Positions 1 to 64,000 of a stretch of 64,000 bases of DNA are shown in pieces. The DNA is taken from assembly GCF_000022145.1 (NCBI RefSeq), contig NC_011891.1, positions 62,001 through 126,000 of the forward strand, written 5' to 3'. Source of the stretch: Anaeromyxobacter dehalogenans 2CP-1. Its GTDB lineage: Bacteria; Myxococcota; Myxococcia; Myxococcales; Anaeromyxobacteraceae. Position numbers and translations under genes: made by a program. Numbering within the stretch: position 1 is the stretch's first letter; every line of letters begins with the position of its first letter. The notes below the pieces were generated by a model, which saw only the letters and a list, made by a program, of their open reading frames with translations, searched no databases and was not told the origin of the DNA.

Positions 1-417
1 GAGGTCGCCCTGGTGCAGCCCGCAGGCGGCGAACGCGCGCACCATCACGCTCGTCCACACCTCCAGGTCCGCCGCGGTGTAGGCCACCACGATGGGCTTG
101 CCGGTGGTGCCGGAGGACGCGTGCAGCCGGACGATCTCCTCCACCGGCGAGGCGAACAGGCCGAACGGGTAGGTGTCGCGCAGGTCGGCCTTCACCGTGA
201 ACGGCAGGCGCGCGAGATCCTCGAGCGCGTGGATGGCGTCGGGGAAGACGCCGCGGGCCTCCATGCGCTGGCGGAGGAGCGGGACCTTCTCGTAGGCGCG
301 CGCCACCACGGCGCGGAGCCGGGCGAGCTGCAGCTTCTCGAGCTCGCGGCGGGGGAGGAAGTCGGGGGCGCTGGCCGGGTGGAAGGCGCTGCCGGCGTCG
401 TTCCAGGAGGTGGTCAC
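1..417 (-). CDS. paaK: Phenylacetate-CoA ligase family protein, N-terminal part (gene runs off the left edge)
   Basis: The visible 139 residues from a GTG start are the N-terminal part of the PaaK family of AMP-forming aryl-CoA ligases, which activate phenylacetate or related aryl acids to CoA thioesters with ATP. The family hallmarks seen are RARVVARAYEKVPLLRQR-like helices, LPFTVKADLRDTYPFGLF and the ATP-binding loop SSGTTGKP. The gene follows iorB by 13 bases on the same strand, so iorA-iorB-paaK is probably one transcript. Arylpyruvate oxidation by IorAB gives arylacetyl-CoA, so a ligase for free arylacetates beside it makes metabolic sense. The C-terminal two thirds lie outside the window, so substrate residues cannot be judged. 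Confidence 0.92.
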   Translation of the reverse strand, partial: MTTSWNDAGSAFHPASAPDFLPRRELEKLQLARLRAVVARAYEKVPLLRQRMEARGVFPDAIHALEDLARLPFTVKADLRDTYPFGLFASPVEEIVRLHASSGTTGKPIVVAYTAADLEVWTSVMVRAFAACGLHQGDL

Positions 418-430
418 GGGGCCTCCCGGG

Positions 431-919
431 TCAGCGCGCGGCGGCGGCGGTCTCCCGGCCGAGCCGGAAGGCCGCGTCGTTCACGGCGTGGAGCCGCTCG
501 GGGAGCGCGGCGTGGATGGCGGCGAGCCAGTGGGCCTCGTCGAGCTCGAGGTGGTGCGAGAGCAGGCCGAGCAGCGCCACGTTCAGGCTGCGGCGGTTCG
601 GGAGCCTCGCCTCGTCCACCGCGTCCGGCGGGATGAGGAGGCCGCCGGGCCGGAGCAGCGGGCGGGTCACCTCCAGCTCGGAGGGCGCCAGCACCAGCAG
701 GAAGTCGGCCTCGCCGGCCGGGACCATGGGCGAGAGCACCTCGGCGCCGAAGCGGACGTCGGTGGTGACCGAGCCGCCGCGCTGGCTCATGCCGTGGACC
801 TCGGCCTTCTTCACGTCCAGGCCGGCGCGGAAGGCGGTGTCGGCCAGGATCTCGGAGGCCTTGATGACGCCCTGGCCGCCCAGGCCGGCGACGACCACGT
901 TCACGGTCCGGCTAGGCAT
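431..919 (-). CDS. iorB: Indolepyruvate ferredoxin oxidoreductase, beta subunit
   Basis: This 162-aa protein is the gamma-domain subunit of indolepyruvate:ferredoxin oxidoreductase, which with IorA oxidatively decarboxylates aryl 2-oxoacids (indolepyruvate, phenylpyruvate) to aryl-acetyl-CoA and reduces ferredoxin. The family motifs GLGGQGV at residues 12-18 and HGMSQRGGSV at 42-51 are both present, and the length is near the short end for IorB (about 190 aa in archaea). The ATG lies inside the end of iorA (8-bp overlap), and the last codons of iorA contain its GGAGG ribosome binding site, so the two subunits are translationally coupled. Confidence 0.93.
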   Translation of the reverse strand: MPSRTVNVVVAGLGGQGVIKASEILADTAFRAGLDVKKAEVHGMSQRGGSVTTDVRFGAEVLSPMVPAGEADFLLVLAPSELEVTRPLLRPGGLLIPPDAVDEARLPNRRSLNVALLGLLSHHLELDEAHWLAAIHAALPERLHAVNDAAFRLGRETAAAAR

Positions 920-2552
920 CGGACACCTCCCCGGCGCCGGCGCAGCCCGCGCAGGCGAGCGCGGCGCGCTTCTCGTCGGCCGCCTTCTCGTACCGGCGGA
1001 TGTCGGCGGCGGCGAGGATGCAGGGCCGCCGCGCGATGATGACGGACAGCCTCGGCTCGGCGAGGCGCTGCTTCAGCAGCTTCTCCCAGCCGGCCGGATC
1101 GGCCACCGGGTCGACGACGTCCACGTTCGCGACGCCCAGCGCCCGGGCCAGCCCCTCGATCGACACCTTGCCGGTGGGCTCGTGGTCGAGCGTGCGGCCG
1201 GTGCCGGGGTGCTCCTGCTGGCCGGTCATGGCGGTGGTGCCGTTGTCGAGCACCACCAGCACGTGGCCGGTGGGCGGCGGGTTGTAGACCATCTCGACGA
1301 GGCCGTTCAGGCCGGTGTGGACGAACGTCGAGTCGCCGATGATCGAGACCACCCGCCGCGCGTCGGCCTCCGGCAGCACGTGCCGCAGCCCGAGGCCCAC
1401 GCCGAGCGAGGCGCCCATGGCCACGCAGGTGTCGATGCCCTGGTACGGCGGGAGGACGCCGAGCGTGTAGCAGCCGATGTCGCCCGCCACGATGCAGTCG
1501 AGCTTGCGCAGCGTGGCGTAGACCGGGTGGTACGGGCAGGCCTCGCAGAGCGCCGGCGGCCGGCCCTTCGGCAGCTCCGGCTCGGGCGAGGTGTCACGCG
1601 CCAGGATCCGGCGCACGCGCTGCACGTCGAGCTCGCCGAAGCGGTACGGCGCCTCCTTCGCCTCGACCGCGATGCCGGCGGCGCGGATGGCGTCGGCGAA
1701 GATGGGGTCGCCCTCCTCCACCACGATGCAGCGATCGACGCTGGCGGCGAAGGCCCGGATCTTCTCGATGGGGAGCGGGTAGACCGTCTTCAGCTCGAGC
1801 CGGCTCGCCGAGGGCGCGGCCTCGGCCACGTGGCGCGCGGTCACGCCGGAGGTGATGACGCCGAGCGCGCGGTCGCCCTTCACCCAGACGTTGAGCGGGG
1901 TCTCCTCGGCGAACGCCTGGAGCGCCTCCAGCTTCTTGCGGAGCCGGCGGTGCGCGGGGCGGGCGTAGGCCGGGATCATCACGCGGCCGGGGATGTCGCG
2001 CACGAACGCCGGGCCGGGCGGGGCCGGCAGGTCGGTGCGGCGCGCGGCCAGCGTCTTCGAGTGGCACACGCGCGTGGTCATGCGGAGGATGACCGGGATC
2101 GCGAAGCGCTCGGACAGCTCGAGCGCGGTCACGGTGAGGTCGTAGGCCTCCTGCGAGTCGGCGGGCTCGAGCATGGGCAGCCCGGCCGCGGCGGCGTAGT
2201 GCCGGTTGTCCTGCTCGTTCTGCGACGAGGCCATGCCCGGATCGTCGGCGCTCACCACCACCAGGCCGCCCTTCACCCCGGTGTACGCGGCGGTGAAGAG
2301 CGGGTCGGCGGCCACGTTCAGCCCGACGTGCTTCATGGTGACGAGCGCGCGCGCGCCACCGAACGCGGCCCCCAGGCCGACCTCCAGCGCCACCTTCTCG
2401 TTGGGCGCCCACTGGGCGCGGCCGCCGAGCGCGTCGAGCGCCTGGAGGATCTCGGTCGAGGGGGTGCCGGGATAGCCGGTGCCGAGCCGCACGCCCGCGT
2501 CGCGGGCCGCCGCCGCCACCGCCTCGTCCCCGGATAGAAGCCGCCGTTCCAT
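912..2552 (-). CDS. iorA: Indolepyruvate ferredoxin oxidoreductase, alpha subunit, lacking an intact C-terminal ferredoxin domain
   Basis: The 546-aa product is the thiamine-diphosphate subunit of indolepyruvate:ferredoxin oxidoreductase. The N-terminal pyrimidine-binding domain begins with GTGYPGTPSTEILQ (24-37) and the TPP/Mg region includes GDIGCYTLG (358-366), GDSTFVHTG (406-414) and DNGTTAMTGQQ (436-446). The ATG at 2552 is preceded by a GAGAGGAGA ribosome binding site; an in-frame extension upstream is only Arg/Pro-rich shadow sequence. Family members usually end in a domain with two CxxCxxCxxxCP clusters. Here the chain ends in ACAGCAGAGEVSDA, only two cysteines of the first cluster, directly over the start of iorB. 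Electron delivery to ferredoxin must therefore differ or use another protein. Divergent from ptb-buk. Confidence 0.93.
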   Translation of the reverse strand: MERRLLSGDEAVAAAARDAGVRLGTGYPGTPSTEILQALDALGGRAQWAPNEKVALEVGLGAAFGGARALVTMKHVGLNVAADPLFTAAYTGVKGGLVVVSADDPGMASSQNEQDNRHYAAAAGLPMLEPADSQEAYDLTVTALELSERFAIPVILRMTTRVCHSKTLAARRTDLPAPPGPAFVRDIPGRVMIPAYARPAHRRLRKKLEALQAFAEETPLNVWVKGDRALGVITSGVTARHVAEAAPSASRLELKTVYPLPIEKIRAFAASVDRCIVVEEGDPIFADAIRAAGIAVEAKEAPYRFGELDVQRVRRILARDTSPEPELPKGRPPALCEACPYHPVYATLRKLDCIVAGDIGCYTLGVLPPYQGIDTCVAMGASLGVGLGLRHVLPEADARRVVSIIGDSTFVHTGLNGLVEMVYNPPPTGHVLVVLDNGTTAMTGQQEHPGTGRTLDHEPTGKVSIEGLARALGVANVDVVDPVADPAGWEKLLKQRLAEPRLSVIIARRPCILAAADIRRYEKAADEKRAALACAGCAGAGEVSDA

Positions 2553-2678
2553 CGTTCGGGTTCTCCTCTCGCGCGCCCCGGACCGCGGGGCGTGCAGGCC
2601 GCCCTCGGTCCGGGATACAACCCGGCCCGGCCGCGGTCGTCTCTGACGTGGACCCGGCATGATACCTGAACGGGGCTG

Positions 2679-3602
2679 ATGATTCCCATCCCTACCCTGG
2701 CGCGGCTGACCGCGGAGGCGCGCACCGCCGGCCCGCTCCGGCTGGCGGTGGCGGCCGCGGCGAGCGACTCGGCGCTCGGCGCGGCGGCGCTCGCCCGCCG
2801 GCAGCGGATCGCCGACGCGGTGCTGGTGGGCGGGCGGTCGGAGATCGCGGCGCGGCTGCGGGCGCTCGGCGAGGATCCGGCGCTGTTCGAGCTGCACGAG
2901 GCCGCGAACGACGAGGACGCGGCGCGCCGCGCGGTGGCGATCGTCCGGGGCGGCGAGGCGGCGGTGCTGATGAAGGGCCGGCTCCAGACCGCCGCGCTGC
3001 TCGCGGCCATCCTGGATCGCGAGGCCGGGCTCCGCGACGGGCGCCTCCTCTCCGACGTGCTGGTGGCGGATCACCCGCTCTCCGCCGCGCCCCGGCTGCT
3101 CGGCGTCACCGACGGCGGCGTGAACGTGGCGCCCGACCTCGGGCAGAAGCGGGCCATCGTGGAGAACGCGGCGGCGCTGTTCCGCGCGCTCGGGCACGAC
3201 CGGCCCCGGGTGGCGTGCCTGTGCGCGGTCGAGACCGTGACCGAGGCCATGCCCCACACCCGCGACGCGGCCGCGCTCGCCGCCATGAGCGCGCGCGGCG
3301 AGCTGACCGGCTGCGTGGTGGGCGGCCCGTTCGCGCTCGACAACGCGCTCTCGGCCGAGGCCGCGCGGGAGAAGGGCATCGACCATCCGGTGGCCGGCCG
3401 GGCCGACCTCCTCCTCGCGCCGACCATCGAGGCCGGCAACGCGCTCGGGAAGGCGTTCACCTACCTCGCGCATCGGAGCGTCGCGCACGTGATCGTGGGC
3501 GCCCGCGCGCCGGTGCTCATTCCGTCGCGGGTGGAGCGCCCGGAGGACAAGCTCTGCTCGATCGCGCTCGGCGTGCTGGCGGCGGCGCGGGGGACCCGGT
3601 GA
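2679..3602 (+). CDS. ptb: Phosphate butyryltransferase / phosphate acyltransferase
   Basis: The 307-aa protein belongs to the phosphate acetyl/butyryltransferase family, which exchanges the CoA of an acyl-CoA for phosphate. Length and motifs (KGRLQTAALL near 105, LLGVTDGGVNVAPDL near 140, the C-terminal SVAHVIVGARAPVLIPSR) fit Ptb rather than the longer Pta. The stop codon overlaps the GTG start of butyrate kinase (GTGA), so the pair makes acyl phosphate and then ATP in a coupled unit. Transcribed divergently from iorA across 126 bases. The acyl group in vivo is unknown; branched or aromatic acyl-CoA made by the neighbouring oxidoreductase is a reasonable inference. Confidence 0.9.
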   Translation: MIPIPTLARLTAEARTAGPLRLAVAAAASDSALGAAALARRQRIADAVLVGGRSEIAARLRALGEDPALFELHEAANDEDAARRAVAIVRGGEAAVLMKGRLQTAALLAAILDREAGLRDGRLLSDVLVADHPLSAAPRLLGVTDGGVNVAPDLGQKRAIVENAAALFRALGHDRPRVACLCAVETVTEAMPHTRDAAALAAMSARGELTGCVVGGPFALDNALSAEAAREKGIDHPVAGRADLLLAPTIEAGNALGKAFTYLAHRSVAHVIVGARAPVLIPSRVERPEDKLCSIALGVLAAARGTR

Positions 3603-4729
3603 GCGCGGGCGCGGGGCCTCCGGGGAGCGGCGCCGGCGCCGGCGGCGGGCCGCTGGTGCTGGCGGTGAACCCGGGCGCCGGGTCCACCAAGCTCGGCCTG
3701 TTCCGCGGCGGCCTGCCATTGCGCGAGGAGAAGGTGCTCCACCCCGAGGCGATGGCGCGCCCCGCAGCGCGGATCTGGGACGAGCTGCCCGGGCGCGTCG
3801 CCGCCGCCGAGGACTTCCTCTCGCGGGCCGGGGTGCGGGCGGGGGAGCTCGCCGCGGTGGCCGGCCGGGGCGGGCTGCTCCCGCCGCTCGCCGCCGGCGC
3901 GTACCTGGTGGACGACGCGCTGGTGGCCGAGCTGGAGCGGGCCGCGCACGGCGAGCACGCCTCCAACCTGGGCGCCCCCATGGCGCGGGCGCTGGCCGCG
4001 CCGCACGGCTGCCCGGCGCTGGTGGTGGACCCGGTCTCGGTGGACGAGCTCGCGCCGGTGGCGCGCGTCACCGGCCTCGCCGGGGTGGAGCGCTCCAGCT
4101 TCGTGCACGCGCTCAACCTCCGGGCGGTGGCGCGCCGCCACGCCGCCGGGGCGGGGCGGCCGCTCGAGGCGCTCCGGCTGGTGCTCGCGCACCTCGGCAC
4201 CGGGATCTCGCTCTGCGCCCTGTCCGGCGGCCGGATGGTGGACGTGGTGAACCCGCGCGACGAGGGGCCGTTCTCGGGCGACCGGGCCGGCGGCGTGCCC
4301 GCGAACGCGCTCGTCGACCTGTGCTTCGCGCCGGGCGCCGACGTGCGGACGGTGAGGCGCCGGCTGTTCGGCGACGGCGGGCTCTACGCGCACCTCGGCA
4401 CGCGCGACGTCCGGGAGGCGCTGGCGCGCGCCGAGCGCGGGGACGCCCGGGCCGCGCTGCTGGTGGACGCCATGTGCTACCAGGCCGCGAAGGCCGTGGC
4501 GGCGATGGCCGTCGCGCTCGACGGGCGGGTGGACGCGATCGTGCTCACCGGCGGCCTCGCGCACCTCGCGCCGGTGGTGGAGGGCGTCCGCCGCCGGGTG
4601 GCGTGGATCGCGCCGGTGGAGATCCATCCGGGCGAGGACGAGCTGCGCGCGCTCGCCGAGGGCGCGCTGCGCGTCCTCGCCGGCGAGGAGCCGGCCCGGC
4701 GCTACGCGCCGCTCGCTCCGGCGCGCTGA
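3599..4729 (+). CDS. buk: Butyrate kinase
   Basis: This 376-aa kinase of the acetate/propionate/butyrate kinase (ASKHA) superfamily converts an acyl phosphate plus ADP to the free acid plus ATP. The first phosphate-binding strand VNPGAGSTKLGLF occurs near residue 23, the central LAHLGTGISLCALSGGRMVDV and GPFSGDRAGGVP near 200-230, and the C-terminal DAIVLTGGLAH near 305. I chose the GTG at 3599 because it overlaps the ptb stop and is the first in-frame start before the ASKHA strand; the 20 residues before that strand are Gly/Ala-rich and may be partly untranslated. The neighbour ptb supplies its substrate. Confidence 0.92.
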   Translation: MSAGAGPPGSGAGAGGGPLVLAVNPGAGSTKLGLFRGGLPLREEKVLHPEAMARPAARIWDELPGRVAAAEDFLSRAGVRAGELAAVAGRGGLLPPLAAGAYLVDDALVAELERAAHGEHASNLGAPMARALAAPHGCPALVVDPVSVDELAPVARVTGLAGVERSSFVHALNLRAVARRHAAGAGRPLEALRLVLAHLGTGISLCALSGGRMVDVVNPRDEGPFSGDRAGGVPANALVDLCFAPGADVRTVRRRLFGDGGLYAHLGTRDVREALARAERGDARAALLVDAMCYQAAKAVAAMAVALDGRVDAIVLTGGLAHLAPVVEGVRRRVAWIAPVEIHPGEDELRALAEGALRVLAGEEPARRYAPLAPAR

Positions 4730-4772
4730 CCGCCGGCGCGCGGCGACGCGCCGCTCGCTTCGCCCTCCGACC

Positions 4773-6236
4773 TCACCGCGGCAGCGCCGCGGCCAGCCGG
4801 CGCACCGCCTCGGCCAGCTCGCGCTCGTCGAGGCGGCCGAAGCCGAGCCGGAGGAACGGACGGGCCCGGCGGTCGTGCGCGAACAGGCGGCCCGGCTGCA
4901 CCGCCACCCCGGCGCGGAGGGCGCGCGCCGCCCACGCCTCCGGGTCGAGGCCGGGCGCGACCCGGCACCAGAGCGCCATCCCGCCCGCCGGCATCCGGAA
5001 GGAGAGCGCGCCGGGGAGCCGCGCGCGCAGCGCGGCCGCGAGCGCCTCGCGCCGCCCCGCGTAGACGCGGCGGGTCCGCCAGGCGTGCCGCTGCGCCTCG
5101 CCCTCCTCGAACAGCTCGGCGACGGCCGCCTCCACCGCGAGGTCGCCCTGCCGGTCGAGGAAGCGGCGGTGCGCGGTGACCCGCTCGATCGCGTCCGGCG
5201 GGCCGGCCAGCCAGCCGATGCGCAGCCCAGGGGCGAGCACCTTCGAGAGCGTGCCCACGTACACCACCACCCCCGCGCCGTCGGCGCTGGCGAGCGGCGG
5301 CACCGGGCGGCCGTCGTAGTGGAACTCGGCGTCGTAGTCGTCCTCGAGCACGAGCAGCCGCGCGCGACGGGCCACCTCGAGCAGCGCCAGCCGCCGGGCG
5401 GGGGCGAGCGTGACGGTGGTCGGGTACTGGTGGTGCGGGGTGAGGTAGACGGCGCGGACGGCGCCGGCCGCGGCGAGCGCCTCGAGGCGCTCCACCTGCA
5501 GCCCGCGCGCGTCCACCGGCACCGGGACGGTGCGGAGCCCCGCCAGGCGCAGCGACTCCCACGCCGGCCGGTACCCGAGCGCCTCGACCGCGACGCCGTC
5601 GCCCGACCTGAGCAGCGCACGCCCGGCGAGCGAGAGCGCCATCTGGGCGCCGCGGGTGACGAGGATCCCGTCCGCTGCCACCGCCAGCCCGCGCGCCTCG
5701 CCCAGCATGCGCGCGAGCGCGGCCCGCAGCCGCGGGTGCCCGGCGGCGTCGCCGTAGGACAGGTGCTCGCGCCGGCGCAGCGCGCGGCGGTAGGCGCTCC
5801 CGAGCGCGGCCACCGGCACGAGCCGCGGGTCGGGCGTGCCGCCGAGGAGCTCGAGCGTGCCCGGCGGCAGCGTGCTCCAGGTGGCGTCGGCCGGGGCGGG
5901 CGGGAGGTCGAAGCCGGCGCGCGCGGCCGGCGCCCCTGCCTCGGGCCCGGCGCGGCCCGGCGCGCCCGGCGGCGGGGGCGGGAGCTCGCGCGAGACGAAG
6001 GTGGCGCGGGCCGGGTCGGACGCGATCCAGCCCTCGGCGGCCAGCTCCCCGTAGGCGGCGAGCACGGTGTTGCGGTGGACGCCCAGCGTCCGCGCCAGCG
6101 CGCGGCTGGAGGGGAGCGGCGCGCCGGGGCGGAGCGCGCCGGCGCGGATGCGCGCGCCGAGCGCGCGGGCGATCTGCACCGAGAGCGGGGCCGGGTCGGC
6201 GCGGTCGATCGCGAGCGGGGTCTGCCAGGTGCGCAC
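4773..6236 (-). CDS. MocR/PdxR-type transcriptional regulator (GntR helix-turn-helix plus aminotransferase domain)
   Basis: The 487-aa protein has a GntR winged helix at about 15-85 (PLSVQIARALGARIRAG, LPSSRALARTLGVHRNTV) and a fold-type I aminotransferase-like effector domain from about 120 to the end. The PLP lysine is K332 in YVGTLSKVLAPGLRIGW, and LEDDYDAEFHYDG (297-309) is typical of MocR regulators. Such proteins sense PLP or amino compounds and often control the divergently transcribed neighbour, here the split-barrel/GNAT fusion at 6302. The GTG start at 6236 lies within the first operator-like repeat, which suggests autoregulation. Convergent with buk. Confidence 0.92.
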   Translation of the reverse strand: MRTWQTPLAIDRADPAPLSVQIARALGARIRAGALRPGAPLPSSRALARTLGVHRNTVLAAYGELAAEGWIASDPARATFVSRELPPPPPGAPGRAGPEAGAPAARAGFDLPPAPADATWSTLPPGTLELLGGTPDPRLVPVAALGSAYRRALRRREHLSYGDAAGHPRLRAALARMLGEARGLAVAADGILVTRGAQMALSLAGRALLRSGDGVAVEALGYRPAWESLRLAGLRTVPVPVDARGLQVERLEALAAAGAVRAVYLTPHHQYPTTVTLAPARRLALLEVARRARLLVLEDDYDAEFHYDGRPVPPLASADGAGVVVYVGTLSKVLAPGLRIGWLAGPPDAIERVTAHRRFLDRQGDLAVEAAVAELFEEGEAQRHAWRTRRVYAGRREALAAALRARLPGALSFRMPAGGMALWCRVAPGLDPEAWAARALRAGVAVQPGRLFAHDRRARPFLRLGFGRLDERELAEAVRRLAAALPR

Positions 6237-6280
6237 TGGTCCATCCGATACCTCGAAACTGGACCTTCTCGCCAGACCAG
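6235..6280. promoter_or_regulatory. Putative MocR operator repeats in the divergent promoter region
   Basis: Between the MocR gene and its divergent neighbour are direct repeats ACTGGTCC (6235-6242) and ACTGGACC (6258-6265), exactly 23 bp apart, followed by an inverted form CCAGACCAG (6272-6280). Paired, helically phased CTGG(T/A)CC sites overlapping a divergent promoter are typical of MocR/GntR operators. Binding by the adjacent regulator is inferred from position and symmetry. Confidence 0.55.
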
Positions 6281-6301
6281 CCCCGGCGCAGCCTGCCGCG
6301 C

Positions 6302-7387
6302 ATGCGACGCGAGATCTTCCGGGCCGGCCGCGGGGAGGCCCTGGCGCTCCTGCGGCGGGCGCCCACCGTGCACCTCGCCACCACCACCCCCGAGGGCGCG
6401 CCGGTGCTGCGCGCGCTCGACGCCGCCGTGCTCGAGGACGGCGTCTGGTTCCACGGCGCGCGCGCCGGCGAGAAGGCGCGCTGCCTGGGCCGGGCGGCGG
6501 TGGTCTCCGCCGAGGAGCTGGTGGCGCACCTGCCCAGCTGGATGGCGGACCCGGTGCGCGCCTGCCCCGCCACCACGCTCTACCGGAGCGTCCAGGCGCA
6601 CGGGACGCTGGAGGAGCTGACCGACTCCGCGCGCAAGGCCGAGGTGCTCTCGGCGCTCATGGCGCGGTGGCAGCCGGAGGGGCGCTACCGGCCCCTCCGC
6701 GCCGACGATCCGCTCTACGCCGGCGAGCTGCGCGGCATCCTGGTGCTGGGCGTCCGCCTGGGCGAGGCGCTCGACGGCAAGTGGAAGCTGCTCCAGAACC
6801 GGACCCCCGAGCAGATCGGCGCGGCGCTCGAGGGGCTGTGGGCGCGCGGCGCGCCGGGCGACGTCGCCGCCATCGAGGCCGTCCGCGCCGCGAACCCGCA
6901 CGCGCCGGAGCCTTCGTTCCTCGCCGCCGGGATCCCGGGAGTCCGGCTGCAGGTGGCGCTCGGCGAGGCCGACGCGCCGGCGGTCCGGGCGCTCCTCGCC
7001 GGCGAGTACTGGTGGGAGGGCGAGCCGCTCGCGCTGGCCGGGCCCTCGCACCTCGCCTCCACCGCGTGGGTGGGCGCCCGCGACGCGGACGGCGCGCTGG
7101 TCGCCTCGGCGCGCGCCATGGCCGACCCGCGCCACGCCTGGATCTACGACGTGGTGGTGGCGCCGGCCTGGCGCGGGCGCGGCCTGGGCAAGCGGCTCGT
7201 GGCGCTCCTCCTCGACCACCCGGCGGTGCGGCGCACCCGCTTCGTCCGCCTCGTCACCGCCGACGCGCAGGGGCTCTACGCGCGCTTCGGCTTCGTGGAC
7301 GCGGCGGGCAAGCGGCGCTTCGGGACGTCCACCGAGATGGTGCTGGTTCGCGATCCGCCCGCCGGCGCGGACGCCGGCGCGCCCTGA
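6302..7387 (+). CDS. Pyridoxamine-5'-phosphate-oxidase-like (NimA-type) flavin split barrel fused to a GNAT acetyltransferase
   Basis: The 361-aa protein combines two folds. Residues about 1-165 match the NimA-like FMN-binding split barrel (PTVHLATTTPEGAPVLRAL, then GVWFHGARAGEKARCLG), a family of flavin or heme binding reductases. Residues about 215-350 are a GNAT N-acetyltransferase, with the acetyl-CoA loop RGRGLGKRL at 291-299 preceded by IYDVVVAPAW. It is the likely target of the divergent MocR regulator, which suggests a role in handling a PLP-related or amino compound, but the substrate is unknown. Six bases separate its stop from that of the converging dedA pseudogene. Confidence 0.85.
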   Translation: MRREIFRAGRGEALALLRRAPTVHLATTTPEGAPVLRALDAAVLEDGVWFHGARAGEKARCLGRAAVVSAEELVAHLPSWMADPVRACPATTLYRSVQAHGTLEELTDSARKAEVLSALMARWQPEGRYRPLRADDPLYAGELRGILVLGVRLGEALDGKWKLLQNRTPEQIGAALEGLWARGAPGDVAAIEAVRAANPHAPEPSFLAAGIPGVRLQVALGEADAPAVRALLAGEYWWEGEPLALAGPSHLASTAWVGARDADGALVASARAMADPRHAWIYDVVVAPAWRGRGLGKRLVALLLDHPAVRRTRFVRLVTADAQGLYARFGFVDAAGKRRFGTSTEMVLVRDPPAGADAGAP

Positions 7388-7393
7388 GGTCGC

Positions 7394-7994
7394 TCACGCG
7401 GCGGCGCGGGCGCGGCGGCGGCGGAGCCAGACCGCCACCGCGGCCGCCAGCAGCACCGCCCCGAGCACCGCGAGCTCCACCCGGCGCACGCCGCGCTCGG
7501 CCGTGCCGAGGTGGTGCGCGAACAGGTAGCCGACCGAGACCACCAGCGGCACCGACAGGAGCCGCGGAGAGCCCGTCCGCGAGCGCGAACGTGCGCAGGC
7601 GCACCCCGTGCGTCGCGGCGAGGGCGAACGCGGCGAGCCGCAGGCCCGAGGTGTGCCGCGCCACCGCCACCGAGAGGAACGCGTGGCGCGCGAGGTGCGC
7701 CTCCAGCCGATCGCGCCGCGCCGGCGTGAGCACCCGGGCCACCATGCGCGTGCGCAGCACGCGTTCCGCGTGCCGGCGCGCCAGGAGGAAGAACGCGACG
7801 TCGCCGAGCACGATCCCGAGCCAGCACACCCCGATGACGAGCGGCAGGCGCAGGTAGCCCTGGTGCGCCAGCGCCCCCGCGCCGAGCTGGGTGGCCTCCT
7901 CCGGGATCGGGACGCCCAGCCCCGCGCCGGCCAGCAGGGCCAGCACGGCGAGGTAGCCGAAGCGGGAGAGGAGCGCCTGGAGCACCTCGGGCAA
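7394..7994 (-). pseudogene. DedA family membrane protein, frameshifted
   Basis: Residues 1-134 in the first frame (TTG start at 7994; a GTG three codons later is also possible) read as a DedA/SNARE-associated membrane protein: GVPIPEEATQLGAGALAHQG, a helix through VIGVCWLGIVLGDVAFFL and the RHTSGLR segment. At about 7563-7567 the frame breaks after ALADGLSA. The DedA C-terminus continues one base on as LLSVPLVVSVGYLFAHHLG, a last membrane helix, and stops at 7394. Removing one G restores a normal ~199-aa DedA protein ending in an Arg-rich tail. DedA proteins act in membrane lipid scrambling and proton-motive-force homeostasis. Either a recent inactivating mutation or a sequencing error. Confidence 0.8.
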
Positions 7995-8021
7995 TCTACG
8001 GCGCGCGGCGCGGGCGCGCGC

Positions 8022-10028
8022 CTAGAAGTAGCCGAGCACCAGCGCGGCGGCCTCGGTGGCGAGCGGCTGGCGCCGGGCCTCGAACGCCAGGGAGAGGTCG
8101 CGCGCGAGGTGCAGCCGGAGCGCGCCGCCCCACGACCAGGTGGTGCGCGGCGCGGCGTCGGGCAGCCAGCGCCAGCGCGCGTCGGCGAGCAGGACCGCGC
8201 GCGACCCGAGGCGGAGCCGCGCCAGCGCCGAGGGGCCGATGCCCGGGCGCCACCCGGTGCCGCCCGCGCCGGAGAGGCCCGGCGAGGCGCGCAGCTCCAG
8301 GTCCCCGGTGGCGGCCAGGTCGAGGCCGCCGGGCAGCGCCGCGGCCAGCCCGCCGCCGAGGTCGCTCGCGAACGCGAGGCACCGATCGCAGCCGCGGTCG
8401 CGCACGGTGGTGGCGCCGAAGCTCGCCTTCCAGGACGGCCGCGCGTCGAAGCGCGTCACCGGGCTGAGCGAGACGATGCGCACGAGCGCCACGTCGTCGA
8501 GGTCCACCCGCCGCTCGCGCGGCGTCCAGCGGAGGCGGGTGGGGAGGAACTCGATCTGCGCGGTGGGCGGGTAGCCCTCGGGCGGATCGCCGAGGTCGTG
8601 GAGCGCGAGGCGGGCGTCGAGGAGCACCGTGCCGCCCTGCCCGTCGACCGCGCCGCCGCCCACGCCGAGGCGCAGCGAGCCGTGGCCGCGCTCGGGGCGG
8701 CGCGCCTCCGGGAGCGGGAGCGCGAGCGGCGCGCTCGGCACGCCCAGCGCGGCCCGGCGCTCGAGCAGCGCCTGCCGGTCCTGCGCCGCCTTCGGCTCGA
8801 GGCCGCGGATGAGCTCGCGCGCGTGGCGGAGATCGAGCAGGTCCACCGCCGCGTCGAGCACCTTCGCCAGCCCGTCCGGCGGGGTGCCCGGCGCGAGCGG
8901 CGCGGCCGGGTCGCCGGAGAGCGCCTCCACCTCGCGCAGCTCGGCGCGGGAGAGCCCGCGGGCCCGCGCCTCGAACTGCGTGCGGATGGACGGCCGGTAG
9001 TGGACGCGCCGGACCAGCCCCGGGTTCTCGAACAGCGCCACGACGGTGTCGGAGGGCAGCACCACCGCCCGGCCCACGTGCGAGAGCAGGTCGAGCCGCG
9101 GCGCGGCGGCCTCGAGCGCGCCGAGCACGTGGTAGCTGCAGTTCTCGTCGAGGTACCAGTAGTCGAACCAGGTGCCGCCCAGCTCCCACACGTGCGCGCC
9201 GAGCAGCGCCACCTCGCCCGGCGTGAGCTCGAGGTCGTACTCCCACAGGTCGCGGGACTCGTAGTCCCCGTACTCGCGGACCTTGTAGTAGTACGGGTAG
9301 TACTTGAACTCGCCCTTGAAGAAGCCGAGCAGGCCCTTCGCCGCGTAGAGCACCGCGTTCCCGGTGTCCACGGTGGCGGCGTAGTCCACCCCGTAGTCGA
9401 GCAGCTCGAAGTGCTTGCCGCCGATCGCCTCCGGCGCCTTGTCGAGGCGGAGCAGGGTGTGGCCGAACGCCGAGGCGGGGTTGTTGAGGTAGTACGACGA
9501 GAACACCACCGTCACGCCCTGCGGCCGGATCTTGCCGTAGAAGTCCTCGAACTTCGGGCAGCGGCGGGGCGGCAGGCGGGCGAGGTCGAAGCCGAGCCGC
9601 CCGCCCAGGAACGCGAAGCGCGCCGGGAAGCGGCACTGCGCGTCGTCGAGCTCCTCGGCCTTCGGCGCGGCGTCGAAGAAGCCGGCCAGCGTCGCCTCCA
9701 GCTCGGCGGCCGGGTCGGTCTTCCCGTCGCGGGCCCGGAAGAACTTCCCGCCATCGGCCTCGCTCTTCCAGCCGCCCAGCGGGCGGCGCCGCCAGTGCCC
9801 GAGCTTCAGCCACCCGGGATCGTCCGCCAGCCGGAGCGCGCGCGCCTTCGCCACGAGCTCGGCGAGGTAGGCGGGATCGGGCGCGGCGGTCGCGCCCGCT
9901 GCCGGGGCGGCCGGGGCGGCTGCGGAGGCGATCGCGGCCGCGGGCGGCGCCCCGGGTTCGGCGGACGGCGGGGCGGGCGCGCCGGGCGGGGACGCGAGCG
10001 CGAGGGCGAGGGCGAGCGGGCCGAGCAT
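8022..10028 (-). CDS. DUF4105 domain-containing exported protein
   Basis: The 668-aa protein starts with a short signal-like segment (LALALALASPPGAPA) and an Ala/Pro linker to about residue 50. The DUF4105 (Lnb N-terminal, periplasmic) domain occupies about 155-330. It shows the family motif YYLNNPASAFGHTLLRLDK (179-197, His190), the aromatic-rich KGEFKYYPYYYKVREYGDYE segment (238-257) and YLDENCSYHVL with Cys297; the His/Cys pair suggests an enzyme of papain-like type. The remaining ~300 residues are a beta-rich region ending in a hydrophobic strand (ALVLGYF), compatible with an outer-membrane domain. Substrate unknown. Sits downstream of the DUF3015 gene but separated by a strong terminator. 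Confidence 0.82.
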   Translation of the reverse strand: MLGPLALALALASPPGAPAPPSAEPGAPPAAAIASAAAPAAPAAGATAAPDPAYLAELVAKARALRLADDPGWLKLGHWRRRPLGGWKSEADGGKFFRARDGKTDPAAELEATLAGFFDAAPKAEELDDAQCRFPARFAFLGGRLGFDLARLPPRRCPKFEDFYGKIRPQGVTVVFSSYYLNNPASAFGHTLLRLDKAPEAIGGKHFELLDYGVDYAATVDTGNAVLYAAKGLLGFFKGEFKYYPYYYKVREYGDYESRDLWEYDLELTPGEVALLGAHVWELGGTWFDYWYLDENCSYHVLGALEAAAPRLDLLSHVGRAVVLPSDTVVALFENPGLVRRVHYRPSIRTQFEARARGLSRAELREVEALSGDPAAPLAPGTPPDGLAKVLDAAVDLLDLRHARELIRGLEPKAAQDRQALLERRAALGVPSAPLALPLPEARRPERGHGSLRLGVGGGAVDGQGGTVLLDARLALHDLGDPPEGYPPTAQIEFLPTRLRWTPRERRVDLDDVALVRIVSLSPVTRFDARPSWKASFGATTVRDRGCDRCLAFASDLGGGLAAALPGGLDLAATGDLELRASPGLSGAGGTGWRPGIGPSALARLRLGSRAVLLADARWRWLPDAAPRTTWSWGGALRLHLARDLSLAFEARRQPLATEAAALVLGYF

Positions 10029-10051
10029 GCGGGGGGACGAGGGTAAACGAA

Positions 10052-10079
10052 AGGGGAGCCCTCTCGCGAGGGCTCCCCT
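10052..10079 (-). terminator. Rho-independent terminator of the DUF3015 gene
   Basis: Perfect 12-bp arms AGGGGAGCCCTC (10052-10063) and GAGGGCTCCCCT (10068-10079) with loop TCGC. On the minus strand the hairpin is followed by TTTCGTTTACC, a run of T residues that is unusual in this GC-rich DNA. It lies between the DUF3015 stop and the DUF4105 start, so those genes are separate transcripts. Confidence 0.85.
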
Positions 10080-10102
10080 CTCATGAAGCGGACCGCGGGG
10101 CG

Positions 10103-10600
10103 CTAGCTGCGGCCGCAGCCGAGGGCCGCGTCACCGTGCAGCGTGTCGAGGATCGCCTTGGTCACGTCCTCGTTCGAGGCGCTCTCGCTCGGGAAGATCG
10201 CCTTGAAGTTCTTCTGCAGCGCCGCGCCGACCGCGTGCGAGTTCTCGCAGGCGTTGATCACGGTGAGCGCGCCGATGGCCTCGCCCTCGCCGCGGGAGAT
10301 GTCCTTGGCGAGCGCCTCGCGGTTCGCGTCCACGAAGTTCTTGGTGCCGGCCGTGAACACGCCGCTGCCGCAGTTCGAGGTCCCGGTGGTGATGCCGAAG
10401 GTCTGGTTGCCGAAGGTGCCGTTGGTGGTGGCGGCCAGGATCTGGACCGCGCCCGGGGTGTTGCCGAACGCCATGGAGCCGAGGCCGCAGCCGGCGGTGC
10501 CGTAGCGGCCGGTGCCCTTGATGGCGGAGGCGGTCTGATCGGCGGCGGCGGCCGGCACGGCGAGCAGCGCGGCGACGAGCGCGAGCGTGATGCGGGTCAT
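10103..10600 (-). CDS. DUF3015 family exported protein
   Basis: The 165-aa protein has a clear signal peptide (RITLALVAALLAVPAAAADQ, cleavage near 20). The mature part starts with YGTAGCGLGSMAFG and contains TTNGTFGNQTFGITTGTSNCG, both typical of DUF3015 proteins found in delta- and gammaproteobacteria. Four cysteines (GC38G, NC, AC, GCGRS at the end) could form two disulfides in the periplasm. Function is unknown. The gene stands alone: a palindrome lies in its 5' leader and a strong terminator follows it. GC is a little lower and codon use richer in AAG/AAC than in neighbours, suggesting good expression. Confidence 0.85.
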   Translation of the reverse strand: MTRITLALVAALLAVPAAAADQTASAIKGTGRYGTAGCGLGSMAFGNTPGAVQILAATTNGTFGNQTFGITTGTSNCGSGVFTAGTKNFVDANREALAKDISRGEGEAIGALTVINACENSHAVGAALQKNFKAIFPSESASNEDVTKAILDTLHGDAALGCGRS

Positions 10601-10619
10601 GTGTCTCCCTTTCGTTCTC

Positions 10620-10637
10620 GGGGGTTCACGAACCCCC
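10620..10637. promoter_or_regulatory. 18-bp palindrome in the leader of the DUF3015 gene
   Basis: GGGGGTTC-AC-GAACCCCC has 8-bp perfect arms with a 2-base centre, too tight for a good RNA hairpin and more like a dimeric repressor site. It begins 20 bases before the DUF3015 start codon on the minus strand. The binding protein is unknown. Confidence 0.5.
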
Positions 10638-10756
10638 AGTGAAGTCCCCCACGCATGCTTTCCGTGGAGATCGTTCCCGTATACCGCTGTCTCTCACGCC
10701 TGCGAACTTCGCAGACGACCCTTCTCGGGGCCCTGCCGGACGGGACAGGATTTCGG

Positions 10757-10785
10757 TTGCGGCACCGTGGCGCACTGCGCAATAT
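10757..10785 (+). promoter_or_regulatory. Sigma-70-like promoter of etfBA
   Basis: TTGCGG (10757-10762), a 17-base spacer and CAATAT (10780-10785) give a good -35/-10 pair about 40 bases before the etfB ATG. It falls in one of the few AT-richer patches of the region. A perfect palindrome GATTCCGGAATC (10803-10814) lies between the predicted start of transcription and the AGGAG ribosome binding site and could be an operator. Confidence 0.5.
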
Positions 10786-10824
10786 GGTCGAGCCCCAGGC
10801 TTGATTCCGGAATCAGGAGCGATC

Positions 10825-11628
10825 ATGGCCCTCAAGATCGTGGTGACCGCGAAGCGCGTCGAGGACCCGGAGTCGAAGATCCGCGTGAAGCCGGACGGCT
10901 CCGGGATCGTGACCGACGGCGTCAACTACAAGATCAACCCGTTCGACGAGATCGCCGTCGAGGAGGCGCTCCGCCTGAAGGAGCGCCACGGCGGGGAGGT
11001 GGTGGTCGCGTCCATCGGTGGGGAAAAGTCGCAGACCGAGATCCGCGCCGCGCTCGCCATGGGCGCCGACCGCGGCATCCTCGTCCGCCACGACGGCCCG
11101 CTCGATCCGGTGGTGGTGTCGGCGCTGCTCGCCAAGGTGGTCGAGCAGGAGAAGCCCGACCTCGTCATCCTCGGCAAGCAGTCCATCGACGACGACCAGA
11201 ACCAGGCCGGCCAGTACCTGGCCGAGCGGCTCGGCTGGCCGCAGGGCACGTTCGCCTCGAAGACCGAGAGCCTGGAGAGCGAGGCCGAGCAGAAGAAGGA
11301 GCCGGGCCTCGTGCTCTCCGCCGACGGCAAGGCGCTCACGGTGGTGCGCGAGGTGGACGGCGGCGTGGAGACGCTGGAGCTGGGCCTGCCGGCGGTGGTG
11401 ACCACCGACCTGCGCCTCAACAAGCCGCGCTTCGCCTCGCTGCCCGGCATCATGAAGGCCAAGAAGAAGCCGCTCCAGGAGCTGGCCGCCGCCTCGCTCG
11501 GCGTGGACCTCGCGCCGGTCGTGGTGATGAAGCGCCTGGCCGAGCCGCCCGCCCGCAAGGGCGGCGTGAAGGTGGCCGACGTCGAGGAGCTCTGGAAGAA
11601 GCTGCACGACGAGGCGAAGGTCCTCTAG
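10825..11628 (+). CDS. etfB: Electron transfer flavoprotein, beta subunit
   Basis: The 267-aa EtfB carries AMP/FAD-associated structure of the electron transfer flavoprotein, the soluble heterodimer that takes electrons from acyl-CoA dehydrogenases. Family motifs: MALKIVVTAKRVEDPESKI at the start, INPFDEIAVEEALRLKE (about 38-54), ILGKQSIDDDQNQAGQYLAE (about 122-141) and TTDLRLNKPRFASLPGIMKAKKK (193-215). The ATG at 10825 has an AGGAGC ribosome binding site; upstream in-frame codons lie in the promoter. It precedes etfA by 45 bases. Confidence 0.96.
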   Translation: MALKIVVTAKRVEDPESKIRVKPDGSGIVTDGVNYKINPFDEIAVEEALRLKERHGGEVVVASIGGEKSQTEIRAALAMGADRGILVRHDGPLDPVVVSALLAKVVEQEKPDLVILGKQSIDDDQNQAGQYLAERLGWPQGTFASKTESLESEAEQKKEPGLVLSADGKALTVVREVDGGVETLELGLPAVVTTDLRLNKPRFASLPGIMKAKKKPLQELAAASLGVDLAPVVVMKRLAEPPARKGGVKVADVEELWKKLHDEAKVL

Positions 11629-11673
11629 CCCACCGTCCGCGCGCCGCGCGGCGATCGAACCTCCGGAGGCGAC

Positions 11674-12636
11674 ATGTCGAACGTCCTCATCGTGGCCGAG
11701 CAGGGCGGCGGCCAGCTCCGCAAGGCGACGCTCCACGCCATCTCGGCGGGGCGCGCCCTTGCCGCCCGCACCGGCGGCGCGCTCCACGTCGCGCTGCTCG
11801 GCCAGGGCGTGCGCCCGCTCGCCGACGCGCTGGCCGCGACCGGCGCCGAGGTGCACGTGGCCGACGCGCCCGCGCTCGAGCACCCGCTCGCCGACGCGTG
11901 GGCGCCGGTGATCGCGGAGATCGCGAAGGCCTGCGGGGCCGCGTACGTGGGCGCCGCCGCGACCGCGCAGGGCAAGGACCTCCTCCCCCGCGTGGCGGCC
12001 CGGCTCGGCGCCGGGATGGCGACCGAGGTGCTCGGCTTCGGCGGCGACGGCGCGGCCGTGACGTTCCGCCGGCCCATGTGGGCGGGCAACGTGCTCGCCG
12101 AGGTGGAGATCGCGACGCCGGTGAAGGTGTTCACGGTGCGTGCGACGGAGTTCCCAGCCGCCGAGCCGGGCGCCGGCAAGGGCGCGGTGCACGAGGTGGC
12201 GGTCCAGGTGCCGGCCGGCCTGCGCACCCGGCACGTGGCCTTCCGCGAGGTGAAGAGCGAGCGGCCCGAGCTGACCGAGGCGCGGGTGGTGGTGTCGGGC
12301 GGCCGCGGCACGAAGGGCGACTTCAAGCCGGTCGAGGCGCTGGCCGATGCGCTCGGCGCCGCGGTGGGCGCGAGCCGCGCCGCGGTGGACGCGGGCTGGG
12401 TGCCGAACGACTGGCAGGTGGGGCAGACCGGCAAGGTGGTCGCGCCGGACCTCTACGTGGCGGCGGGCATCTCCGGCGCCATCCAGCACCTCGCCGGCAT
12501 GAAGGGCTCGAAGGTGATCGTGGCGGTGAACAAGGACCCGGACGCGCCGGTGTTCCAGATCGCCGACTACGGCCTGGTGGCGGACCTGTTCCAGGCGCTG
12601 CCGGCGCTCACCGAGAAGGTGAAGGCCTCGAAGTGA
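11674..12636 (+). CDS. etfA: Electron transfer flavoprotein, alpha subunit
   Basis: The 320-aa EtfA partners EtfB and binds FAD in its C-terminal domain. Seen are the N-terminal [19 protein letters not shown], the linker [17 protein letters not shown] and the FAD-binding stretch [11 protein letters not shown]...[29 protein letters not shown]...INKD-like [18 protein letters not shown]. Length is normal. A GGAGGCGAC ribosome binding site precedes the ATG. Likely co-transcribed with the following MBL hydrolase (28-base gap). ETF here may connect beta-oxidation or amino-acid-derived acyl-CoA to the quinone pool. Confidence 0.96.
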
Positions 12637-12664
12637 GGGCGCCGCGGGGCGCGGCGGTGCGAGC

Positions 12665-13669
12665 GTGACCGAGGCGGATCTCGAGGGGCTCGGCGTCCAC
12701 CGCATCGCCATCCCGGTTCCGTTCCCGCAGGCGGGCGGGCCGGTCAACGCGTACCTGGTGGAGGAGGCCGGCGGCGGCCTCCTCATGTTCGACTCGGGCC
12801 TCGGCACGCCCGAGGCGCAGGCGGCGCTCGAGGCCGGCTTCCAGCGGCTGGGCCGCCGCTTCGACGAGGTCGGCCGCATCGTGGTCTCGCACGGCCACGT
12901 GGACCACTACGGCGCCGCCCGCTTCGTGCAGGAGCGGCACGGCGGCCCGGACGTGCCGGTGTTCGGCCACCCGGCCGACGCGCCCAAGATGTCGGAGCAG
13001 GGGCCGCGCTGGCGGGAGCTGGCCCCGCGGCTGGCCGCGTACCTGGCGCGCCAGGGCGTGCCGCCCGAGGTGGTCGAGCTGCTCGCGAAGCAGGGCGAGG
13101 GTGGCTTCCGCTACGCGCGGCGGCTCCCCGAGATCCGGCCCATCGCCGAGGGGGAGGTGCTGCGCACGCGCCACCTCGCGCTCGAGGTGATGCACATGCC
13201 GGGGCACACGCCCGGGCTCCTGTGCCTGTACGACCGGGAGAAGCGGCTGTTCCTCTCCGACGACCACCTGCTCGAGAAGGTCTCCCCGAACCCGCTCATC
13301 GAGCTCGGGCCGGACGGCCAGGACGGCTTCTTCCGCCCGCTGCTCGCGTACCTCGACAGCATCCGCCGCCTGCGCGCGCTCGAGGTGGACCTGGTGCTCC
13401 CCGGCCACGGCCCGCCGTTCTCGGGCCACCGCGAGATCATCGACGCGCTCGTCGGCTTCTACGCGAAGCGGCAGGCGCGGCTGCTCGAGCTGCTCCAGGC
13501 CGGGCCCCGGACCGCGCACGAGCTCGCCCGCGCGCTCTGGCCCCGCGCCCGCCCCACCGACGCGTTCCTCACCCTCTCGGAGACGGTGGCGAACCTGGAG
13601 GTGATGGAGTCGCGCGGCGAGGTGCGGCGCGATCGCGCGGCCGAGCCCTGGCGCTACCTGGCCGCCTGA
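12665..13669 (+). CDS. MBL-fold metallo-hydrolase with C-terminal winged-helix-like tail
   Basis: A 334-aa metallo-beta-lactamase-fold enzyme. The dinuclear metal motif SHGHVDH is at 75-81 (His76, His78, Asp80, His81), followed by MHMPGHTPG near 178 and LPGHGPPF near 243. This arrangement and the C-terminal ~60 residues (RTAHELARALWPRARPTDAFLTLSETVANLEVM) resemble LACTB2-like and glyoxalase-II-like hydrolases, where the tail is a small winged helix. Substrates could be thioesters or RNA; the sequence does not decide. GTG start 28 bases after etfA. Confidence 0.85.
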   Translation: MTEADLEGLGVHRIAIPVPFPQAGGPVNAYLVEEAGGGLLMFDSGLGTPEAQAALEAGFQRLGRRFDEVGRIVVSHGHVDHYGAARFVQERHGGPDVPVFGHPADAPKMSEQGPRWRELAPRLAAYLARQGVPPEVVELLAKQGEGGFRYARRLPEIRPIAEGEVLRTRHLALEVMHMPGHTPGLLCLYDREKRLFLSDDHLLEKVSPNPLIELGPDGQDGFFRPLLAYLDSIRRLRALEVDLVLPGHGPPFSGHREIIDALVGFYAKRQARLLELLQAGPRTAHELARALWPRARPTDAFLTLSETVANLEVMESRGEVRRDRAAEPWRYLAA

Positions 13670-13723
13670 CCGGGGCGGCGGCGCCGCTCGACAAGCGCGG
13701 CGCCATCGGGCATTCAAGGCGCC

Positions 13724-14485
<762 letters not shown>

Positions 14486-14503
14486 CGCCGCCCGCCGTGC
14501 GCC

Positions 14504-15418
14504 GTGGCCGACCTCGCCCTGCTCGTCCTCACGCTGCTGTGGGGGACCACCTTCGCGCTGGTGAAGGAGGCGCTCGAGATCGCCTCCCCGGGCGTGTTCC
14601 TCACCGCCCGCTTCGGCCTGGCCGCGGTGGCGCTGCTCGTCGCCTGGGCGCTCCGGCCGCGCGCGCCGCTCGGCGAGGGGTTCTGGCGGCACGGCGTCCT
14701 GCTCGGCCTCACCATGCTGGTGGGGTTCGTGCTCCAGACGGTCGCGCTTCGGCACACCACGCCCTCGCGCTCCGGGTTCATCACCGGCCTGAACGTGCTG
14801 GTGGTGCCGATCGTCGCCCGCTGGCTCCTGGGGCGCCGGGTGCGCCTCGCGTTCTGGGTGGGCGTGACGTTCGCGCTCGCCGGGCTGGTGCTGCTGACGC
14901 GGCCGTTCACCCCCGGTGCGGTCACGGAGGAGGTCCGCTTCGGCGACCTGCTCACGCTCTTCTGCGCGGTGGCCTACGGGCTCCAGGTGACGTTCACCTC
15001 GGAGTGGGCGCCGCGCCACCCGCTCGCGCCGTTCGTGGCGGTGCAGGTGCTGGTGACGCTGGCCGGCGCGCTCGTGCTCGCCCCGCTGGAGGGGCCGCGC
15101 TTCGATCCGGCCGGGGCCGGCCACTTCCTCGCGGTGGTGGCCTTCACCGGCCTCGTCATGACCGCGCTCGCGTTCTTCGTCATGAACTGGGGCCAGCGCC
15201 ACACCACCGCGGTGCGGGCCGCGCTCATCTTCTCGCTCGAGCCCGCCGCGGCGGCGGTGTTCAGCTGGCTGTACTACGGCGAGCCGCTCGGGCCGCTCGA
15301 CTGGGCCGGCGGCGGGCTCATGGTGCTCGGGGTGGTGGCCGGCGAGGTGGGCGGGGTGCTGGAGGCCCGCGCCGCCGAGGCCCGGGCCCGGGCCCGCGCG
15401 GGCGCGCCCGCGGCGTAG
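14504..15418 (+). CDS. EamA (DMT) family transporter
   Basis: This 304-aa membrane protein shows the ten-helix, two-EamA-domain plan of drug/metabolite transporters. The first repeat includes LLWGTTFALVKEALEIASPGVF and ALRHTTPSRSGFITGLNVLVVPIVA; the second has ALLFSLEP-like RAALIFSLEPAAAAVFSWLYYGE near 245-267 and ends in an Arg/Ala tail. Substrate is not predictable. GTG start; upstream TerC ends 18 bases earlier, so the two are probably co-transcribed. Confidence 0.9.
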   Translation: MADLALLVLTLLWGTTFALVKEALEIASPGVFLTARFGLAAVALLVAWALRPRAPLGEGFWRHGVLLGLTMLVGFVLQTVALRHTTPSRSGFITGLNVLVVPIVARWLLGRRVRLAFWVGVTFALAGLVLLTRPFTPGAVTEEVRFGDLLTLFCAVAYGLQVTFTSEWAPRHPLAPFVAVQVLVTLAGALVLAPLEGPRFDPAGAGHFLAVVAFTGLVMTALAFFVMNWGQRHTTAVRAALIFSLEPAAAAVFSWLYYGEPLGPLDWAGGGLMVLGVVAGEVGGVLEARAAEARARARAGAPAA

Positions 15419-15479
15419 CCGTCGAGGCGCCGGCGGCCGGCCCGCGCCGCGCGGCCGGACCTCTGCTACCTTCGGCCCG

Positions 15480-16667
15480 ATGCGACGCACCCCCCTCGAG
15501 CACGCCCTCCTCGCGGCGCTCGCCCTGTCAGTCGCCGCCTGCCGCCACGCGCCCCCGCCCGCGCCGGCGCGCACCGCCGACGAGGCGCTCCGCGAGGTGC
15601 CGCCCTCCGACCTCCCGGCGTTCGCCGACGATCTCGACTACGCCGGCCTGGAGGACGCGATCGGCCGCTCCGAGACCTGGCTGGCACGGCTCGCCGCCTC
15701 GGATCCGGGCCGGACGTTCGCCTACGGCAGGGAGCGCGTCCCGCTCGCGCGCGTGCAGGCGACGCTGGCGCGCTTCCGGACGGTCGTGGCGGCGCGGCCC
15801 GCGCCGGCGGCGCTGCGCGAGACGCTCCGCCGCGAGTTCCGCGCGTTCCGCTCCGCCGGCGACGGGCGCGGGACGGTGCTGTTCACCGGCTACTACCTGC
15901 CGGAGCTGCGCGGCGCGCTCGCCCGCGGCGGCCCGTACCGGGTGCCGCTCCACCGCGCGCCGGACGACCTCGTGGTGGTGCGCGCGCGCGACTTCCCGCA
16001 GGTCGCGGAGGACCTCGTCGGCCGGGTGGAGCAGGGCAGGCTCGTCCCGTACCCGACCCGCGCCGACATCGCGCGCGGCGCGCTCGACGGGAAGGGCGCG
16101 GAGCTCTGCTACGTGGACTCGGCGCTCGACGCGTTCTTCCTCGAGATCCAGGGGAGCGGGGTGGTGCGCCTCGAGGACGGCAGCTCGCGCGTGGTCACGT
16201 ACGCCGGCAAGAACGGCCAGCGCTACGCCGCGGTCGGCGCGGAGCTGATCCGGCGCGGCGCGCTCCGGCGCGAGGAGGTGTCGATGCAGTCGATCCGCGC
16301 CTGGCTGCTCGCGCACCCGGAGGAGCAGGCGGCGGTGCTCGCCACCAACCCGTCCTACGTGTTCTTCCGGTTCGCCGACGACGCCATCGGCGCGCTCGGC
16401 GTCCCGGTCACCCCGGACCGCACCATCGCCGCCGACGCGAAGGTGTTCCCGAAGGGCGGGCTCGCGTTCCTGGAGACGGAGCGGCCGGTGGACGCGACCT
16501 CGGCCACCCTGCGCCCGTTCTCGCGCTTCGTCCTCGACCAGGACGCGGGCGGCGCGATCCGCACCTCCGGGCGCGTGGACCTCTACCTCGGGAGCGGCCC
16601 CTACGCCGCGAACGCCGCCGGCCGCATGAAGCAGCCGGGGCGCCTCTGGTACCTGCTGCTCAGGTAG
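15480..16667 (+). CDS. mltA: Membrane-bound lytic murein transglycosylase A
   Basis: The 395-aa lipoprotein (lipobox SVAAC, Cys21) is an MltA/3D-domain enzyme that cleaves peptidoglycan between MurNAc and GlcNAc with 1,6-anhydro ring formation. The MltA domain covers about 115-290 (FTGYYLPELRG, EIQGSGVVRLEDG, YAGKNGQRYAAVG) and the 3D barrel lies at 325-392. The catalytic aspartate is in DQDAGGAIRTSGRVDLYLG near 361-379, matching the AQDTGGAI region of E. coli MltA. Probably acts at the inner face of the outer membrane. Convergent with the permease gene, with two strong hairpins between. Confidence 0.93.
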   Translation: MRRTPLEHALLAALALSVAACRHAPPPAPARTADEALREVPPSDLPAFADDLDYAGLEDAIGRSETWLARLAASDPGRTFAYGRERVPLARVQATLARFRTVVAARPAPAALRETLRREFRAFRSAGDGRGTVLFTGYYLPELRGALARGGPYRVPLHRAPDDLVVVRARDFPQVAEDLVGRVEQGRLVPYPTRADIARGALDGKGAELCYVDSALDAFFLEIQGSGVVRLEDGSSRVVTYAGKNGQRYAAVGAELIRRGALRREEVSMQSIRAWLLAHPEEQAAVLATNPSYVFFRFADDAIGALGVPVTPDRTIAADAKVFPKGGLAFLETERPVDATSATLRPFSRFVLDQDAGGAIRTSGRVDLYLGSGPYAANAAGRMKQPGRLWYLLLR

Positions 16668-16672
16668 GGCTC

Positions 16673-16763
16673 CCCGCCCGCGGCCGACGGCTCACCGCGG
16701 GCGGGATCGCCTCACCGGTGCCGAGCGGCCCGCTCGCCCCGGGCGCACCGAGGGGCGAGCGGG
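16673..16763. terminator. Two tandem hairpins between converging mltA and the NCS2 permease gene
   Basis: Hairpin one has perfect 11-bp arms CCCGCCCGCGG (16673-16683) and CCGCGGGCGGG (16695-16705). Hairpin two has perfect 12-bp arms CCCGCTCGCCCC (16729-16740) and GGGGCGAGCGGG (16752-16763). Neither has a T-run, but their location just after both stop codons suggests a bidirectional termination zone. Confidence 0.6.
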
Positions 16764-16772
16764 TCCCGCCGG

Positions 16773-18071
16773 CTACACGTCCGGCGCCTCGGCGACGGCG
16801 CCGTTCGCGGCGGTGCCCTCCATCCCGCGCGGCAGCACCAGGTTGAGCAGGATGCCGACGTAGGTGGCGAGCGGCATGGCGTCGATCTTCACCGAGCCGA
16901 AGTGCATCTCGGCGCCGCCCACGCCGATGACCAGCACCACCGAGGCGATGATCAGGTTCCGCTTCTGCGAGAAGTCGATGCCCGCCTCGACCAGCATGCG
17001 GATGCCGGCGGAGGCGATGATCCCGAACAGCAGGATGCAGATGCCGCCCATCACCTGGGTCGGGATGGAGCGGATGAGCGCGCCCACCGGCGGCAGGAAG
17101 GACATCAGGACGGCGAGCACCGCCGCGCCGCCGATCACCCACACCGAGAAGACGCGGGTGATGGCCATGACGCCGATGTTCTCGCCGTAGGTGGTGTTGG
17201 GCGGGCCGCCCAGCGCGCCGGAGATCATGGTCGCGACGCCGTCGCCGGCGAGCGAGCGGTGCAGGCCCGGGTCCTTCACGAAGTCCCGGCCCACCACGTT
17301 GTTCGTGACGATGAGGTGGCCGATGTGCTCGGTGATGACCACGAGCGAGATGGGGGCGAGCGTGATGATGGCCGCCCAGGTGAACCGCGGGAGCACGAAG
17401 GGCGGCACCGCCAGCGGCCGCGCCGCCGCCACGCCGGAGAGGTCCACCTGGCCGGCGAGGAGCGCCACCACGTAGCCGCCCACGATGCCGATGAGCACCG
17501 GGATGACGCCCAGGAAGCCCTTCAGGAACACCGCCGCCAGGATGGCGATGGCGAGCGACGCGAGCGCCACCGCGAAGAACTCCGGCCGGTAGGTGGGGCC
17601 GCCGCCGTTCATGGCCATGTTGACCACCGCCACGCGGGCGAGGCCGAGGCCGATGACCATCACCACCGAGCCGATCACCACCGGCGGGAGCAGGCGGTCG
17701 ATCCAGCCGGTGCCGAACTTCGCGATGAGCGCCGCCACCACGAGGTAGCAGACGCCCACCGCCACGCAGCCGCCCATGGCCACGGCCACCCGGTCGGCCG
17801 GCGCGGCCTGGCCGGGCGCGACCCCGATGATGGCGGAGAGCGCGGCGATGAACGCGAACGAGGAGCCGAGGTAGGCCGGGATCTTCCCCTTCGTGATGAA
17901 GATGTAGACGAGCGTGCCGACACCGCTGGTGAACAAGGTCACCGAGGTGTCGAGCCCGACCAGGAACGGCACCAGCACGGTGGCGCCGAACATGGCGAAC
18001 AGGTGCTGCAGCGACAGGGGAATGCTCTGGAGCAGCGGCAGCCGCTCCCCGACGTCCACGGTCCTCTTCAT
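16773..18071 (-). CDS. NCS2 uracil/xanthine permease family transporter
   Basis: The 432-aa protein is a nucleobase:cation symporter-2 with about 12-14 membrane helices. Family features: LPLLQSIPLSLQHLFAMFGATVLVP at the N-terminus, AYLGSSFAFIAAL near 75, the substrate/ion segment LAPISLVVITEHIGHL near 245, and NTTYGENIGVMAITRV near 295 (the NCS2 signature; NTTYGENIG is typical of uracil carriers such as UraA). Uracil is the most likely substrate. I chose the ATG at 18071, preceded by a GGAGGGACC ribosome binding site, rather than an in-frame Pro/Arg-rich extension upstream. Confidence 0.92.
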   Translation of the reverse strand: MKRTVDVGERLPLLQSIPLSLQHLFAMFGATVLVPFLVGLDTSVTLFTSGVGTLVYIFITKGKIPAYLGSSFAFIAALSAIIGVAPGQAAPADRVAVAMGGCVAVGVCYLVVAALIAKFGTGWIDRLLPPVVIGSVVMVIGLGLARVAVVNMAMNGGGPTYRPEFFAVALASLAIAILAAVFLKGFLGVIPVLIGIVGGYVVALLAGQVDLSGVAAARPLAVPPFVLPRFTWAAIITLAPISLVVITEHIGHLIVTNNVVGRDFVKDPGLHRSLAGDGVATMISGALGGPPNTTYGENIGVMAITRVFSVWVIGGAAVLAVLMSFLPPVGALIRSIPTQVMGGICILLFGIIASAGIRMLVEAGIDFSQKRNLIIASVVLVIGVGGAEMHFGSVKIDAMPLATYVGILLNLVLPRGMEGTAANGAVAEAPDV

Positions 18072-18322
18072 GGTCCCTCCTCGAGATGCGCCACGCGACG
18101 CGCCCGCTCGCCCGGGCGCTGGCCGCGAGGCGGCCGGGGTGCCGGAGGGCTGGGGCGGCGCATCATGCCCTCCCGCCCTGACACCCGCCAGAGGGGTGCG
18201 GGGCGGCGCTCGGCCGCGGCCGCCCCCCCATCGCGGGGAGACCTCGGGGGCGAACCCACCGTGGCGCGGACCGGTGCGCCTGGCCGCGAGAGGATCCCTA
18301 GGGTCCTCGAAGGAGGTGTTCC

Positions 18323-18466
18323 ATGGCGGAGGAGAAGAAGAAGGGCGGGTTCCATTCCCTCGAGAAACGGATCCACCAGATCGAGGAGGAGGACCGGAGC
18401 CAGGCGGCGCGCGAGTCGAAGCCGGAGGAGAAGAAGGCGCCGGCGAAGGAGCCGCCGAAGAAGTAG
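18323..18466 (+). CDS. Small highly charged protein, 47 aa, hypothetical
   Basis: A strong AAGGAGG ribosome binding site six bases before the ATG, plus a coherent composition, supports this short gene. The product is about half Lys/Glu: an amphipathic-looking stretch FHSLEKRIHQIEEEDRS at residues 10-26 is flanked by a basic N-terminus (MAEEKKKGG) and a Lys/Pro/Ala tail (KAPAKEPPKK). No membrane segment, no cysteine. I recognise no family. It lies alone between the divergent permease gene and the MBL nuclease gene. Small soluble or nucleic-acid-associated protein is possible, but no function can be claimed. Confidence 0.6.
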   Translation: MAEEKKKGGFHSLEKRIHQIEEEDRSQAARESKPEEKKAPAKEPPKK

Positions 18467-18499
18467 CGGCGGGGTCCGCGGGCCTGCCGCGCGCCTTTG

Positions 18500-18529
18500 T
18501 CGGGCGCCCGTTGTAGAACGGGCGCCCGA
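18500..18529 (+). promoter_or_regulatory. 13-bp-arm hairpin ending on a start codon
   Basis: TCGGGCGCCCGTT (18500-18512), loop GTAG, AACGGGCGCCCGA (18517-18529) form a perfect inverted repeat whose last base is the A of the ATG at 18529. The same GGCGCCCG octamer recurs at 18533-18540 inside the coding region. No Shine-Dalgarno is visible because the hairpin occupies its place. It may terminate the upstream 47-aa gene, be an operator, or limit translation of the nuclease. Confidence 0.55.
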
Positions 18530-19521
18530 TGAGGCGCCCGCCGATCGAGCTCCACCGGGGCGAGCTGAAGGTCACCGGCTCGTCCCTCCACCTCGACGCC
18601 ACCCGGCGGGTCGAGTGCGCGTTCGTGTCGCACGCGCACGGCGATCACATCGGGCGCCACGATCGGACCATCGCCACCGCGGCCACGCTGGCGCTCATGC
18701 GCCACCGGCTGGGCGAGGGGAAGCGCCGCAAGACCGAGCACCTGCCCGCCTCGTACCGGTCGCCGTTCGGCCTGGGCGAGCTGACGCTGGAGCTGTTCCC
18801 GGCCGGCCACGTGCTCGGCTCGGCCCAGGTGCGGGTGACGCGCAACGGCGTCTCGCTCGGCTACTCGGGCGACCTCTGCACCGAGCCCACCCACGCCGCC
18901 GAGCGCGCCGAGGTGATGGGCTGCGACGTGCTCGTGATCGAGTCCACCTTCGGCCACCCGCGCTACGTCTTCCCGCCGAAGGACGAGACGCTCGCGGCGG
19001 TCCGCCGCTTCGTGGACGGCGCGCTCGCCGACGGCGTCACGCCGGTGCTGCTCGGCTACGCGCTCGGCAAGGCACAGGAGATCCTGAAGTACCTCTCCGA
19101 CCTCGGCTACGCCTGCCGCGCCCACCCGGTGGTCCACGCGGTGAACAAGGTCTACGAGGCGCACGGGGTGGCGCTGCCCAACGTGCGGCCGCTCGGGCCG
19201 GAGGGCGCCGGGATGGACGAGGTGGTGGTGTGTCCCCCGCACCTCGCCCGCAGCCCGGCCATGCGCGGCCTCCGCAAGCGCCGCACCGCCATCCTCACCG
19301 GCTGGGCCATCGACGGCGGCCGCTTCTTCCGCGGCGTGGACGCGGCGTTCCCGCTGTCCGACCACGCCGACTTCCCCTCGCTGGTGCGCTACGCCCGGGC
19401 CACCGGCGCCGGCCGGGTGTTCACGGTCCACGGCCACGAGGACGCGCTCGCCGCCGCGCTCCGCAAGGAGGGGATCCGCGCCGAGCCCCTGCGCGAGCAC
19501 ATGCAGCTCGAGCTGATTTGA
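18529..19521 (+). CDS. MBL-fold exonuclease-like protein (CPSF/Ysh1-related, Lex type)
   Basis: The 330-aa protein has the metallo-beta-lactamase metal site SHAHGDH at 34-40 (His35, His37, Asp39, His40) and the downstream residues typical of mRNA-processing and DNA-repair nucleases: FPAGHVLGSAQVRV near 89, YSGDLCTEPTHA near 111, VLVIESTFGHPRY near 131, and the C-terminal PLSDHADFPSLVRYA and VHGHEDA. Length and absence of a full beta-CASP insert match ligase-associated DNA exonucleases more than RNase J. No ATP-dependent ligase lies nearby in the window. Start as discussed for the hairpin that precedes it. Confidence 0.82.
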   Translation: MRRPPIELHRGELKVTGSSLHLDATRRVECAFVSHAHGDHIGRHDRTIATAATLALMRHRLGEGKRRKTEHLPASYRSPFGLGELTLELFPAGHVLGSAQVRVTRNGVSLGYSGDLCTEPTHAAERAEVMGCDVLVIESTFGHPRYVFPPKDETLAAVRRFVDGALADGVTPVLLGYALGKAQEILKYLSDLGYACRAHPVVHAVNKVYEAHGVALPNVRPLGPEGAGMDEVVVCPPHLARSPAMRGLRKRRTAILTGWAIDGGRFFRGVDAAFPLSDHADFPSLVRYARATGAGRVFTVHGHEDALAAALRKEGIRAEPLREHMQLELI

Positions 19522-19555
19522 GGTGTCGCGGGCCCGGGTGAGGTAGATCTCCCCC

Positions 19556-20575
19556 GTGATCCAGCTCACCGTCACGGCGGACGCGGCCGGCCAGCGGCTC
19601 GACAAGCTCGTGCGCAAGGCGCTGCGCGACGTCCCGCTCAGCCACGTCTACAAGATGTTCCGCACGCGCAAGGTGCGGGTGAACGGCCAGCGCGGGAAGG
19701 CCGACCAGCTCGTCGCCGAGGGCGACGTGGTGGTGATCCGCGGCGACGAGGAGCGGCTGCTCGCGAAGGCGGCGCCGGCGGCGCCGGGCGGCGCGCCGCG
19801 GGTGACGTTCGGCGTGCTGCACGAGGACGCCGACCTGCTCGCGGTGGACAAGCCCGCCGGCCTGGCCGCGCACCCCGGCACCGGGATCGAGGGCGCCACG
19901 CTGGTGGAGATGGCGCGGGGCTACCTGAAGACGCCGGACGACCTCCCGCCCACCGAGTTCAAGCCGTCGCCGGCGCACCGGCTCGACCGCGACACCTCGG
20001 GCGTGGTGCTGGTGGCGAAGCACCGGAAGGCGATGGTGCGCCTCACCGAGACGTTCACCAGCGGCGAAGGCGTCCACAAGACCTACCTCGCGCTCGTGAA
20101 GGGGAAGATGCCGCGCGAGGCGGGCACCATCGACCTGCCGCTCTCCGAGCACGAGCAGACCTCGAAGTCGAAGGCCATGCGCGGGGTGAACTTCCAGGAG
20201 GCGCTGACCCGCTGGAAGGTGGTGTCCGCCGCGAAGGAGATCTCGCTCCTCGCCGTCACCATCGAGACCGGCCGCACGCACCAGATCCGCCGGCACCTCG
20301 AGGCGGTGGGCCACCCGGTGGCGGGCGACCGGCGCTACGGCGACTTCGCGTTCAACCGGACCGCGCGGACGCGCTGGGGGCTGCGCCGCATGGGGCTGCA
20401 CGCGTGGAAGCTGGAGGTCCCACATCCCCTCACCGGCGCGCCGCTCCGGCTCGAGGCGCCGTTTCCGGCGGAGCTCGCCGAGGTCCTCTCCCGCGCCAAC
20501 CTGAAGCTCCCCGGGTCGCCCACCGGCGCACACGCGCCGGCCGCGCGCCGCGACGGACCGCACCGCGAGCGTTGA
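19556..20575 (+). CDS. RluA-family pseudouridine synthase
   Basis: The 339-aa protein has an N-terminal S4 RNA-binding domain (LDKLVRKAL...VYKMFRTRKVRVNGQR, about 15-65) and an RluA catalytic domain. The catalytic aspartate is Asp144 in HRLDRDTSGVVLVAKH (141-156); the later motifs KTYLALVKG, GRTHQIRRHLEAVGHPVAGD and GLHAWKLEVPHPLTG are all present. The S4 domain and order resemble RluC/RluD enzymes that modify 23S rRNA. GTG start at 19556. The protein has an extra Pro/His/Arg tail of about 25 residues after the fold. Confidence 0.92.
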   Translation: MIQLTVTADAAGQRLDKLVRKALRDVPLSHVYKMFRTRKVRVNGQRGKADQLVAEGDVVVIRGDEERLLAKAAPAAPGGAPRVTFGVLHEDADLLAVDKPAGLAAHPGTGIEGATLVEMARGYLKTPDDLPPTEFKPSPAHRLDRDTSGVVLVAKHRKAMVRLTETFTSGEGVHKTYLALVKGKMPREAGTIDLPLSEHEQTSKSKAMRGVNFQEALTRWKVVSAAKEISLLAVTIETGRTHQIRRHLEAVGHPVAGDRRYGDFAFNRTARTRWGLRRMGLHAWKLEVPHPLTGAPLRLEAPFPAELAEVLSRANLKLPGSPTGAHAPAARRDGPHRER

Positions 20576-20610
20576 ACTCCGGGGCGGGGCACGCATAGAT
20601 TCGGCCACCC

Positions 20611-23169
20611 ATGCGCGAGCCCGGCGATCCACAGCAGCCACCCGAGGAGCCCTCCTCGCGCGTGGTCCTCGACGGGCTGCCGCCCGAGCGCCCGCTGCGC
20701 CGGCGGCTCCTCCGCTGGGGGCTGTTCGCGGCGATCGCGGCGGTGAACGCCGTGATCGTCGCGGCGGTGGTGGGGTGGTTCGTCTTCTCGCGCGGGCTGC
20801 CGGACATCCCCACGCTGGAGCAGTACCGCCCGCCCATCATCACCGAGATGATCTCGGCCGACGGCCAGATCGCCGGCGAGTTCTTCGTGGAGCGCCGCAA
20901 GGTCGTCCCCTACGCGCGCATCCCGAGGCGCGTCATCCAGGCGTTCATCGCCTCGGAGGACAAGAACTTCTTCGAGCACGGCGGCATCGACCTGCTCGGC
21001 ACGCTCCGCGCCGCGGTGAAGACGTACGTGCTCCGCTCGCGGATCCAGGGCGCCTCGACGCTCACGCAGCAGACCGCCAAGGCCATCCTCATCAGCGCCG
21101 AGGGCTTCGACCGCGGCACCGAGCGCAGCCTGCGCCGCAAGATCCGGGAGCTGATCCTGGCGCGGCGCCTCGAGGCGCGCTTCACGAAGGAGCAGATCCT
21201 CTGGATGTACCTGAACGGCGTGTACCTCGGGCACCACAGCTACGGGGTGCAGTCGGCCGCGGAGAACTACTACCGCAAGAACGTGGAGGACCTGACGCTG
21301 GAGGAGGCGGCCCTCATCGCCGGGCTGCCGCAGGCGCCCTCGCGCTACTCGCCGTTCTCGCGGCCGGAGGCGGCCGCCGAGCGGCGGCGCTACGTGCTCC
21401 GGCGCATGGCCGAGGAGGGGATGATCACCGAGGGCGAGCGCCGCTCCGCCGAGAAGGCCGAGGTGAAGGTGTTCGGCGTGGACGACGTGTTCCGCGAGAC
21501 CGCCCCGTTCTACGTGGAGACCGTGCGCCGGCAGGTGGTGGACCGCTACGGCAACGACCGGCTGCTGCACGACGGCCTGCGGGTCGAGATGGCGATGGAC
21601 CTCGAGAAGCAGCGCGCCGCGCAGGCGGCGGTGCTGAAGGGGCTCGTCGAGGTGGACCAGCGGCAGGGCTTCACCGGGCCGGTGGCGAAGGTGGCCGGCG
21701 CGGAGCGGACCGCGCTCGCCGCGCGCCTCGCGAAGGCGTGGCCGAAGGGCACGCTCCGCCCCGGCGACTTCTGCGTCGGCATCGTGGATCGGGTGGACGA
21801 CAAGGCCGGCGTCGTCGAGGTGGAGGTGGGCGAGACGCGCGGCGTGCTGCCCATCTCCGGCATGCGCTGGGCCCGCAGGCCGAACCCGGTGGTGTCCTAC
21901 GCGGACTCGCTCCTCTCCCGCCCCTCGAGCGCGCTCCACGCCGGCGACGTGGTGGTGCTGAAGCGCGTCGAGCGCGCCGAGCTGCAGCGGAAGGAGGCGC
22001 AGCTCGGGGTGGGCCGGCCGAAGGACGTGCCCGAGGCGCCGGTGCTGTTCTCGCTGCAGCAGGATCCCACGCTGCAGGGCGCGCTCGTGGCGGTCGATCC
22101 CGGGACGGCCTACGTCACCGCCATGGTGGGCGGCTACGACTTCGAGGCGTCCGAGTTCAACCGCGCCTTCCAGGCCTGCCGCCAGCCGGGCTCGGCGTTC
22201 AAGCCGGTCGTCTACTCCGCCGCGGTGGAGAAGCTCGACTACACGCCGGCCACCATCCTCACCGACGCGCCCATCGTGTTCCGCGACGACGAGTCGAGCT
22301 GGAAGCCGCAGAACTACGGCGAGGACTTCAAGGGCGACGTCACGCTGCGCACCGCGCTCGTCAACTCGATGAACATCCCGGCGGTGAAGACCGCCGAGGC
22401 GCTCAACGCGAAGCTCGGGCCGGCGGGGCTGGGCGACTGGGCGAAGACGCTCGGGATCACCACGCCGGTGAAGCAGGAGCTGGGCAGCGCGCTCGGCTCG
22501 TCCTGCGTCACGCCCTGGGAGCTCACCAACGTGTACGCGCTGTTCGCGCGGTACGGCGAGAAGCGGCCCAGCGCGTTCGTGAAGCGCGTGCTGGATCGCG
22601 ACGGGCGCGTCCTCGAGGACCACGCCGACTACCGCGACCCCTGGGTCGGGCTCGACGAGCGGCTGGCCGGCGCGGTGGCGGAGGTGACGCGCCCGCGCGA
22701 GCAGGTGATGGACCCGCGCAGCGCCTACATCCTGGTCCGCCTCATGCGCGAGGTCGCGACCGTCGGGACCGGCGCGCGCGCGGCCGCGCTGGGGAAGCCG
22801 GCGGCCGGCAAGACCGGCACCACCAACGACTCCTTCGACACCTGGTTCATGGGCTTCACCCGCGACCTCGCCACCGGCGTCTGGCTCGGCTACGACGTCA
22901 ACGTCACCCCGCTCGGCCGCTACGAGACCGGCGGCCACGCCGCGCTGCCCATCTGGCTCGACTTCATGTCGGCGGCGCTGAAGGGCAGGGCGCAGCCCGA
23001 GTTCGAGGCGCCGTCGGGCATCGTCGAGGTGCGGATCGACCCGGCCACCGGCAAGGCGGTGGCGGACGGCGCCGGCGGCGTGCCGGAGCCGTTCAAGCAG
23101 GGGACCGAGCCCGTGCTCGCCGATGCCGAGAAGAAGCAGGTCGAGGTGCAGGACCTGTTCATGCAGTAG
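20611..23169 (+). CDS. mrcA: Class A penicillin-binding protein 1A (bifunctional transglycosylase/transpeptidase)
   Basis: The 852-aa protein polymerises lipid II and cross-links peptidoglycan in the periplasm. After a cytoplasmic N-terminus and one membrane helix (about 33-57) comes the GT51 domain with Glu116 in SEDKNFFEHGGIDLLG and QGASTLTQQTAK. The transpeptidase domain has the SxxK serine Ser528 in PGSAFKPVVYS, an SMN-type motif in LVNSMNIPAVK and KTGTTND near 733. An OB-like insert lies between the domains (about 360-460), as in gram-negative PBP1A. The tail ends in a short acidic segment. 36 bases after the RluA gene; likely in the same transcript. Confidence 0.94.
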   Translation: MREPGDPQQPPEEPSSRVVLDGLPPERPLRRRLLRWGLFAAIAAVNAVIVAAVVGWFVFSRGLPDIPTLEQYRPPIITEMISADGQIAGEFFVERRKVVPYARIPRRVIQAFIASEDKNFFEHGGIDLLGTLRAAVKTYVLRSRIQGASTLTQQTAKAILISAEGFDRGTERSLRRKIRELILARRLEARFTKEQILWMYLNGVYLGHHSYGVQSAAENYYRKNVEDLTLEEAALIAGLPQAPSRYSPFSRPEAAAERRRYVLRRMAEEGMITEGERRSAEKAEVKVFGVDDVFRETAPFYVETVRRQVVDRYGNDRLLHDGLRVEMAMDLEKQRAAQAAVLKGLVEVDQRQGFTGPVAKVAGAERTALAARLAKAWPKGTLRPGDFCVGIVDRVDDKAGVVEVEVGETRGVLPISGMRWARRPNPVVSYADSLLSRPSSALHAGDVVVLKRVERAELQRKEAQLGVGRPKDVPEAPVLFSLQQDPTLQGALVAVDPGTAYVTAMVGGYDFEASEFNRAFQACRQPGSAFKPVVYSAAVEKLDYTPATILTDAPIVFRDDESSWKPQNYGEDFKGDVTLRTALVNSMNIPAVKTAEALNAKLGPAGLGDWAKTLGITTPVKQELGSALGSSCVTPWELTNVYALFARYGEKRPSAFVKRVLDRDGRVLEDHADYRDPWVGLDERLAGAVAEVTRPREQVMDPRSAYILVRLMREVATVGTGARAAALGKPAAGKTGTTNDSFDTWFMGFTRDLATGVWLGYDVNVTPLGRYETGGHAALPIWLDFMSAALKGRAQPEFEAPSGIVEVRIDPATGKAVADGAGGVPEPFKQGTEPVLADAEKKQVEVQDLFMQ

Positions 23170-23370
23170 TCCGCAGGAGATCGGCCCGGCTGCGTCCCGC
23201 GGTCGTGGTTCGCGCCGGCCTCCCGGGTGCGCACGCGGCGTGCGCGGAGGTGCGTGCGCCGCCGCCGCGGGCGCCGGCCGTTCCCTTGCCTCGATCCCGA
23301 CCCGCCGGTAGCATCGCGCCGAACCGCCGGAAAATCGCGTGCTTCAGCCCGCGCCGGCGAGAAGGGCCCG

Positions 23371-25437
23371 ATGCGTCCAAAGCTCGCCCACCTCGGCGTG
23401 AAGCGGATCCTGTTCCTGTCCATCGCCGGCGCGCTGGCCATCGCCGGCGTGCTCACGTCGATCGCGGTGAACCGCGAGATCCACGTCGCGCTGGAGCGCG
23501 CCGCCGTGCACCGCGGCGAGGCCGACGCCCGCGTCTACGCCTCCGCGCTCGCCCCGGCGCTCGCGGCCGGCGATCCGGCGCGCATCGCGGCGCGGGTGGA
23601 CGAGGACTGGGACGAGGAGTCGTTCGCGTACGTGGTGGTGGTCCGCGAGGACTGGTCCGTCGCCGCGAGGCACCTCTCCCGCAACCTGGGCCGCAGCGCC
23701 GAGGAGGTGGTGGCCTGGCACCAGGCGGCGGGCGGCGCGGCGCAGCCGCAGGCGCCGGGCGTGCTCGCCTTCACGCGCCCGGTCGAGGGCGCGGGGGGCG
23801 GCGCGCGCGCCGGGTACGTCCTGCTCGGCCTCGACCGCGACCCGCTCGACGGCCAGGCCGGGCGCGCGGGCTGGTACATCTTCGCGCTCCTGGTGGGCGG
23901 CGGGATGGTGCTGGCGGGGCTCGTGTACGTGTTCGTCTCGCGCCTCGTGCTCCGGCCGCTCGACGAGATGAGCGCGGTGGCGCGCCGGGTCTCCGACTGC
24001 GACCTGACCGCCCGCTCCGCCCAGCTCGGCCCGGACGAGCTGGGGACGCTGGCCGAGTCGCTGAACCGCATCGGCGAGAACCTGGCCGCGACGCTGTCCC
24101 GCGTGCAGAACGTGACCGGCGGGGTGGCGACCGTCATCGACCGGATCTCGCGCACCGGCTCGGCGGTCTCCTCCGGCGCCGGCACCGTCACGGCGCGGGT
24201 GGTGGACACCTCCTCTTCGATGAGCCAGATGATCTCCTCGCTGAAGGGGATCGCCGACAACGTCGAGGTGCTGGCGCAGAGCGCCGAGGAGTCCTCCTCG
24301 TCGATCCTGGAGATGGCCGCCACCAACGACGAGGTGGCCGAGAACATCCAGGCGCTCGCGGCCAGCGTCGAGGAGACCACCGCCGCGATCGAGCAGATGA
24401 CCTACTCGATCAAGGAGGTGGCGAAGAACATCGAGGACCTGTCCGCCACCACCGAGGAGACGTCGTCCTCGATGAACGAGATGGACGTCTCCATCTCGCA
24501 GGTGGAGTCGAACGCGAACGAGACGGCGCGCCTCTCCGAGCAGGCGCAGCGCGACGCGGAGTCGGGGGCGGAGGCGCTCTCGCGCACGCTCCTCGGCATC
24601 GACAAGATCAAGGAGTCCTCCAAGGAGGCGGCCAGCGTCATCGAGGCGCTCGGCGCCAAGATCGCCGCCATCGGCAACATCCTCAACGTGATCGACGACG
24701 TGGCCGAGCAGACCAACCTGCTCGCGCTGAACGCCGCCATCCTGGCGGCGCAGTCGGGCGAGCACGGCAAGGGCTTCGCGGTGGTGGCGGACGAGATCAA
24801 GGACCTGGCCGAGCGCACCGGCGCGTCCACCAAGGAGATCTCCGAGCTCATCCGCGCGGTGCAGGACCAGTCGCGCAACGCCATCCAGGCGATGGACCGC
24901 GGCGTCCGCAACGTCGAGGAGGGCGTGCGGCTCGGGCAGGAGACCGAGACCGCGCTGAAGAAGATCCAGGAGTCGAGCCAGAAGTCCACGCAGATGGTGA
25001 AGGCCATCGCGCGGGCCACCCTGGAGCAGGCGCGCGGGTCGAAGCAGGTGACCATGGCGATCAACCGCATCGCCGAGACGGTGCAGCAGATCGCGAGCGC
25101 GACCGCCGAGCAGGCGCGCGGCTCCGAGCAGATCATGAAGAGCGCCGAGCGGATGAAGGCGATCACGAAGCACGTGGAGCGCTCGGCGCAGGAGCAGGCG
25201 CGCGGCTCGAAGCAGATCACCCGCGCCATCGAGTCGATCTCGGAGATGGTCCACCACCTGAACCGCGCCCAGAAGGAGCAGACCAAGGGCTCCGAGCAGG
25301 TCATGACGGCGGTGGTGCAGATCAAGCAGGTGGCCGAGGCGCAGACGCACTCGGTCCGTGACCTCGAGGCCGCCATCGTCGATCTCGCCTCGCAGGCGGA
25401 GGTGCTCCGCGGCGAGGTGAGGAGATTCAGGATCTAG
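23371..25437 (+). CDS. Methyl-accepting chemotaxis protein
   Basis: The 688-aa receptor has a membrane helix at about 12-32, a periplasmic sensor region of about 135 residues, a second helix at 168-190, a HAMP domain ([22 protein letters not shown]) and a long cytoplasmic coiled coil. The signalling tip is at about 445-475 ([21 protein letters not shown] then [17 protein letters not shown]), with ILAAQSGE in place of the usual IEAARAGE. Coil segments before and after the tip are rich in repeated [14 protein letters not shown] and [12 protein letters not shown] heptads. No chemotaxis cluster is beside it. A GAGAAGGG ribosome binding site supports the ATG at 23371. Confidence 0.92.
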
Positions 25438-25495
25438 GGGAACAGCGGGCCGACCGGCGCGCCCGCGAGGTCACGGGCCCCGCAGCAGGAGTGGG

Positions 25496-25536
25496 GCCCC
25501 GGCGGCTCCGCCGGCGGGGCGAGGGCGCGGCCCTCG
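25496..25536. terminator. Adjacent hairpins between the converging chemoreceptor and EVE genes
   Basis: A stem CCGGCGG-CT-CCGCCGG within GCCCC...GGGGC (25496-25520) is followed directly by CGAGGGC-GCG-GCCCTCG (25520-25536). Both end just before the EVE stop codon at 25542 and 60-100 bases after the receptor stop, so they may serve both strands. No T-run is present. Confidence 0.45.
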
Positions 25537-25541
25537 GCGGA

Positions 25542-25982
25542 TCAGAACCGCGCCTTGCGCCGCAGGCCGCCGGTCCGGGCGATCACGTCGGCGAGCGAGG
25601 CGAGGTCGCGCCACTCCGCGGGCGCGAGCGGCACCACCGAGAGCCTGCCCTGCCTGAGCAGGACCGAGCCCTCGAACGCGGGCTCCTGCTTCAGCGCCTC
25701 GAGCGGAACGGGCGCCGGGAGCGGCTCGACCGCCTTCACGTCCACGCAGACCAGCTCGCCGCCGGCGGTCGGGTCCGGGTAGGCGGTCCGCACCACCTCC
25801 GCGATGCCCACCGCGCGCTTCTCGCCCGAGTGGTAGACGATCGCCCGATCGCCCGCCTTCATGGCCCGGAGGTTCGTCTGGGCCTGCGGGTTGGCGACGC
25901 CGGTCCACGGGGTGGTCCCGTCGGCGACGAGGTCGGACCACGCGTAGGTGCCGGGCTCGGTCTTCAGCAACCAGTAGGCCAT
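25542..25982 (-). CDS. EVE domain-containing protein
   Basis: The 146-aa protein is a single EVE (PUA-like) domain of the thymocyte nuclear protein 1 type. It begins MAYWLLKTEPGTYAWSDL and contains WTGVANPQAQTNLRAMKAGDRAIVYHSG and GIAEVVRTAYPDPTA, the aromatic cage and loop typical for binding modified bases such as 5-methylcytosine derivatives. I chose the ATG at 25982, since family members start exactly at MxYWLLKTEP; an upstream in-frame start adds eight unconserved residues. Its role in bacteria is not settled. It is divergent from tatB. Confidence 0.9.
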   Translation of the reverse strand: MAYWLLKTEPGTYAWSDLVADGTTPWTGVANPQAQTNLRAMKAGDRAIVYHSGEKRAVGIAEVVRTAYPDPTAGGELVCVDVKAVEPLPAPVPLEALKQEPAFEGSVLLRQGRLSVVPLAPAEWRDLASLADVIARTGGLRRKARF

Positions 25983-26077
25983 GCGCGGGGACGTTAGGCG
26001 TGGCATGCTGCCGCCGCAACCGGATCCGTCCGGCGGCGGAAGCGTCCCGGTTTCCGCCGTGTTATAGGAACCGCCCT

Positions 26078-26497
26078 ATGTTCGGTCTGTCCTTCGGCGA
26101 GATCGTGATCATCGCCGTCCTCGCCCTCATCCTCCTCGGGCCGGATCGCCTCCCCGAGGCGGCGAAGACCATCGGCAAGGGCCTGCGCCAGTTCAAGCAG
26201 GCCACCGACGACCTGAAGGACCAGATCGAGACCGAGATCTACAAGGATGACCGGAAGGTGGCGCGCCCCTCGCTGGTGCCACCCGTCCCGAACCGCCCGG
26301 TCCCCGGTCCGGCCGGCCCGCCCCCCGCCGCCACCGCCGAGAACGTTCCGGGGCTGGAGGCGGCGCTGGTGGACGCCGAGCCGGCCGCGCCGCCGGCCGA
26401 GCCCGCGGTGCCCGCCGCCGCGCCGGCCCCCACCCCTTCGCCTGCGCCGTCCGGCGAGGGCGCCCCGCCGCCCGGCACCGGCGGCACCGCCGCGTAG
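26078..26497 (+). CDS. tatB: Sec-independent protein translocase TatB
   Basis: The 139-aa protein starts MFGLSFGEIVIIAVLALILLG with Glu8 as in TatB, then the GPDRLPEAAKTIGKGLRQF hinge and amphipathic helix and a DDLKDQIETEIYKDD coil. The C-terminal ~75 residues are a Pro/Ala-rich tail. TatB with TatC forms the receptor for twin-arginine signal peptides in the inner membrane. It is 6 bases upstream of tatC. No separate tatA is in the window, so one must lie elsewhere or this protein may serve both roles. Confidence 0.9.
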   Translation: MFGLSFGEIVIIAVLALILLGPDRLPEAAKTIGKGLRQFKQATDDLKDQIETEIYKDDRKVARPSLVPPVPNRPVPGPAGPPPAATAENVPGLEAALVDAEPAAPPAEPAVPAAAPAPTPSPAPSGEGAPPPGTGGTAA

Positions 26498-26503
26498 GTC
26501 CGC

Positions 26504-27304
26504 ATGAGCGAAACCGTCCCGCAGCTGCCGCCGCCGCCGTCGCCCGAGCCCGAGGGCGAGGTGAAGCTGTCGTTCCTCGATCACCTGCGCGACCTGCGCG
26601 TCCGCATGGTGCGCGCGATGCTCGGCATCGCGATCGGGATGGGCCTGGTCGGCGGGTTCGTGCCGCAGATCGTGGACCACCTGATGAAGCCGGTGCGCGA
26701 CGCGCTCCCGGCCGGCCGCCAGCAGCTCGTGTACACGAGCGCGATCGAGCCGATGATGGTCTACATCAAGGTGGCCATGTACGGCGGCGTCTTCGTCGCG
26801 GCGCCCTGGGTGCTGTGGCAGCTCTGGCTGTTCATCGCGCCCGGCCTGTACAAGCGCGAGAAGAAGGTGGTGTTCCCGTTCCTGTTCTGGGGGACGCTGC
26901 TCTTCTACCTGGGCGCGCTGTTCTGCTTCGAGCTGGTGATGCCGCAGGCGTTCCCGGCCATGCTGGCGTTCGCAGAGAGCGACACGCTCTCGCCGATGCT
27001 CTCCCTCTCCGAGCAGCTCTCGCTCGTGCTCGCCATGCTGCTCGGCTTCGGGGTGGTGTTCGAGGTCCCGGTGGTCATCGCGTTCCTGTCGATGATCGGC
27101 CTGGTGCAGTGGCGCACGCTCGCGAAGTACCGGCGCATCGCCATCATCGTGAACGTGATCGCGGCCGCGATCATCACGCCCACCGGCGACCCGCTCAACC
27201 TCGCGCTCATGGCCGTGCCGATGATCGTCTTCTACGAGGTCGGCATCGTGCTGGCCCGGATCCTCGGCAAGAAGCCCGCCGCGGACGCCGCCCCCGCGGC
27301 CTAG
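26504..27304 (+). CDS. tatC: Sec-independent protein translocase TatC
   Basis: The 266-aa protein has the six-helix TatC fold. The N-terminal signature LSFLDHLRDLRVRMVRAMLG (residues about 23-42) and the first periplasmic loop (YTSAIEPMMVYIKVAMYGGVFVAAPWVLWQLWLFIAPGLYKREKK) are clear, as are FGVVFEVPVVIAFLSMIGLV and ITPTGDPLNLALMAVPMIVFYEVGI at the end. An acidic/proline N-terminal extension of about 20 residues precedes helix 1. TatC recognises twin-arginine signal peptides. Co-transcribed with tatB. Confidence 0.96.
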   Translation: MSETVPQLPPPPSPEPEGEVKLSFLDHLRDLRVRMVRAMLGIAIGMGLVGGFVPQIVDHLMKPVRDALPAGRQQLVYTSAIEPMMVYIKVAMYGGVFVAAPWVLWQLWLFIAPGLYKREKKVVFPFLFWGTLLFYLGALFCFELVMPQAFPAMLAFAESDTLSPMLSLSEQLSLVLAMLLGFGVVFEVPVVIAFLSMIGLVQWRTLAKYRRIAIIVNVIAAAIITPTGDPLNLALMAVPMIVFYEVGIVLARILGKKPAADAAPAA

Positions 27305-27377
27305 GCCCGCCTGGCCCGGGCGGGCGCGGCGCGCCGGCGCGCTGTTCACGGCCGGCGCGGCCGTCTAGCATCGGCGC

Positions 27378-27575
27378 ATGCTCGTCTTCCAGTCGGTCGC
27401 GGCGCTGTTCGCGGTCTACATGCTCGCCCGCCACGCCCCGCGCGCCTACGCCGCGCTCCGGGGGCGCGCCGGCGACCGGGTGGGCGCGCTCGTGCCGGCC
27501 CTGAACGTGGCGCTGGCGCTGGCCATCCTGGTCGTGGCCGTGAAAGGCCTGGCGGGCGCGCTTATCTCGAGGTGA
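27378..27575 (+). CDS. Small two-helix membrane protein, 65 aa, hypothetical
   Basis: The 65-aa product has a hydrophobic helix at about 1-18 (MLVFQSVAALFAVYMLA), a short Arg-rich loop with HAPRAYAALRGRAGDR and a second helix at about 40-62 (ALNVALALAILVVAVKGLAG). Both helices and the positive loop look like a real small membrane protein, and it fits neatly between tatC and the thiolase (17 bases upstream of the latter). I know no family for it. Confidence 0.5.
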   Translation: MLVFQSVAALFAVYMLARHAPRAYAALRGRAGDRVGALVPALNVALALAILVVAVKGLAGALISR

Positions 27576-27591
27576 CGCACCAGGAGGCGTC

Positions 27592-28788
27592 ATGAACCGG
27601 GCCGGCCAGCAGGACGTGGTGTTCCTCGCCGCGAAGCGGACGCCCTTCGGGACGTTCGGCGGCTCCCTGAAGGACCTCAGCGCGACCGACCTCGCGGTCC
27701 ACGCCGCGCAGGCGGCGATCGAGCAGGCGGGGGCGCCGCCCGCGGACTACGGCCACGTGGTGGTCGGGAACGTGGCCCAGACCTCGCCGGACGCGATCTA
27801 CCTGGCGCGCCACGTCGGGCTGCGCGCCGGCCTCCCCGAGGGCGTGCCCGCGGTCACCGTGAACCGTCTGTGCGGCTCCGGCTTCGAGGCGGTCATCGAG
27901 GCGGCGCGGCTCATCCACGGCGGGGAGGCGGAGCTGGTGCTGGCCGGCGGCACCGAGTCGATGAGCCAGGCGCCGCTCGTGCTGCGCGGGACGCGCTTCG
28001 GCCACGCGTTCGGCAAGACGCCGCCGCTCGAGGACATGCTCTGGTCGGCGCTCACCGACACCTACGCCGGCATGCCCATGGCGCTCACCGCCGAGAAGCT
28101 GGCCGAGCGCCACGGGATCGGGCAGGACGCGGTGGACGAGCTCGCGGTGTCCTCGCAGCGGCGCTGGGCCGCCGCCGACGAGGCCGGGCGCTTCCGCGAG
28201 GAGCTGGCGCCGGTGGAGCTCCGGACGCGCAAGGGGACGGTGCGGTTCGAGAAGGACGAGCACCCGCGCCCCGGCACCACGCTGGAGGGGCTGCGGAAGC
28301 TCCCCAAGGTGTTCAAGGCCGACGGCGTCATCCACGCCGGCGCGGCGAGCGGTATCGCCGACGGCGCCGGGATGCTGGTGGTGGCCTCGCGCGCCTACGC
28401 GGAGCGGCGCGGGCTGCGGCCGCTGGGACGCCTGGTGAACTGGGGCCACGCCGGCGTGGACCCCACCGTGATGGGCATCGGGCCGGTGCCGGCGGTCCGG
28501 AACGCGCTGGCCCGCGCCGGCGCCACGCTCGCCGATCTCGACCTGATCGAGGTGAACGAGGCGTTCGCGCCGCAGGTCCTGGCGGTGGAGCAGGAGCTGG
28601 GGCTCCCACGCGACCGCACCAACGTGGACGGCGGCGCCATCGCGCTCGGCCATCCGCTCGCCGCGAGCGGGGCCCGGATCACCATGCACCTGCTGTACGA
28701 GCTCCGTCGCCGGAAGGCCCGGGCCGGCCTCGGCTCGGCCTGCATCGGCGGCGGCCAGGGCGTGGCGGTGATCCTGGAGCCGCTGTAG
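27592..28788 (+). CDS. Thiolase (acetyl-CoA C-acyltransferase)
   Basis: The 398-aa protein is a full-length thiolase that makes or cleaves 3-ketoacyl-CoA. The nucleophilic cysteine is Cys94 in VNRLCGSGFEAV; the catalytic His354 is in GGAIALGHPLAASGARI and Cys384 in SACIGGGQGVAV. LAGGTESMSQAPLV near 121-134 is also typical. Whether it acts in beta-oxidation or in acetoacetyl-CoA synthesis cannot be read from sequence; no other beta-oxidation gene is adjacent. An AGGAGG ribosome binding site precedes the ATG. Confidence 0.94.
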   Translation: MNRAGQQDVVFLAAKRTPFGTFGGSLKDLSATDLAVHAAQAAIEQAGAPPADYGHVVVGNVAQTSPDAIYLARHVGLRAGLPEGVPAVTVNRLCGSGFEAVIEAARLIHGGEAELVLAGGTESMSQAPLVLRGTRFGHAFGKTPPLEDMLWSALTDTYAGMPMALTAEKLAERHGIGQDAVDELAVSSQRRWAAADEAGRFREELAPVELRTRKGTVRFEKDEHPRPGTTLEGLRKLPKVFKADGVIHAGAASGIADGAGMLVVASRAYAERRGLRPLGRLVNWGHAGVDPTVMGIGPVPAVRNALARAGATLADLDLIEVNEAFAPQVLAVEQELGLPRDRTNVDGGAIALGHPLAASGARITMHLLYELRRRKARAGLGSACIGGGQGVAVILEPL

Positions 28789-28859
28789 CGGCGACGTTCT
28801 TGCCCCCGCCCGGAGGGGACGATAGGGTCCCCGAGGGTCCGCGGCGAGGAGGGGCGACG

Positions 28860-29057
28860 ATGACGAGCTTCACCGGCGTGAAGGTCTTCTCGACGACGCT
28901 GGCGCGCGATCGCGACGCCATGGGCGAGACGATCACGCGCTGGCTCGCCGGCAACCCCGAGCTCGAGGTGGTGAGCCACGAGGTCCGGCAGAGCTCGGAC
29001 AAGGAGTTCCACTGCCTCACCATCACCCTCTTCTACCGGGAGAGGAAGAAGGGCTAG
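28860..29057 (+). CDS. Small conserved-looking protein, 65 aa, hypothetical
   Basis: A GAGGAGGGG ribosome binding site precedes the ATG at 28860. The 65-aa product (start MTSFTGVKVFSTTLARDRDA) alternates strands and one helix: VKVFSTTLARDRDAMGETITRWLAGNP then LEVVSHEVRQSSDKEFHCLTITLFYRE. The C-terminal strand FHCLTITLFYRE and helix-strand order resemble small alpha/beta proteins seen in myxobacteria, but I do not recognise a named family. It precedes the rhomboid-like gene by 6 bases and is probably co-translated with it. Confidence 0.65.
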   Translation: MTSFTGVKVFSTTLARDRDAMGETITRWLAGNPELEVVSHEVRQSSDKEFHCLTITLFYRERKKG

Positions 29058-29063
29058 GACCGC

Positions 29064-29804
29064 GTGCGCAGCAGACGGAGCCCCGACCTCGGCAGCGCGT
29101 TCACGTTCGGCGGCCGCATCCCCTCCGGGCTGGGGCTGCTGCTCGTCCTCATCCTGGTCGCGACCGTCGGCTCCTGGGTGACGCGCGACGACACCTGGGC
29201 GGCGCTGGTGCCCGGGCTGGTGCTGCGCGGGCAGGTGTGGCGGCTCGTCTCCTGGGCCTTCGTGCAGAACGACCCGCTCACGCTGCTGTTCGGCGGGTTC
29301 ATGCTCTACTCGATCGGCCAGCAGCTCGCGTTCACCTGGAGCGAGCGGCGCCTGGTCGGCACGTTCCTCGGGCTCGCCGCCGGGGCGACGGCCGTGACCG
29401 TGGTGGCGGCGCTGCTCTGGTTCCCGGCCGACCGCCCGCACCTCGGCATGTGGCCGGTGGTGAACGCGCTCCTGCTCATGTGGGCGATGATGTACCCGGA
29501 TCGCCAGGTCAGCATCTGGGGCGTGCTCCCGCTCACCGGGAAGACGCTGGCGCTGCTGGTGGTGTTCGGGACGGTGCTCTACGGCCTGGCCGGCGGCGGG
29601 CTCCCCGGGCTGGGCGCGTTCGTGCCGCACTTCGCGGCGCTCGCGCTGGGCTTCGCGCTGTCGCGCGGCGGCCGCATGCCGACGCGGCGCTGGAAGCTGC
29701 AGGCGCGCGAGTGGTGGGCGGAGCGCGAGTTCCGCCGGCGCTCCAAGCACCTGAAGGTCATCGGCAAGGACGGCAAGGGCGAGCCGCCCCGCTGGATGAA
29801 CTGA
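29064..29804 (+). CDS. Rhomboid-like integral membrane protein without the protease catalytic residues
   Basis: The 246-aa protein from GTG 29064 has about six membrane helices. The L1-loop-like segment LRGQVWRLVSWAFVQNDPLTLLFGGFMLYSIGQQL (residues about 53-87) is as in rhomboid/Der1-like proteins, and PHFAALALGFALSRGGRMPTRR follows the last helix. The expected GxSG serine is absent: the corresponding helix reads MWPVVNALLLMWAMMYPD. A His occurs in FVPHFAALALG. It is therefore most likely an inactive rhomboid relative. The basic tail (about 210-246, RRWKLQAREWWAERE...) is cytoplasmic. Confidence 0.7.
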   Translation: MRSRRSPDLGSAFTFGGRIPSGLGLLLVLILVATVGSWVTRDDTWAALVPGLVLRGQVWRLVSWAFVQNDPLTLLFGGFMLYSIGQQLAFTWSERRLVGTFLGLAAGATAVTVVAALLWFPADRPHLGMWPVVNALLLMWAMMYPDRQVSIWGVLPLTGKTLALLVVFGTVLYGLAGGGLPGLGAFVPHFAALALGFALSRGGRMPTRRWKLQAREWWAEREFRRRSKHLKVIGKDGKGEPPRWMN

Positions 29805-29829
29805 GCCGCGGCGGGCGCGCCCGCGCTCG

Positions 29830-29873
29830 GAGCGCGTGAATCAATCCCCGGGGTTGGGTTCACGTGCTCTCAG
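29830..29873. repeat. 44-bp miniature inverted-repeat element at the 3' ends of two converging genes
   Basis: GAGCGCGTGAATCAATCCCC (29830-29849) faces GGGGTTGGGTTCACGTGCTC (29850-29869) followed by TCAG. The arms pair at 16 of 20 positions. The two ends match the ends of the 167-bp elements at 54406 and 55970, so this is a miniature member with almost all internal sequence missing. The TCA at 29870-29872 is the TGA stop codon of the 1,067-aa protein on the minus strand. As RNA it would form a terminator-like hairpin between the converging genes. Confidence 0.75.
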
Positions 29874-32800
29874 CTCACCGCCACCTGGCGCACCGCCGAG
29901 CGGTAGATCCAGATCCGCGCCGTGCTGGTGCGCGTGTCCGCGGGGATCATGAAGAAGCCGGGCCCGTCCTCACGGTAGTCCGGGCTGAACCCGGCCACCT
30001 GCCGGCCGTCGCGGAAGGTGACGCGCACGCGCTTCCCCTCCGGCGCCGGCGCGGCCTCGCCCGGCGCCAGCATGAAGAAGATCGCCTTCACCTTGTCGGT
30101 GGGGATCCGCTCGGGGAGCGGCCCCTGCGCGACCACGTCCAGCGCGGGCGCGTCCAGCGCCGCGTCCTCGATGAGGCCACGCTTCACCAGCCCCTCGAGC
30201 GTGTGGATCACCACCCGGTGTGCGCCGGGCACCTGCCACGCACCGGCCGGTGCCGGCGCCGCCTCGACCGCCGGCGGCGGGGTGAAGGAGACCTCCTCGA
30301 CCGGCAGCGGCTCGAAGGCGGCGTCGGGGATCGCCGCCGCGGCTGCCGGCGGGGCGGGGACGGCGGCGGGCTCCGGCTCGGCGGCCGGCTCCGGGGCGGG
30401 CGCCGGCGCCGGCGCCGAGACGGACGCCGAGACGGGCGCGGGGGCGAGCGAGACCTCGCCGAGCTCGACGCCGCCGCCGGCCTCCTCGTCGGGTGGCAGC
30501 GGCACCAGCTCGTCGGCCGGGATCTCCTCGAGGATGTCCTCGCCGTCGAGCGTGGGCAGGTCGTCGGCGTCCGGCGGAGGCATCGCGGCCAGGTCGGCCA
30601 CCTCGGCCACCTCGGCCACCTCCGTCGCGTCGGCCCCGGGCGCCGCCGGCAGGTCGCCGAGCAGGTCGTCGATGGCGGGCGGCGCCTCGGCGCCGGCGTC
30701 GAGCAGCGTGCCGGCCGCCGCGGTCAGCGACGCCGCGGCGTCCGCCGCGGGCTCCGCGTCGGCGAAGGGCTCCGGCGCGGCCGGCCCGTCCAGCTCGAGC
30801 GGCGGCAGCGCCTCGGCGGCCTCGGCGAGGAGCGCGGAGGGCTCGGCCGCCGCGATCGCGGCGCCGCCGCCCACGAGGTCGACGGCCGCCGCCTCGTCCC
30901 ACCGGGACGGCTCCAGCTCGAGCGCGGGCGCGGCGCCGGCGTCCCACGCCGGAAGCTCGGCCTCCGGATCGGGCCCGGCGAGCGGTTCCGCCTGCGGACC
31001 GACATCACCCATCGTGAATGGTTCCGGCTCCCCGGGCGCGGTCTCCGCCGCGGCCCAGGCGTCGGCGTCCTCGCCCAGCTCGCCGGCGGCGAAGTCGAGC
31101 GCCGAGAGGTCGCGCGCCCCGGTCGGCTCGGGCTCCGGCGCGCGCAGCGCGAAGGGATCGTCGCCGGGCGAGGCGCCGGCCTCGCCGGCCGCCGGCTCCT
31201 CCAGCTCGGCCAGCTCGAGGGTGGGCTCGACCGGCGCGCCCAGGTCGAGCGTCGGCTCGAGCGCGATCGGCTCGCCGTCCTCGCCCGCCTCGTCGCCGAG
31301 CGCGATCGGCTCGGCTGCGGGCTCCACCGGCGCCTCGACGTCGCCGTCGAGGCCCAGGCTCCCGGCCTCGAGGGCGTCCGGGGCCGGCGCGTCCCACGGC
31401 GGGAGCCCGGCCTCCCTGGCCCACTCGGGCACGGTGGCCTCGGCGGCGGCGTCGAAGGAGCCGCCCGACTCGAGCTCGAAGCCCTGGTCGAGCGCCACCT
31501 CCTCGGCCCAGCCCGCGTCGGCGGCGGGCGCTGCGCCGGGGGGCGCGACCTCGAGCACGCCCTCGGCCGCCGGCGCCGCGAAGCCGCTCGTGTCGTCGTA
31601 CTCGCCGAGCTCGAGCGGGGCACCGGGCGCCTCCGGCTCCGGCGCCGGCTCGGCGCCGAGGTCCTCCGGGGACAGCGCCGCCGGGGCCGCGCCGGCCTCG
31701 TCGTACTCGCCGAGCACGGCGGCCACGGGCGCGTCCGGCGGTGGCGCCGTCACCTCCCAGCCGTCGGGCGGCAGCGAGGCCGCGTCGCCGCCGGCGAGCG
31801 GCGCGGGCGGCTCGGCCGAGGGATCGCCCTCGAGCGCAAGCCCGTCCGCCGAGAGCGGCTCCAGCTCCTCGATCACCGCCTCGGTGGCGAGGTCCACCGT
31901 CTCGGGCTCGTCCGCCGGCGTGGTCCACGCCTCGTATCCGGGCGCGCCGTCGGCCGGCGCCGCCTCGGCGGAAGGCTGCGCCTCGGGCTCGCCGAAGGTG
32001 GCGGTCGTGTCCGGGTTCCACGCCGGCTGCGCGGCGTCCGGATCGTACGGCTGCGCGCTGGGATCCCAGGCCTGCGCGGCGCCGGGATCGTACGGCGTCG
32101 CGTTCGGATCCCACGCCGCCGCGTTGGGATCGTACGGCTGCGAGTTCGGATCGTACGGCTGCGCGTTCGGATCGTACGCCTGCGCCGCGTTGGGATCGTA
32201 GGGCGGCGCGTTGGGATCCCACCCCTGCGCCGCGTTCGGATCGTAGGGCTGCGCGTTCGGATCCCACGCCTGGGCGGCGTTCGGATCGTACGGCTGCGCG
32301 TTGGGATCCCAGGCCTGCGCGGCGTTCGGATCGTACGGCTGCGCGTTGGGATCCCAGGCCTGCGCGGCGTTCGGGTCGAAGGGCTGCGCGTTGGGATCCC
32401 ACGCCTGCGCGGCGTTCGGATCGAACGGCTGCGCGTTCGCATCCCAAGCCTGCGCGGCGTTCGGATCGTACGGCTGCGCGTTCGGATCCCACCCCTGCGC
32501 CGCGTTCGGATCGAGCGGCTGCGCGTTCGGATCCCAGGCCTGCGCGGCGTTGGGATCGAAGGGCTGCGCGCTGGGATCCCAAGCCTGCGCGGCGTTCGGA
32601 TCGAACGGCTGCGCGTTCGCATCCCACGCCGGTGCGGCGTCCGGATCGGAGGCCGGCGCCTCCGGGTCCCAGCCCTCCGCTGCCTCCGCCGCGGCGGGCT
32701 GCGCGGCGGCCTCCCACGCCGGCGCGTCCGGCGCGGGAACCTCCAGCGCCTCGAACGCCTGACCCTCGAACGCCTCCGCGAGCCCGGCGTCGGGCGCGAC

Positions 32801-33073
32801 GTCCTCGAACAGCGGCGCCGGCCCGGCCTCGGCGGCGGGCGCCGCCGGCGGCGCCTCGGCCGGCGCGCGGCGAAGCCCGGCCGGCTCGAGCGAGGCGCGC
32901 AGCCGATCGGCCGCGGCGCCCACGTCGAAGCCCGAGCCCGACGCCTGCAGCTCGGGCTCCACCAGGTCGCGCAGCTCGGCGTGCCGCCGCTCCTCCTCCG
33001 CGGTCAGCCCCTCGGAGAGGCGCTTGCGGTCGAGCTGGCGGAACTCCTTCAGTGCGCTGCGCGGATCGGGCAT
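29870..33073 (-). CDS. Large Pro/Ala/Glu-rich protein with a 15-residue tandem repeat (function unknown)
   Basis: The 1,067-aa product has four parts. Residues 1-60 are a charged helical domain (SALKEFRQLDRKRLSEGLTA then EEERRHAELRDLVEP) of a type seen at the start of several myxobacterial regulatory and motility-related proteins. Residues 139-339 are about 13 copies of a 15-residue unit close to AWDPNAQPYDPNAAQ. Residues 340-950 are a long acidic Ala/Pro/Glu low-complexity region. The last ~110 residues form a compact domain (VKAIFFMLAPG, then KRVRVTFRDGRQVAGFSPDY and FMIPADTRTSTARIWIYRSAV). No signal peptide or membrane helix is seen, so it is probably cytoplasmic. Function unknown; scaffold or polarity protein is possible. 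Confidence 0.85.
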   Translation of the reverse strand: MPDPRSALKEFRQLDRKRLSEGLTAEEERRHAELRDLVEPELQASGSGFDVGAAADRLRASLEPAGLRRAPAEAPPAAPAAEAGPAPLFEDVAPDAGLAEAFEGQAFEALEVPAPDAPAWEAAAQPAAAEAAEGWDPEAPASDPDAAPAWDANAQPFDPNAAQAWDPSAQPFDPNAAQAWDPNAQPLDPNAAQGWDPNAQPYDPNAAQAWDANAQPFDPNAAQAWDPNAQPFDPNAAQAWDPNAQPYDPNAAQAWDPNAQPYDPNAAQAWDPNAQPYDPNAAQGWDPNAPPYDPNAAQAYDPNAQPYDPNSQPYDPNAAAWDPNATPYDPGAAQAWDPSAQPYDPDAAQPAWNPDTTATFGEPEAQPSAEAAPADGAPGYEAWTTPADEPETVDLATEAVIEELEPLSADGLALEGDPSAEPPAPLAGGDAASLPPDGWEVTAPPPDAPVAAVLGEYDEAGAAPAALSPEDLGAEPAPEPEAPGAPLELGEYDDTSGFAAPAAEGVLEVAPPGAAPAADAGWAEEVALDQGFELESGGSFDAAAEATVPEWAREAGLPPWDAPAPDALEAGSLGLDGDVEAPVEPAAEPIALGDEAGEDGEPIALEPTLDLGAPVEPTLELAELEEPAAGEAGASPGDDPFALRAPEPEPTGARDLSALDFAAGELGEDADAWAAAETAPGEPEPFTMGDVGPQAEPLAGPDPEAELPAWDAGAAPALELEPSRWDEAAAVDLVGGGAAIAAAEPSALLAEAAEALPPLELDGPAAPEPFADAEPAADAAASLTAAAGTLLDAGAEAPPAIDDLLGDLPAAPGADATEVAEVAEVADLAAMPPPDADDLPTLDGEDILEEIPADELVPLPPDEEAGGGVELGEVSLAPAPVSASVSAPAPAPAPEPAAEPEPAAVPAPPAAAAAIPDAAFEPLPVEEVSFTPPPAVEAAPAPAGAWQVPGAHRVVIHTLEGLVKRGLIEDAALDAPALDVVAQGPLPERIPTDKVKAIFFMLAPGEAAPAPEGKRVRVTFRDGRQVAGFSPDYREDGPGFFMIPADTRTSTARIWIYRSAVRQVAVS
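32057..32659 (-). repeat. Coding tandem repeat array, 45-bp unit, about 13 copies
   Basis: The DNA repeats at 45 bp with about 80-95 percent identity between neighbours, for example GCGTTCGGATCGTACGGCTG starting many units. The encoded unit is A-W-D-P-N-A-Q-P-(Y/F)-D-P-N-A-A-Q. Units near the centre are most alike; the outer ones have diverged (GWDPNAPPYDPN, AYDPNAQPYDPNSQPYDPN). Length variation between strains by slippage or recombination is expected. Confidence 0.9.
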
Positions 33074-33201
33074 GTGCGGTGTACCGCCGGTGGGCGAGGG
33101 GGCCGGCGCTCCGGAGGGCCGGATGATACCTCCGCTCCCCGTCCGCTCAAAGGCGAGGGCGGCTTGCTTTCCCGGGGCCCGGCGGCCATCTATGTGCGCC
33201 G

Positions 33202-35148
33202 ATGGCCCGACTTCCCGTGCTCCAGGGCGACCGCGCCCGCCGCCCCGCGCCGCCCGGCCCGGAGGCCTTCCTGCCCATGTTCCCGGAGCACCTGCGGGCG
33301 CGGGGCTGGGCCGACCTGGACGTGCTCCTGGTGAGCGGCGACGCGTACGTCGATCACCCGAGCTTCGGCGCGGCGGTGATCGGGCGGGTGCTGGAGGCGG
33401 CTGGCTACAAGGTGGGCGTGGTGGCGCAGCCGGACTGGCGCTCGCCGGCCGAGCTCCTGCGGCTGGGGCGGCCGCGGCTGTTCGTCGGGATCACCTCGGG
33501 TGCGATGGACTCGATGGTGAACCACTACACCGCGCACAAGCGGCGGCGCTCCGAGGACGCGTACACGCCGGACGGCGCCGCCGGCAGGCGGCCGGACCGC
33601 GCCACCACCGTCTACGCGCGGCTGGCGCGCGCGGCGTTCGGGGCCACCACGCCCATCGTGCTGGGCGGCATCGAGGCGTCGCTCCGCCGGATCGCCCACT
33701 ACGACTACTGGGACGACCGGGTCCTGCCCTCGGTGCTGGTGCCGTCCGGCGCCGACCTGCTCGTCTACGGCCAGGGCGAGAAGCCCATCCTGGAGATCGC
33801 GCGCCGGCTCGCCTCGGGCGAGGACATCTGCGGCCTCACCGACGTGCCCGGCACCGCGCTCGCCGTGCCCGACCTCGGCATGGCGATGCTGGACGGGCGC
33901 GATCGGAAGGTGCTGGAGCTGCCCGCCTACGAGGAGATCGTCCTCGACAAGCGGCGCTTCGCCGAGTTCAGCCGGCTCTACCACCTCGAGCACAACGAGG
34001 CGAACGCGCGCATCCTGGTGCAGCGCCACGGCCGCGGGCCGGCGCAGCGCCACGTGGTGGTGAACCCGCCCATGCGGCCGCCCTCGACCGAGGAGCTGGA
34101 CCGGATCGCCGAGCTCCCCTACGTGCGCGAGGCGCACCCGGCCTACGGCGGCGCGCACATCCCGGCGCTCGAGCAGATCCGCTGGTCGGTCCAGATCCTG
34201 CGCGGCTGCGCGGCCGGCTGCGCCTTCTGCTGCATCACGGAGCACCAGGGGCGGGACATCGCCAGCCGCTCCGAGGCGAGCGTGCTGCGCGAGATCGCGA
34301 CGCTCGCGAGCAAGGACAGCTTCCGCGGGACCATCACCGACGTGGGCGGCGCCACCGCCAACATGTGGCGGATGGAGTGCACCAGCGCGGCGGCGCACGC
34401 CGCCTGCCGGCGCGCGAGCTGCGTCTACCCGAGCGTCTGCCAGTTCTTCTCGGTGGACCACGGGCCGCTCGTGGACCTGTACGAGAAGGCGCGGAAGGTG
34501 CCCGGGGTGAAGCACGTGTTCGTGGGCTCCGGCGTCCGCTACGACCTCGCGCAGGCCGACGAGAAGAACGGCGCGCGCTACCTCGAGGCGCTCGTCGCGA
34601 ACCACGTGTCCGGCCAGCTCAAGGTCGCGCCCGAGCACGTCTGCGAGCCGGTGCTGAAGGTGATGAAGAAGCCCGGGGTCGAGTCGTTCGAGCGCTTCCG
34701 CAAGGACTTCGAGCGGTACACGAGGAAGGCGGGCAAGGAGCAGTACCTCGTCCCGTACTTCATCTCCTCCCACCCGGGCGCCTCGCTGGAGGAGGCGGCG
34801 GATCTGATGGAGTACCTGCAGGCGAACCGCTGGAAGCCGCAGCAGGTGCAGGACTTCATGCCCACGCCCATGACGCTCGCCTCGGACATCTTCTGGTCGG
34901 GCTACCACCCGATGACGGGCAAGCCGGTGCACGTCACCCGGGACATGGAGGAGAAGCGCATGCAGAAGGCGCTCCTCCGCTGGGGCGATCCGGCGAACCG
35001 GCCGCTCATCGAGAAGGCGCTCCGGAAGATCGGCCGGCTGAGGCCGGGCGAGCGGCTCGGGCCGGGCATGCGCCCGGGCCGGCGCGGCGCGGGGCGGCCC
35101 GGGCCGGGCGCGCGCGGCGGGGCCGGGCCCGGCCGCGGACCGCGGTAG
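33202..35148 (+). CDS. YgiQ family radical SAM protein
   Basis: The 648-aa protein is a YgiQ-type radical SAM enzyme. The N-terminal region has a B12-like/Rossmann stretch (LDVLLVSGDAYVDHPSFGAAVIGRVLEAAG) and the radical SAM cluster CAAGCAFCC at 336-344 (Cys336, Cys340, Cys343) followed by TEHQGRDI. The family C-terminal region is present (YLVPYFISSHPGASLEEAADL, VQDFMPTPMT), then a Gly/Pro/Arg tail. The reaction is unknown. Starts with ATG 128 bases after the repeat-protein gene, which is divergent. Confidence 0.93.
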   Translation: MARLPVLQGDRARRPAPPGPEAFLPMFPEHLRARGWADLDVLLVSGDAYVDHPSFGAAVIGRVLEAAGYKVGVVAQPDWRSPAELLRLGRPRLFVGITSGAMDSMVNHYTAHKRRRSEDAYTPDGAAGRRPDRATTVYARLARAAFGATTPIVLGGIEASLRRIAHYDYWDDRVLPSVLVPSGADLLVYGQGEKPILEIARRLASGEDICGLTDVPGTALAVPDLGMAMLDGRDRKVLELPAYEEIVLDKRRFAEFSRLYHLEHNEANARILVQRHGRGPAQRHVVVNPPMRPPSTEELDRIAELPYVREAHPAYGGAHIPALEQIRWSVQILRGCAAGCAFCCITEHQGRDIASRSEASVLREIATLASKDSFRGTITDVGGATANMWRMECTSAAAHAACRRASCVYPSVCQFFSVDHGPLVDLYEKARKVPGVKHVFVGSGVRYDLAQADEKNGARYLEALVANHVSGQLKVAPEHVCEPVLKVMKKPGVESFERFRKDFERYTRKAGKEQYLVPYFISSHPGASLEEAADLMEYLQANRWKPQQVQDFMPTPMTLASDIFWSGYHPMTGKPVHVTRDMEEKRMQKALLRWGDPANRPLIEKALRKIGRLRPGERLGPGMRPGRRGAGRPGPGARGGAGPGRGPR

Positions 35149-35208
35149 GGCAGCCAGGGCTCCCGAGCGGCGCCCTCACCCCGCGACCCGGATGTGGTAG
35201 GGTCCCGT

Positions 35209-35814
35209 ATGCCCCAGATCCGCCTTTTCCCCGCCGCCGCCCTCCTGTCCCTCGCGCTCGCGCAGCCCGCGCGCGCCGCCGACCCGGCCCCGGCGCCGGC
35301 GAAGCCCGCCGCCCCGGCCGCCGCGCCCGCCCCCGCCGCGAAGCCGTCGCCCGCCGCAATGGACCTGGCGCGCACGCTCGCCACGCAGGAGACGTGGAAG
35401 CGCGGCATGGATGGGCTCACGCAGTCGCTGGTGGGCCAGTTCCGCGGCCACCCCGGCTCGGAGCTGAGCATGCCGAAGGACTTCCAGGCCAAGGCGCGCA
35501 CCGAGGTCGAGGCGCTGCTCCCGTACGAGGACCTGGTGAACATCCACGCGCGCCAGCTCTCCGCCGCCTACAGCGAGCAGGAGCTGAAGGACCTGGTCGC
35601 GTTCTACAAGTCGCCGCTCGGGCAGAAGGCGCTGAAGGCCATGCCCGAGGTGCAGGAGAAGGTGGCGATGGAGACGCAGCAGCGGATCGAGCCGAAGCTG
35701 CCGCAGGTGATGCAGAAGCTCGCGAAGGACGTGAAGCCGCCCGCCGGCGGCGCGAAGGCGCCCGCGAGCCCGCACGGCGGCGCCGCGCCTGCGAAGCCGG
35801 CGCCCAAGAAGTAG
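35209..35814 (+). CDS. DUF2059 domain-containing exported protein
   Basis: The 201-aa protein starts with a signal peptide (MPQIRLFPAAALLSLALAQP, cleavage after ARA-A) and a Pro/Ala linker to about 50. Residues about 95-165 match DUF2059: EDLVNIHARQLSAAYSEQELKDLVAFYKSPLGQKALKAMPEVQEK, where the FYKSPxGQK motif is diagnostic. DUF2059 proteins are periplasmic with unknown function. I prefer the ATG at 35209 over one five codons upstream because the signal peptide begins there. The tail is Lys/Pro/Ala-rich. Confidence 0.85.
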   Translation: MPQIRLFPAAALLSLALAQPARAADPAPAPAKPAAPAAAPAPAAKPSPAAMDLARTLATQETWKRGMDGLTQSLVGQFRGHPGSELSMPKDFQAKARTEVEALLPYEDLVNIHARQLSAAYSEQELKDLVAFYKSPLGQKALKAMPEVQEKVAMETQQRIEPKLPQVMQKLAKDVKPPAGGAKAPASPHGGAAPAKPAPKK

Positions 35815-35830
35815 CCGCGCAGCAGGTCCC

Positions 35831-35870
35831 GGGCGGGCGGCCGGGCGCTCACCCGCTCCCGCGCCCGCCC
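35831..35870 (+). terminator. Hairpin after the DUF2059 gene
   Basis: GGGCGGGCG (35831-35839) pairs perfectly with CGCCCGCCC (35862-35870) across a 22-base loop that can itself fold. It lies in the 76-base gap before the SGNH gene. There is no T-run, so the strength is uncertain. Confidence 0.35.
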
Positions 35871-35890
35871 GTGGTGGTTAGCTTCACCGC

Positions 35891-36649
35891 GTGATCCCAC
35901 CGACCCCTGGCCGCGCCGGGCGCCTCGTGCGCCCGGCGGTCGCGCTCGCCGTCGTCCTCCACGCGCTCGGCGCGAGCGCTGCGCGCGCCGCCGGCAATGC
36001 GCCGGCGCCGCTCGTCTACGTGGCGCTCGGCGACTCCACCGCCGCCGGGCAGGGCGGCGGTCCCGGCGGCGGCTACCCGCCACGCCTCGCCCGCCGGCTC
36101 GAGGCCGCCGGGCTCGGCGTGAAGCTCGTGAACCTCGGCGTCGCCGGCGCGACGGCCGGCGACCTGCGCCGCGATCAGCTCCCGCGGGCGCTCGAGGCGC
36201 GCCCCGGCCTCGTCACGGTGGGCATCGGGATCAACGACCTCGTGCAGGGACGACCGCTCCGCGAGTTCGCGCGCGACCTCGAGATCGTGGCCGACTTCCT
36301 GAAGCAGACGCGCGCGACGGTGGTGATCTCCAGCCTGCCGGACCTGGTCGATTCACCGTCCGCGAAGGGGGCGCCCGCGGCGCTGGCGCGCCGCCTCGAC
36401 CAGTTCAACGCCGCCATCGAGCGGGTGGCCGAGCGGCACGGGTTCCTGGTGGCGGACGCGTTCGGCGAGACGCGCCGCGCGGTGAGGCGGCTCGGCGCCG
36501 CCGCGGTGTTCTCGGGCGACGGCTTCCACCCGTCGGCGGCCGGCTACGACGCCTGGGCCGACGCGCTCCGGCAGCCGGTGGAGCGGGCGCTCGGCGCGCG
36601 CCTGCAGGGCCGCCGCCCCCCCGCGCCGCCCGCGGCCGCCCGGCCGTGA
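35891..36649 (+). CDS. SGNH/GDSL-family hydrolase, exported
   Basis: The 252-aa protein has an N-terminal signal segment (VALAVVLHALGASAARAAG) and an SGNH esterase fold. Block I is VYVALGDSTAAGQG with Ser49, block III is GIGINDLVQG near 117, and block V is DGFHPSAAGYDAWA with Asp210 and His213, so the catalytic set is complete. Substrate may be an acyl ester or polysaccharide acetyl group. GTG start at 35891. A Pro/Ala tail of about 18 residues closes the chain. Followed after 34 bases by bioA. Confidence 0.88.
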   Translation: MIPPTPGRAGRLVRPAVALAVVLHALGASAARAAGNAPAPLVYVALGDSTAAGQGGGPGGGYPPRLARRLEAAGLGVKLVNLGVAGATAGDLRRDQLPRALEARPGLVTVGIGINDLVQGRPLREFARDLEIVADFLKQTRATVVISSLPDLVDSPSAKGAPAALARRLDQFNAAIERVAERHGFLVADAFGETRRAVRRLGAAAVFSGDGFHPSAAGYDAWADALRQPVERALGARLQGRRPPAPPAAARP

Positions 36650-36683
36650 CGGCGCCGGGCCGGTGCGCTAGGGTCGCGGCCCT

Positions 36684-38057
36684 ATGGACGACCGCGAACG
36701 CCGTGAGCGGCACCGCCGGCTGTGGGAGGCGGACCACCGGCACCTCTGGCACCCGTTCACGCAGATGAGGGACTGGCTCCGCGAGGAGCCGCTCATCGTC
36801 GACGCGGCCGAGGGCGTCCACCTCGTGGACACGCTCGGGAACCGCTACCTCGACGGCGTGTCGTCGCTCTGGTGCAACGTGCACGGCCACCGCGTCCCGG
36901 AGCTCGACGCCGCGGTGCGCGCCCAGCTCGAACGCGTGGCGCACTCGACGCTGCTCGGCCTCGCCTCCACCGCGTCGATCGAGTGCGCCGAGGAGCTGGT
37001 CCGCCACCTGCCGTCCGGCCTGACCCGGGTCTTCTTCTCCGACGCGGGCGCCACCGCGGTGGAGATCGCCATCAAGATGGCGTTCCAGCACCACCAGCTC
37101 CGCGGCGACGAGCGCCGCACCGAGTTCGTGGCGCTGCACGGCGGCTACCACGGCGACACCCTCGGCTCGGTCTCGGTGGGCGGCATCGACCTGTTCCACC
37201 GCATCTTCAAGCCGCTGCTGTTCGACGTGCACCACGCGCCGCAGCCCTACTGCTACCGCTGCCCGCTCGGGAAGGCGCTCCCCGGCTGCGGGATGGCCTG
37301 CGCGGACGAGGTGGAGCGCATCCTCGCGGCGCGCGAGGGCAGGGTGGCCGCGCTCGTGGTCGAGCCGCTCGTGCAGGGCGCGGACGGCATGATCACCCAG
37401 CCGCCCGGGTACCTGCGCCGCCTGCGCGAGCTCTGCGACCGCCACGGCGCGCTGCTGGTCTGCGACGAGGTCGCGACCGGCTGGGGCCGCACCGGGACCA
37501 CGTTCGCGGTGGAGCAGGAGGGCGTCCTGCCGGACATCCTCACCATGGCGAAGGGGCTCACCGGCGGCTACCTGCCGCTCGCCGCCACCGTCACCACCGA
37601 GCAGGTCTTCGAGTCGTTCCTGGGCGAGCACGCCGAGAAGCGGACCTTCTTCCACGGCCACACCTACGCCGGGAACCCGCTCGCCTGCGCCGCCGCGACG
37701 GCCTCCATGACGCTGTTCCGCGAGCGCGGCGTGGGCGCGGCGGTGCCGGCGAAGGCGGCCGCGCTCGCCCGCGCGCTCGCGCCGGCGGCGCGGCTCCCGC
37801 ACGTGGGCGAGGTCCGGCAGCGCGGGCTGATGGTGGGCATCGAGCTGGTGCGCGACCGGGCCACGAAGGAGGAGTACGCGTACGCGCTGCAGGCCGGGCA
37901 CCGGGTGATCCTGGAGGCCCGCAAGCTCGGCGCGATCCTCCGGCCGCTCGGCAACGTGGTGGTGCTCATGCCGCCGCTCGCCATGACCGAGGCCGAGCTC
38001 ACGCGGCTGGCCGGGATCACGCTCGCCGCCATCGAGGCGGCCACCGCGAGGCTCTAG
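36684..38057 (+). CDS. bioA: Adenosylmethionine-8-amino-7-oxononanoate aminotransferase
   Basis: The 457-aa PLP enzyme converts 7-keto-8-aminopelargonate to 7,8-diaminopelargonate with SAM as amino donor (biotin step 2). BioA signatures are HLWHPFTQMRDW near 14-26, SLWCNVHGHRVPELD near 63-77, and the PLP lysine Lys290 in LTMAKGLTGGYLPLAATV. Its stop codon shares a base with the GTG start of bioD (TAGTG overlap), so the two are coupled. bioF, bioB, bioC and bioH are not in the window. Confidence 0.95.
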   Translation: MDDRERRERHRRLWEADHRHLWHPFTQMRDWLREEPLIVDAAEGVHLVDTLGNRYLDGVSSLWCNVHGHRVPELDAAVRAQLERVAHSTLLGLASTASIECAEELVRHLPSGLTRVFFSDAGATAVEIAIKMAFQHHQLRGDERRTEFVALHGGYHGDTLGSVSVGGIDLFHRIFKPLLFDVHHAPQPYCYRCPLGKALPGCGMACADEVERILAAREGRVAALVVEPLVQGADGMITQPPGYLRRLRELCDRHGALLVCDEVATGWGRTGTTFAVEQEGVLPDILTMAKGLTGGYLPLAATVTTEQVFESFLGEHAEKRTFFHGHTYAGNPLACAAATASMTLFRERGVGAAVPAKAAALARALAPAARLPHVGEVRQRGLMVGIELVRDRATKEEYAYALQAGHRVILEARKLGAILRPLGNVVVLMPPLAMTEAELTRLAGITLAAIEAATARL

Positions 38058-38728
38058 TGCGCGGGCTGTTCGTCACCGGCACCGACACCGGCGTGGGCAA
38101 GACCGAGGTGGCGTGCGCGCTGGTGCGCGCCGCGCGCGCCGCCGGCCTGGACGCGGTGGGCATGAAGCCGGCGCAGTCCGGCCACGTGCCCGGCGAGCCG
38201 TCCGACGCGGAGCGGCTCCGCGAGGCGTCGGACCGCGTCGAGCCGCTCGAGGCGATCTGCCCGTACACGTTCGGTGCCCCGCTCGCGCCGGCCGCCGCGG
38301 CGCGGCTGGAGGGGCGCGAGGTCTCGCTGGCGCGGGTGGTGGAGGCGGCGCGCGCGCTCGCGGCGCGCCACGCCGCGGTGGTGGTGGAGGGGGCCGGCGG
38401 GCTGCTCGTGCCGCTCACCGCGCGCGAGACCCACGCCGACCTCGCCGCGGCGCTGGGCCTGCCGGTGCTGGTGGTGGCGCGCGCCGGGCTCGGGACGGTG
38501 AACCACACCGCGCTCACCGTCGAGGCGCTGGAGCGCCGCGGCCTCGCGGTGGCCGGGATCGTGCTCAACCGGACCGGGCCCGAGGACGATCCCTCGGTGC
38601 CGCTCAACGCCGCGGAGATCGCGCGCTTGACGTACCGTGAACCACTCGCGCTGCTGCCGTGGGAGCCCGATATCGCGCGGCGCGCGCGCTCTCTCGGATC
38701 CATCCTCGGCGCGAAGATCCAGTTTTGA
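38057..38728 (+). CDS. bioD: Dethiobiotin synthetase
   Basis: The 223-aa P-loop enzyme closes the ureido ring of dethiobiotin from 7,8-diaminopelargonate, CO2 and ATP. GTDTGVGKTEVACAL (8-22) is the BioD Walker A loop with Lys15, MKPAQSG (38-44) is the switch region, and VVEGAGGLLVPLT near 112-124 is the acidic/carboxylate loop. The GTG start overlaps the bioA stop. The last residues GAKIQF are followed by a TGA and, 20 bases on, by a 22-bp palindrome. Confidence 0.95.
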   Translation: MRGLFVTGTDTGVGKTEVACALVRAARAAGLDAVGMKPAQSGHVPGEPSDAERLREASDRVEPLEAICPYTFGAPLAPAAAARLEGREVSLARVVEAARALAARHAAVVVEGAGGLLVPLTARETHADLAAALGLPVLVVARAGLGTVNHTALTVEALERRGLAVAGIVLNRTGPEDDPSVPLNAAEIARLTYREPLALLPWEPDIARRARSLGSILGAKIQF

Positions 38729-38746
38729 GCGGTGGGAGCGAAAATT

Positions 38747-38768
38747 GGATCGATCGCGAGATCGATCC
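38747..38768. repeat. 22-bp palindrome after bioD, rich in GATC
   Basis: GGATCGATC (38747-38755), loop GCGA, GATCGATCC (38760-38768) are perfect 9-bp arms in an AT-richer patch that starts AAAATT. It sits 18 bases after the bioD stop and 12 before the next GTG. It may terminate bioAD or be an operator for the small gene downstream. It does not match the BirA operator pattern. Confidence 0.6.
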
Positions 38769-38780
38769 TAGATCGCTGAC

Positions 38781-39053
38781 GTGCCGAACGTCGTCGACCT
38801 CACGCTCGTCTCGCGCGCCCGGCGCGCGCTCCACGCCGTGCTCGAGGAGCGCGGCCTCGGGTTCTTCCTCGCCGCGGGCTCGCGCACGCCGCGCCTCGAT
38901 CCGCGCCGCATCGCCTGGGTGGTGGAGGTGGCGCGCCGCCAGGTGTCGCTCCGCGCCCGCCGCGATCCGGACGCGCTCTCGCGCACCCGCCGCGTGCTGC
39001 GCCGCGAGCTGATCCGCCGGCTCACCGAGGCGATGCTGCAGGCGGGGCTGTAG
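38781..39053 (+). CDS. Small Arg-rich protein, 90 aa, hypothetical
   Basis: From GTG 38781 the 90-aa product is strongly basic and helical: VDLTLVSRARRALHAVLEERGLGFFLAAGS at the start and RRLTEAMLQAGL at the end. No membrane segment or Cys. The codon pattern is consistent with coding (third-position GC) but the start lacks a convincing ribosome binding site. No recognised family. Lies alone downstream of bioD. Confidence 0.4.
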   Translation: MPNVVDLTLVSRARRALHAVLEERGLGFFLAAGSRTPRLDPRRIAWVVEVARRQVSLRARRDPDALSRTRRVLRRELIRRLTEAMLQAGL

Positions 39054-39057
39054 CGCT

Positions 39058-39223
39058 CCTTCGACTCCGGCGAGCGGCGGCGCGCCCACGCTCCGGGTGA
39101 CCCTTCGACTCCGGCCGTGCCTGCGGCCCGCCTACGCTCAGGGTGAGCGGTGGTCGTTCAGAGGCGTCGGCTCCGGCCGCTCATCCCGAGCGTAGCGCCG
39201 CGTGAGCGGCGCGGAGTCGAGGG
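39058..39223. repeat. Cluster of three intergenic repeats of the CCTTCGACTCCG...CGCTCAGGGTGAGCGG type
   Basis: Two direct units begin CCTTCGACTCCGG at 39058 and 39102 and end in ACGCTCCGGGTGA and TACGCTCAGGGTGAGCGG. A third unit lies inverted at 39177-39223 and reads, on the minus strand, from CCCTCGACTCCGC to TACGCTCGGGATGAGCGG. Units are about 45-48 bp. This type of imperfect palindromic repeat is known to scatter between genes in many GC-rich genomes. It fills the gap between the 90-aa gene and the DUF1844 gene. Confidence 0.65.
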
Positions 39224-39227
39224 AGGG

Positions 39228-39500
39228 CTACCGCCCGCTCGACTTGCCCACGTAGCGCAGCCTGAGATCAGTGAGCAGGTTCTCGAGGAAGCGCGCCTCC
39301 TCGTCGGTCAGGTTGCCCTTCGTCTTCTCGGCCAGCATCGACAGGATGTCGATGGTCTGCTTCGCGAGCAGCAGGTTCGCCTCGGCGATCTCGCCGGTCT
39401 CCGGGTGCGGGGCGTCGCCGAGGTGGACGAACGCGGAGGAGCCGAGCGACAGCACGAACGTGTAGAAGTCGATGGGCGCGGGCTGCTTCTCGTCGGCCAT
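39228..39500 (-). CDS. DUF1844 domain-containing protein
   Basis: The 90-aa soluble protein matches DUF1844: IDFYTFVLSLGSSAFVHLGDAPHPETGEIAEANLLLAKQTIDILSMLAEKTKGNLTDEEARFLENLLTDLRLRYV in order, with the diagnostic LGSSAFVHLG and TIDILSMLAEKTKGNL parts. A GGAGGACCC ribosome binding site precedes the ATG. Function is not known. It stands next to the HtrA gene (22 bases) on the same strand, downstream of it. Confidence 0.88.
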   Translation of the reverse strand: MADEKQPAPIDFYTFVLSLGSSAFVHLGDAPHPETGEIAEANLLLAKQTIDILSMLAEKTKGNLTDEEARFLENLLTDLRLRYVGKSSGR

Positions 39501-39521
39501 GGTCGGGTCCTCCCGGACGAT

Positions 39522-40946
39522 CTAGTCGAAGTCGAAGGCGATGCGGTCGGCGGCGTAGCCGCGCTGGACGAGCAGCACGAGCCGGCCGCCGCGGCGGGCG
39601 CGGGCGGCGGCGCGCTGGAACGCCGCCACCGAGGAGACCTCGGACGAGTTCACCTCGCGCACCAGGTCGCCCGGCTGCAACCCGGCCTCGGCGGCGGGCG
39701 AGCGGCCGGTCACGCTGCGCACCACCACCAGCGTGCCCCCGGAGACGCGCTCCTCGGAGACGCGCAGCCCCACGCGGCGCTGCACCAGCTCGGCGGCGCG
39801 CTGCGGGGTGAGCTCCACCGCGGTGACGGCCGCCTGGACGCGCGCGCCGCGGCGCGACAGGTCGAGCCGCGCGGCGCGGCCGATGGGGAGGTCGCGCAGG
39901 CGGAACAGGAGCTCCGCGGCGCTGCCGGGCGGGGTCCCGTCCACCGCCTCCACCACGTCGCCGGCGCGGACGCCGGCGCGCTCGCCGGGCGAGCCCGGGT
40001 CCACCCCGGTGACGCGCACGCCGCCGGACCCGCCGTCCACCGTGCCGTCCTTGCGAGGCAGGTCGTCCACCGAGACGCCCAGGTAACCCTCGCGCACCTC
40101 GCCGTGCGCGATCAGGTCCTCGGCGACGCGGCGCGCGCGGTCGATGGGGATCGCGAAGCCGATGCCGGCGCTGCGGTCGCCCAGGATGGCGGTGTTCACG
40201 CCCACCAGCCGCCCGTCGATGTCGAGCAGCGGCCCGCCGGAGTTGCCGGGGTTGATGGAGGCGTCGGTCTGGATGAAGTCGAACATCATCCGCTCGCCCG
40301 CCTTGAAGTTGCGGTGCACCGCCGAGACCACGCCGGTGGTGACCGTGTGCGCGAGGCCGAACGGGTTGCCGATGGCGATCACCGTCTCGCCGATGAGCAG
40401 GTCGTCGGAGCGGCCGGTGGTGACGTAGGGGAGCTTCTCGCGGGTGTCGAGCTTCAGCACCGCCAGGTCGGACGACGGGTCGGTGCCGACCACCTTCGCC
40501 ATGAGCTCGCGGCCGTCGAGCAGGCCCACCCGGAAGCGGGCGCCGCGCTCCACCACGTGGTTGTTGGTGAGCACGTAGCCGTCGGGCGACACGATCACGC
40601 CCGAGCCGAGCGAGGTGGTCGCGTAGCCCTTGCGGTAGCGCGGCCGCTCGAACAGGTCGCCGAACAGCAGGTCGCCCATCGAGCCGCCGCGCGGCTGCGA
40701 GGGGACGCGGATGCGGACCAGCTCCTCTGCGGAGACGTTCACCACCGCGCCGCGCACCTTCTCCACCGCGATCACCACCGGCGTGCGGCGGTTCGCGGAG
40801 GGGCGCTCGTCGGCGCGCGGGAGCGCGGCGGGGGGCCGGGCCGCGGCGGGCGCCGGGAGCCCGGCGGCGAGCGCGGCGGCGAGCGCGAGGGCGCGCCCGG
40901 CGCCGCGAACGGCGCTACGGCTGCTGCTGCGGCGGGACCTCACCAC
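39522..40946 (-). CDS. HtrA/DegP-like periplasmic serine protease with two PDZ domains
   Basis: The 474-aa protein has a basic N-terminus and signal-type helix (ALALAAALAAGLPAPAAA), then a trypsin-like domain with the full triad His130 (LTNNHVV), Asp160 (SSDLAVLK) and Ser236 (NPGNSGGPL). Two PDZ domains follow: about 285-375 (GYLGVSV...GERAGVRAGDVVEAVDG) and about 385-470 (GLQPGDLVREVNSSEV). It would degrade or chaperone misfolded envelope proteins. The GTG start lies within the last codons of the 79-aa gene upstream (32-bp overlap), with GGAGGTGGTG placing the ribosome binding site inside that gene. Confidence 0.93.
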   Translation of the reverse strand: MVRSRRSSSRSAVRGAGRALALAAALAAGLPAPAAARPPAALPRADERPSANRRTPVVIAVEKVRGAVVNVSAEELVRIRVPSQPRGGSMGDLLFGDLFERPRYRKGYATTSLGSGVIVSPDGYVLTNNHVVERGARFRVGLLDGRELMAKVVGTDPSSDLAVLKLDTREKLPYVTTGRSDDLLIGETVIAIGNPFGLAHTVTTGVVSAVHRNFKAGERMMFDFIQTDASINPGNSGGPLLDIDGRLVGVNTAILGDRSAGIGFAIPIDRARRVAEDLIAHGEVREGYLGVSVDDLPRKDGTVDGGSGGVRVTGVDPGSPGERAGVRAGDVVEAVDGTPPGSAAELLFRLRDLPIGRAARLDLSRRGARVQAAVTAVELTPQRAAELVQRRVGLRVSEERVSGGTLVVVRSVTGRSPAAEAGLQPGDLVREVNSSEVSSVAAFQRAAARARRGGRLVLLVQRGYAADRIAFDFD

Positions 40947-41154
40947 CTCCGACGTCCTCCTCGGGCTCGTCGTCGTCGAGATCGTCCGGCTCCTCGACGC
41001 CGCTCATCGACGCCTCGATGGGCATCGCCTGATCGGCGAGATCCGGGAGCGCCTTCTGGAACTTCTCGTACTCCTTCTCGTCGACCTTGCCCTTGCGCAG
41101 GTAACGCTGCACCACGCGCTTGTCGACGAGCTTGTTCTCGAACGGGTCGGCCAT
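40915..41154 (-). CDS. Small acidic protein, 79 aa, hypothetical, coupled to the HtrA gene
   Basis: The 79-aa product begins MADPFENKLVDKRVVQRYLR and has a charged helix through VDEKEYEKFQKALPDLADQA, then a very acidic segment VEEPDDLDDDEPEEDVGGG and a Pro/Gln tail. AAGGAAG gives a good ribosome binding site. It overlaps the HtrA start by 32 bp, suggesting coupled translation. I know it only as a conserved-looking small protein of delta-proteobacteria; no function. Confidence 0.65.
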   Translation of the reverse strand: MADPFENKLVDKRVVQRYLRKGKVDEKEYEKFQKALPDLADQAMPIEASMSGVEEPDDLDDDEPEEDVGGGEVPPQQQP

Positions 41155-41236
41155 GTCACTTCCTTGCTGTCTGGGCGGAGGCCGGAAAATAGGCCCCGCC
41201 TTGCGGCCCCGTCAAGCGCGTGTTAGCGCTGTCGCC

Positions 41237-41905
41237 ATGCCGGTTTCCGAAGCCTCGGTGGGCGCCGGGCGGCGCGCGCGGCTCGGCGGGCTCTACGTCA
41301 TCGTGGGGGGGGCGGATCCGGTGGCGCAGGCACATGCCGCGATCGGCGGAGGCGCCCGCGCCGTCCAGGTGCGGATGAAGGACGCGCCCGCCGGCGCGGT
41401 GCTCGAGGCCACCCGCCGCATCCTGGCGCTCGCCGCCGGCCGGGCGCTCGTGCTCGTGAACGACCGCGCCGACCTGGCGCTCCTCGCCGGCGCCGACGGC
41501 GTCCACCTCGGCGACGACGACCTGCCGGTGCCGGAGGCGCGGCGGCTGCTCGGCCCCGACCTGCTGGTGGGTCGCACCACCCGGACGCTGGAGGAGGCCC
41601 GGGCGGCGCTCGCCGAGGGAGCCGATCACGTGGGCTACGGGCCCATCTTCGCGTCCCGGTCGAAGGCGCTGCCGGTGCCGCCGCGCGGGCTGCAGGCGCT
41701 CGCCGAGGTGGCGCGCGCGCTCCCCGCGCCGGTGGTGGCGATCGGCGGCATCGGGCTCGACGACGTCGGCGCGGTGGCGCGGGCGGGCGCCGCCTGCGCG
41801 GCGGTGATCGAGGCGGTGGTGGGCGCGGCGGATCCGGAGGCCGCCGCGGCGCGCATGCAGGCCGCGTTCGAGGCCGGCCGCGCCGCGCGGGGGGCGAACC
41901 CGTGA
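41237..41905 (+). CDS. thiE: Thiamine phosphate synthase
   Basis: The 222-aa TIM-barrel enzyme joins HMP-pyrophosphate to thiazole phosphate. ThiE features seen: LYVIVGGADP at the start, RAVQVRMKDAPAG where the family usually has VQLRxK, LVNDRADLALLAGADGVHLGDDDLP, VGRTTRTLEEARAALAEGADHVGYGPIFASRSK and VAIGGIGLDD. The key GPIF-(T/S)-K and HLGQxDLP-like positions are kept. I chose the ATG at 41237; in-frame codons upstream run antisense into the 79-aa gene. The stop overlaps the GTG of the next gene (GTGA), so the set of three is coupled. No TPP riboswitch is seen in the 80-base leader. Confidence 0.88.
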   Translation: MPVSEASVGAGRRARLGGLYVIVGGADPVAQAHAAIGGGARAVQVRMKDAPAGAVLEATRRILALAAGRALVLVNDRADLALLAGADGVHLGDDDLPVPEARRLLGPDLLVGRTTRTLEEARAALAEGADHVGYGPIFASRSKALPVPPRGLQALAEVARALPAPVVAIGGIGLDDVGAVARAGAACAAVIEAVVGAADPEAAAARMQAAFEAGRAARGANP

Positions 41906-42612
41906 GCCCGCGCCCGAGGATCGGGATCACGCTCGACGCCGACGCGTCGGGCCGCCGCTACGAGCTGCCGCGCGGCTACGTGGAGGCGGTGCTGGACGCG
42001 GGCGGCCTGCCCATCCTCCTGCCGCACGCGGTGGACGTGGCCGGCGCGTACCTGTCGCTGCTCGACGGCCTCGTGGTGAGCGGCGGCGACTTCGACCTGC
42101 CGCCCGAGCTGTACGGCGAGGCCCGGCGCCCGGGCTGCGGCCCCTCGCGCCCGGAGCGCACCCGCTTCGAGAAGGACCTGCTCGAGGCCGCGCTCGCCGC
42201 GCGCCTGCCGGTGCTGGGCGTGTGCGGCGGCATGCAGCTCCTCGACGTGGTGCGGGGCGGCACGCTCTGGCAGGACCTGCCGGGCGAGGCCGGCCTCCAC
42301 GGCCACGAGCAGCCCGCGCCGAAGGACGTGCCCTCGCACGAGGTGACCATCGCGCCCGGCACGCAGCTGGCCGCGCTCGCCGGGGCGGGTCCGCTCATGG
42401 TGAACTCGACGCATCACCAGGCGGTGCGCGAGCCCGGGCCGGGCGTGCTCGTGTCGGCGCGCGCGCCGGACGGCGTGGTGGAGGCCATCGAGCTCCCCGA
42501 CCTGCCGTTCGCGCTCGGCGTGCAGTGGCACCCCGAGGCGACGCGCGACGATCCGCGCCACGCCGCCATCTACCGGGGCCTGGTGGACGCGGCGCGGAGC
42601 CTGCGCCGGTGA
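41902..42612 (+). CDS. Class I glutamine amidotransferase-like hydrolase (peptidase C26, PuuD-like) inside the thi operon
   Basis: The 236-aa protein is a gamma-glutamyl-gamma-aminobutyrate hydrolase-like (peptidase C26) amidotransferase. The nucleophile Cys108 is in VLGVCGGMQLLDVVRGG, His210 and Glu212 are in LGVQWHPEAT, and LDGLVVSGGDFDLPPELYGE (54-73) is the C26 signature. PuuD acts on gamma-glutamyl compounds. Its position, overlapping thiE and thiD start and stop codons by four bases on each side, points to a job connected with thiamine or its salvage, but this is inference. Start GTG 41902. Confidence 0.85.
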   Translation: MSPRPRIGITLDADASGRRYELPRGYVEAVLDAGGLPILLPHAVDVAGAYLSLLDGLVVSGGDFDLPPELYGEARRPGCGPSRPERTRFEKDLLEAALAARLPVLGVCGGMQLLDVVRGGTLWQDLPGEAGLHGHEQPAPKDVPSHEVTIAPGTQLAALAGAGPLMVNSTHHQAVREPGPGVLVSARAPDGVVEAIELPDLPFALGVQWHPEATRDDPRHAAIYRGLVDAARSLRR

Positions 42613-43370
42613 TCCCGCGGGTCCTGGTGGTGGCCGGCCTCGACCCGTCGGGCGGGGCGGGGCTGACCGCCGATCTCGAGGCGCTCGCCGCCGTCGGGGC
42701 GCGCGGCTGGGCGGTCGCGACCGCCCTCACCGCCCAGGGCCCCCGCGGCGCGCGCGGCGTCTCGCCCGCGAGCGAGGCGTTCCTGCGGCTCCAGATCGAC
42801 GCGCTGCTGGAGGGGCGGGAGCGGCCGCACGCCGTGAAGACCGGCATGCTCGGGACCGCGGGCCTGGCCCGGGCGCTGGCGGCGCGGCTCGCGGAGCCGC
42901 CGATCGCGCGCGTGCCGCTGGTGGTCGATCCGGTGCTGCTCGCGTCCTCCGGCGCGCCGCTCCTCGACCCGGGGGGCGTCCCGCCCGGCGAGGCGCTCGC
43001 GCCGCTGCTCGGCCGGGCGCGGCTCGTCACGCCGAACCTGCCCGAGCTCGCTGCGCTCACCGGCGTCGAGGTCGCGGACGACGAGGCGGCGGTCCGGGCG
43101 GCGCGGATGCTCCCGGCGCGCGCGGTGCTGGTGAAGGGCGGGCACCGCGAGGGCGCGCCGGTGGACCTGCTGGTGGAGGGGCGGCGGCGCGTGACGCGGT
43201 TCACCGGGCGGCGGCGGGCGGGGACGGCGCGCGGCACCGGCTGCCGGCTGGCGTCGGCGATCGCCGGGCTGCTGGCGGGCGGCGCGTCGCTGGAGGAGGC
43301 GGTGCGCGGGGGGAAGCGGGTGGTGGAGCGGTATCTGGATGCTTGCGGTCGGGGGGCGGTCGGGCGTTGA
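42609..43370 (+). CDS. thiD: Hydroxymethylpyrimidine/phosphomethylpyrimidine kinase
   Basis: The 253-aa ribokinase-fold enzyme phosphorylates HMP and HMP-P to the pyrophosphate used by ThiE. VLVVAGLDPSGGAGLTADLEALAAVG is the diagnostic N-terminus, VVDPVLLASSGAPLL and VTPNLPELAALTG follow, and the anion hole motif near the end is GTGCRLASAIAGLL, matching the GTGCTLSSA of ThiD with its cysteine. GTG start overlapping the amidotransferase stop. The stop codon lies in a 13-bp direct repeat (TTGAGGGTGCGGG at 43367 and 43440). Confidence 0.93.
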   Translation: MIPRVLVVAGLDPSGGAGLTADLEALAAVGARGWAVATALTAQGPRGARGVSPASEAFLRLQIDALLEGRERPHAVKTGMLGTAGLARALAARLAEPPIARVPLVVDPVLLASSGAPLLDPGGVPPGEALAPLLGRARLVTPNLPELAALTGVEVADDEAAVRAARMLPARAVLVKGGHREGAPVDLLVEGRRRVTRFTGRRRAGTARGTGCRLASAIAGLLAGGASLEEAVRGGKRVVERYLDACGRGAVGR

Positions 43371-44204
43371 GGGTGCGGGCGGGGGCGAACGGACGGTGAA
43401 TGGGAGAGGTCGGGGCGGGGGGGGTGGGTTGGCGGGGCCTTGAGGGTGCGGGGGCGGTCGGGGCGGGACCGTGTGGCCGGAACCGGGGTTGGTGGGATCG
43501 GCTTGCGAGAGGCCGGAGGGTGGGGGCGCGTGGCGCGGGGGGCTCCGCTCGCGGTGATCGCGGCGAACGGGCGAGTGGGGCGTGGACGGGGGAACCAGTC
43601 AAGACATCGCTGACACGTGCGCGGAGCGTCGCCCGGGTCGCGACGTCGAAGCGCGGGCATGGCAGCGGAACGCATCTTCCTGCCGAAGCGCCCGACGATG
43701 TGGCCGGTGCGGTCCGTGCTGACCATGAGGCTATCGTCGTCGCCATGGACACGTTGCCATTCCGAGAGGGAACGAGCGACGCCAAGGAGCAGCGGCGGTT
43801 CGAGCCCCGGTGAGCTCCACCAGGAGTCCACGCGAGCGGAGCCCTCACCCTGCGCCCCGCGCTCCACCCTCGGGCCTCTCGCAAGCCGATCCCGCCGGCC
43901 CGGTTCCGGTCACGCGGCGCCGGGCCCCGACCGCCGCCGCACCCTCGTAGCCTGGAGGGTACCGAAACGTCCCTGACCGTAGTCGTCTCAGGACATCGCT
44001 GACACGGGTGGCTGCCCGACCGTCACGCGTGCCCCGGAGGCGCAGCGAGTCATGAGCCAGAAGCGTCGAACGGCGAGCTGGGCGCGGAAGCGAGCCGGGG
44101 CCGCCGAGTGGTGATAGGTGCCCAATCATCTCGCGCGAGCGGACGTTTGCGACCCACACGGACGGTGGATCGCGGCTTCACGTCGAGTTAATATCTGCCC
44201 AATC
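43371..44204. other. 834-base stretch without a convincing gene: G-rich tract and relics of mobile-element ends
   Basis: The first ~170 bases after thiD are strongly G-skewed on this strand (runs such as GGGGCGGGGGGGGTGGG near 43412), with a 13-bp direct repeat at 43367 and 43440 and G-quadruplex potential. Two copies of a 19-bp motif, TCAAGACATCGCTGACACG (43599-43617) and TCAGGACATCGCTGACACG (43988-44006), follow in the same orientation; this resembles the terminal sequence of IS481-like elements. Short open frames here have no recognisable domain and look like decayed or noncoding DNA. TGCCCAATCAT is repeated at 44119 and 44196, the second copy touching the transposase start. Confidence 0.55.
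43599..44006. repeat. Direct repeats of a 19-bp motif, possible IS terminal relics
   Basis: TCAAGACATCGCTGACACG at 43599-43617 and TCAGGACATCGCTGACACG at 43988-44006 differ at one base and are 389 bp apart in direct orientation. The reverse complement begins CGTGTCAGCGATGTCCTGA, similar in my recollection to the ends of IS481-family elements. No transposase remains between or beside them. Family assignment is tentative. Confidence 0.45.
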
Positions 44205-44927
44205 ATGATGCGCGGCGCTCGCCAGCTCCGGTTCCGGCTCTCCCCTCCTCGCGCCCACGGCGGCCGCCGGGCGGGCGCGGGGCGGAAGCCCTCGGGCGCG
44301 CGGGCGGGGGTCTCGCACCAGGGGCGGCCTGCGGTCACCGGGTCCTCGCCGGTGCACGTCACGCTGCGTGTACTCCCGCACGTCTGGAACCTGCGGAGCC
44401 AGCGCGCGCTCCGCGTGATCGAGGGGGCGCTCGAGGCGGCGACGGCGGCTCGCAGCACCTTCCGCGTGGTCCACTTCTCGCTCCAGGTGAACCACCTCCA
44501 CCTCCTCGCGGAGGCGGACGGGTCGCGGGCGCTCTCGTCGGGGATGCAGGGGCTGTGCATCCGGCTCGCGAAGGGGCTGAACCGCATGATGGGGCGGCGC
44601 GGCAAGGTCTTCGCGGACCGCTACCACGCGCGCGTGCTGGGCACGCCCACCGAGGTCCGCATCGCGCTCGCCTACGTGCTGCTCAACCACCGGAGCCACC
44701 TCGCGCGGATGGGAAAGCCGGTCGGGCACGGGGGCGTGGACCGGTTCTCCTCCGGCGGCTGGTTCGACGGGTGGCGCGGGGGCGAGGCCGGGGTGGCTGC
44801 GGCGGTTGCGGCGCGGGAAGGGGCACGGCGGCCCACGGCGGCGCCGCGCACCTGGCTGCTCTCCACGGGCTGGAGATGCCGGGGGCTGCTCTCGCTCGAC
44901 GAGGTCCCGCGGGCGGTCGGGGGATGA
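44205..44927 (+). CDS. IS200-like/RAYT transposase (HUH family)
   Basis: The 240-aa protein is a Y1-type transposase of the REP-associated tyrosine transposase kind. PVHVTLRVLPHVWNLRSQRALR near 45-66 and HFSLQVNHLHLLAEADG near 85-102 hold the HUH metal motif (NHLHLL); the region AYVLLNHRSHLAR near 152-164 carries the helix where RAYTs have their tyrosine. The N-terminus is Arg/Gly-rich (GGRRAGAGRKPSGARAG), typical of this group. Such proteins act on single-stranded hairpins. No clear REP hairpins flank it. ATG at 44205 or 44208; an upstream in-frame start is possible but enters the repeat. Its last bases lie 21 bases from the dnaB stop, convergent. Confidence 0.82.
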   Translation: MMRGARQLRFRLSPPRAHGGRRAGAGRKPSGARAGVSHQGRPAVTGSSPVHVTLRVLPHVWNLRSQRALRVIEGALEAATAARSTFRVVHFSLQVNHLHLLAEADGSRALSSGMQGLCIRLAKGLNRMMGRRGKVFADRYHARVLGTPTEVRIALAYVLLNHRSHLARMGKPVGHGGVDRFSSGGWFDGWRGGEAGVAAAVAAREGARRPTAAPRTWLLSTGWRCRGLLSLDEVPRAVGG

Positions 44928-44948
44928 CGGGCGGGTGCGCCGACGGGC

Positions 44949-46370
44949 CTACTGCTGGGGCCGGCGGTCCATCTCGGCGAAGTAGGTGGTGCTCTTGAAG
45001 AACACCAGGTCGATGGTGCAGGTGGGGCCCTGGCGCTGCTTCGCCACGATGAGCTGCACGGGGAGCGTGTCGCCGGCGGCGGTGCCCTGCTGGACGTCCT
45101 TGTTGTCCTCCTCCGCGCGGTGCAGGAACATCACGATGTCGGCGTCCTGCTCGATGGCGCCGGACTCGCGGAGGTCGGAGAGCATGGGGGGCTCGCCCTT
45201 GCGCTTCTCCACGCTGCGGTTCAGCTGCGAGAGCGCCACGATGGGGCACTCGAGCTCCTTCGCCAGCGACTTGAGCGAGCGGCTGATGGTGGCGATCTCC
45301 TGCTCGCGCGACTGGTTGGAGCGATCGCTGGGCGCGTGCATGAGCTGCAGGTAGTCGATCATCACCAGGTCGAGCCCGCCGTTCTCGCGCTTCAGCTTGC
45401 GGCACTTCGAGCGCAGCTCGACGGGGGTGAGCACGAAGTTGTCGTCGAGCCACAGGCTGGCGGCGCCGATGCGGTCGGCCTGGGTGGCGAGCTTGTCCCA
45501 GTCGTGCCGGGAGAGCTGGCCCTGCGAGAGCTTGCGCCAGTCGAGCTTGCCCTCGGACGCGAGCATGCGGAGCGCGAGCTGGTCGGCGGGCATCTCCAGC
45601 GAGAAGAACGCCACCTTGCGCTGCGCCTTGGTGGCGGCGTGGGTGGCGATGTTGAGCGCGAAGGCGGTCTTGCCGACCGACGGGCGGGCGGCGAGGACGG
45701 TGAGCGTGCCGGGCTGCAGCCCGAGCGTGTTCCGGTCGAGCGTCTGGATGCCGGTGGGCACGCCGGTGATGGGCGACAGGCCGGCCTGCACCCGCTTCTG
45801 CACCGCCTCGAGGTTCTCGAGCGCGCGCAGCACCGGCTCGGAGATCTTCTTCAGCGTGTCGACGCTGGTGCCCTGCGCCGCGCCGAACACCTCCTGCTGG
45901 GCGGCGTCCAGGAAGTGCTGGACGTTCGCGCCCGCCTCGTAGCCGCGCTCCACCAGCCGCTGCGCGGTGAGCATCATCACGCGAAGCCGGGCCAGGTCCT
46001 GCACGGTGCGCGCGTAGTGGCCCACGTTCGACGCGGTGCCGATGGCGCGCGCCAGCGTGAGCGGGAGCTCGTGCGGGACCGCCGAGCCGAGCAGCCCCTT
46101 CGCGTCGAGCCGCTGCTGGATCAGGATGGGGTCGAGCGTCTTCGACTCGCGGGCCAGCTCCTCGCACGCGCCGTACACGTGCTGGTGGGCGAGCAGGTAG
46201 AAGTCGCCGGCCCGGAGCAGCGCCGCCACCTGGTCGAAGGCGGTCTCCTCCACCAGGATCGCGCCCAGCACCGCCTGCTCGGCCTCGAGGCTGTGGGGGA
46301 GATCGCGCGCGGAGCGCAGGGGGGAGACGCCGGCTTCGGCGACGCGGCGGGCAGGATCCGATTCGGCCAT
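44949..46370 (-). CDS. dnaB: Replicative DNA helicase DnaB
   Basis: The 473-aa hexameric helicase has the N-terminal DnaB domain (LPHSLEAEQAVLGAIL at 24-39) and the RecA-like domain with Walker A ARPSVGKTAFAL (Lys234), the Walker B LVMIDYLQLM near 340, and QSREQEIATISRSLKSLAKEL and LSQLNRSVEKR. The ATG at 46370 is the first good start; the in-frame stretch upstream is only Arg/Pro-rich. No intein. It is divergent from the LEA2 lipoprotein gene, with phased TGTGGA repeats in between. Confidence 0.96.
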   Translation of the reverse strand: MAESDPARRVAEAGVSPLRSARDLPHSLEAEQAVLGAILVEETAFDQVAALLRAGDFYLLAHQHVYGACEELARESKTLDPILIQQRLDAKGLLGSAVPHELPLTLARAIGTASNVGHYARTVQDLARLRVMMLTAQRLVERGYEAGANVQHFLDAAQQEVFGAAQGTSVDTLKKISEPVLRALENLEAVQKRVQAGLSPITGVPTGIQTLDRNTLGLQPGTLTVLAARPSVGKTAFALNIATHAATKAQRKVAFFSLEMPADQLALRMLASEGKLDWRKLSQGQLSRHDWDKLATQADRIGAASLWLDDNFVLTPVELRSKCRKLKRENGGLDLVMIDYLQLMHAPSDRSNQSREQEIATISRSLKSLAKELECPIVALSQLNRSVEKRKGEPPMLSDLRESGAIEQDADIVMFLHRAEEDNKDVQQGTAAGDTLPVQLIVAKQRQGPTCTIDLVFFKSTTYFAEMDRRPQQ

Positions 46371-46420
46371 CGAGCGGCGCAGCCTACCAGCCGACTGTGA
46401 CCCGATCATTGTCGATGTGC

Positions 46421-46496
46421 GGTGGATAACCGCCGAAAACGCATGGAAAGACGCGGTGGAAAGGCTGTGGACGGCGTGTGGATGGGCTGTGGACGG
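46421..46496. promoter_or_regulatory. 11-bp-phased TGTGGA repeats between dnaB and the LEA2 gene (DnaA-box-like)
   Basis: GGTGGATAA (46421) differs at one base from the DnaA-box complement TGTGGATAA. It is followed by GGTGGAAAG (46455), TGTGGACGG (46466), TGTGGATGG (46477) and TGTGGACGG (46488), the last four exactly 11 bp apart. This spacing puts the repeats on one face of the helix. The array lies 51-126 bases upstream of dnaB and 91-166 upstream of the lipoprotein gene. Binding by DnaA is an inference; the downstream three units match only TGTGGA. Confidence 0.5.
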
Positions 46497-46586
46497 CTCG
46501 CCCGGGCCCGGCGGTGTGCCCTGGGCGGGTGGGGTGGGAGGTGGGTCCGGTACGCCCGCGTCCCGCGGTCGCGGTACAACCACCGG

Positions 46587-47420
46587 ATGCGATCCCTCCG
46601 GCTCCTCGCCCTCACCTCGATCGTGGCGCTCTCGGGCTGCGCCGCCCTCAACCAGCTCGCCGCCTCGGCGTTCGAGAAGCCGAAGCTCACCTTCCGCTCC
46701 GCCACGCTGCAGTCGCTCGACCTCGAGGGCGCCACGCTGGGCTTCCAGTTCGACCTCGAGAACCCGAACGGCTTCGGCCTCACGCTGGCGCGCCTCGGCT
46801 ACGGCGTCGAGGTGGAGGGGACGCGCATCGCCGCCGGTGACATGCCGGGCGGCCTCAAGATCCCGGCGGCCGGGAAGGCGCCGGTCACGTTCCCGGTGCG
46901 GGTGCGCTTCAAGGACGTGCCGGGCATCGTGTCGCTGCTCGGCCGCCAGCAGGAGTCCATCCGCTACAAGCTGGGCGGCACGGTCGGGGTCTCCACGCCG
47001 GTGGGCGTGGTGGACCTGCCCATCTCCCACGAGGACAGCCTGAAGCTGCCGCGCCTCCCCGGCTTCACGCTGGAGGGGCTGTCGGTCCGCTCGGTGTCGC
47101 TCTCCGACCTCGCGCTCGACGTGAAGCTGCGGGTGAAGAACCCGAACGCGTTCGCGATCCCCTCCGGCACGCTCGACTCGGCGGTCTCGCTGGCCGGCAG
47201 CCAGGTCGGGCGCATCGACGGGCGCGCCCTGGCCGCGGTGCCCGCGCAGGGGAGCACGGTCCTCACCATCCCGCTCAAGGTGGACCTGGTCCGCGCCGGC
47301 CGGGCCGCCAGCGAGCTGATGCGTGGCGCGCCGGTGGACGTGGGGATGCACGGCACGGCCGACCTGGGAGGCCTGCCGCTGCCGCTCGACCTGGGCGGGC
47401 GCGTCCCCGTCGCGAAGTGA
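46587..47420 (+). CDS. Lipoprotein with two LEA-type-2 (WHy) domains
   Basis: The 277-aa protein has a lipoprotein signal (LLALTSIVALSGC, Cys18) and two late-embryogenesis-abundant-2 repeats: about 30-130 (LTFRSATLQSLDLEGATLGFQFDLENPNGFGLTL) and about 155-260 (LSVRSVSLSDLALDVKLRVKNPNAFAIPSG). The DLENPN and KNPN Asn-Pro turns after the first strands are diagnostic. Bacterial LEA2 proteins are thought to protect against desiccation or act in the envelope. I chose ATG 46587 because it starts the lipobox. Followed by two hairpins. Confidence 0.88.
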   Translation: MRSLRLLALTSIVALSGCAALNQLAASAFEKPKLTFRSATLQSLDLEGATLGFQFDLENPNGFGLTLARLGYGVEVEGTRIAAGDMPGGLKIPAAGKAPVTFPVRVRFKDVPGIVSLLGRQQESIRYKLGGTVGVSTPVGVVDLPISHEDSLKLPRLPGFTLEGLSVRSVSLSDLALDVKLRVKNPNAFAIPSGTLDSAVSLAGSQVGRIDGRALAAVPAQGSTVLTIPLKVDLVRAGRAASELMRGAPVDVGMHGTADLGGLPLPLDLGGRVPVAK

Positions 47421-47431
47421 ACGAAAGGAGA

Positions 47432-47496
47432 CGCCCGGCGGGGAGACCGTCCGCCGGGCGCCTCGAGGCCGGCGTGGGAGGGGAGGAGCCGGCCTC
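47432..47496 (+). terminator. Two hairpins after the LEA2 gene
   Basis: CGCCCGGCGG (47432-47441) pairs with CCGCCGGGCG (47451-47460) around a 9-base loop. GAGGCCGGC (47465-47473) pairs with GCCGGCCTC (47488-47496). Both are perfect stems between the LEA2 stop and the converging lrgB stop at 47623. The next ~120 bases hold nothing I can name. Confidence 0.55.
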
Positions 47497-47622
47497 CCTC
47501 CACCCTGATGCCCGACGGGCGTGCCAGCAAGCCCCCGCCCGAACGTTCCGCGCGTGGGGGTGCGGTGCCCCGCCGTGGAGTCGGTCGCCGCGAGGGCGGG
47601 CCGCGACCACCGCGGGGCGCGG

Positions 47623-48297
47623 CTAGAGCGCCAGCCGGAGGAGCGGCGTCGCGACCAGCACGCCCAGGCCGGCGACGATCATCACCACCCCGGCGACGGC
47701 GCCCTCGACGCGCCCCAGCTCCATCGCCTGCGCGGTGCCGGCGGCGTGCGCGCCCATGCCGAACAGCGCGCCGCGCGCCACCGGGCTCCGGAGCGGCAGC
47801 CAGCGCACCAGGAGCTGCCCCACCACCAGGCCGACCACCGCGGTGAGGATCACGAACACCGCCGCCAGCGCCGGCACGCCGCCCAGGTCGCCCGCCACCT
47901 GCATCGCGAACGGCGTGGTGATGGAGCGCGGCGCGAGGCTGAGCGCGAGCGGGCGGGCGAGGCCCAGCGCGCGGGCGAGCAGGAACGAGCTCCCGACCGC
48001 CACCGCGCAGCCGGCCAGGATCCCGGCGCAGAGCTCGGCGGCGTGCCGGCGCAGGAGGCCCGCGTGCCGGTGGAGCGGCAGCGCGAACGCCACCGTGGCC
48101 GGGCCGAGGAGGTCCACCAGGAGCCGCCCGCCCTGCATGTAGCCCGGGTACGGCACGCGCGCGGCGAGCAGGAGCGCCGCGAGCGCGCCCGGCACGACCA
48201 GCAGCGGCGTGAGCCACGGCCGCGGGAAGCGACGGTGCAGCGCGCGGGCGGCCGCGTACAGCGCGGCGGTGACGGCGATCCAGGCGGCGGCGATCAC
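47623..48297 (-). CDS. lrgB: LrgB/CidB family membrane protein
   Basis: The 224-aa protein has the multi-helix LrgB fold. Diagnostic parts are YMQGGRLLVDLLGPATVAFALPLHRH near 58-83, ARPLALSLAPRSITTPFAMQVAGDLGG near 118-144 (the SLAPRSITTPFA... signature), and ALFGMGAHAAGTAQAMELG near 180-198. With LrgA it forms a pair linked to murein hydrolase control and pyruvate or glycolate export. The GTG start overlaps the lrgA stop. lrgA-lrgB are co-transcribed. Confidence 0.9.
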   Translation of the reverse strand: MIAAAWIAVTAALYAAARALHRRFPRPWLTPLLVVPGALAALLLAARVPYPGYMQGGRLLVDLLGPATVAFALPLHRHAGLLRRHAAELCAGILAGCAVAVGSSFLLARALGLARPLALSLAPRSITTPFAMQVAGDLGGVPALAAVFVILTAVVGLVVGQLLVRWLPLRSPVARGALFGMGAHAAGTAQAMELGRVEGAVAGVVMIVAGLGVLVATPLLRLAL

Positions 48298-48710
48298 GGC
48301 GCCTCCTCGCGGCGGCGCGCCAGCCACTCCACCGTGGCCCCGGTCACCGCCATCACGAGCACCGTGCTCACCGCCACCACCGCGAGCGCGCGGGCCCCCT
48401 CGCCGCCGAGCAGCTCCGGGTACTGGATGGCGCCGACCGCGGCCGGGATGAAGAAGAGCAGCATGTGGCGGAACAGCCACGCGGCCCCCCGCTCCAGCCA
48501 CTCCGCCCGCACCACGCCGAGCCGGAGCGCGGCGAGGAGCAGCAGCATCCCCACCACGCCGCCGGGGAGCGGGAGGCGCAGCGCGCGGGCGGCGAGCGCG
48601 CCCGCGCCCCAGAACGCGCCCAGCGCGAGGAGCTGGAGCGGGAGCGCCAGCAGCGCGGCGGTGCGGGGCGGCGGGGCGGCGGGGGAGGCTGCGGGGACGG
48701 CGCGAGGCAT
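48294..48710 (-). CDS. lrgA: LrgA/CidA family holin-like protein
   Basis: The 138-aa protein has four membrane helices with the CidA/LrgA signature: LPLPGGVVGMLLLLAALRLG near 45-65 and HMLLFFIPAAVGAIQYPELLGG near 82-103. Its Pro/Ala-rich N-terminus (about 1-18) is cytoplasmic. The stop overlaps lrgB. It is transcribed divergently from a LysR regulator gene across 70 bases, an arrangement known for cidAB/CidR. Confidence 0.9.
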   Translation of the reverse strand: MPRAVPAASPAAPPPRTAALLALPLQLLALGAFWGAGALAARALRLPLPGGVVGMLLLLAALRLGVVRAEWLERGAAWLFRHMLLFFIPAAVGAIQYPELLGGEGARALAVVAVSTVLVMAVTGATVEWLARRREEAP

Positions 48711-48780
48711 CGGCGGAACCTAGGCGGCGCCCTGCCATGATGGAAGTGAATCTTTGGACTAGGATGCATTCCGGACAGGC

Positions 48781-49728
48781 ATGGAGGCGCGGATGGATCT
48801 GCGCGGGCTGGGCGCGTTCGTCGAGGTGGTGCGGCAGGGCGGCTTCACCCGGGCGGCGGCCGCGCTGCACGTGACGCAGCCGGCGGTGAGCAAGGCGGTG
48901 CGGGCGCTGGAGGACGAGATCGGCGTGCCGCTGCTCGAGCGCGGCGCGCGCCGGACCGTGCCCACCGACGCGGGGCGGGCGGTGCTGGGGCGGGCCGAGG
49001 GTGTGCTCGCGGCGGTGCGGGCCATCGAGGACGAGGTGGCCGACCTGGGCGCGCTGCGCCGCGGCCGCGCCCGCGTCGGCCTGCCGCCCATGGTGAGCGG
49101 CGCGTTCTTCCCCCCGGTGCTGGCCGCCTACCGCCAGCGCTACCCGGGCATCCAGCTCGAGCTGCGCGAGGAGGGGGCGCGCGAGGTGGAGGCGCTGGTG
49201 GCGTCCGGCGCGCTCGACGTCGGCGTGACGGTGCTCCCGACCGACGAGGCGCGCTTCGAGGCGCTCCCGTTCGTCCACGACGTGCTCGCGGCGGTGCTCC
49301 ATCCGGCGAGCCCGCTCGCGCGGCGTCCGCGGCTCGCGCTGGCCGACCTCGCCGGCACGCCGTTCCTGCTCTACCGGGCCGACTTCGCGCTGCGCGGCCG
49401 CATCCTCGATGCCTGCCGCGCGGCCGGGTTCTTGCCGCAGGTGGCGAGCGAGACCGGGCAGTGGGACTTCATGGCGGCCATGGCCGCGGCGGACGTGGGG
49501 GTGGCGCTGCTCCCCCGCACCATCTGCCGGCGGCTCGACCCGGCGCAGGTGGCGGTGGTGCCGCTCGCCGCGCCGGCCATCGGCTGGAACCTGGGCCTCG
49601 TCTGGCGGCGCGAGGGGACGCTCTCCGCCGCCGCCCGCGCGTTCGTCGAGACCGCGCGCGAGGTGCTGCTCCCGCGGCGGGCGGCGGGCTACCCGGCCGC
49701 GCGCTCCAGGCCGCGCACCAGGAAGTAG
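48781..49728 (+). CDS. LysR family transcriptional regulator, divergent from lrgAB
   Basis: The 315-aa protein has a LysR winged helix at about 5-65 (MDLRGLGAFVEVVRQGGFTRAAAALHVTQPAVSKAVRALEDEIG) and a periplasmic-binding-like effector domain to about 295. The start is either the ATG at 48781 or the one at 48793, four codons on; MDLRGLxAFVEVV suggests the second. It most resembles CidR/YwbI regulators that control cidAB/lrgAB. It likely binds the 48711-48780 gap, where AATCTTTGGACTAGGATGCATTCC is locally AT-rich; no clear T-N11-A box can be fixed. Its tail reaches into the metH 3' end on the other strand. Confidence 0.9.
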   Translation: MEARMDLRGLGAFVEVVRQGGFTRAAAALHVTQPAVSKAVRALEDEIGVPLLERGARRTVPTDAGRAVLGRAEGVLAAVRAIEDEVADLGALRRGRARVGLPPMVSGAFFPPVLAAYRQRYPGIQLELREEGAREVEALVASGALDVGVTVLPTDEARFEALPFVHDVLAAVLHPASPLARRPRLALADLAGTPFLLYRADFALRGRILDACRAAGFLPQVASETGQWDFMAAMAAADVGVALLPRTICRRLDPAQVAVVPLAAPAIGWNLGLVWRREGTLSAAARAFVETAREVLLPRRAAGYPAARSRPRTRK

Positions 49729-52700
49729 ATGGCGTCCGGGTGGTGGAGCACGATGGCGCTGGTCGACTGCTCCGGCACCATCTGGCAGGCGTCGGTGAGC
49801 GAGACGCCGATGGTGCGGACCGGGTCGAGGAGCTTCCAGACCTGCCGCTGGTCCGAGAGCTCCGGCCACGACGGGTAGCCGGGCGAGTACCGCTTCCCCT
49901 GGCCGTCGGCGAGCCCGAGCTCCCCGCGGACCTGGCGGTGCCAGTACTCGGCGAGCGCCTCGGCGGTCTCCACCGCCAGGCCGTGCAGGAACAGCGCGCG
50001 GGTGTAGTCGCCGCGCTCCTGCGCCTGCTCGGCCAGGTGCGTCGCCTGGTCGCCGACCGTGACCACCTGCAGCGCGCACACGTCGGCGCCGCGCTCCTCG
50101 CGGAAGTAGTCGGCGAGGCAGAGGTTGCGGTCGTCGGGCTGGCGCGGGAACTGGAGGCGCGCCACCTCGGCCTTGCGGTGCGCGGGGTCGAGCACCACGA
50201 GGTCGTTCCCCTCGGCGTGGCACGGGAAGTAGCCGTAGACCACCTTCGGCACCAGCCACCCCTGCGCCTGCGCCTCGGCCTTCAGCTCCTCGAGCTTCGG
50301 GCCGAACTCCTCGCGGATGAGCCGCTCGTACTCGGCCCCCTTCGCCTTCACGCCCCACTGCAGCTTGAACAGCTCGGCGAGGTCGAGGTGCGGCCACACG
50401 TCGGCGAGCGCGATGCTGCCGGACGGCACCACCCGCGGGCCCCAGAACGGCGGCGCCGGCACGCGCGCGGCGGGCGCGACCGAGCCGGTGCGCCGCGCCG
50501 GCGCCTGCGCCACCGGCTCGGCGGCGGGCCGGGACTTCTCCGCGACGGCCTTCTGCAGCACCTCGCGCCGGAGCGCCTCGCGGCGGGCCGGGTCCACCAG
50601 CGCCTCCACCACCTCCAGCCCCTCGAACGCGTCCTTCGCGTAGAACACGCCGCCCGCGTACGGGGTGCCGTCCTGCGCGAAGTGCGTGCGGTAGCCGAAG
50701 CGGCGGTTGATGGCGGCGCCGCCGATGATCACCGGGAACGAGAGGTTGCGGCGGTGCAGCTCCTCCACGCAGAACGGCATCTGCTTGGAGGTGGAGACGA
50801 GCAGCGCGGAGAGGCCGATCGCGTCGGCGTTCACCTGCAGCGCCTTGTCGAGCACGGTGGCGACCGGCACCTGCTTGCCGAGGTCGTGCACGGTGAAGCC
50901 GTTGTTGGAGAGGATGGTCTTCACCAGGTTCTTGCCGATGTCGTGGACGTCGCCGTAGACGGTGGCGAGGACCACGTTCCCCTTGGTGGCGCCGGCCTTC
51001 TTCTCCAGGAACTGCTCCAGGTGGGCGACCGCCTTCTTCATCACCTCGGCGGACTGGAGCACGAACGGCAGGATCAGCTCGCCCGCGCCGAACCGGTCGC
51101 CCACGTCCTTCATGGCGGGCAGGAGCACCTGGTTCAGCACGTCCACCGCGGAGCGGCGGGTCAGCGCCTCGTCGATGAGCGCCTCGATGCCCTCCGGCCG
51201 GCGGTGCAGGATCTGGAGGTGGATACGCTCCTCGGCGCTCTTCCCGCCGGCGCCGGCGAGCGGGTCCACCGCGGCCTTCTCCGGCGCGCCCTTCGCGCCG
51301 AAGTGGGCGATGAGCCGCGCCAGCGCGTCGGGCCGGCGGTCGAACACCAGGTCCTCCGCGAGCGCCCGCTCCGCCGCGTCGATGGCGGGGTAGGGGAGGA
51401 TGTCCTTCGGGTTGACGATGGCGAGGTCGAGGCCGGCCTGCACCGCGTGGTACAGGAAGACCGAGTTCACCACCTCGCGCGCGCTCTTCGCCAGGCCGAA
51501 GGAGACGTTGGAGACGCCGAGGGTGGTGAGCACGCCCGGGTTCTCCGCCTTGATGCGGCGGATGCCCTCCAGCGTCTCGACCGCGCTCCGGCGGTACTCC
51601 TCGCCGCCGGTGGCGAGCGTGAAGGTGAGCGCGTCGAACACCAGGCTGTCCGGCGGGATGCCGTGGTCCTTCGCCACCGCCACGATGCGCCGGGCCACCT
51701 CGGCCTTGCGCTCGGCGGTCTGCGCCATGCCCTTCTCGTCGATGGTCATCGCGACCACCGCCGCGCCGTAGCGGCGCACCAGCGGCAGCACCCGGCGCAC
51801 CCGCTCCCCGGACTTCTCCAGGTTCACCGAGTTCACGATGCAGCGGCCCGGGTAGACCTTGAGCGCGCCCTCGATCACGTCCGGCTCGGTGGAGTCGATC
51901 ATGAGCGGCGCGTCCACCGACTGCGCCAGCAGCTTCGCGAGCGTGCGCATCTGCGCCGCCTCGTCGTCGCGCTCGTTCAGCGCCACGCACACGTCGAGCA
52001 CGTGCGCGCCCGCCTCCACCTGCCCGCGCGCGATCTGCACCAGGCCGGCGTAGTCGTCGGCGAGCAGCAGCTCCTTCACCTTGCGCGAGCCCTGGCTGTT
52101 CAGCCGCTCGCCCACCACCAGCGGCCGCGGCTCCATGGCGAGCGGGACCGCCTTCATGGCGGAGGAGAGCTCGGCTGCGGGCGCGGGGCGGCGGCGGCGC
52201 GGCGCGGGCCGGGCGCGCAGCGCCTCGACCACCTTGCGCAGGTGCTCGGGCGTGGTGCCGCAGCAGCCGCCCACGATGTCCACGCCGTACTCGGCCACGA
52301 AGCCGACGAGCGCGCGGGCGAGGTCGTCGGGCGAGAGCTTGTAGACCGCCCGCCCGTCCACGTTCTCGGGCATGCCGGCGTTCGGCAGCACCGAGACGAA
52401 GTGCGAGCACTTCTCGGCGAGCGCCTTCACCGAGGCGCGCATCTCGTCCGGCCCGGTGGAGCAGTTGAGGCCGACCGCGTCCACCGGCAGCCGCTCCAGC
52501 GTGGCGACCGCGCTGCCGATGTCGGTGCCGAGCAGCATGCGGCCGTTCGCGTCGATGAGCGTGGGCTGGGCGATGACGAACACGTCGCGCAGCGCCTCGC
52601 GCCGGACCGCGTCGCAGGCCAGCACCGCGGCGCGGAGCTCCAGCATGTCCTGCTGCGTCTCGATGATGAGGGCGTCCACCCCGCCCTCCACCAGCCCCTT

Positions 52701-53141
52701 CGCCTGCTCGAAGAAGATCCGCTCCAGCGCGTCGGAGGTGATGTTCCCGAGCGCCGGGTCGGAGGACGACGGCAGCATGCCGGTCGGGCCGATCGAGCCG
52801 GCCACGAAGCGCGGGTGGTCCGGAGTCGAGTAGCGGTCGGCGGCGCGGCGGGCCAGGATGGCCGCCCGGCAGTTCACCTCGTAGGTGCGGTGGCCGAGCC
52901 CGTACTCGTCGAGCTTCAGCCGCGAGGAGCCGAACGTGTTCGTCTCCACCACGTCGCAGCCCACCGCGAAGTAGCGCGCGTGGATCTCCTCGATGAGGTC
53001 GGGGCGGGTCAGCGTGAGCAGGTCGTTCGCGCCCTCCTTCCCGCCGAACTCCGCGGCGGTGAGCTGGTGGCGCTGGATCTGGGTGCCCATGGCGCCGTCG
53101 AACACGAGCGGGCGGCGTTCGAGGGCTTCGCGGAAGTTCAC
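49689..53141 (-). CDS. metH: Cobalamin-dependent methionine synthase
   Basis: The 1,150-aa four-module enzyme methylates homocysteine from methyltetrahydrofolate. Modules in order: Zn-dependent homocysteine domain (FDGAMGTQIQRHQL, and Cys-Cys at VGGCCGTTPEHLR near 292-304), pterin-binding domain (VVGERLNSQGSRKVKE near 348), B12 domain with the cobalt-ligand His733 in GDVHDIGKNLVKTIL, and the SAM-dependent reactivation domain at the end (RTIGVSLTDACQMVPEQS). It is thus complete and self-reactivating. The GTG/ATG at 53141 opens with MNFREALERRPLVFDGAMG. No cobalamin riboswitch was recognised upstream. Its 3' end overlaps the LysR gene on the opposite strand by 40 bases. Confidence 0.96.
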   Translation of the reverse strand: MNFREALERRPLVFDGAMGTQIQRHQLTAAEFGGKEGANDLLTLTRPDLIEEIHARYFAVGCDVVETNTFGSSRLKLDEYGLGHRTYEVNCRAAILARRAADRYSTPDHPRFVAGSIGPTGMLPSSSDPALGNITSDALERIFFEQAKGLVEGGVDALIIETQQDMLELRAAVLACDAVRREALRDVFVIAQPTLIDANGRMLLGTDIGSAVATLERLPVDAVGLNCSTGPDEMRASVKALAEKCSHFVSVLPNAGMPENVDGRAVYKLSPDDLARALVGFVAEYGVDIVGGCCGTTPEHLRKVVEALRARPAPRRRRPAPAAELSSAMKAVPLAMEPRPLVVGERLNSQGSRKVKELLLADDYAGLVQIARGQVEAGAHVLDVCVALNERDDEAAQMRTLAKLLAQSVDAPLMIDSTEPDVIEGALKVYPGRCIVNSVNLEKSGERVRRVLPLVRRYGAAVVAMTIDEKGMAQTAERKAEVARRIVAVAKDHGIPPDSLVFDALTFTLATGGEEYRRSAVETLEGIRRIKAENPGVLTTLGVSNVSFGLAKSAREVVNSVFLYHAVQAGLDLAIVNPKDILPYPAIDAAERALAEDLVFDRRPDALARLIAHFGAKGAPEKAAVDPLAGAGGKSAEERIHLQILHRRPEGIEALIDEALTRRSAVDVLNQVLLPAMKDVGDRFGAGELILPFVLQSAEVMKKAVAHLEQFLEKKAGATKGNVVLATVYGDVHDIGKNLVKTILSNNGFTVHDLGKQVPVATVLDKALQVNADAIGLSALLVSTSKQMPFCVEELHRRNLSFPVIIGGAAINRRFGYRTHFAQDGTPYAGGVFYAKDAFEGLEVVEALVDPARREALRREVLQKAVAEKSRPAAEPVAQAPARRTGSVAPAARVPAPPFWGPRVVPSGSIALADVWPHLDLAELFKLQWGVKAKGAEYERLIREEFGPKLEELKAEAQAQGWLVPKVVYGYFPCHAEGNDLVVLDPAHRKAEVARLQFPRQPDDRNLCLADYFREERGADVCALQVVTVGDQATHLAEQAQERGDYTRALFLHGLAVETAEALAEYWHRQVRGELGLADGQGKRYSPGYPSWPELSDQRQVWKLLDPVRTIGVSLTDACQMVPEQSTSAIVLHHPDAIYFLVRGLERAAG

Positions 53142-53315
53142 GGGGTCGTCCGTTCGGAGAGGGCGGGGCGGAGGGCTGGAGGCGCGTCCGCAAAGTTAGA
53201 GAGATAACACCCTGGCCCCGCGCGATCGAGCCCGCCTGCAGGCCCACCGCACCGGCGGGAGGGGCCCCGCCCGCCCCCCGGTCGCTTCGCGCGGCCGCGG
53301 CGCTAGGATCGCTCC

Positions 53316-54386
53316 ATGATCCACGAGGCGCGCTACTGGGAGCCCGCGGCCGCCGGAAAGGTCCGCTGCACGCTGTGTCCGCGCGACTGCCGGATCGGGG
53401 AAGGGCAGGCCGGGTTCTGCTTCGTCCGGCGGAACGAGGGCGGCAAGCTCGTCACCTCCGCCTGGGGCCGATCGACGGGGTTCGCCGTCGATCCCATCGA
53501 GAAGAAGCCGCTCGCGCACTTCCACCCGGGGGCGCGGGTGCTCTCGTTCGGCACCGCCGGGTGCAACCTCGGCTGCCGCTTCTGCCAGAACTGGGACATC
53601 TCCAAGGCGCGCCTCGACGAGCTGCACTCCGAGGTGGACTGGACGCCGGAGCGGGTGGTGGCGCTGGCGCGCGAGGCCGGCTGCCCGGGCATCGCCTTCA
53701 CCTACAACGACCCCATCATCTGGGCGGAGTACGCCATCGACGTGGCCGACGCGGCGCGCGCGGCGGGGCTGTTCACGGTGCTGGTGACGAACGGCTACGT
53801 CTCGCCCGACGCGCGGCGCGATCTGTTCGCGCGCGCCGACGCGACCAACGTGGACCTGAAGGCGTTCACCGAGGAGTTCTACCGGCGGCAGACGTTCTCG
53901 CACCTCGCGCCGGTGCTCGAGACGCTGGAGTGGCTGGCGCGCGAGACGGACGTCTGGACCGAGGTGACGACGCTCCTCATCCCCGGCCTGAACGACGGCG
54001 ACGCCGAGCTGCGCGACCTGGCCGGCTGGATCCGCGATCACATGGGCCGGGAGGTGCCGCTCCACTTCAGCGCGTTCCACCCGGCGTACAAGCTGACCGA
54101 CCGGCCCCGCACGCCGCCCGCCACGCTCACCCGCGCCCGCGCGATCGCCCGGGCCGAGGGGCTGCGCCACGTCTACACCGGCAACGTCCACGACCCGGAG
54201 GGCGACACCACCTTCTGCCCGGGCTGCGGCGCCCGGGTCATCGAGCGCGACGGGTTCGCGGTGAGGGCGGTGCGGATGAAGGGCGGCGCCTGCGCGGCCT
54301 GCGGGACGCGCATCGCCGGGCGCTTCGGCGACGAGGGGGTCCGGCTCGACGACGGGATCCCGCTGCCGCTCGGCGTCCCGGTGTGA
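53316..54386 (+). CDS. amrS: AmrS-like radical SAM enzyme (AmmeMemoRadiSam system)
   Basis: The 356-aa protein is the radical SAM member of the AmmeMemoRadiSam (AMMECR1-Memo-radical SAM) family, annotated as AmrS or PflA-like. An N-terminal zinc-ribbon-like part (CTLCPRDCRIGEGQAGFCFVR) is followed by the radical SAM cluster CNLGCRFCQNWDIS (Cys83, Cys87, Cys90), then IAFTYNDPIIWAEYAIDVADAAR and NVDLKAFTEEFYRRQTFSH. The C-terminal ~45 residues form a second Cys ribbon (FCPGCGARV...CAACGTRIAGRFG). The usual AMMECR1 and Memo partners are not in the window. Transcribed divergently from metH. Confidence 0.9.
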   Translation: MIHEARYWEPAAAGKVRCTLCPRDCRIGEGQAGFCFVRRNEGGKLVTSAWGRSTGFAVDPIEKKPLAHFHPGARVLSFGTAGCNLGCRFCQNWDISKARLDELHSEVDWTPERVVALAREAGCPGIAFTYNDPIIWAEYAIDVADAARAAGLFTVLVTNGYVSPDARRDLFARADATNVDLKAFTEEFYRRQTFSHLAPVLETLEWLARETDVWTEVTTLLIPGLNDGDAELRDLAGWIRDHMGREVPLHFSAFHPAYKLTDRPRTPPATLTRARAIARAEGLRHVYTGNVHDPEGDTTFCPGCGARVIERDGFAVRAVRMKGGACAACGTRIAGRFGDEGVRLDDGIPLPLGVPV

Positions 54387-54405
54387 CCGGGCCGCGCGGG
54401 AGGCT

Positions 54406-54572
54406 CAGAGCGCGTGAATCCATCCCCGGACCGAGCCAGGCGGTCGAGCCGCGAGCAGCGCGAGGCGCGACGACCGAGCATGCCCCGAGGCATGTGAGGG
54501 AGGAGCAACGACGCGATGCGACGCGGATCGGCCGCCGCGGCGACCGGAGGGGATGGGTTCACGTGCTCTCAG
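54406..54572. mobile_element. Copy 1 of a ~167-bp terminal-inverted-repeat element (MITE-like)
   Basis: It begins CAGAGCGCGTGAATCCATCC and ends GGGATGGGTTCACGTGCTCTCAG-style; the two ends are inverted repeats (about 21 of 24 positions). The inside holds GGTCGAGCCGCGAGCAGCGC, GGCGCGACGACCGAGCATGC and GCGACGCGGATCGGCCGCCG. Copy 2 at 55970-56137 is nearly identical when reverse-complemented, and a 44-bp version occurs at 29830. It has no coding capacity. The right end touches the IS1182-like element at 54573. Confidence 0.85.
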
Positions 54573-55550
54573 GGACCGTGAAGTAATCCGTCCGCGCTGC
54601 GGGTGCGGCGCGGGCAGGCGCCCGGGGTCGAGACGCGCCCACCTTCGGGGACGCGGGGGCGTCGGAGGGCTCGTTCAGCCGGCGGAGCTCGGTCCGGCGC
54701 CGGGAGTCCCGTCCGGAGGCGATTAGGCCGAGAGTCTGCTCGCGATGAGACGCATGATGTTGAAGCTGATCGCGGCGAGCAGCACGAGGGCTTCTTCTCG
54801 TCTCGCTCGACGCGCTGCTTCTCGACGACTTCGACCTCCGCAAGTGCGGCCTCGACGGCATCGAGCCGAGCTTGCGCGGCCCGCTCCTTCGCAGCCTGAA
54901 CACGCTTCGTCGAAGCTGACGGATCGCTCTCGATCTCGCGCCTGAGCTTTCGGACCTGTTCCTCGGCTTCTTTGCGGCAGCGCTCCAGTGACTGACGACG
55001 CCGGAAGCTCGCCGCGCCGGCGCTCGCCCGGACCTTCATCCCGTCCTGCGCCACGCGCCGGAGCTGCACCACGCCTTCCTTCATGAGCGCGGCCAGCACC
55101 TGCGTCATGAGCCGGTCGAGCTTCTTCCCGTGCTCCACGCGAAAGTCGGCGAGCGTATGGTGGTTCACCGGCACCCCGCCGCAGATCCAGCGGTAGGGCG
55201 CGTCCCGCTCGCACAGCCGCTCGAGCAACCGCGCGCTCCCCACGCCCTCCGAGTTGGCGAACAGCCACAGCGCGAGCAGCACCGCCGGGTCCGTCGCTGG
55301 CCGCCCAGCATTGCTGCCGCGCGACGCGATCTCGTCGTAGAACGCCGACAGGTCCAGCCGCTCGACCAACGTCCAGATGGCGCGAACCGGGTGCTCGTCC
55401 GGGACCAGCGCTTCGAGGTCCGTCGGCTGCAGCGAGAGTTGATTTCGGACCGGCCTCACCACCCGCGGCGCGTCGTGTTCGCTCACGCCCCGAGAAGATC
55501 ACGGCCGGCGGCCACAGTCCATGGGGCACCGGCCGATTCCTTCACGCTCT
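54573..55550 (-). mobile_element. IS1182-like insertion sequence, 978 bp, internally deleted
   Basis: The left end GGACCGTGAAGTAATC (54573-54588) and the right end GATTCCTTCACGCTCT (55535-55550) are inverted repeats at 13 of 16 positions. CTCTCAG occurs just outside both ends (54566-54572 and 55549-55555), so CTCAG or a slightly longer sequence is the probable target duplication. Complete relatives are about 1.4-1.6 kb, so roughly 500-600 bp is missing. The transposase it carries lacks its catalytic core, so it cannot move by itself. Confidence 0.75.
54723..55486 (-). pseudogene. IS1182 family transposase, central DDE part deleted
   Basis: From ATG 55486 the first ~230 residues match the N-terminal domain: RNQLSLQPTDLEALVPDEHPVRAIW, GRPATDPAVLLALWLFANSEG, CERDAPYRWICGGVPVNHHTLADFR, then a basic coil (SLERCRKEAEEQVRKLRREIE). 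After DEKK near 54795 the frame changes and the C-terminal end of the same family continues at once as ALVLLAAISFNIMRLIASRLSA, stopping at 54723. The DDE-containing middle third is thus missing. The frame shift sits exactly at the deletion joint. Confidence 0.8.
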
Positions 55551-55551
55551 C

Positions 55552-55914
55552 TCAGGGCTCGACCGACTGGACCGGCTCGCCCTCGAGCGCGGCGGCCGCG
55601 GCGGGGATGCAGGCCGTCTCCGGCTCGTCCGACGACAGGCCGCAGGAGGCCTTGCCGCAGGCGGTGTTGATCCACTCGCAGAACTCGGCCCCGTCCGGCG
55701 CGCGGCAGGTCTTCAGCCGCTGGTCGCAGAGGTGCTCGACGTCCTTCGACGGGTTGTGGTTCTGCAGCTGCTCCTTCACGCTCCGCTCGCAGGCGTCGCG
55801 CGTGGTGCCGACGCCCACGCACCGGCAGAGCCGATCGCCCAGGTCCTGGCAGGGACCGGAGCAGCCGGCGAGGGCGAACGTCAGGGCGATGGGGACGAGG
55901 AGCAGGCGGCGCAT
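55552..55914 (-). CDS. Cysteine-rich small lipoprotein, hypothetical
   Basis: The 120-aa product has a lipoprotein signal (LLLVPIALTFALAGC, Cys18). The mature part has ten more cysteines (residues 22, 30, 32, 42, 63, 70, 79, 86, 91 and 102), enough for five disulfides in the periplasm or on the surface. Family unknown. The stop codon TGA lies inside CTCAG next to the IS, and without the IS it would be the first codon of the small inverted-repeat element end, so the element supplies the stop. I chose ATG 55914; the in-frame region upstream overlaps the second copy of the element. Confidence 0.72.
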   Translation of the reverse strand: MRRLLLVPIALTFALAGCSGPCQDLGDRLCRCVGVGTTRDACERSVKEQLQNHNPSKDVEHLCDQRLKTCRAPDGAEFCEWINTACGKASCGLSSDEPETACIPAAAAALEGEPVQSVEP

Positions 55915-55969
55915 TCGGAGGGCGGGAGGATCACCCGAGCGTCCCCGGCCGTCAAGGACCGCCGACCGG

Positions 55970-56137
55970 CTGAGAGCACGTGAACCCATCCCCTCCCGTC
56001 GCCGCGGCGGCCGATCCGCGTCGCATCGCTTCGGTTGCTCCTCCCTCACATGCCGACGGGCATGCTCGGTCGTCGCGCCTCGCGCTGCTCGCGGCTCGAC
56101 CGCCTGGCTCGGTCCGGGGATGGATTCACGCGCTCTG
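55970..56137. mobile_element. Copy 2 of the ~167-bp terminal-inverted-repeat element, inverted
   Basis: It starts CTGAGAGCACGTGAACCCAT (55970-55989) and ends TGGATTCACGCGCTCTG (56121-56137). Its reverse complement equals copy 1 apart from a few changes (for example GCCCGTCGGC for GCCCCGAGGC and AACCGAAGCG for AACGACGCG). It lies between the Cys-rich lipoprotein start (55914) and lolA (56178), so it may also carry promoter signals for lolA. Confidence 0.85.
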
Positions 56138-56177
56138 AATGCGCCGCCGCGACGGGCCGTCTGGTATCTAGACCGCC

Positions 56178-56858
56178 ATGACCTCGAGCTTCCTCCTCGC
56201 CCTGCCCGTCGCGCTCGCCCTCGCCGCGTCCGGTCCGGCCCCTGCCGCGGCGGAGCCCGGCGGCGCCGCGGCGGCGCGCACGCTCGAGGATCCGCGCGCG
56301 CTCGCCCGGAAGGTCCAGGCGTTCTACGAGCGGACCCGCGACCTCGAGGCGCGCTTCCGCCAGGCCTACACCTACGCCGGCTTCGGCCGCCGGCAGACGT
56401 CCTCGGGCACGCTGCGCGTGAAGAAGCCCGGGATGATGCGCTGGGACTACGAGAAGCCGGCGGCGAAGACGGTCGCGGTGAAGGGCTCGCGGCTGGTGCA
56501 GTACGAGCCGGAGGAGAACCAGGCCTACGTGGACGAGGCGTTCGACAGCTCGGCCATGAGCGCGGCGGTGACGTTCCTGCTCGGCAAGGGCGACCTCCTG
56601 CGCGAGTTCGACGTCTCGCTCGACGGCTCGGGCGCGCTGCTGCTCCGGCCGAAGGAGTCCGATCCGCGGGTCGAGTCCATCGCGCTCACCGTGGCGGCGG
56701 ACGGGCAGGTGACCGCCACCCGCGTGGTGGACGGCGCCGGGAACGCGAACGAGATCCGCTTCGAGGACGTCCGGCGGAACGTGGGCCTGCCCGACGCCGC
56801 CTTCGAGGTGAAGCTCCCCCGGGACGTCCGCCGGATCGCGGCGCCGAAGGCCCAGTAG
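56178..56858 (+). CDS. lolA: Outer-membrane lipoprotein carrier LolA
   Basis: The 226-aa protein starts with a signal peptide (FLLALPVALALAASGPAPAAA) and a LolA/LolB barrel: VQAFYERTRDLEARFRQAYTYAGFGRRQTSSGTLRVKKPGMMRWDYEKP near 48-96, then VKGSRLVQYEPEENQAYVDEAF. It carries lipoproteins through the periplasm to the outer membrane. Its leader includes the end of the mobile-element copy 2 (40 bases upstream). It precedes the HerA-like gene by 16 bases. Confidence 0.9.
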   Translation: MTSSFLLALPVALALAASGPAPAAAEPGGAAAARTLEDPRALARKVQAFYERTRDLEARFRQAYTYAGFGRRQTSSGTLRVKKPGMMRWDYEKPAAKTVAVKGSRLVQYEPEENQAYVDEAFDSSAMSAAVTFLLGKGDLLREFDVSLDGSGALLLRPKESDPRVESIALTVAADGQVTATRVVDGAGNANEIRFEDVRRNVGLPDAAFEVKLPRDVRRIAAPKAQ

Positions 56859-56874
56859 TCGTATCCTGGGGCCC

Positions 56875-58347
56875 ATGTCCGACCCCATCCTCGTCGCGAA
56901 GGCCGCCCGCGCGGGCGCCGGCTTCACCGACCTCGCCCTGCTGCCCCGGCTCGCCAACCGGCACGGCCTGGTGGCCGGCGCCACCGGCACCGGCAAGACC
57001 GTCACGCTCCGCGTGCTGGCCGAGGGCTTCAGCCGCCTGGGCGTGCCGGTGTTCCTGGCCGACGTGAAGGGCGACCTCTCCGGCATGGCGCGCCCGGGCG
57101 GCGAGGCGCCGAAGCTCGCCGAGCGCGCGCAGCAGCTCGGGATCGCGCTCGCGCCCGAGGCCTGCCCGGTGGCGTTCCTCGACGTGTACGGCGAGGCCGG
57201 CCACCCGCTCCGGACCACCATCTCCGAGATGGGGCCGCTGCTGCTGGCGCGCGTGCTCGGGCTGAACGACGTGCAGGCCGGCGTGCTGAACGTGGCCTTC
57301 CGCGCGGCGGACGAGGGCGGGCTGCTCCTGCTCGACCTGAAGGATCTGCGCGCCATGCTGGAGCACGTCTCCGAGAACGCGGCGGCGCTCCGCGCGCGCT
57401 ACGGGAACGTCTCGCCCACCAGCGTGGGCGCCATCCAGCGCGCGCTCCTCGCGCTCGAGTCGCAGGGGGCCGACCGGCTCTTCGGCGAGCCGGCGCTGGC
57501 GCTCGAGGACCTGCTCCGCACCGACCTCTCCGGCCGCGGCCAGGTCACCATCCTCCACGCCGAGAAGCTGATCCGCGCGCCCACGCTCTACGCCACGCTG
57601 CTCCTGTGGCTGCTCTCCGAGCTGTTCGAGCAGCTCCCGGAGGTGGGCGACCCGGAGAAGCCGCGCCTGGTGTTCTTCTTCGACGAGGCCCACCTCCTGT
57701 TCGACGACGCGCCGGACGAGCTGCGGCAGAAGGTCGAGCAGGTGGTCCGGCTGGTCCGCTCGAAGGGCGTGGGCGTCTACTTCGTCACCCAGAACCCGCT
57801 CGACGTGCCGGACGTGGTGCTGGGCCAGCTCGGCAACCGGGTGCAGCACGCGCTGCGCGCGTTCACCCCCCGCGACCAGAAGGCGGTGCGCGCCGCCGCC
57901 GAGACGTTCCGGGCCAACCCGGGGGTGGACGTGGAGCGCGCCATCACCGAGCTGGGCGTGGGCGAGGCGCTGGTCTCGTTCCTGGACGAGAAGGGAACGC
58001 CGCACCCGGTGGAGCGGGCCTGGGTGCTGCCGCCGCGGTCGAGGCTCGCCCCGCTCACCGCCGAGGAGCGCGCCCAGGTCGTGGCGTCCTCCCCGCTGCG
58101 CGGGCGCTACGACGCGCCGGTGGACCGCGAGTCGGCCTACGAGCTCCTGCAGCGCCGCGCCCGGGCGACCGTCGCCGAGCCCGCCCCGGGCGGCCGGGCC
58201 GCGCCGGCGCCGCGCACCGTCGGCACCGAGGCCGCCTCGGCCCTGGGCAAGATGGCGCAGAGCGCGATGCGCGCGGCCGGGACGCAGCTCGGCCGGGAGA
58301 TCATGCGGGGCATCCTCGGGTCGATGTTCGGCGGGCGCCGGCGGTGA
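56875..58347 (+). CDS. HerA-like ATPase, DUF853 family
   Basis: The 490-aa protein has Walker A GATGTGKTVTLRV (35-47), then VFLADVKGDLSGMA near 60 and, in the second half, PRLVFFFDEAHLLFDDAP near 262-279 (Walker B) and GVYFVTQNPLDVPDVVLGQLGNRVQHALRAFTPRDQKAV near 300-338, all typical of DUF853 (YjgR-like) helicase-family proteins. DNA-linked roles are suggested for this group but not proven. The C-terminal ~70 residues are Ala/Pro-rich plus a Gly/Met helix. ATG with no strong ribosome binding site, 16 bases after lolA. Confidence 0.92.
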   Translation: MSDPILVAKAARAGAGFTDLALLPRLANRHGLVAGATGTGKTVTLRVLAEGFSRLGVPVFLADVKGDLSGMARPGGEAPKLAERAQQLGIALAPEACPVAFLDVYGEAGHPLRTTISEMGPLLLARVLGLNDVQAGVLNVAFRAADEGGLLLLDLKDLRAMLEHVSENAAALRARYGNVSPTSVGAIQRALLALESQGADRLFGEPALALEDLLRTDLSGRGQVTILHAEKLIRAPTLYATLLLWLLSELFEQLPEVGDPEKPRLVFFFDEAHLLFDDAPDELRQKVEQVVRLVRSKGVGVYFVTQNPLDVPDVVLGQLGNRVQHALRAFTPRDQKAVRAAAETFRANPGVDVERAITELGVGEALVSFLDEKGTPHPVERAWVLPPRSRLAPLTAEERAQVVASSPLRGRYDAPVDRESAYELLQRRARATVAEPAPGGRAAPAPRTVGTEAASALGKMAQSAMRAAGTQLGREIMRGILGSMFGGRRR

Positions 58348-58447
58348 GCGTCCCGCCGCCGGCGTGGGAGGCGGCGGCCCGATCTCCGTCGAGCACGTAC
58401 CCGGAGCGAACGCGCCCGCCGTTATGATGGCGGGCGGGGGTTCTGGG

Positions 58448-59866
58448 ATGCTCGAAGCGGCAGACGCGGCGCTCCGCGCGGCGGTGGCGGACGCGGTGCG
58501 CGAGGCGCGGAGGCGCAGCGCGGAGGCGGTGGCCTGGATGCGCGTGGCGCTCCGCGGCGCCATCCTGCTCGTCTACCTGCCCGGCTGGCACGAGCCCGCC
58601 CCGTGGCACGCCGCGGCGCTCCGGGTGAGCGTCGCCTACCTGGCCTTCGCGGGGGGCGTCCTGGCGCTGCTGCGCCGTCGGTGGCGCTGGGAGGCGGTGG
58701 CGCTCGGGGCCGCCGCCATCGATCTCGCGGTGGTCGCGGTGGGCAGCTGGCGCGTGGTCGCGCTGGCGGGCGGCAACCTGGCGCTCGCGGTCGCGGCCGG
58801 CGCGGGCAACGGCATGATGCTGATGGTGATCCTGTTCGCCGCGCTGGCGCTGCCGGCGGCCCCGGCCGCGGCGATCTCGGCGGTCGCGGTCGCGAACCAG
58901 ATGGCGCTCGCGGCGCACTCCGACGTGTCCTGGCGGCTGGTGCTGGTGGTCGGCCTGATGCTGTCGGCGGCCGCGTTCGTCGCCATCCGGAACACCATGC
59001 GCGCGACGGCGCTGGCGGCGCGGCTCGCGGCCGAGACCTACACGGCCTCGCTCTGCCGCGCGCACGGGGAGGCGATGGCGCGGGCGAGCGCGGAGGCGGT
59101 GGCGCAGCGCGACGAGGTGGTGGCCGCGCACCGCCAGGCCCGCGACCTGGTGCGCCTGATGGTGCACGACCTCAAGAACCCGCTCGCCGCGCTGCTGCAG
59201 TACCTGCGCCTCGCCGAGGTCGAGCTGCGCGGCCAGCCGGGGGCGGGGCCGGTGCGCGAGGACCTGGCGCAGGCGGAGGGCGAGGGGCAGCGGCTCTCCG
59301 AGATGATCGGCGACCTGCTCGCGATCTCGCGCCTGGAGACGGGGCCGGTCCGCCTGGCCGCGGATCCGGTGTCGGTCGGGGACCTGCTGCAGGCGGTGGC
59401 GCGGAGCTGCGCGCCGCACGCGCGGGAGCGCGGGGTGACGCTCTCGGTGCGCGGCGGGGAGGACCTGGTGGTCCGGATCGACCGCGACCTCTCGCGCCGC
59501 CTGCTCGAGAACCTGGTCTCGAACGCGCTCCGGCACTGCCGGACCGGGGACCGGGTCGAGCTGGCGGGCGAGGCGGACGGGGAGGGGGTGCGGCTCGCGG
59601 TCCGGAACTCCGGGCCGCCGGTGCCGGCCGCCATCCGCGCCCACCTGTTCGAGAAGTTCGCGCCGGGCGAGGCGCGCGAGTGGACCAGCGCCGGCCTGGG
59701 GCTGTACCTGTGCCGGCTGGTGGCGGAGGCGCACGGCGGCGGGGTGGCGCTGGTGGACACGCCGGGCTGGACCGTCAGCTTCGAGGCGCGCCTCGCGCCG
59801 CCGCAGGCCGGCGGGGAGGCGGCGCCGCACGCGGCCGCGCTGGCGCCGGAGCGCCGGCCGGGCTAA
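58448..59866 (+). CDS. Membrane sensor histidine kinase, orphan
   Basis: The 472-aa protein has about six membrane helices in the first ~180 residues (no periplasmic sensor domain), then a coil (AAETYTASLCRAHGEAMA) and the kinase core. The H-box is LMVHDLKNPLAALLQYL with His240, the N-box LLENLVSNALRHC near 355, and the G-boxes DLVVRI... and GLGLYLCRLVAEAHGG near 419. Starts at 58424, 58427 and 58448 are in frame; 58448 is preceded by GGGGG and begins at the first helix. No response regulator gene is adjacent. Confidence 0.85.
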   Translation: MLEAADAALRAAVADAVREARRRSAEAVAWMRVALRGAILLVYLPGWHEPAPWHAAALRVSVAYLAFAGGVLALLRRRWRWEAVALGAAAIDLAVVAVGSWRVVALAGGNLALAVAAGAGNGMMLMVILFAALALPAAPAAAISAVAVANQMALAAHSDVSWRLVLVVGLMLSAAAFVAIRNTMRATALAARLAAETYTASLCRAHGEAMARASAEAVAQRDEVVAAHRQARDLVRLMVHDLKNPLAALLQYLRLAEVELRGQPGAGPVREDLAQAEGEGQRLSEMIGDLLAISRLETGPVRLAADPVSVGDLLQAVARSCAPHARERGVTLSVRGGEDLVVRIDRDLSRRLLENLVSNALRHCRTGDRVELAGEADGEGVRLAVRNSGPPVPAAIRAHLFEKFAPGEAREWTSAGLGLYLCRLVAEAHGGGVALVDTPGWTVSFEARLAPPQAGGEAAPHAAALAPERRPG

Positions 59867-59875
59867 CACCCGGCC

Positions 59876-60730
59876 ATGCCCGGGAACCTCGCGCCGCTCT
59901 CGCTGGTCCTCCTCCCGCTCGTGCTCGCCGCGTGCAACCGCCGCCCGCCCGCCGACCCGGCGTTCGCGGCGGAGTGGAAGGCGTGGCACGACCGCCGCGA
60001 GGAGCGGCTGCGGACGCCCACCGGCTGGCTCGCGCTCACCGGCCTGCACTGGCTCGAGCCGGGCGAGAACCGCATCCCCGGCCTGCCGGGGACGTTCACG
60101 CTGGAGGCCGGCCGGGTGACGCTCGCCGCCGCCCGGTCCGACGGGTACGTGCTGGGCGGCGCGCCGGTGGAGCGGCGGGCGCTGGCGCCGGACAGCGCCG
60201 GCGAGCCGGATCGGGTCCAGGTGGGCTCGGTGACGCTGGCGGTGATCGAGCGCTCGGGCCGGTTCGCGGTGCGGGTGTGGGACGCGGCCGCCCCGGCGCG
60301 CACCGGGTTCCGCGGCATCGAGGCCTACCCGCCCGATCCGCGCTGGCGGATCGAGGCGCGCTGGGAGGCGTATCCCTCGCCGCGCGAGGTGGAGGTGCCG
60401 AGCGTCATCGGCGTCGCGACCCGCGAGCTGGCGCCCGGGCGCGCCCACTTCACCGTCGAGGGCCGGGAGCTCACGCTCGAGCCGACCGCGGAGGAGGACG
60501 GCGGGCTGTTCTTCGTGTTCAAGGACGCGACCTCGCGCGACGCGACCTACGGCGCCGGCCGCTTCCTCTCCGCCGGGGCGCCGCGCGAAGGGAAGGTGGT
60601 GCTCGACTTCAACCGCAGCGTGAACCCGCCCTGCGCGTTCTCCGCGTTCGCCACCTGCCCGCTCCCCACGCCGGAGAACGTGCTCCCGGTCCGGATCGAG
60701 GCGGGCGAGAAGCGGTACTCGGATCACTAG
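59876..60730 (+). CDS. DUF1684 lipoprotein
   Basis: The 284-aa protein has a lipobox (LPLVLAAC, Cys20) and a DUF1684 fold: WKAWHDRREERLRTPTGWLALTGLHWLEPGENRIPG near 35-70, GGLFFVFKDATSRDATYGAGRFLSAG near 217-242, and the FNRSVNPPCAFSAFATCPLPTPENVLPV C-terminal motif. DUF1684 proteins occur across bacteria; function unknown. It follows the histidine kinase by 9 bases and may be its partner in expression. Confidence 0.88.
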   Translation: MPGNLAPLSLVLLPLVLAACNRRPPADPAFAAEWKAWHDRREERLRTPTGWLALTGLHWLEPGENRIPGLPGTFTLEAGRVTLAAARSDGYVLGGAPVERRALAPDSAGEPDRVQVGSVTLAVIERSGRFAVRVWDAAAPARTGFRGIEAYPPDPRWRIEARWEAYPSPREVEVPSVIGVATRELAPGRAHFTVEGRELTLEPTAEEDGGLFFVFKDATSRDATYGAGRFLSAGAPREGKVVLDFNRSVNPPCAFSAFATCPLPTPENVLPVRIEAGEKRYSDH

Positions 60731-60935
60731 GGGTTCACGCAGCGTCCGCGCTCGCGCCGTCCCCCGGCGGCGCCCGATATCGCCGATCCCCCGGGCGGGC
60801 GAGTCGCCGGGCACGCACGGCGTGACCCGGGGGTCGCGCCTGGCGGCAGGTCTTGCGCGGGCCGCGCCCGCGGCGGTGGCGTGCGATCCAGGGATTCCGC
60901 GGCCGTGCTCGCGGGGGCCGCACGGTGCGTGGAAT

Positions 60936-60951
60936 GGGCCGGGTGCTTGCA
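60936..60951 (+). promoter_or_regulatory. Sigma-54-like -24/-12 element upstream of the bacteriohemerythrin gene
   Basis: GGGCCGGGTGCTTGCA (60936-60951) keeps the GG (-24) and TTGCA with GC (-12) at the correct 10-base spacing of the TGGCAC-N5-TTGCA consensus, missing the first T and the AC. The start codon is 30 bases downstream. No enhancer site was identified. The rest of the 250-base gap before it holds nothing I can name. Confidence 0.35.
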
Positions 60952-60980
60952 CGGACGTGCGGCCGGAGGGGGCTCCGCAC

Positions 60981-61421
60981 ATGGGCATGGAATGGACCGC
61001 GCGCCTCGCGGTCGGCATCGACGACATCGACGCACAGCACCGGGAGCTGTTCCGCCGGGTGAACGGGCTCGTGACCGCCATGGGCGAGCGCCGCGGCCGC
61101 GAGGAGCTCGCCGAGGTGGTGGCGTTCCTGCGCGCGTACGTGGACGTCCACTTCGAGGCGGAGGCGCGGCTCATGGCACGCACCCGCTACCCGGGCCGCG
61201 CGTTCCACGCGGCCGAGCACGCGCACTTCCGCGCGCAGGTGGAGGAGGTCGCGTCGCGCATCGCCGCGGATGGGGCCGAGTCGCACCACGCGGTGAAGCT
61301 GGCCGGGCTCCTGTGCGAGTGGCTCCGGCAGCACGTGCTGCTCACGGATCGGCAGCTCGCCGATCACGTCCGGGCGGAGGACTTGCTCGACGACCGGTGG
61401 CGGGGCGGGGGGGAGGGTTGA
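60981..61421 (+). CDS. Bacteriohemerythrin
   Basis: The 146-aa four-helix protein binds a non-heme diiron site and O2. The ligand motifs are GIDDIDAQHRELF (near 12-24), HFEAEARLMARTRYPG (HxxxE near 57-72), AAEHAHFRAQ (near 77-86) and the C-terminal LCEWLRQHVLLTDRQLADH (near 112-130), which gives the HxxxxD ligand. I chose ATG 60981 because the domain starts MGMEWTARLAVGIDD; upstream in-frame codons are Arg/Gly-rich. It is convergent with rimO (12-base gap). Confidence 0.9.
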   Translation: MGMEWTARLAVGIDDIDAQHRELFRRVNGLVTAMGERRGREELAEVVAFLRAYVDVHFEAEARLMARTRYPGRAFHAAEHAHFRAQVEEVASRIAADGAESHHAVKLAGLLCEWLRQHVLLTDRQLADHVRAEDLLDDRWRGGGEG

Positions 61422-61433
61422 CGCGGGCGCCGG

Positions 61434-62843
61434 CTAGCCGAGCACGTTCAGGCCGCCCTTGCGCGGCGCGGGGGGGCGCGGGGCGGCGGGCAGCGGGCGG
61501 GCGGCGCGCGACGGGTCGCGGGCGACCACGCGGCCGACGAGGTCGTACTCGGCGGCGTCGGTGATCTCCACGGTCACGATCTCGCCGGGGTACGCCACGC
61601 CGTCGTTGATGTACGTGAGCCCGTCGATCTCGGGCGCCTGCTGGGCGTGGCGGCCGGCGAGCAGGTGCTCGGTCTCCTCGGCGCGACCCTCCACCAGCAC
61701 CTCGACGCGGCGGCCGATCATGGCCTGCTGGTGGGCGCGCGAGATCGCCTGCTGCACGGCCATGATCCGGTCGCGCCGCTCGCGCTTCAGCGCGTCGGGC
61801 ACCTGGTCCGCCATCTCGGCGGCGGGGGTGCCCTCCTCGGCGGAGTACTCGAAGACGCCGAGCCGCTCGAAGCGCTGCTCCTCCACGAAGCGGAGCAGGT
61901 CCTCGAAGTCGGCCTCGGTCTCGCCGGGCAGGCCGACGATCAGCGCGGTGCGCAGCGCGAGGCCGGGGATCCGGGAGCGGAGCCGCGCGAGCAGGTCGCG
62001 CAGGAACACCGAGTCGCGGCCGCGCTTCATGGCCCGGAGCAGCCGGTCCGAGCTGTGCTGGAGCGGCATGTCCAGGTACTTCACGATCTTGGGCTCGTCG
62101 GCGATCGCGGCCACCAGCGCGTCGGGCACGTCGCGGGGGTAGGCGTAGTGCAGGCGGATCCAGCGGATGCCGTCCACCTTCGCGAGCTCGGGCAGCAGGT
62201 GGTGCAGGCGCACCTTGCCGGGCAGGTCCTGCCCGTACGCGGTGAGGTCCTGCGCGACGAGCGACAGCTCCACCGTCCCCTGCGCGGCGAGCGCGGCGGC
62301 CTCGGCCACCAGGTCGTCGATGGGGCGCGAGCGCTGGCCGCCGCGCAGCTTGGGGATGATGCAGAACGCGCAGGCGTTGTCGCAGCCCTCCGCGATCTTG
62401 AGGTAGGCGGTGTGCGACGGCAGCGAGTTCACCCGCGGCGTCGCGGACGAGTGCACGAAGTCGGGGTCGGGGACGACCAGGCGCTTCGCCTGCGCGTCGG
62501 AGACGATCCGGGCCACGTCCTGGTAGGCGCCGGTGCCGAGGAAGTGGTCGACCTCGGGCAGCTCGCGGGCGAGCTCCTCGGCGTGCCGCTGCACCAGGCA
62601 CCCGGTCACGACCAGCTTGCGGCACCGCCCCTCGCGCTTCTGGTCGGCGAGCTCGACGATGGCCTCGACCGACTCCTCCTTGGCGCTCTCGATGAAGCCG
62701 CAGGTGTTGACGACGATGACCTCGGCCTGCGCCGGGTCCTGCACCAGCCGGTAGCCGGCCTCGGCGAGCGTGCCGAGCATCACCTCGCTGTCGACCCGGT
62801 TCTTCGGGCAGCCGAGGGTGTGCATGTAGACGCGGGTGGCCAT
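61434..62843 (-). CDS. rimO: Ribosomal protein S12 methylthiotransferase
   Basis: The 469-aa enzyme adds a methylthio group to Asp of ribosomal protein S12. The N-terminal UPF0004 cysteines are Cys12 ([12 protein letters not shown]), Cys48 ([14 protein letters not shown]) and Cys82; the radical SAM cluster is [18 protein letters not shown] with Cys154, Cys158 and Cys161. RimO rather than MiaB is indicated by [15 protein letters not shown] and [11 protein letters not shown]. The C-terminal TRAM domain runs about 370-445. ATG 62843 opens [15 protein letters not shown]; upstream in-frame codons are not conserved. Last ~25 residues form a Pro/Arg tail. Confidence 0.94.
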
Positions 62844-62927
62844 GGGGAGGCGCGATCTAACAGACCGGGGGGCCCGGGGCAATCCAGCCCCCTCCCCAGG
62901 CCGGGGGAGGGGCGGCGCGGCGCCGGG

Positions 62928-63416
62928 TCAGTCCCGGAAGTTCTGGAACTGCAGCGGGATGGGGAACGCGGCCGCGCGGATGGCGTGGATGGCGGCCTGC
63001 AGGTCGTCGCGCTTCTTGCCGGTCACCCGCACCGCCTCGCCCTGGATGGCGGCCTGCACCTTGATCCCGCTCTCCTTCACCTTCGCCACGATCTTCCGGG
63101 CGTCCTCGATCTTCAGCCCGCGCTTCAGCTTCACGAGCTGGCGCACGTGGCCGCCGGAGGCGGGCTCGAGCTTCTGCGGGTCGAGCGACTCGAGCGCCAC
63201 GCCGCGCTTCGCCAGCTTCTCCATCAGCACCTGCAGCGCCGCCTCGGCCCGCCCCTCCGAGCCGGCCCGGATCAGCACGTTCTGCTCCTTGTCGCGCTCG
63301 AGCTCGGTGTGGGTGCCCTTGAAGTCGAAGCGCTGCGCGATCTCCTTGCGCGCCTGGTTGAACGCGTTCTCGACCTCCATCAGGTCCACCTCGGACACGA
63401 CGTCGAAGCTCGGCAC
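62928..63416 (-). CDS. yajQ: YajQ family cyclic-di-GMP-binding protein
   Basis: The 162-aa protein matches YajQ over its full length: MPSFDVVSEVDLMEVENAFNQ at the start, RFDFKGTHTEL near 29-39, VKLKRGLKIEDARKIVAKVKESGIKVQAAIQGEAVRVTGKKRDDLQ near 93-138, and the end FPIPLQFQNFRD. YajQ-like proteins bind cyclic di-GMP in some bacteria and act with LysR-type regulators; here the partner is unknown. GTG start. Upstream of rimO by 84 bases on the same strand and downstream of RNase J. Confidence 0.95.
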   Translation of the reverse strand: MPSFDVVSEVDLMEVENAFNQARKEIAQRFDFKGTHTELERDKEQNVLIRAGSEGRAEAALQVLMEKLAKRGVALESLDPQKLEPASGGHVRQLVKLKRGLKIEDARKIVAKVKESGIKVQAAIQGEAVRVTGKKRDDLQAAIHAIRAAAFPIPLQFQNFRD

Positions 63417-63455
63417 GGCTGCCTCCAGGCTCTCGGCGGCGCGGGGCCGCCCGGT

Positions 63456-64000
63456 TCACAGCTCCAGGACCACCGGTAGCACGGGCGGCTTCTTGCCGGT
63501 GGTCCGGCGGAAGAAGCGGCGCACCGCGAGGCGCACCGCCTCCTGCACCTCGGCGGGATCGGTGCGCGCCTTCGGCGAGAGGTCGCCCAGCCCGGCCAGG
63601 ATCTCGGCGCGGAGCTCCTCCTCCGCCCCCTCGAACCCGGCCACGCCGCGCGCGAACAGCTCCGGGCCGCGCACCACCGCGCCGGTGGTCCGCTCGATGG
63701 CCAGCACCGCGATGCACAGGCCGGTCTCGGCGAGCAGGCGGCGGTCGCGCACCACCAGCGCGCCGATGTCGGCGCCGAGGAGCGCGTCGCGGTCCGTGTA
63801 CACGCGGCCGGTCGCCACCGGCTCGTCCAGCACCCGCACGCCGGCGTCGGCGAGCTCCAGCACCTGCCCGTCCACCAGCACGTCGCGTCCGGCCACGCCC
63901 TCGGCCGCGGCGTGGGCGGCGTGCCGGGAGAGGTGCCGGTACTCGCCGTGGATGGGCACGAAGTGGGCCGGGCGGGCGAGCCGGATCAGTCGGCGCTGCT
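63456..64000 (-). CDS. rnj: Ribonuclease J, C-terminal part (gene runs off the right edge)
   Basis: The visible residues, open to the window edge, read LIRLARPAHFVPIHGEYRHL then SRHAAHAAAEGV, VLVDGQVLEL and, further on, VYTDRDALLGADIGALVVRDRR, matching the end of the beta-CASP domain and the C-terminal domain of RNase J. The PIHGEYRHL motif is diagnostic. RNase J is a 5'-3' exonuclease and endonuclease in RNA decay. The visible end (PVLPVVLEL) is a normal C-terminus. A GTG at 63957-63959 is internal, not the start. Confidence 0.93.
   Translation of the reverse strand, partial: QRRLIRLARPAHFVPIHGEYRHLSRHAAHAAAEGVAGRDVLVDGQVLELADAGVRVLDEPVATGRVYTDRDALLGADIGALVVRDRRLLAETGLCIAVLAIERTTGAVVRGPELFARGVAGFEGAEEELRAEILAGLGDLSPKARTDPAEVQEAVRLAVRRFFRRTTGKKPPVLPVVLEL

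Follow-up and report, generated by a model that had tools for sequence, protein, structure and literature searches.

Between two converging genes of Anaeromyxobacter dehalogenans 2CP-1, a short palindrome lies flush against a stop codon. An earlier note on this DNA regarded it as a miniature mobile element that had been recruited as a transcription terminator and had redefined the end of the adjoining protein. What is this palindrome, how did it come to touch a stop codon, and does it act there? We considered these questions in a window of 64,000 nucleotides (the whole stretch of DNA that was analysed), in the rest of the 5.03-Mb, single-contig genome, and in related genomes.

Anatomy of the palindrome

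The element proper is 40 bp long (29830-29869) and reads GAGCGCGTGAATCAATCCCC followed by GGGGTTGGGTTCACGTGCTC. The existence of the element described in the earlier note was confirmed, but not its extent of 44 bp (29830-29873), and position 29873 falls outside. The site comprises the following features.

29064..29804, + strand: gene of a rhomboid-family membrane protein, converging on the element
29827..29829, no strand: TCG, derived from TCA, the left member of the duplicated 3-bp target, judged by the family flanks TCA..TCA and the empty site in the relative G002
29830..29849, + strand: L end, the left terminal inverted repeat (TIR) of a MITE, GAGCGCGTGAATCAATCCCC, 19/20 against the L-end consensus of the family
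29850..29869, - strand: R end, the right terminal inverted repeat, GAGCACGTGAACCCAACCCC as read on the - strand, 19/20 against the R-end consensus
29870..29872, - strand: right member of the duplicated target, TCA, read on the - strand as the TGA that ends the 1067-aa gene; the same TGA is present in G002 without the element
29870..33073, - strand: gene of a 1067-aa protein that contains 15-aa repeats and, C-terminally, a DUF6982 domain (PF22478)

The flanking TCG and TCA are the two copies of a duplicated 3-bp target, which now differ by a single base. As the note had stated, the outer TCA is the TGA stop of the 1,067-aa protein (29870-29872, - strand), and the hairpin is flanked by converging genes (29064-29804, +; 29870-33073, -). 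The two arms can pair as DNA at 16/20 positions. The left arm agreed with the L ends of the family at 19/20 positions and with the R ends at 17/20, and the right arm with the R ends at 19/20 and the L ends at 17/20. Because each arm matches its own end best, the mini-element consists of one L end and one R end and is no chance palindrome. A core of 121 bp is missing, and the two 20-bp ends abut at CCCC|GGGG; the description of a miniature of which only the two terminal repeats remain was thus accurate, the family being that of the elements at 54405-54571 and 55971-56138. An exact-arm search of the 5.03-Mb genome (one contig) found no second 40-bp unit made of two TIRs.

The full-length MITE family

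The related elements in the window are listed below, together with an insertion sequence (IS) copy that lies between them.

54405..54571, + strand: full-length MITE, 161 bp (54408-54568), with TCA flanks
54572..55551, - strand: internally deleted, frame-broken IS1182-family copy of 980 bp, flush against the MITE at 54405
55971..56138, - strand: second full-length MITE, 162 bp (55974-56135), with TCA/TGA flanks

The arms of the mini-element recur exactly at 54408/54568 and 55974/56135, where they form the ends of the 161/162-bp elements. Sequence searches of the genome (5.03 Mb, one contig) gave about 40 MITE copies with 95-99% identity. We read 45 copies at base level, shortened ones included, and most were 161 bp long. 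The MITE is non-coding, and the full-length form folds into one long hairpin (-114 kcal/mol, z -10.8). Across the 45 copies, the 20-bp L and R ends differed consistently from each other: the L end has G5 and T12, and the R end has C12 and mostly A5 (40/45 copies).

No Rfam match was found in the window, nor at E up to 1 in 54380-54700. A REP/RAYT origin was rejected: the ends are not REP-like, and the Y1_Tnp matches in the genome were weak (five, the best 24.8 bits at a cut-off of 23). No GTAG or CGTC tag stands beside a small hairpin; the flanks are TCA/TGA, and the arms have no internal hairpin. Beyond a remark on REPs in PMC3733652, we found no papers that describe MITEs of Anaeromyxobacter or transposons that target stop codons.

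Insertion sites and stop codons

The family is absent from G002, the closest complete relative, and the orthologous sites there are empty. Comparison of the two genomes revealed duplication of TGA at cleanly resolved sites. At the copy at 55974, G002 reads GGCTGA|ATGCGCC and our genome GGCTGA-element-TGAATGCGCC; at a second site, G002 reads CGCTGA|GGCGGCG and our genome CGCTGA-element-TGAGGCGGCG. The site of the mini-element is likewise empty in G002, AGCTGA|CGGCCGGGCGCGCC, with an identical TGA.

The R-side flank was TCA in all MITE copies, some with one additional T, and the L-side flank was mostly TCA and sometimes TCG (7/33 clean copies, the mini-element included). A left duplicate of CGA instead of TGA was commoner than expected from the near-identity of the elements, and it may be partly borne by the element rather than a mutated duplication. 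Five copies (L020, L022, L036, L054 and L056) had TTCA on the R side, that is, an extra A between TGA and the R end, for which slippage or a 4-bp duplication might account.

All copies had one orientation, with the R end touching TGA. A codon model applied to the gene-side flank called a TGA stop at 31/45 copies. When the five IS-flanked copies and the two flanked by another element were omitted and two truncated loci with clear coding signal were added, 33 of the 38 independent sites were on real TGA stops. In G002, a CTGAG site is a stop codon in 26% of cases overall and in 51% of cases outside genes; 33/38 exceeds 51% (p about 4e-6) and also 70% (p about 0.014). The association with stop codons therefore arises mostly from the CTGAG target combined with purging of insertions inside genes, and some excess remains. 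The overlap with a stop codon is a target preference of the family and is not special to the mini-element. What appears to be exaptation at a stop codon can thus be plain target preference of a transposon, and in GC-rich genomes of this type the CTGAG target itself acts as a stop-codon finder.

A candidate mobiliser

The genome carries nine full copies of an IS, 1499-1501 bp long in the eight that were measured, with a 431-aa transposase of the IS1182 family (NF033551, 370 bits against a cut-off of 270; DUF772 and DDE_Tnp_1 domains). Its ends are GGGACCGTGAAGTAATCCG and GAGAGCGTGAAGGAATCGG, and it has the same TCA/TGA flanks and orientation as the MITE. The IS sits flush against MITEs at several places, and the other end of the 980-bp copy in the window lies on the stop codon of the gene ending at 55552. 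After insertion of IS or MITE, CTGAG is present again on either side (gene-CTGA|GAGC and GCTC|TGAG), which accounts for tandem MITEs and IS-MITE abutments (L018, L020, L023, L002, L003, L006, L009). The ends of the MITE and the IS have CGTGAA in common; because they agree at only about 12/19 positions and the interiors are unrelated, we infer the mobiliser from this resemblance, and the IS1182-family transposase likely moves the MITE in trans. IS1182 homologues were found in several relatives and were not found in G001, G003, G007 and G010, which carry the MITE core. Stem-loop replacement of the IS1272 type was rejected: TGA is present on both sides, and flank complementarity was no better than in shuffled pairs.

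Possible terminator activity

RNA of the + strand of the mini-element alone folded at -26.9 kcal/mol (z -5.6, 0/200 shuffles as good), and that of the - strand at -17.3 kcal/mol (z -3.1). The + strand hairpin is nearly continuous because the mismatches of the DNA turn into G.U pairs. With flanks included, the - strand fold showed no gain over shuffles (z -0.06). The weaker hairpin is thus on the strand of the mRNA of the 1067-aa gene, and the stronger one on the transcript strand of the rhomboid gene.

Neither strand has a U-tract or T-run at the mini-element, no terminator-like site was called on either strand in 29500-30200, and the corresponding gaps of relatives are short and hold no conserved hairpin. 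Together with the weaker hairpin on the strand of the 1067-aa gene, these results speak against the proposed recruitment as a terminator, and a canonical role of this kind is not supported. A broader version, in which the hairpin has been co-opted as a terminator or as a protector of the mRNA 3' end for one or both genes, probably the rhomboid gene, would draw on the convergence of the genes, the strong + strand fold and the distribution of the family, which lies in converging gaps at 20/36 sites compared with 51/144 TGA-ended genes in G002 (p about 0.01). A 3'-end role fits this enrichment, but so does selection that purges insertions in operons and promoters. The gene whose stop is touched also receives the weaker hairpin, and the U-tract, the terminator call and conservation at the site are all absent. 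We therefore consider co-option unlikely.

A hairpin core shared across the phylum

The core (GGACCGAG...CGACGGGA, about 121 bp) was 91% conserved per column in 20 copies; these were taken from seven genomes of the family, our genome included. It lies at approximately 54427-54547 and 55995-56115 in the window, and at other loci in L179-L198, L199-L218 and L219-L283. Compensatory changes were seen among the predicted pairs, 6 of which had changed on both sides, and the structure contains tandem G.A-type internal loops. In each of the copies tested, the L-to-R strand gave a better fold than its complement. A covariance model detected the core in 31/195 genomes of the phylum Myxococcota, with up to 18 copies in one genome among the matches listed. 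A 22-base pattern from the core, compared with 84,980 genomes, matched mostly Myxococcota or unclassified deltaproteobacterial records.

The boundaries of the core were constant, and several unrelated TIR types were found around it, two of them within one genome (G007). The types were as follows.

GAGC-CGTGAA-ATCCCC, with TCA/TGA flanks
AGGGTTGTTCAGAATGCC
CTAG-AGCGCCGATCAGGTTGGC
GGAACCCCGAG-AGGTTG
CACTGCTGCGTCAGATCCC
CTCTACTGTGATCGATCCC

CTAG-type units were on the TAG stops of neighbouring genes at 18/47 flanks according to the codon model used above, which had been trained on Anaeromyxobacter. Among the ORFs beside ten TIR sites in G107, G110 and G116, inspected by eye, no autonomous IS with CTAG-type ends was recognised. 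G107 also carries a 214-bp hairpin (L305:1307-1520) with CTAG-type-like ends and an interior that differs from the conserved core. Elsewhere in this genome (L317:1491-1520), a 30-bp unit consisting of CTAG-type TIRs only lies exactly between converging genes, both of which end in its TAG; it is an independent parallel to the mini-element.

The ends are normally the conserved part of a MITE. A core about 90% conserved between genera, with a changing TIR type, is unusual, and it is possible that the core is a new non-coding RNA or DNA-hairpin module. We tentatively suggest, as a reading that has rather less than an even chance, that the MITE family represents one branch of a non-autonomous 121-bp hairpin parasite spread through the phylum, which keeps its core and changes mobilisers by taking on the ends of several unrelated ISs; the 40-bp unit would be a core-less form. 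If this is true, the donor ISs target stop codons (TGA in the present genome, CTAG in other genera), and the parasite would thereby be brought to safe insertion sites. The family is more interesting than its 40-bp remnant: the function of the core (RNA, DNA hairpin or hitch-hiking aid) and mobiliser switching by non-autonomous elements become testable.

Origin of the 40-bp form

Other shortened forms have lost the tip of the hairpin, namely a 119-bp copy (L035), a 12-bp remnant (GAGCGCGTGCTC) beside L021, and two 63-bp tip-deleted copies in G007, which have another TIR type and keep parts of the core base. The own genome thus offers a series from 161 through 119 and 40 to 12 bp, and in the 40-bp form the core is exactly absent. 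GG is present at both breakpoints of this form, leaving an ambiguity of about 2 bp.

We propose that a parent 161-bp MITE inserted immediately after the TGA that already ended the 1067-aa gene, as the anatomy of the family and the empty site suggest. Insertion would probably have occurred in trans by the IS1182-family transposase, with duplication of the 3-bp TGA. The 121-bp core would then have been lost, leaving the repeats abutting at CCCC|GGGG; the simplest and most likely cause is deletion across the hairpin during replication. The remnant may have stayed because such a position, behind a stop codon and with the two genes converging, does no harm. We consider it highly probable that the mini-element derives by deletion from a 161-bp MITE behind a pre-existing stop and is most likely inert, with the caveat that it keeps the strand asymmetry of the hairpin and that the + strand RNA might be used.

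The palindrome could also be an empty acceptor, with the core as a separate module that enters and leaves TIR pairs, so that the 40-bp unit never had a core or has lost it precisely. Consistent with this are the constant boundaries of the core within TIRs of several unrelated types, the join exactly at these boundaries within the 2-bp ambiguity, and the unit in G107 that lies between converging genes and consists only of TIRs of another type. But the other short forms retain parts of the core, as ordinary tip deletions would, the GG microhomology at the join permits simple slippage, and we know of no mechanism or enzyme by which a core enters or leaves TIR pairs. An empty acceptor is therefore quite improbable, and a deletion remnant remains our preferred reading.

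The end of the 1067-aa protein

The C-terminal DUF6982 domain had orthologues in 29/31 genomes searched, our genome included. A 45-bp repeat array (32054-32818) codes for the 15-aa repeat of the protein (about PNAQPYDPNAAQAWD). Thirteen relatives without the element stop at the same serine (...VxVS*) as the 1067-aa protein; the stop codon is TGA in eight of them and TAG in five. The end of the protein is therefore ancestral. The comparison of the 3' end of the gene in element-free strains, which the earlier note had recommended, thus gave the same C-terminus, an outcome that the note had itself named as refuting its proposal, and the idea that the mini-element redefined this end by supplying the stop codon, although the gene does stop at the TGA flanking the element, has virtually no chance of being correct given these 13 relatives and the same TGA at the empty site of G002.

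Comparison with known systems

Like an intrinsic (rho-independent) terminator, the mini-element is a GC-rich hairpin downstream of a stop codon; unlike one, it has no U-tract on either strand and is not conserved at its site. The partner IS carries a transposase of the IS1182 family, to which IS1272 belongs. IS1272 puts itself in place of an inverted-repeat target and does not duplicate it (PMC5678879), whereas the IS and MITE described here have TGA on either side, and at their sites we found no palindromic target extending past CTGAG.

GTAG REPs and REPINs, which are moved by RAYTs, are palindromic repeats, and their termini often provide flanking genes with a TAG stop (PMC3733652). The MITE resembles them in being palindromic and in overlapping stop codons, and differs from them in its TGA tag, its DDE-type TIRs, its 3-bp duplication and the lack of a REP hairpin in its arms.

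Known bacterial MITEs include RUP, NEMIS/Correia, ERIC, Nezha and MITEAba12 (PMC3733652, PMC6382973). The present family is like them short, non-coding and multicopy, with 20-bp TIRs, a short target duplication, 95-99% identity and presumed movement in trans by an IS. It is unlike them in that it inserts one way round behind TGA stops, and in that its core is more conserved between genera than its TIRs and is found with unrelated TIRs.
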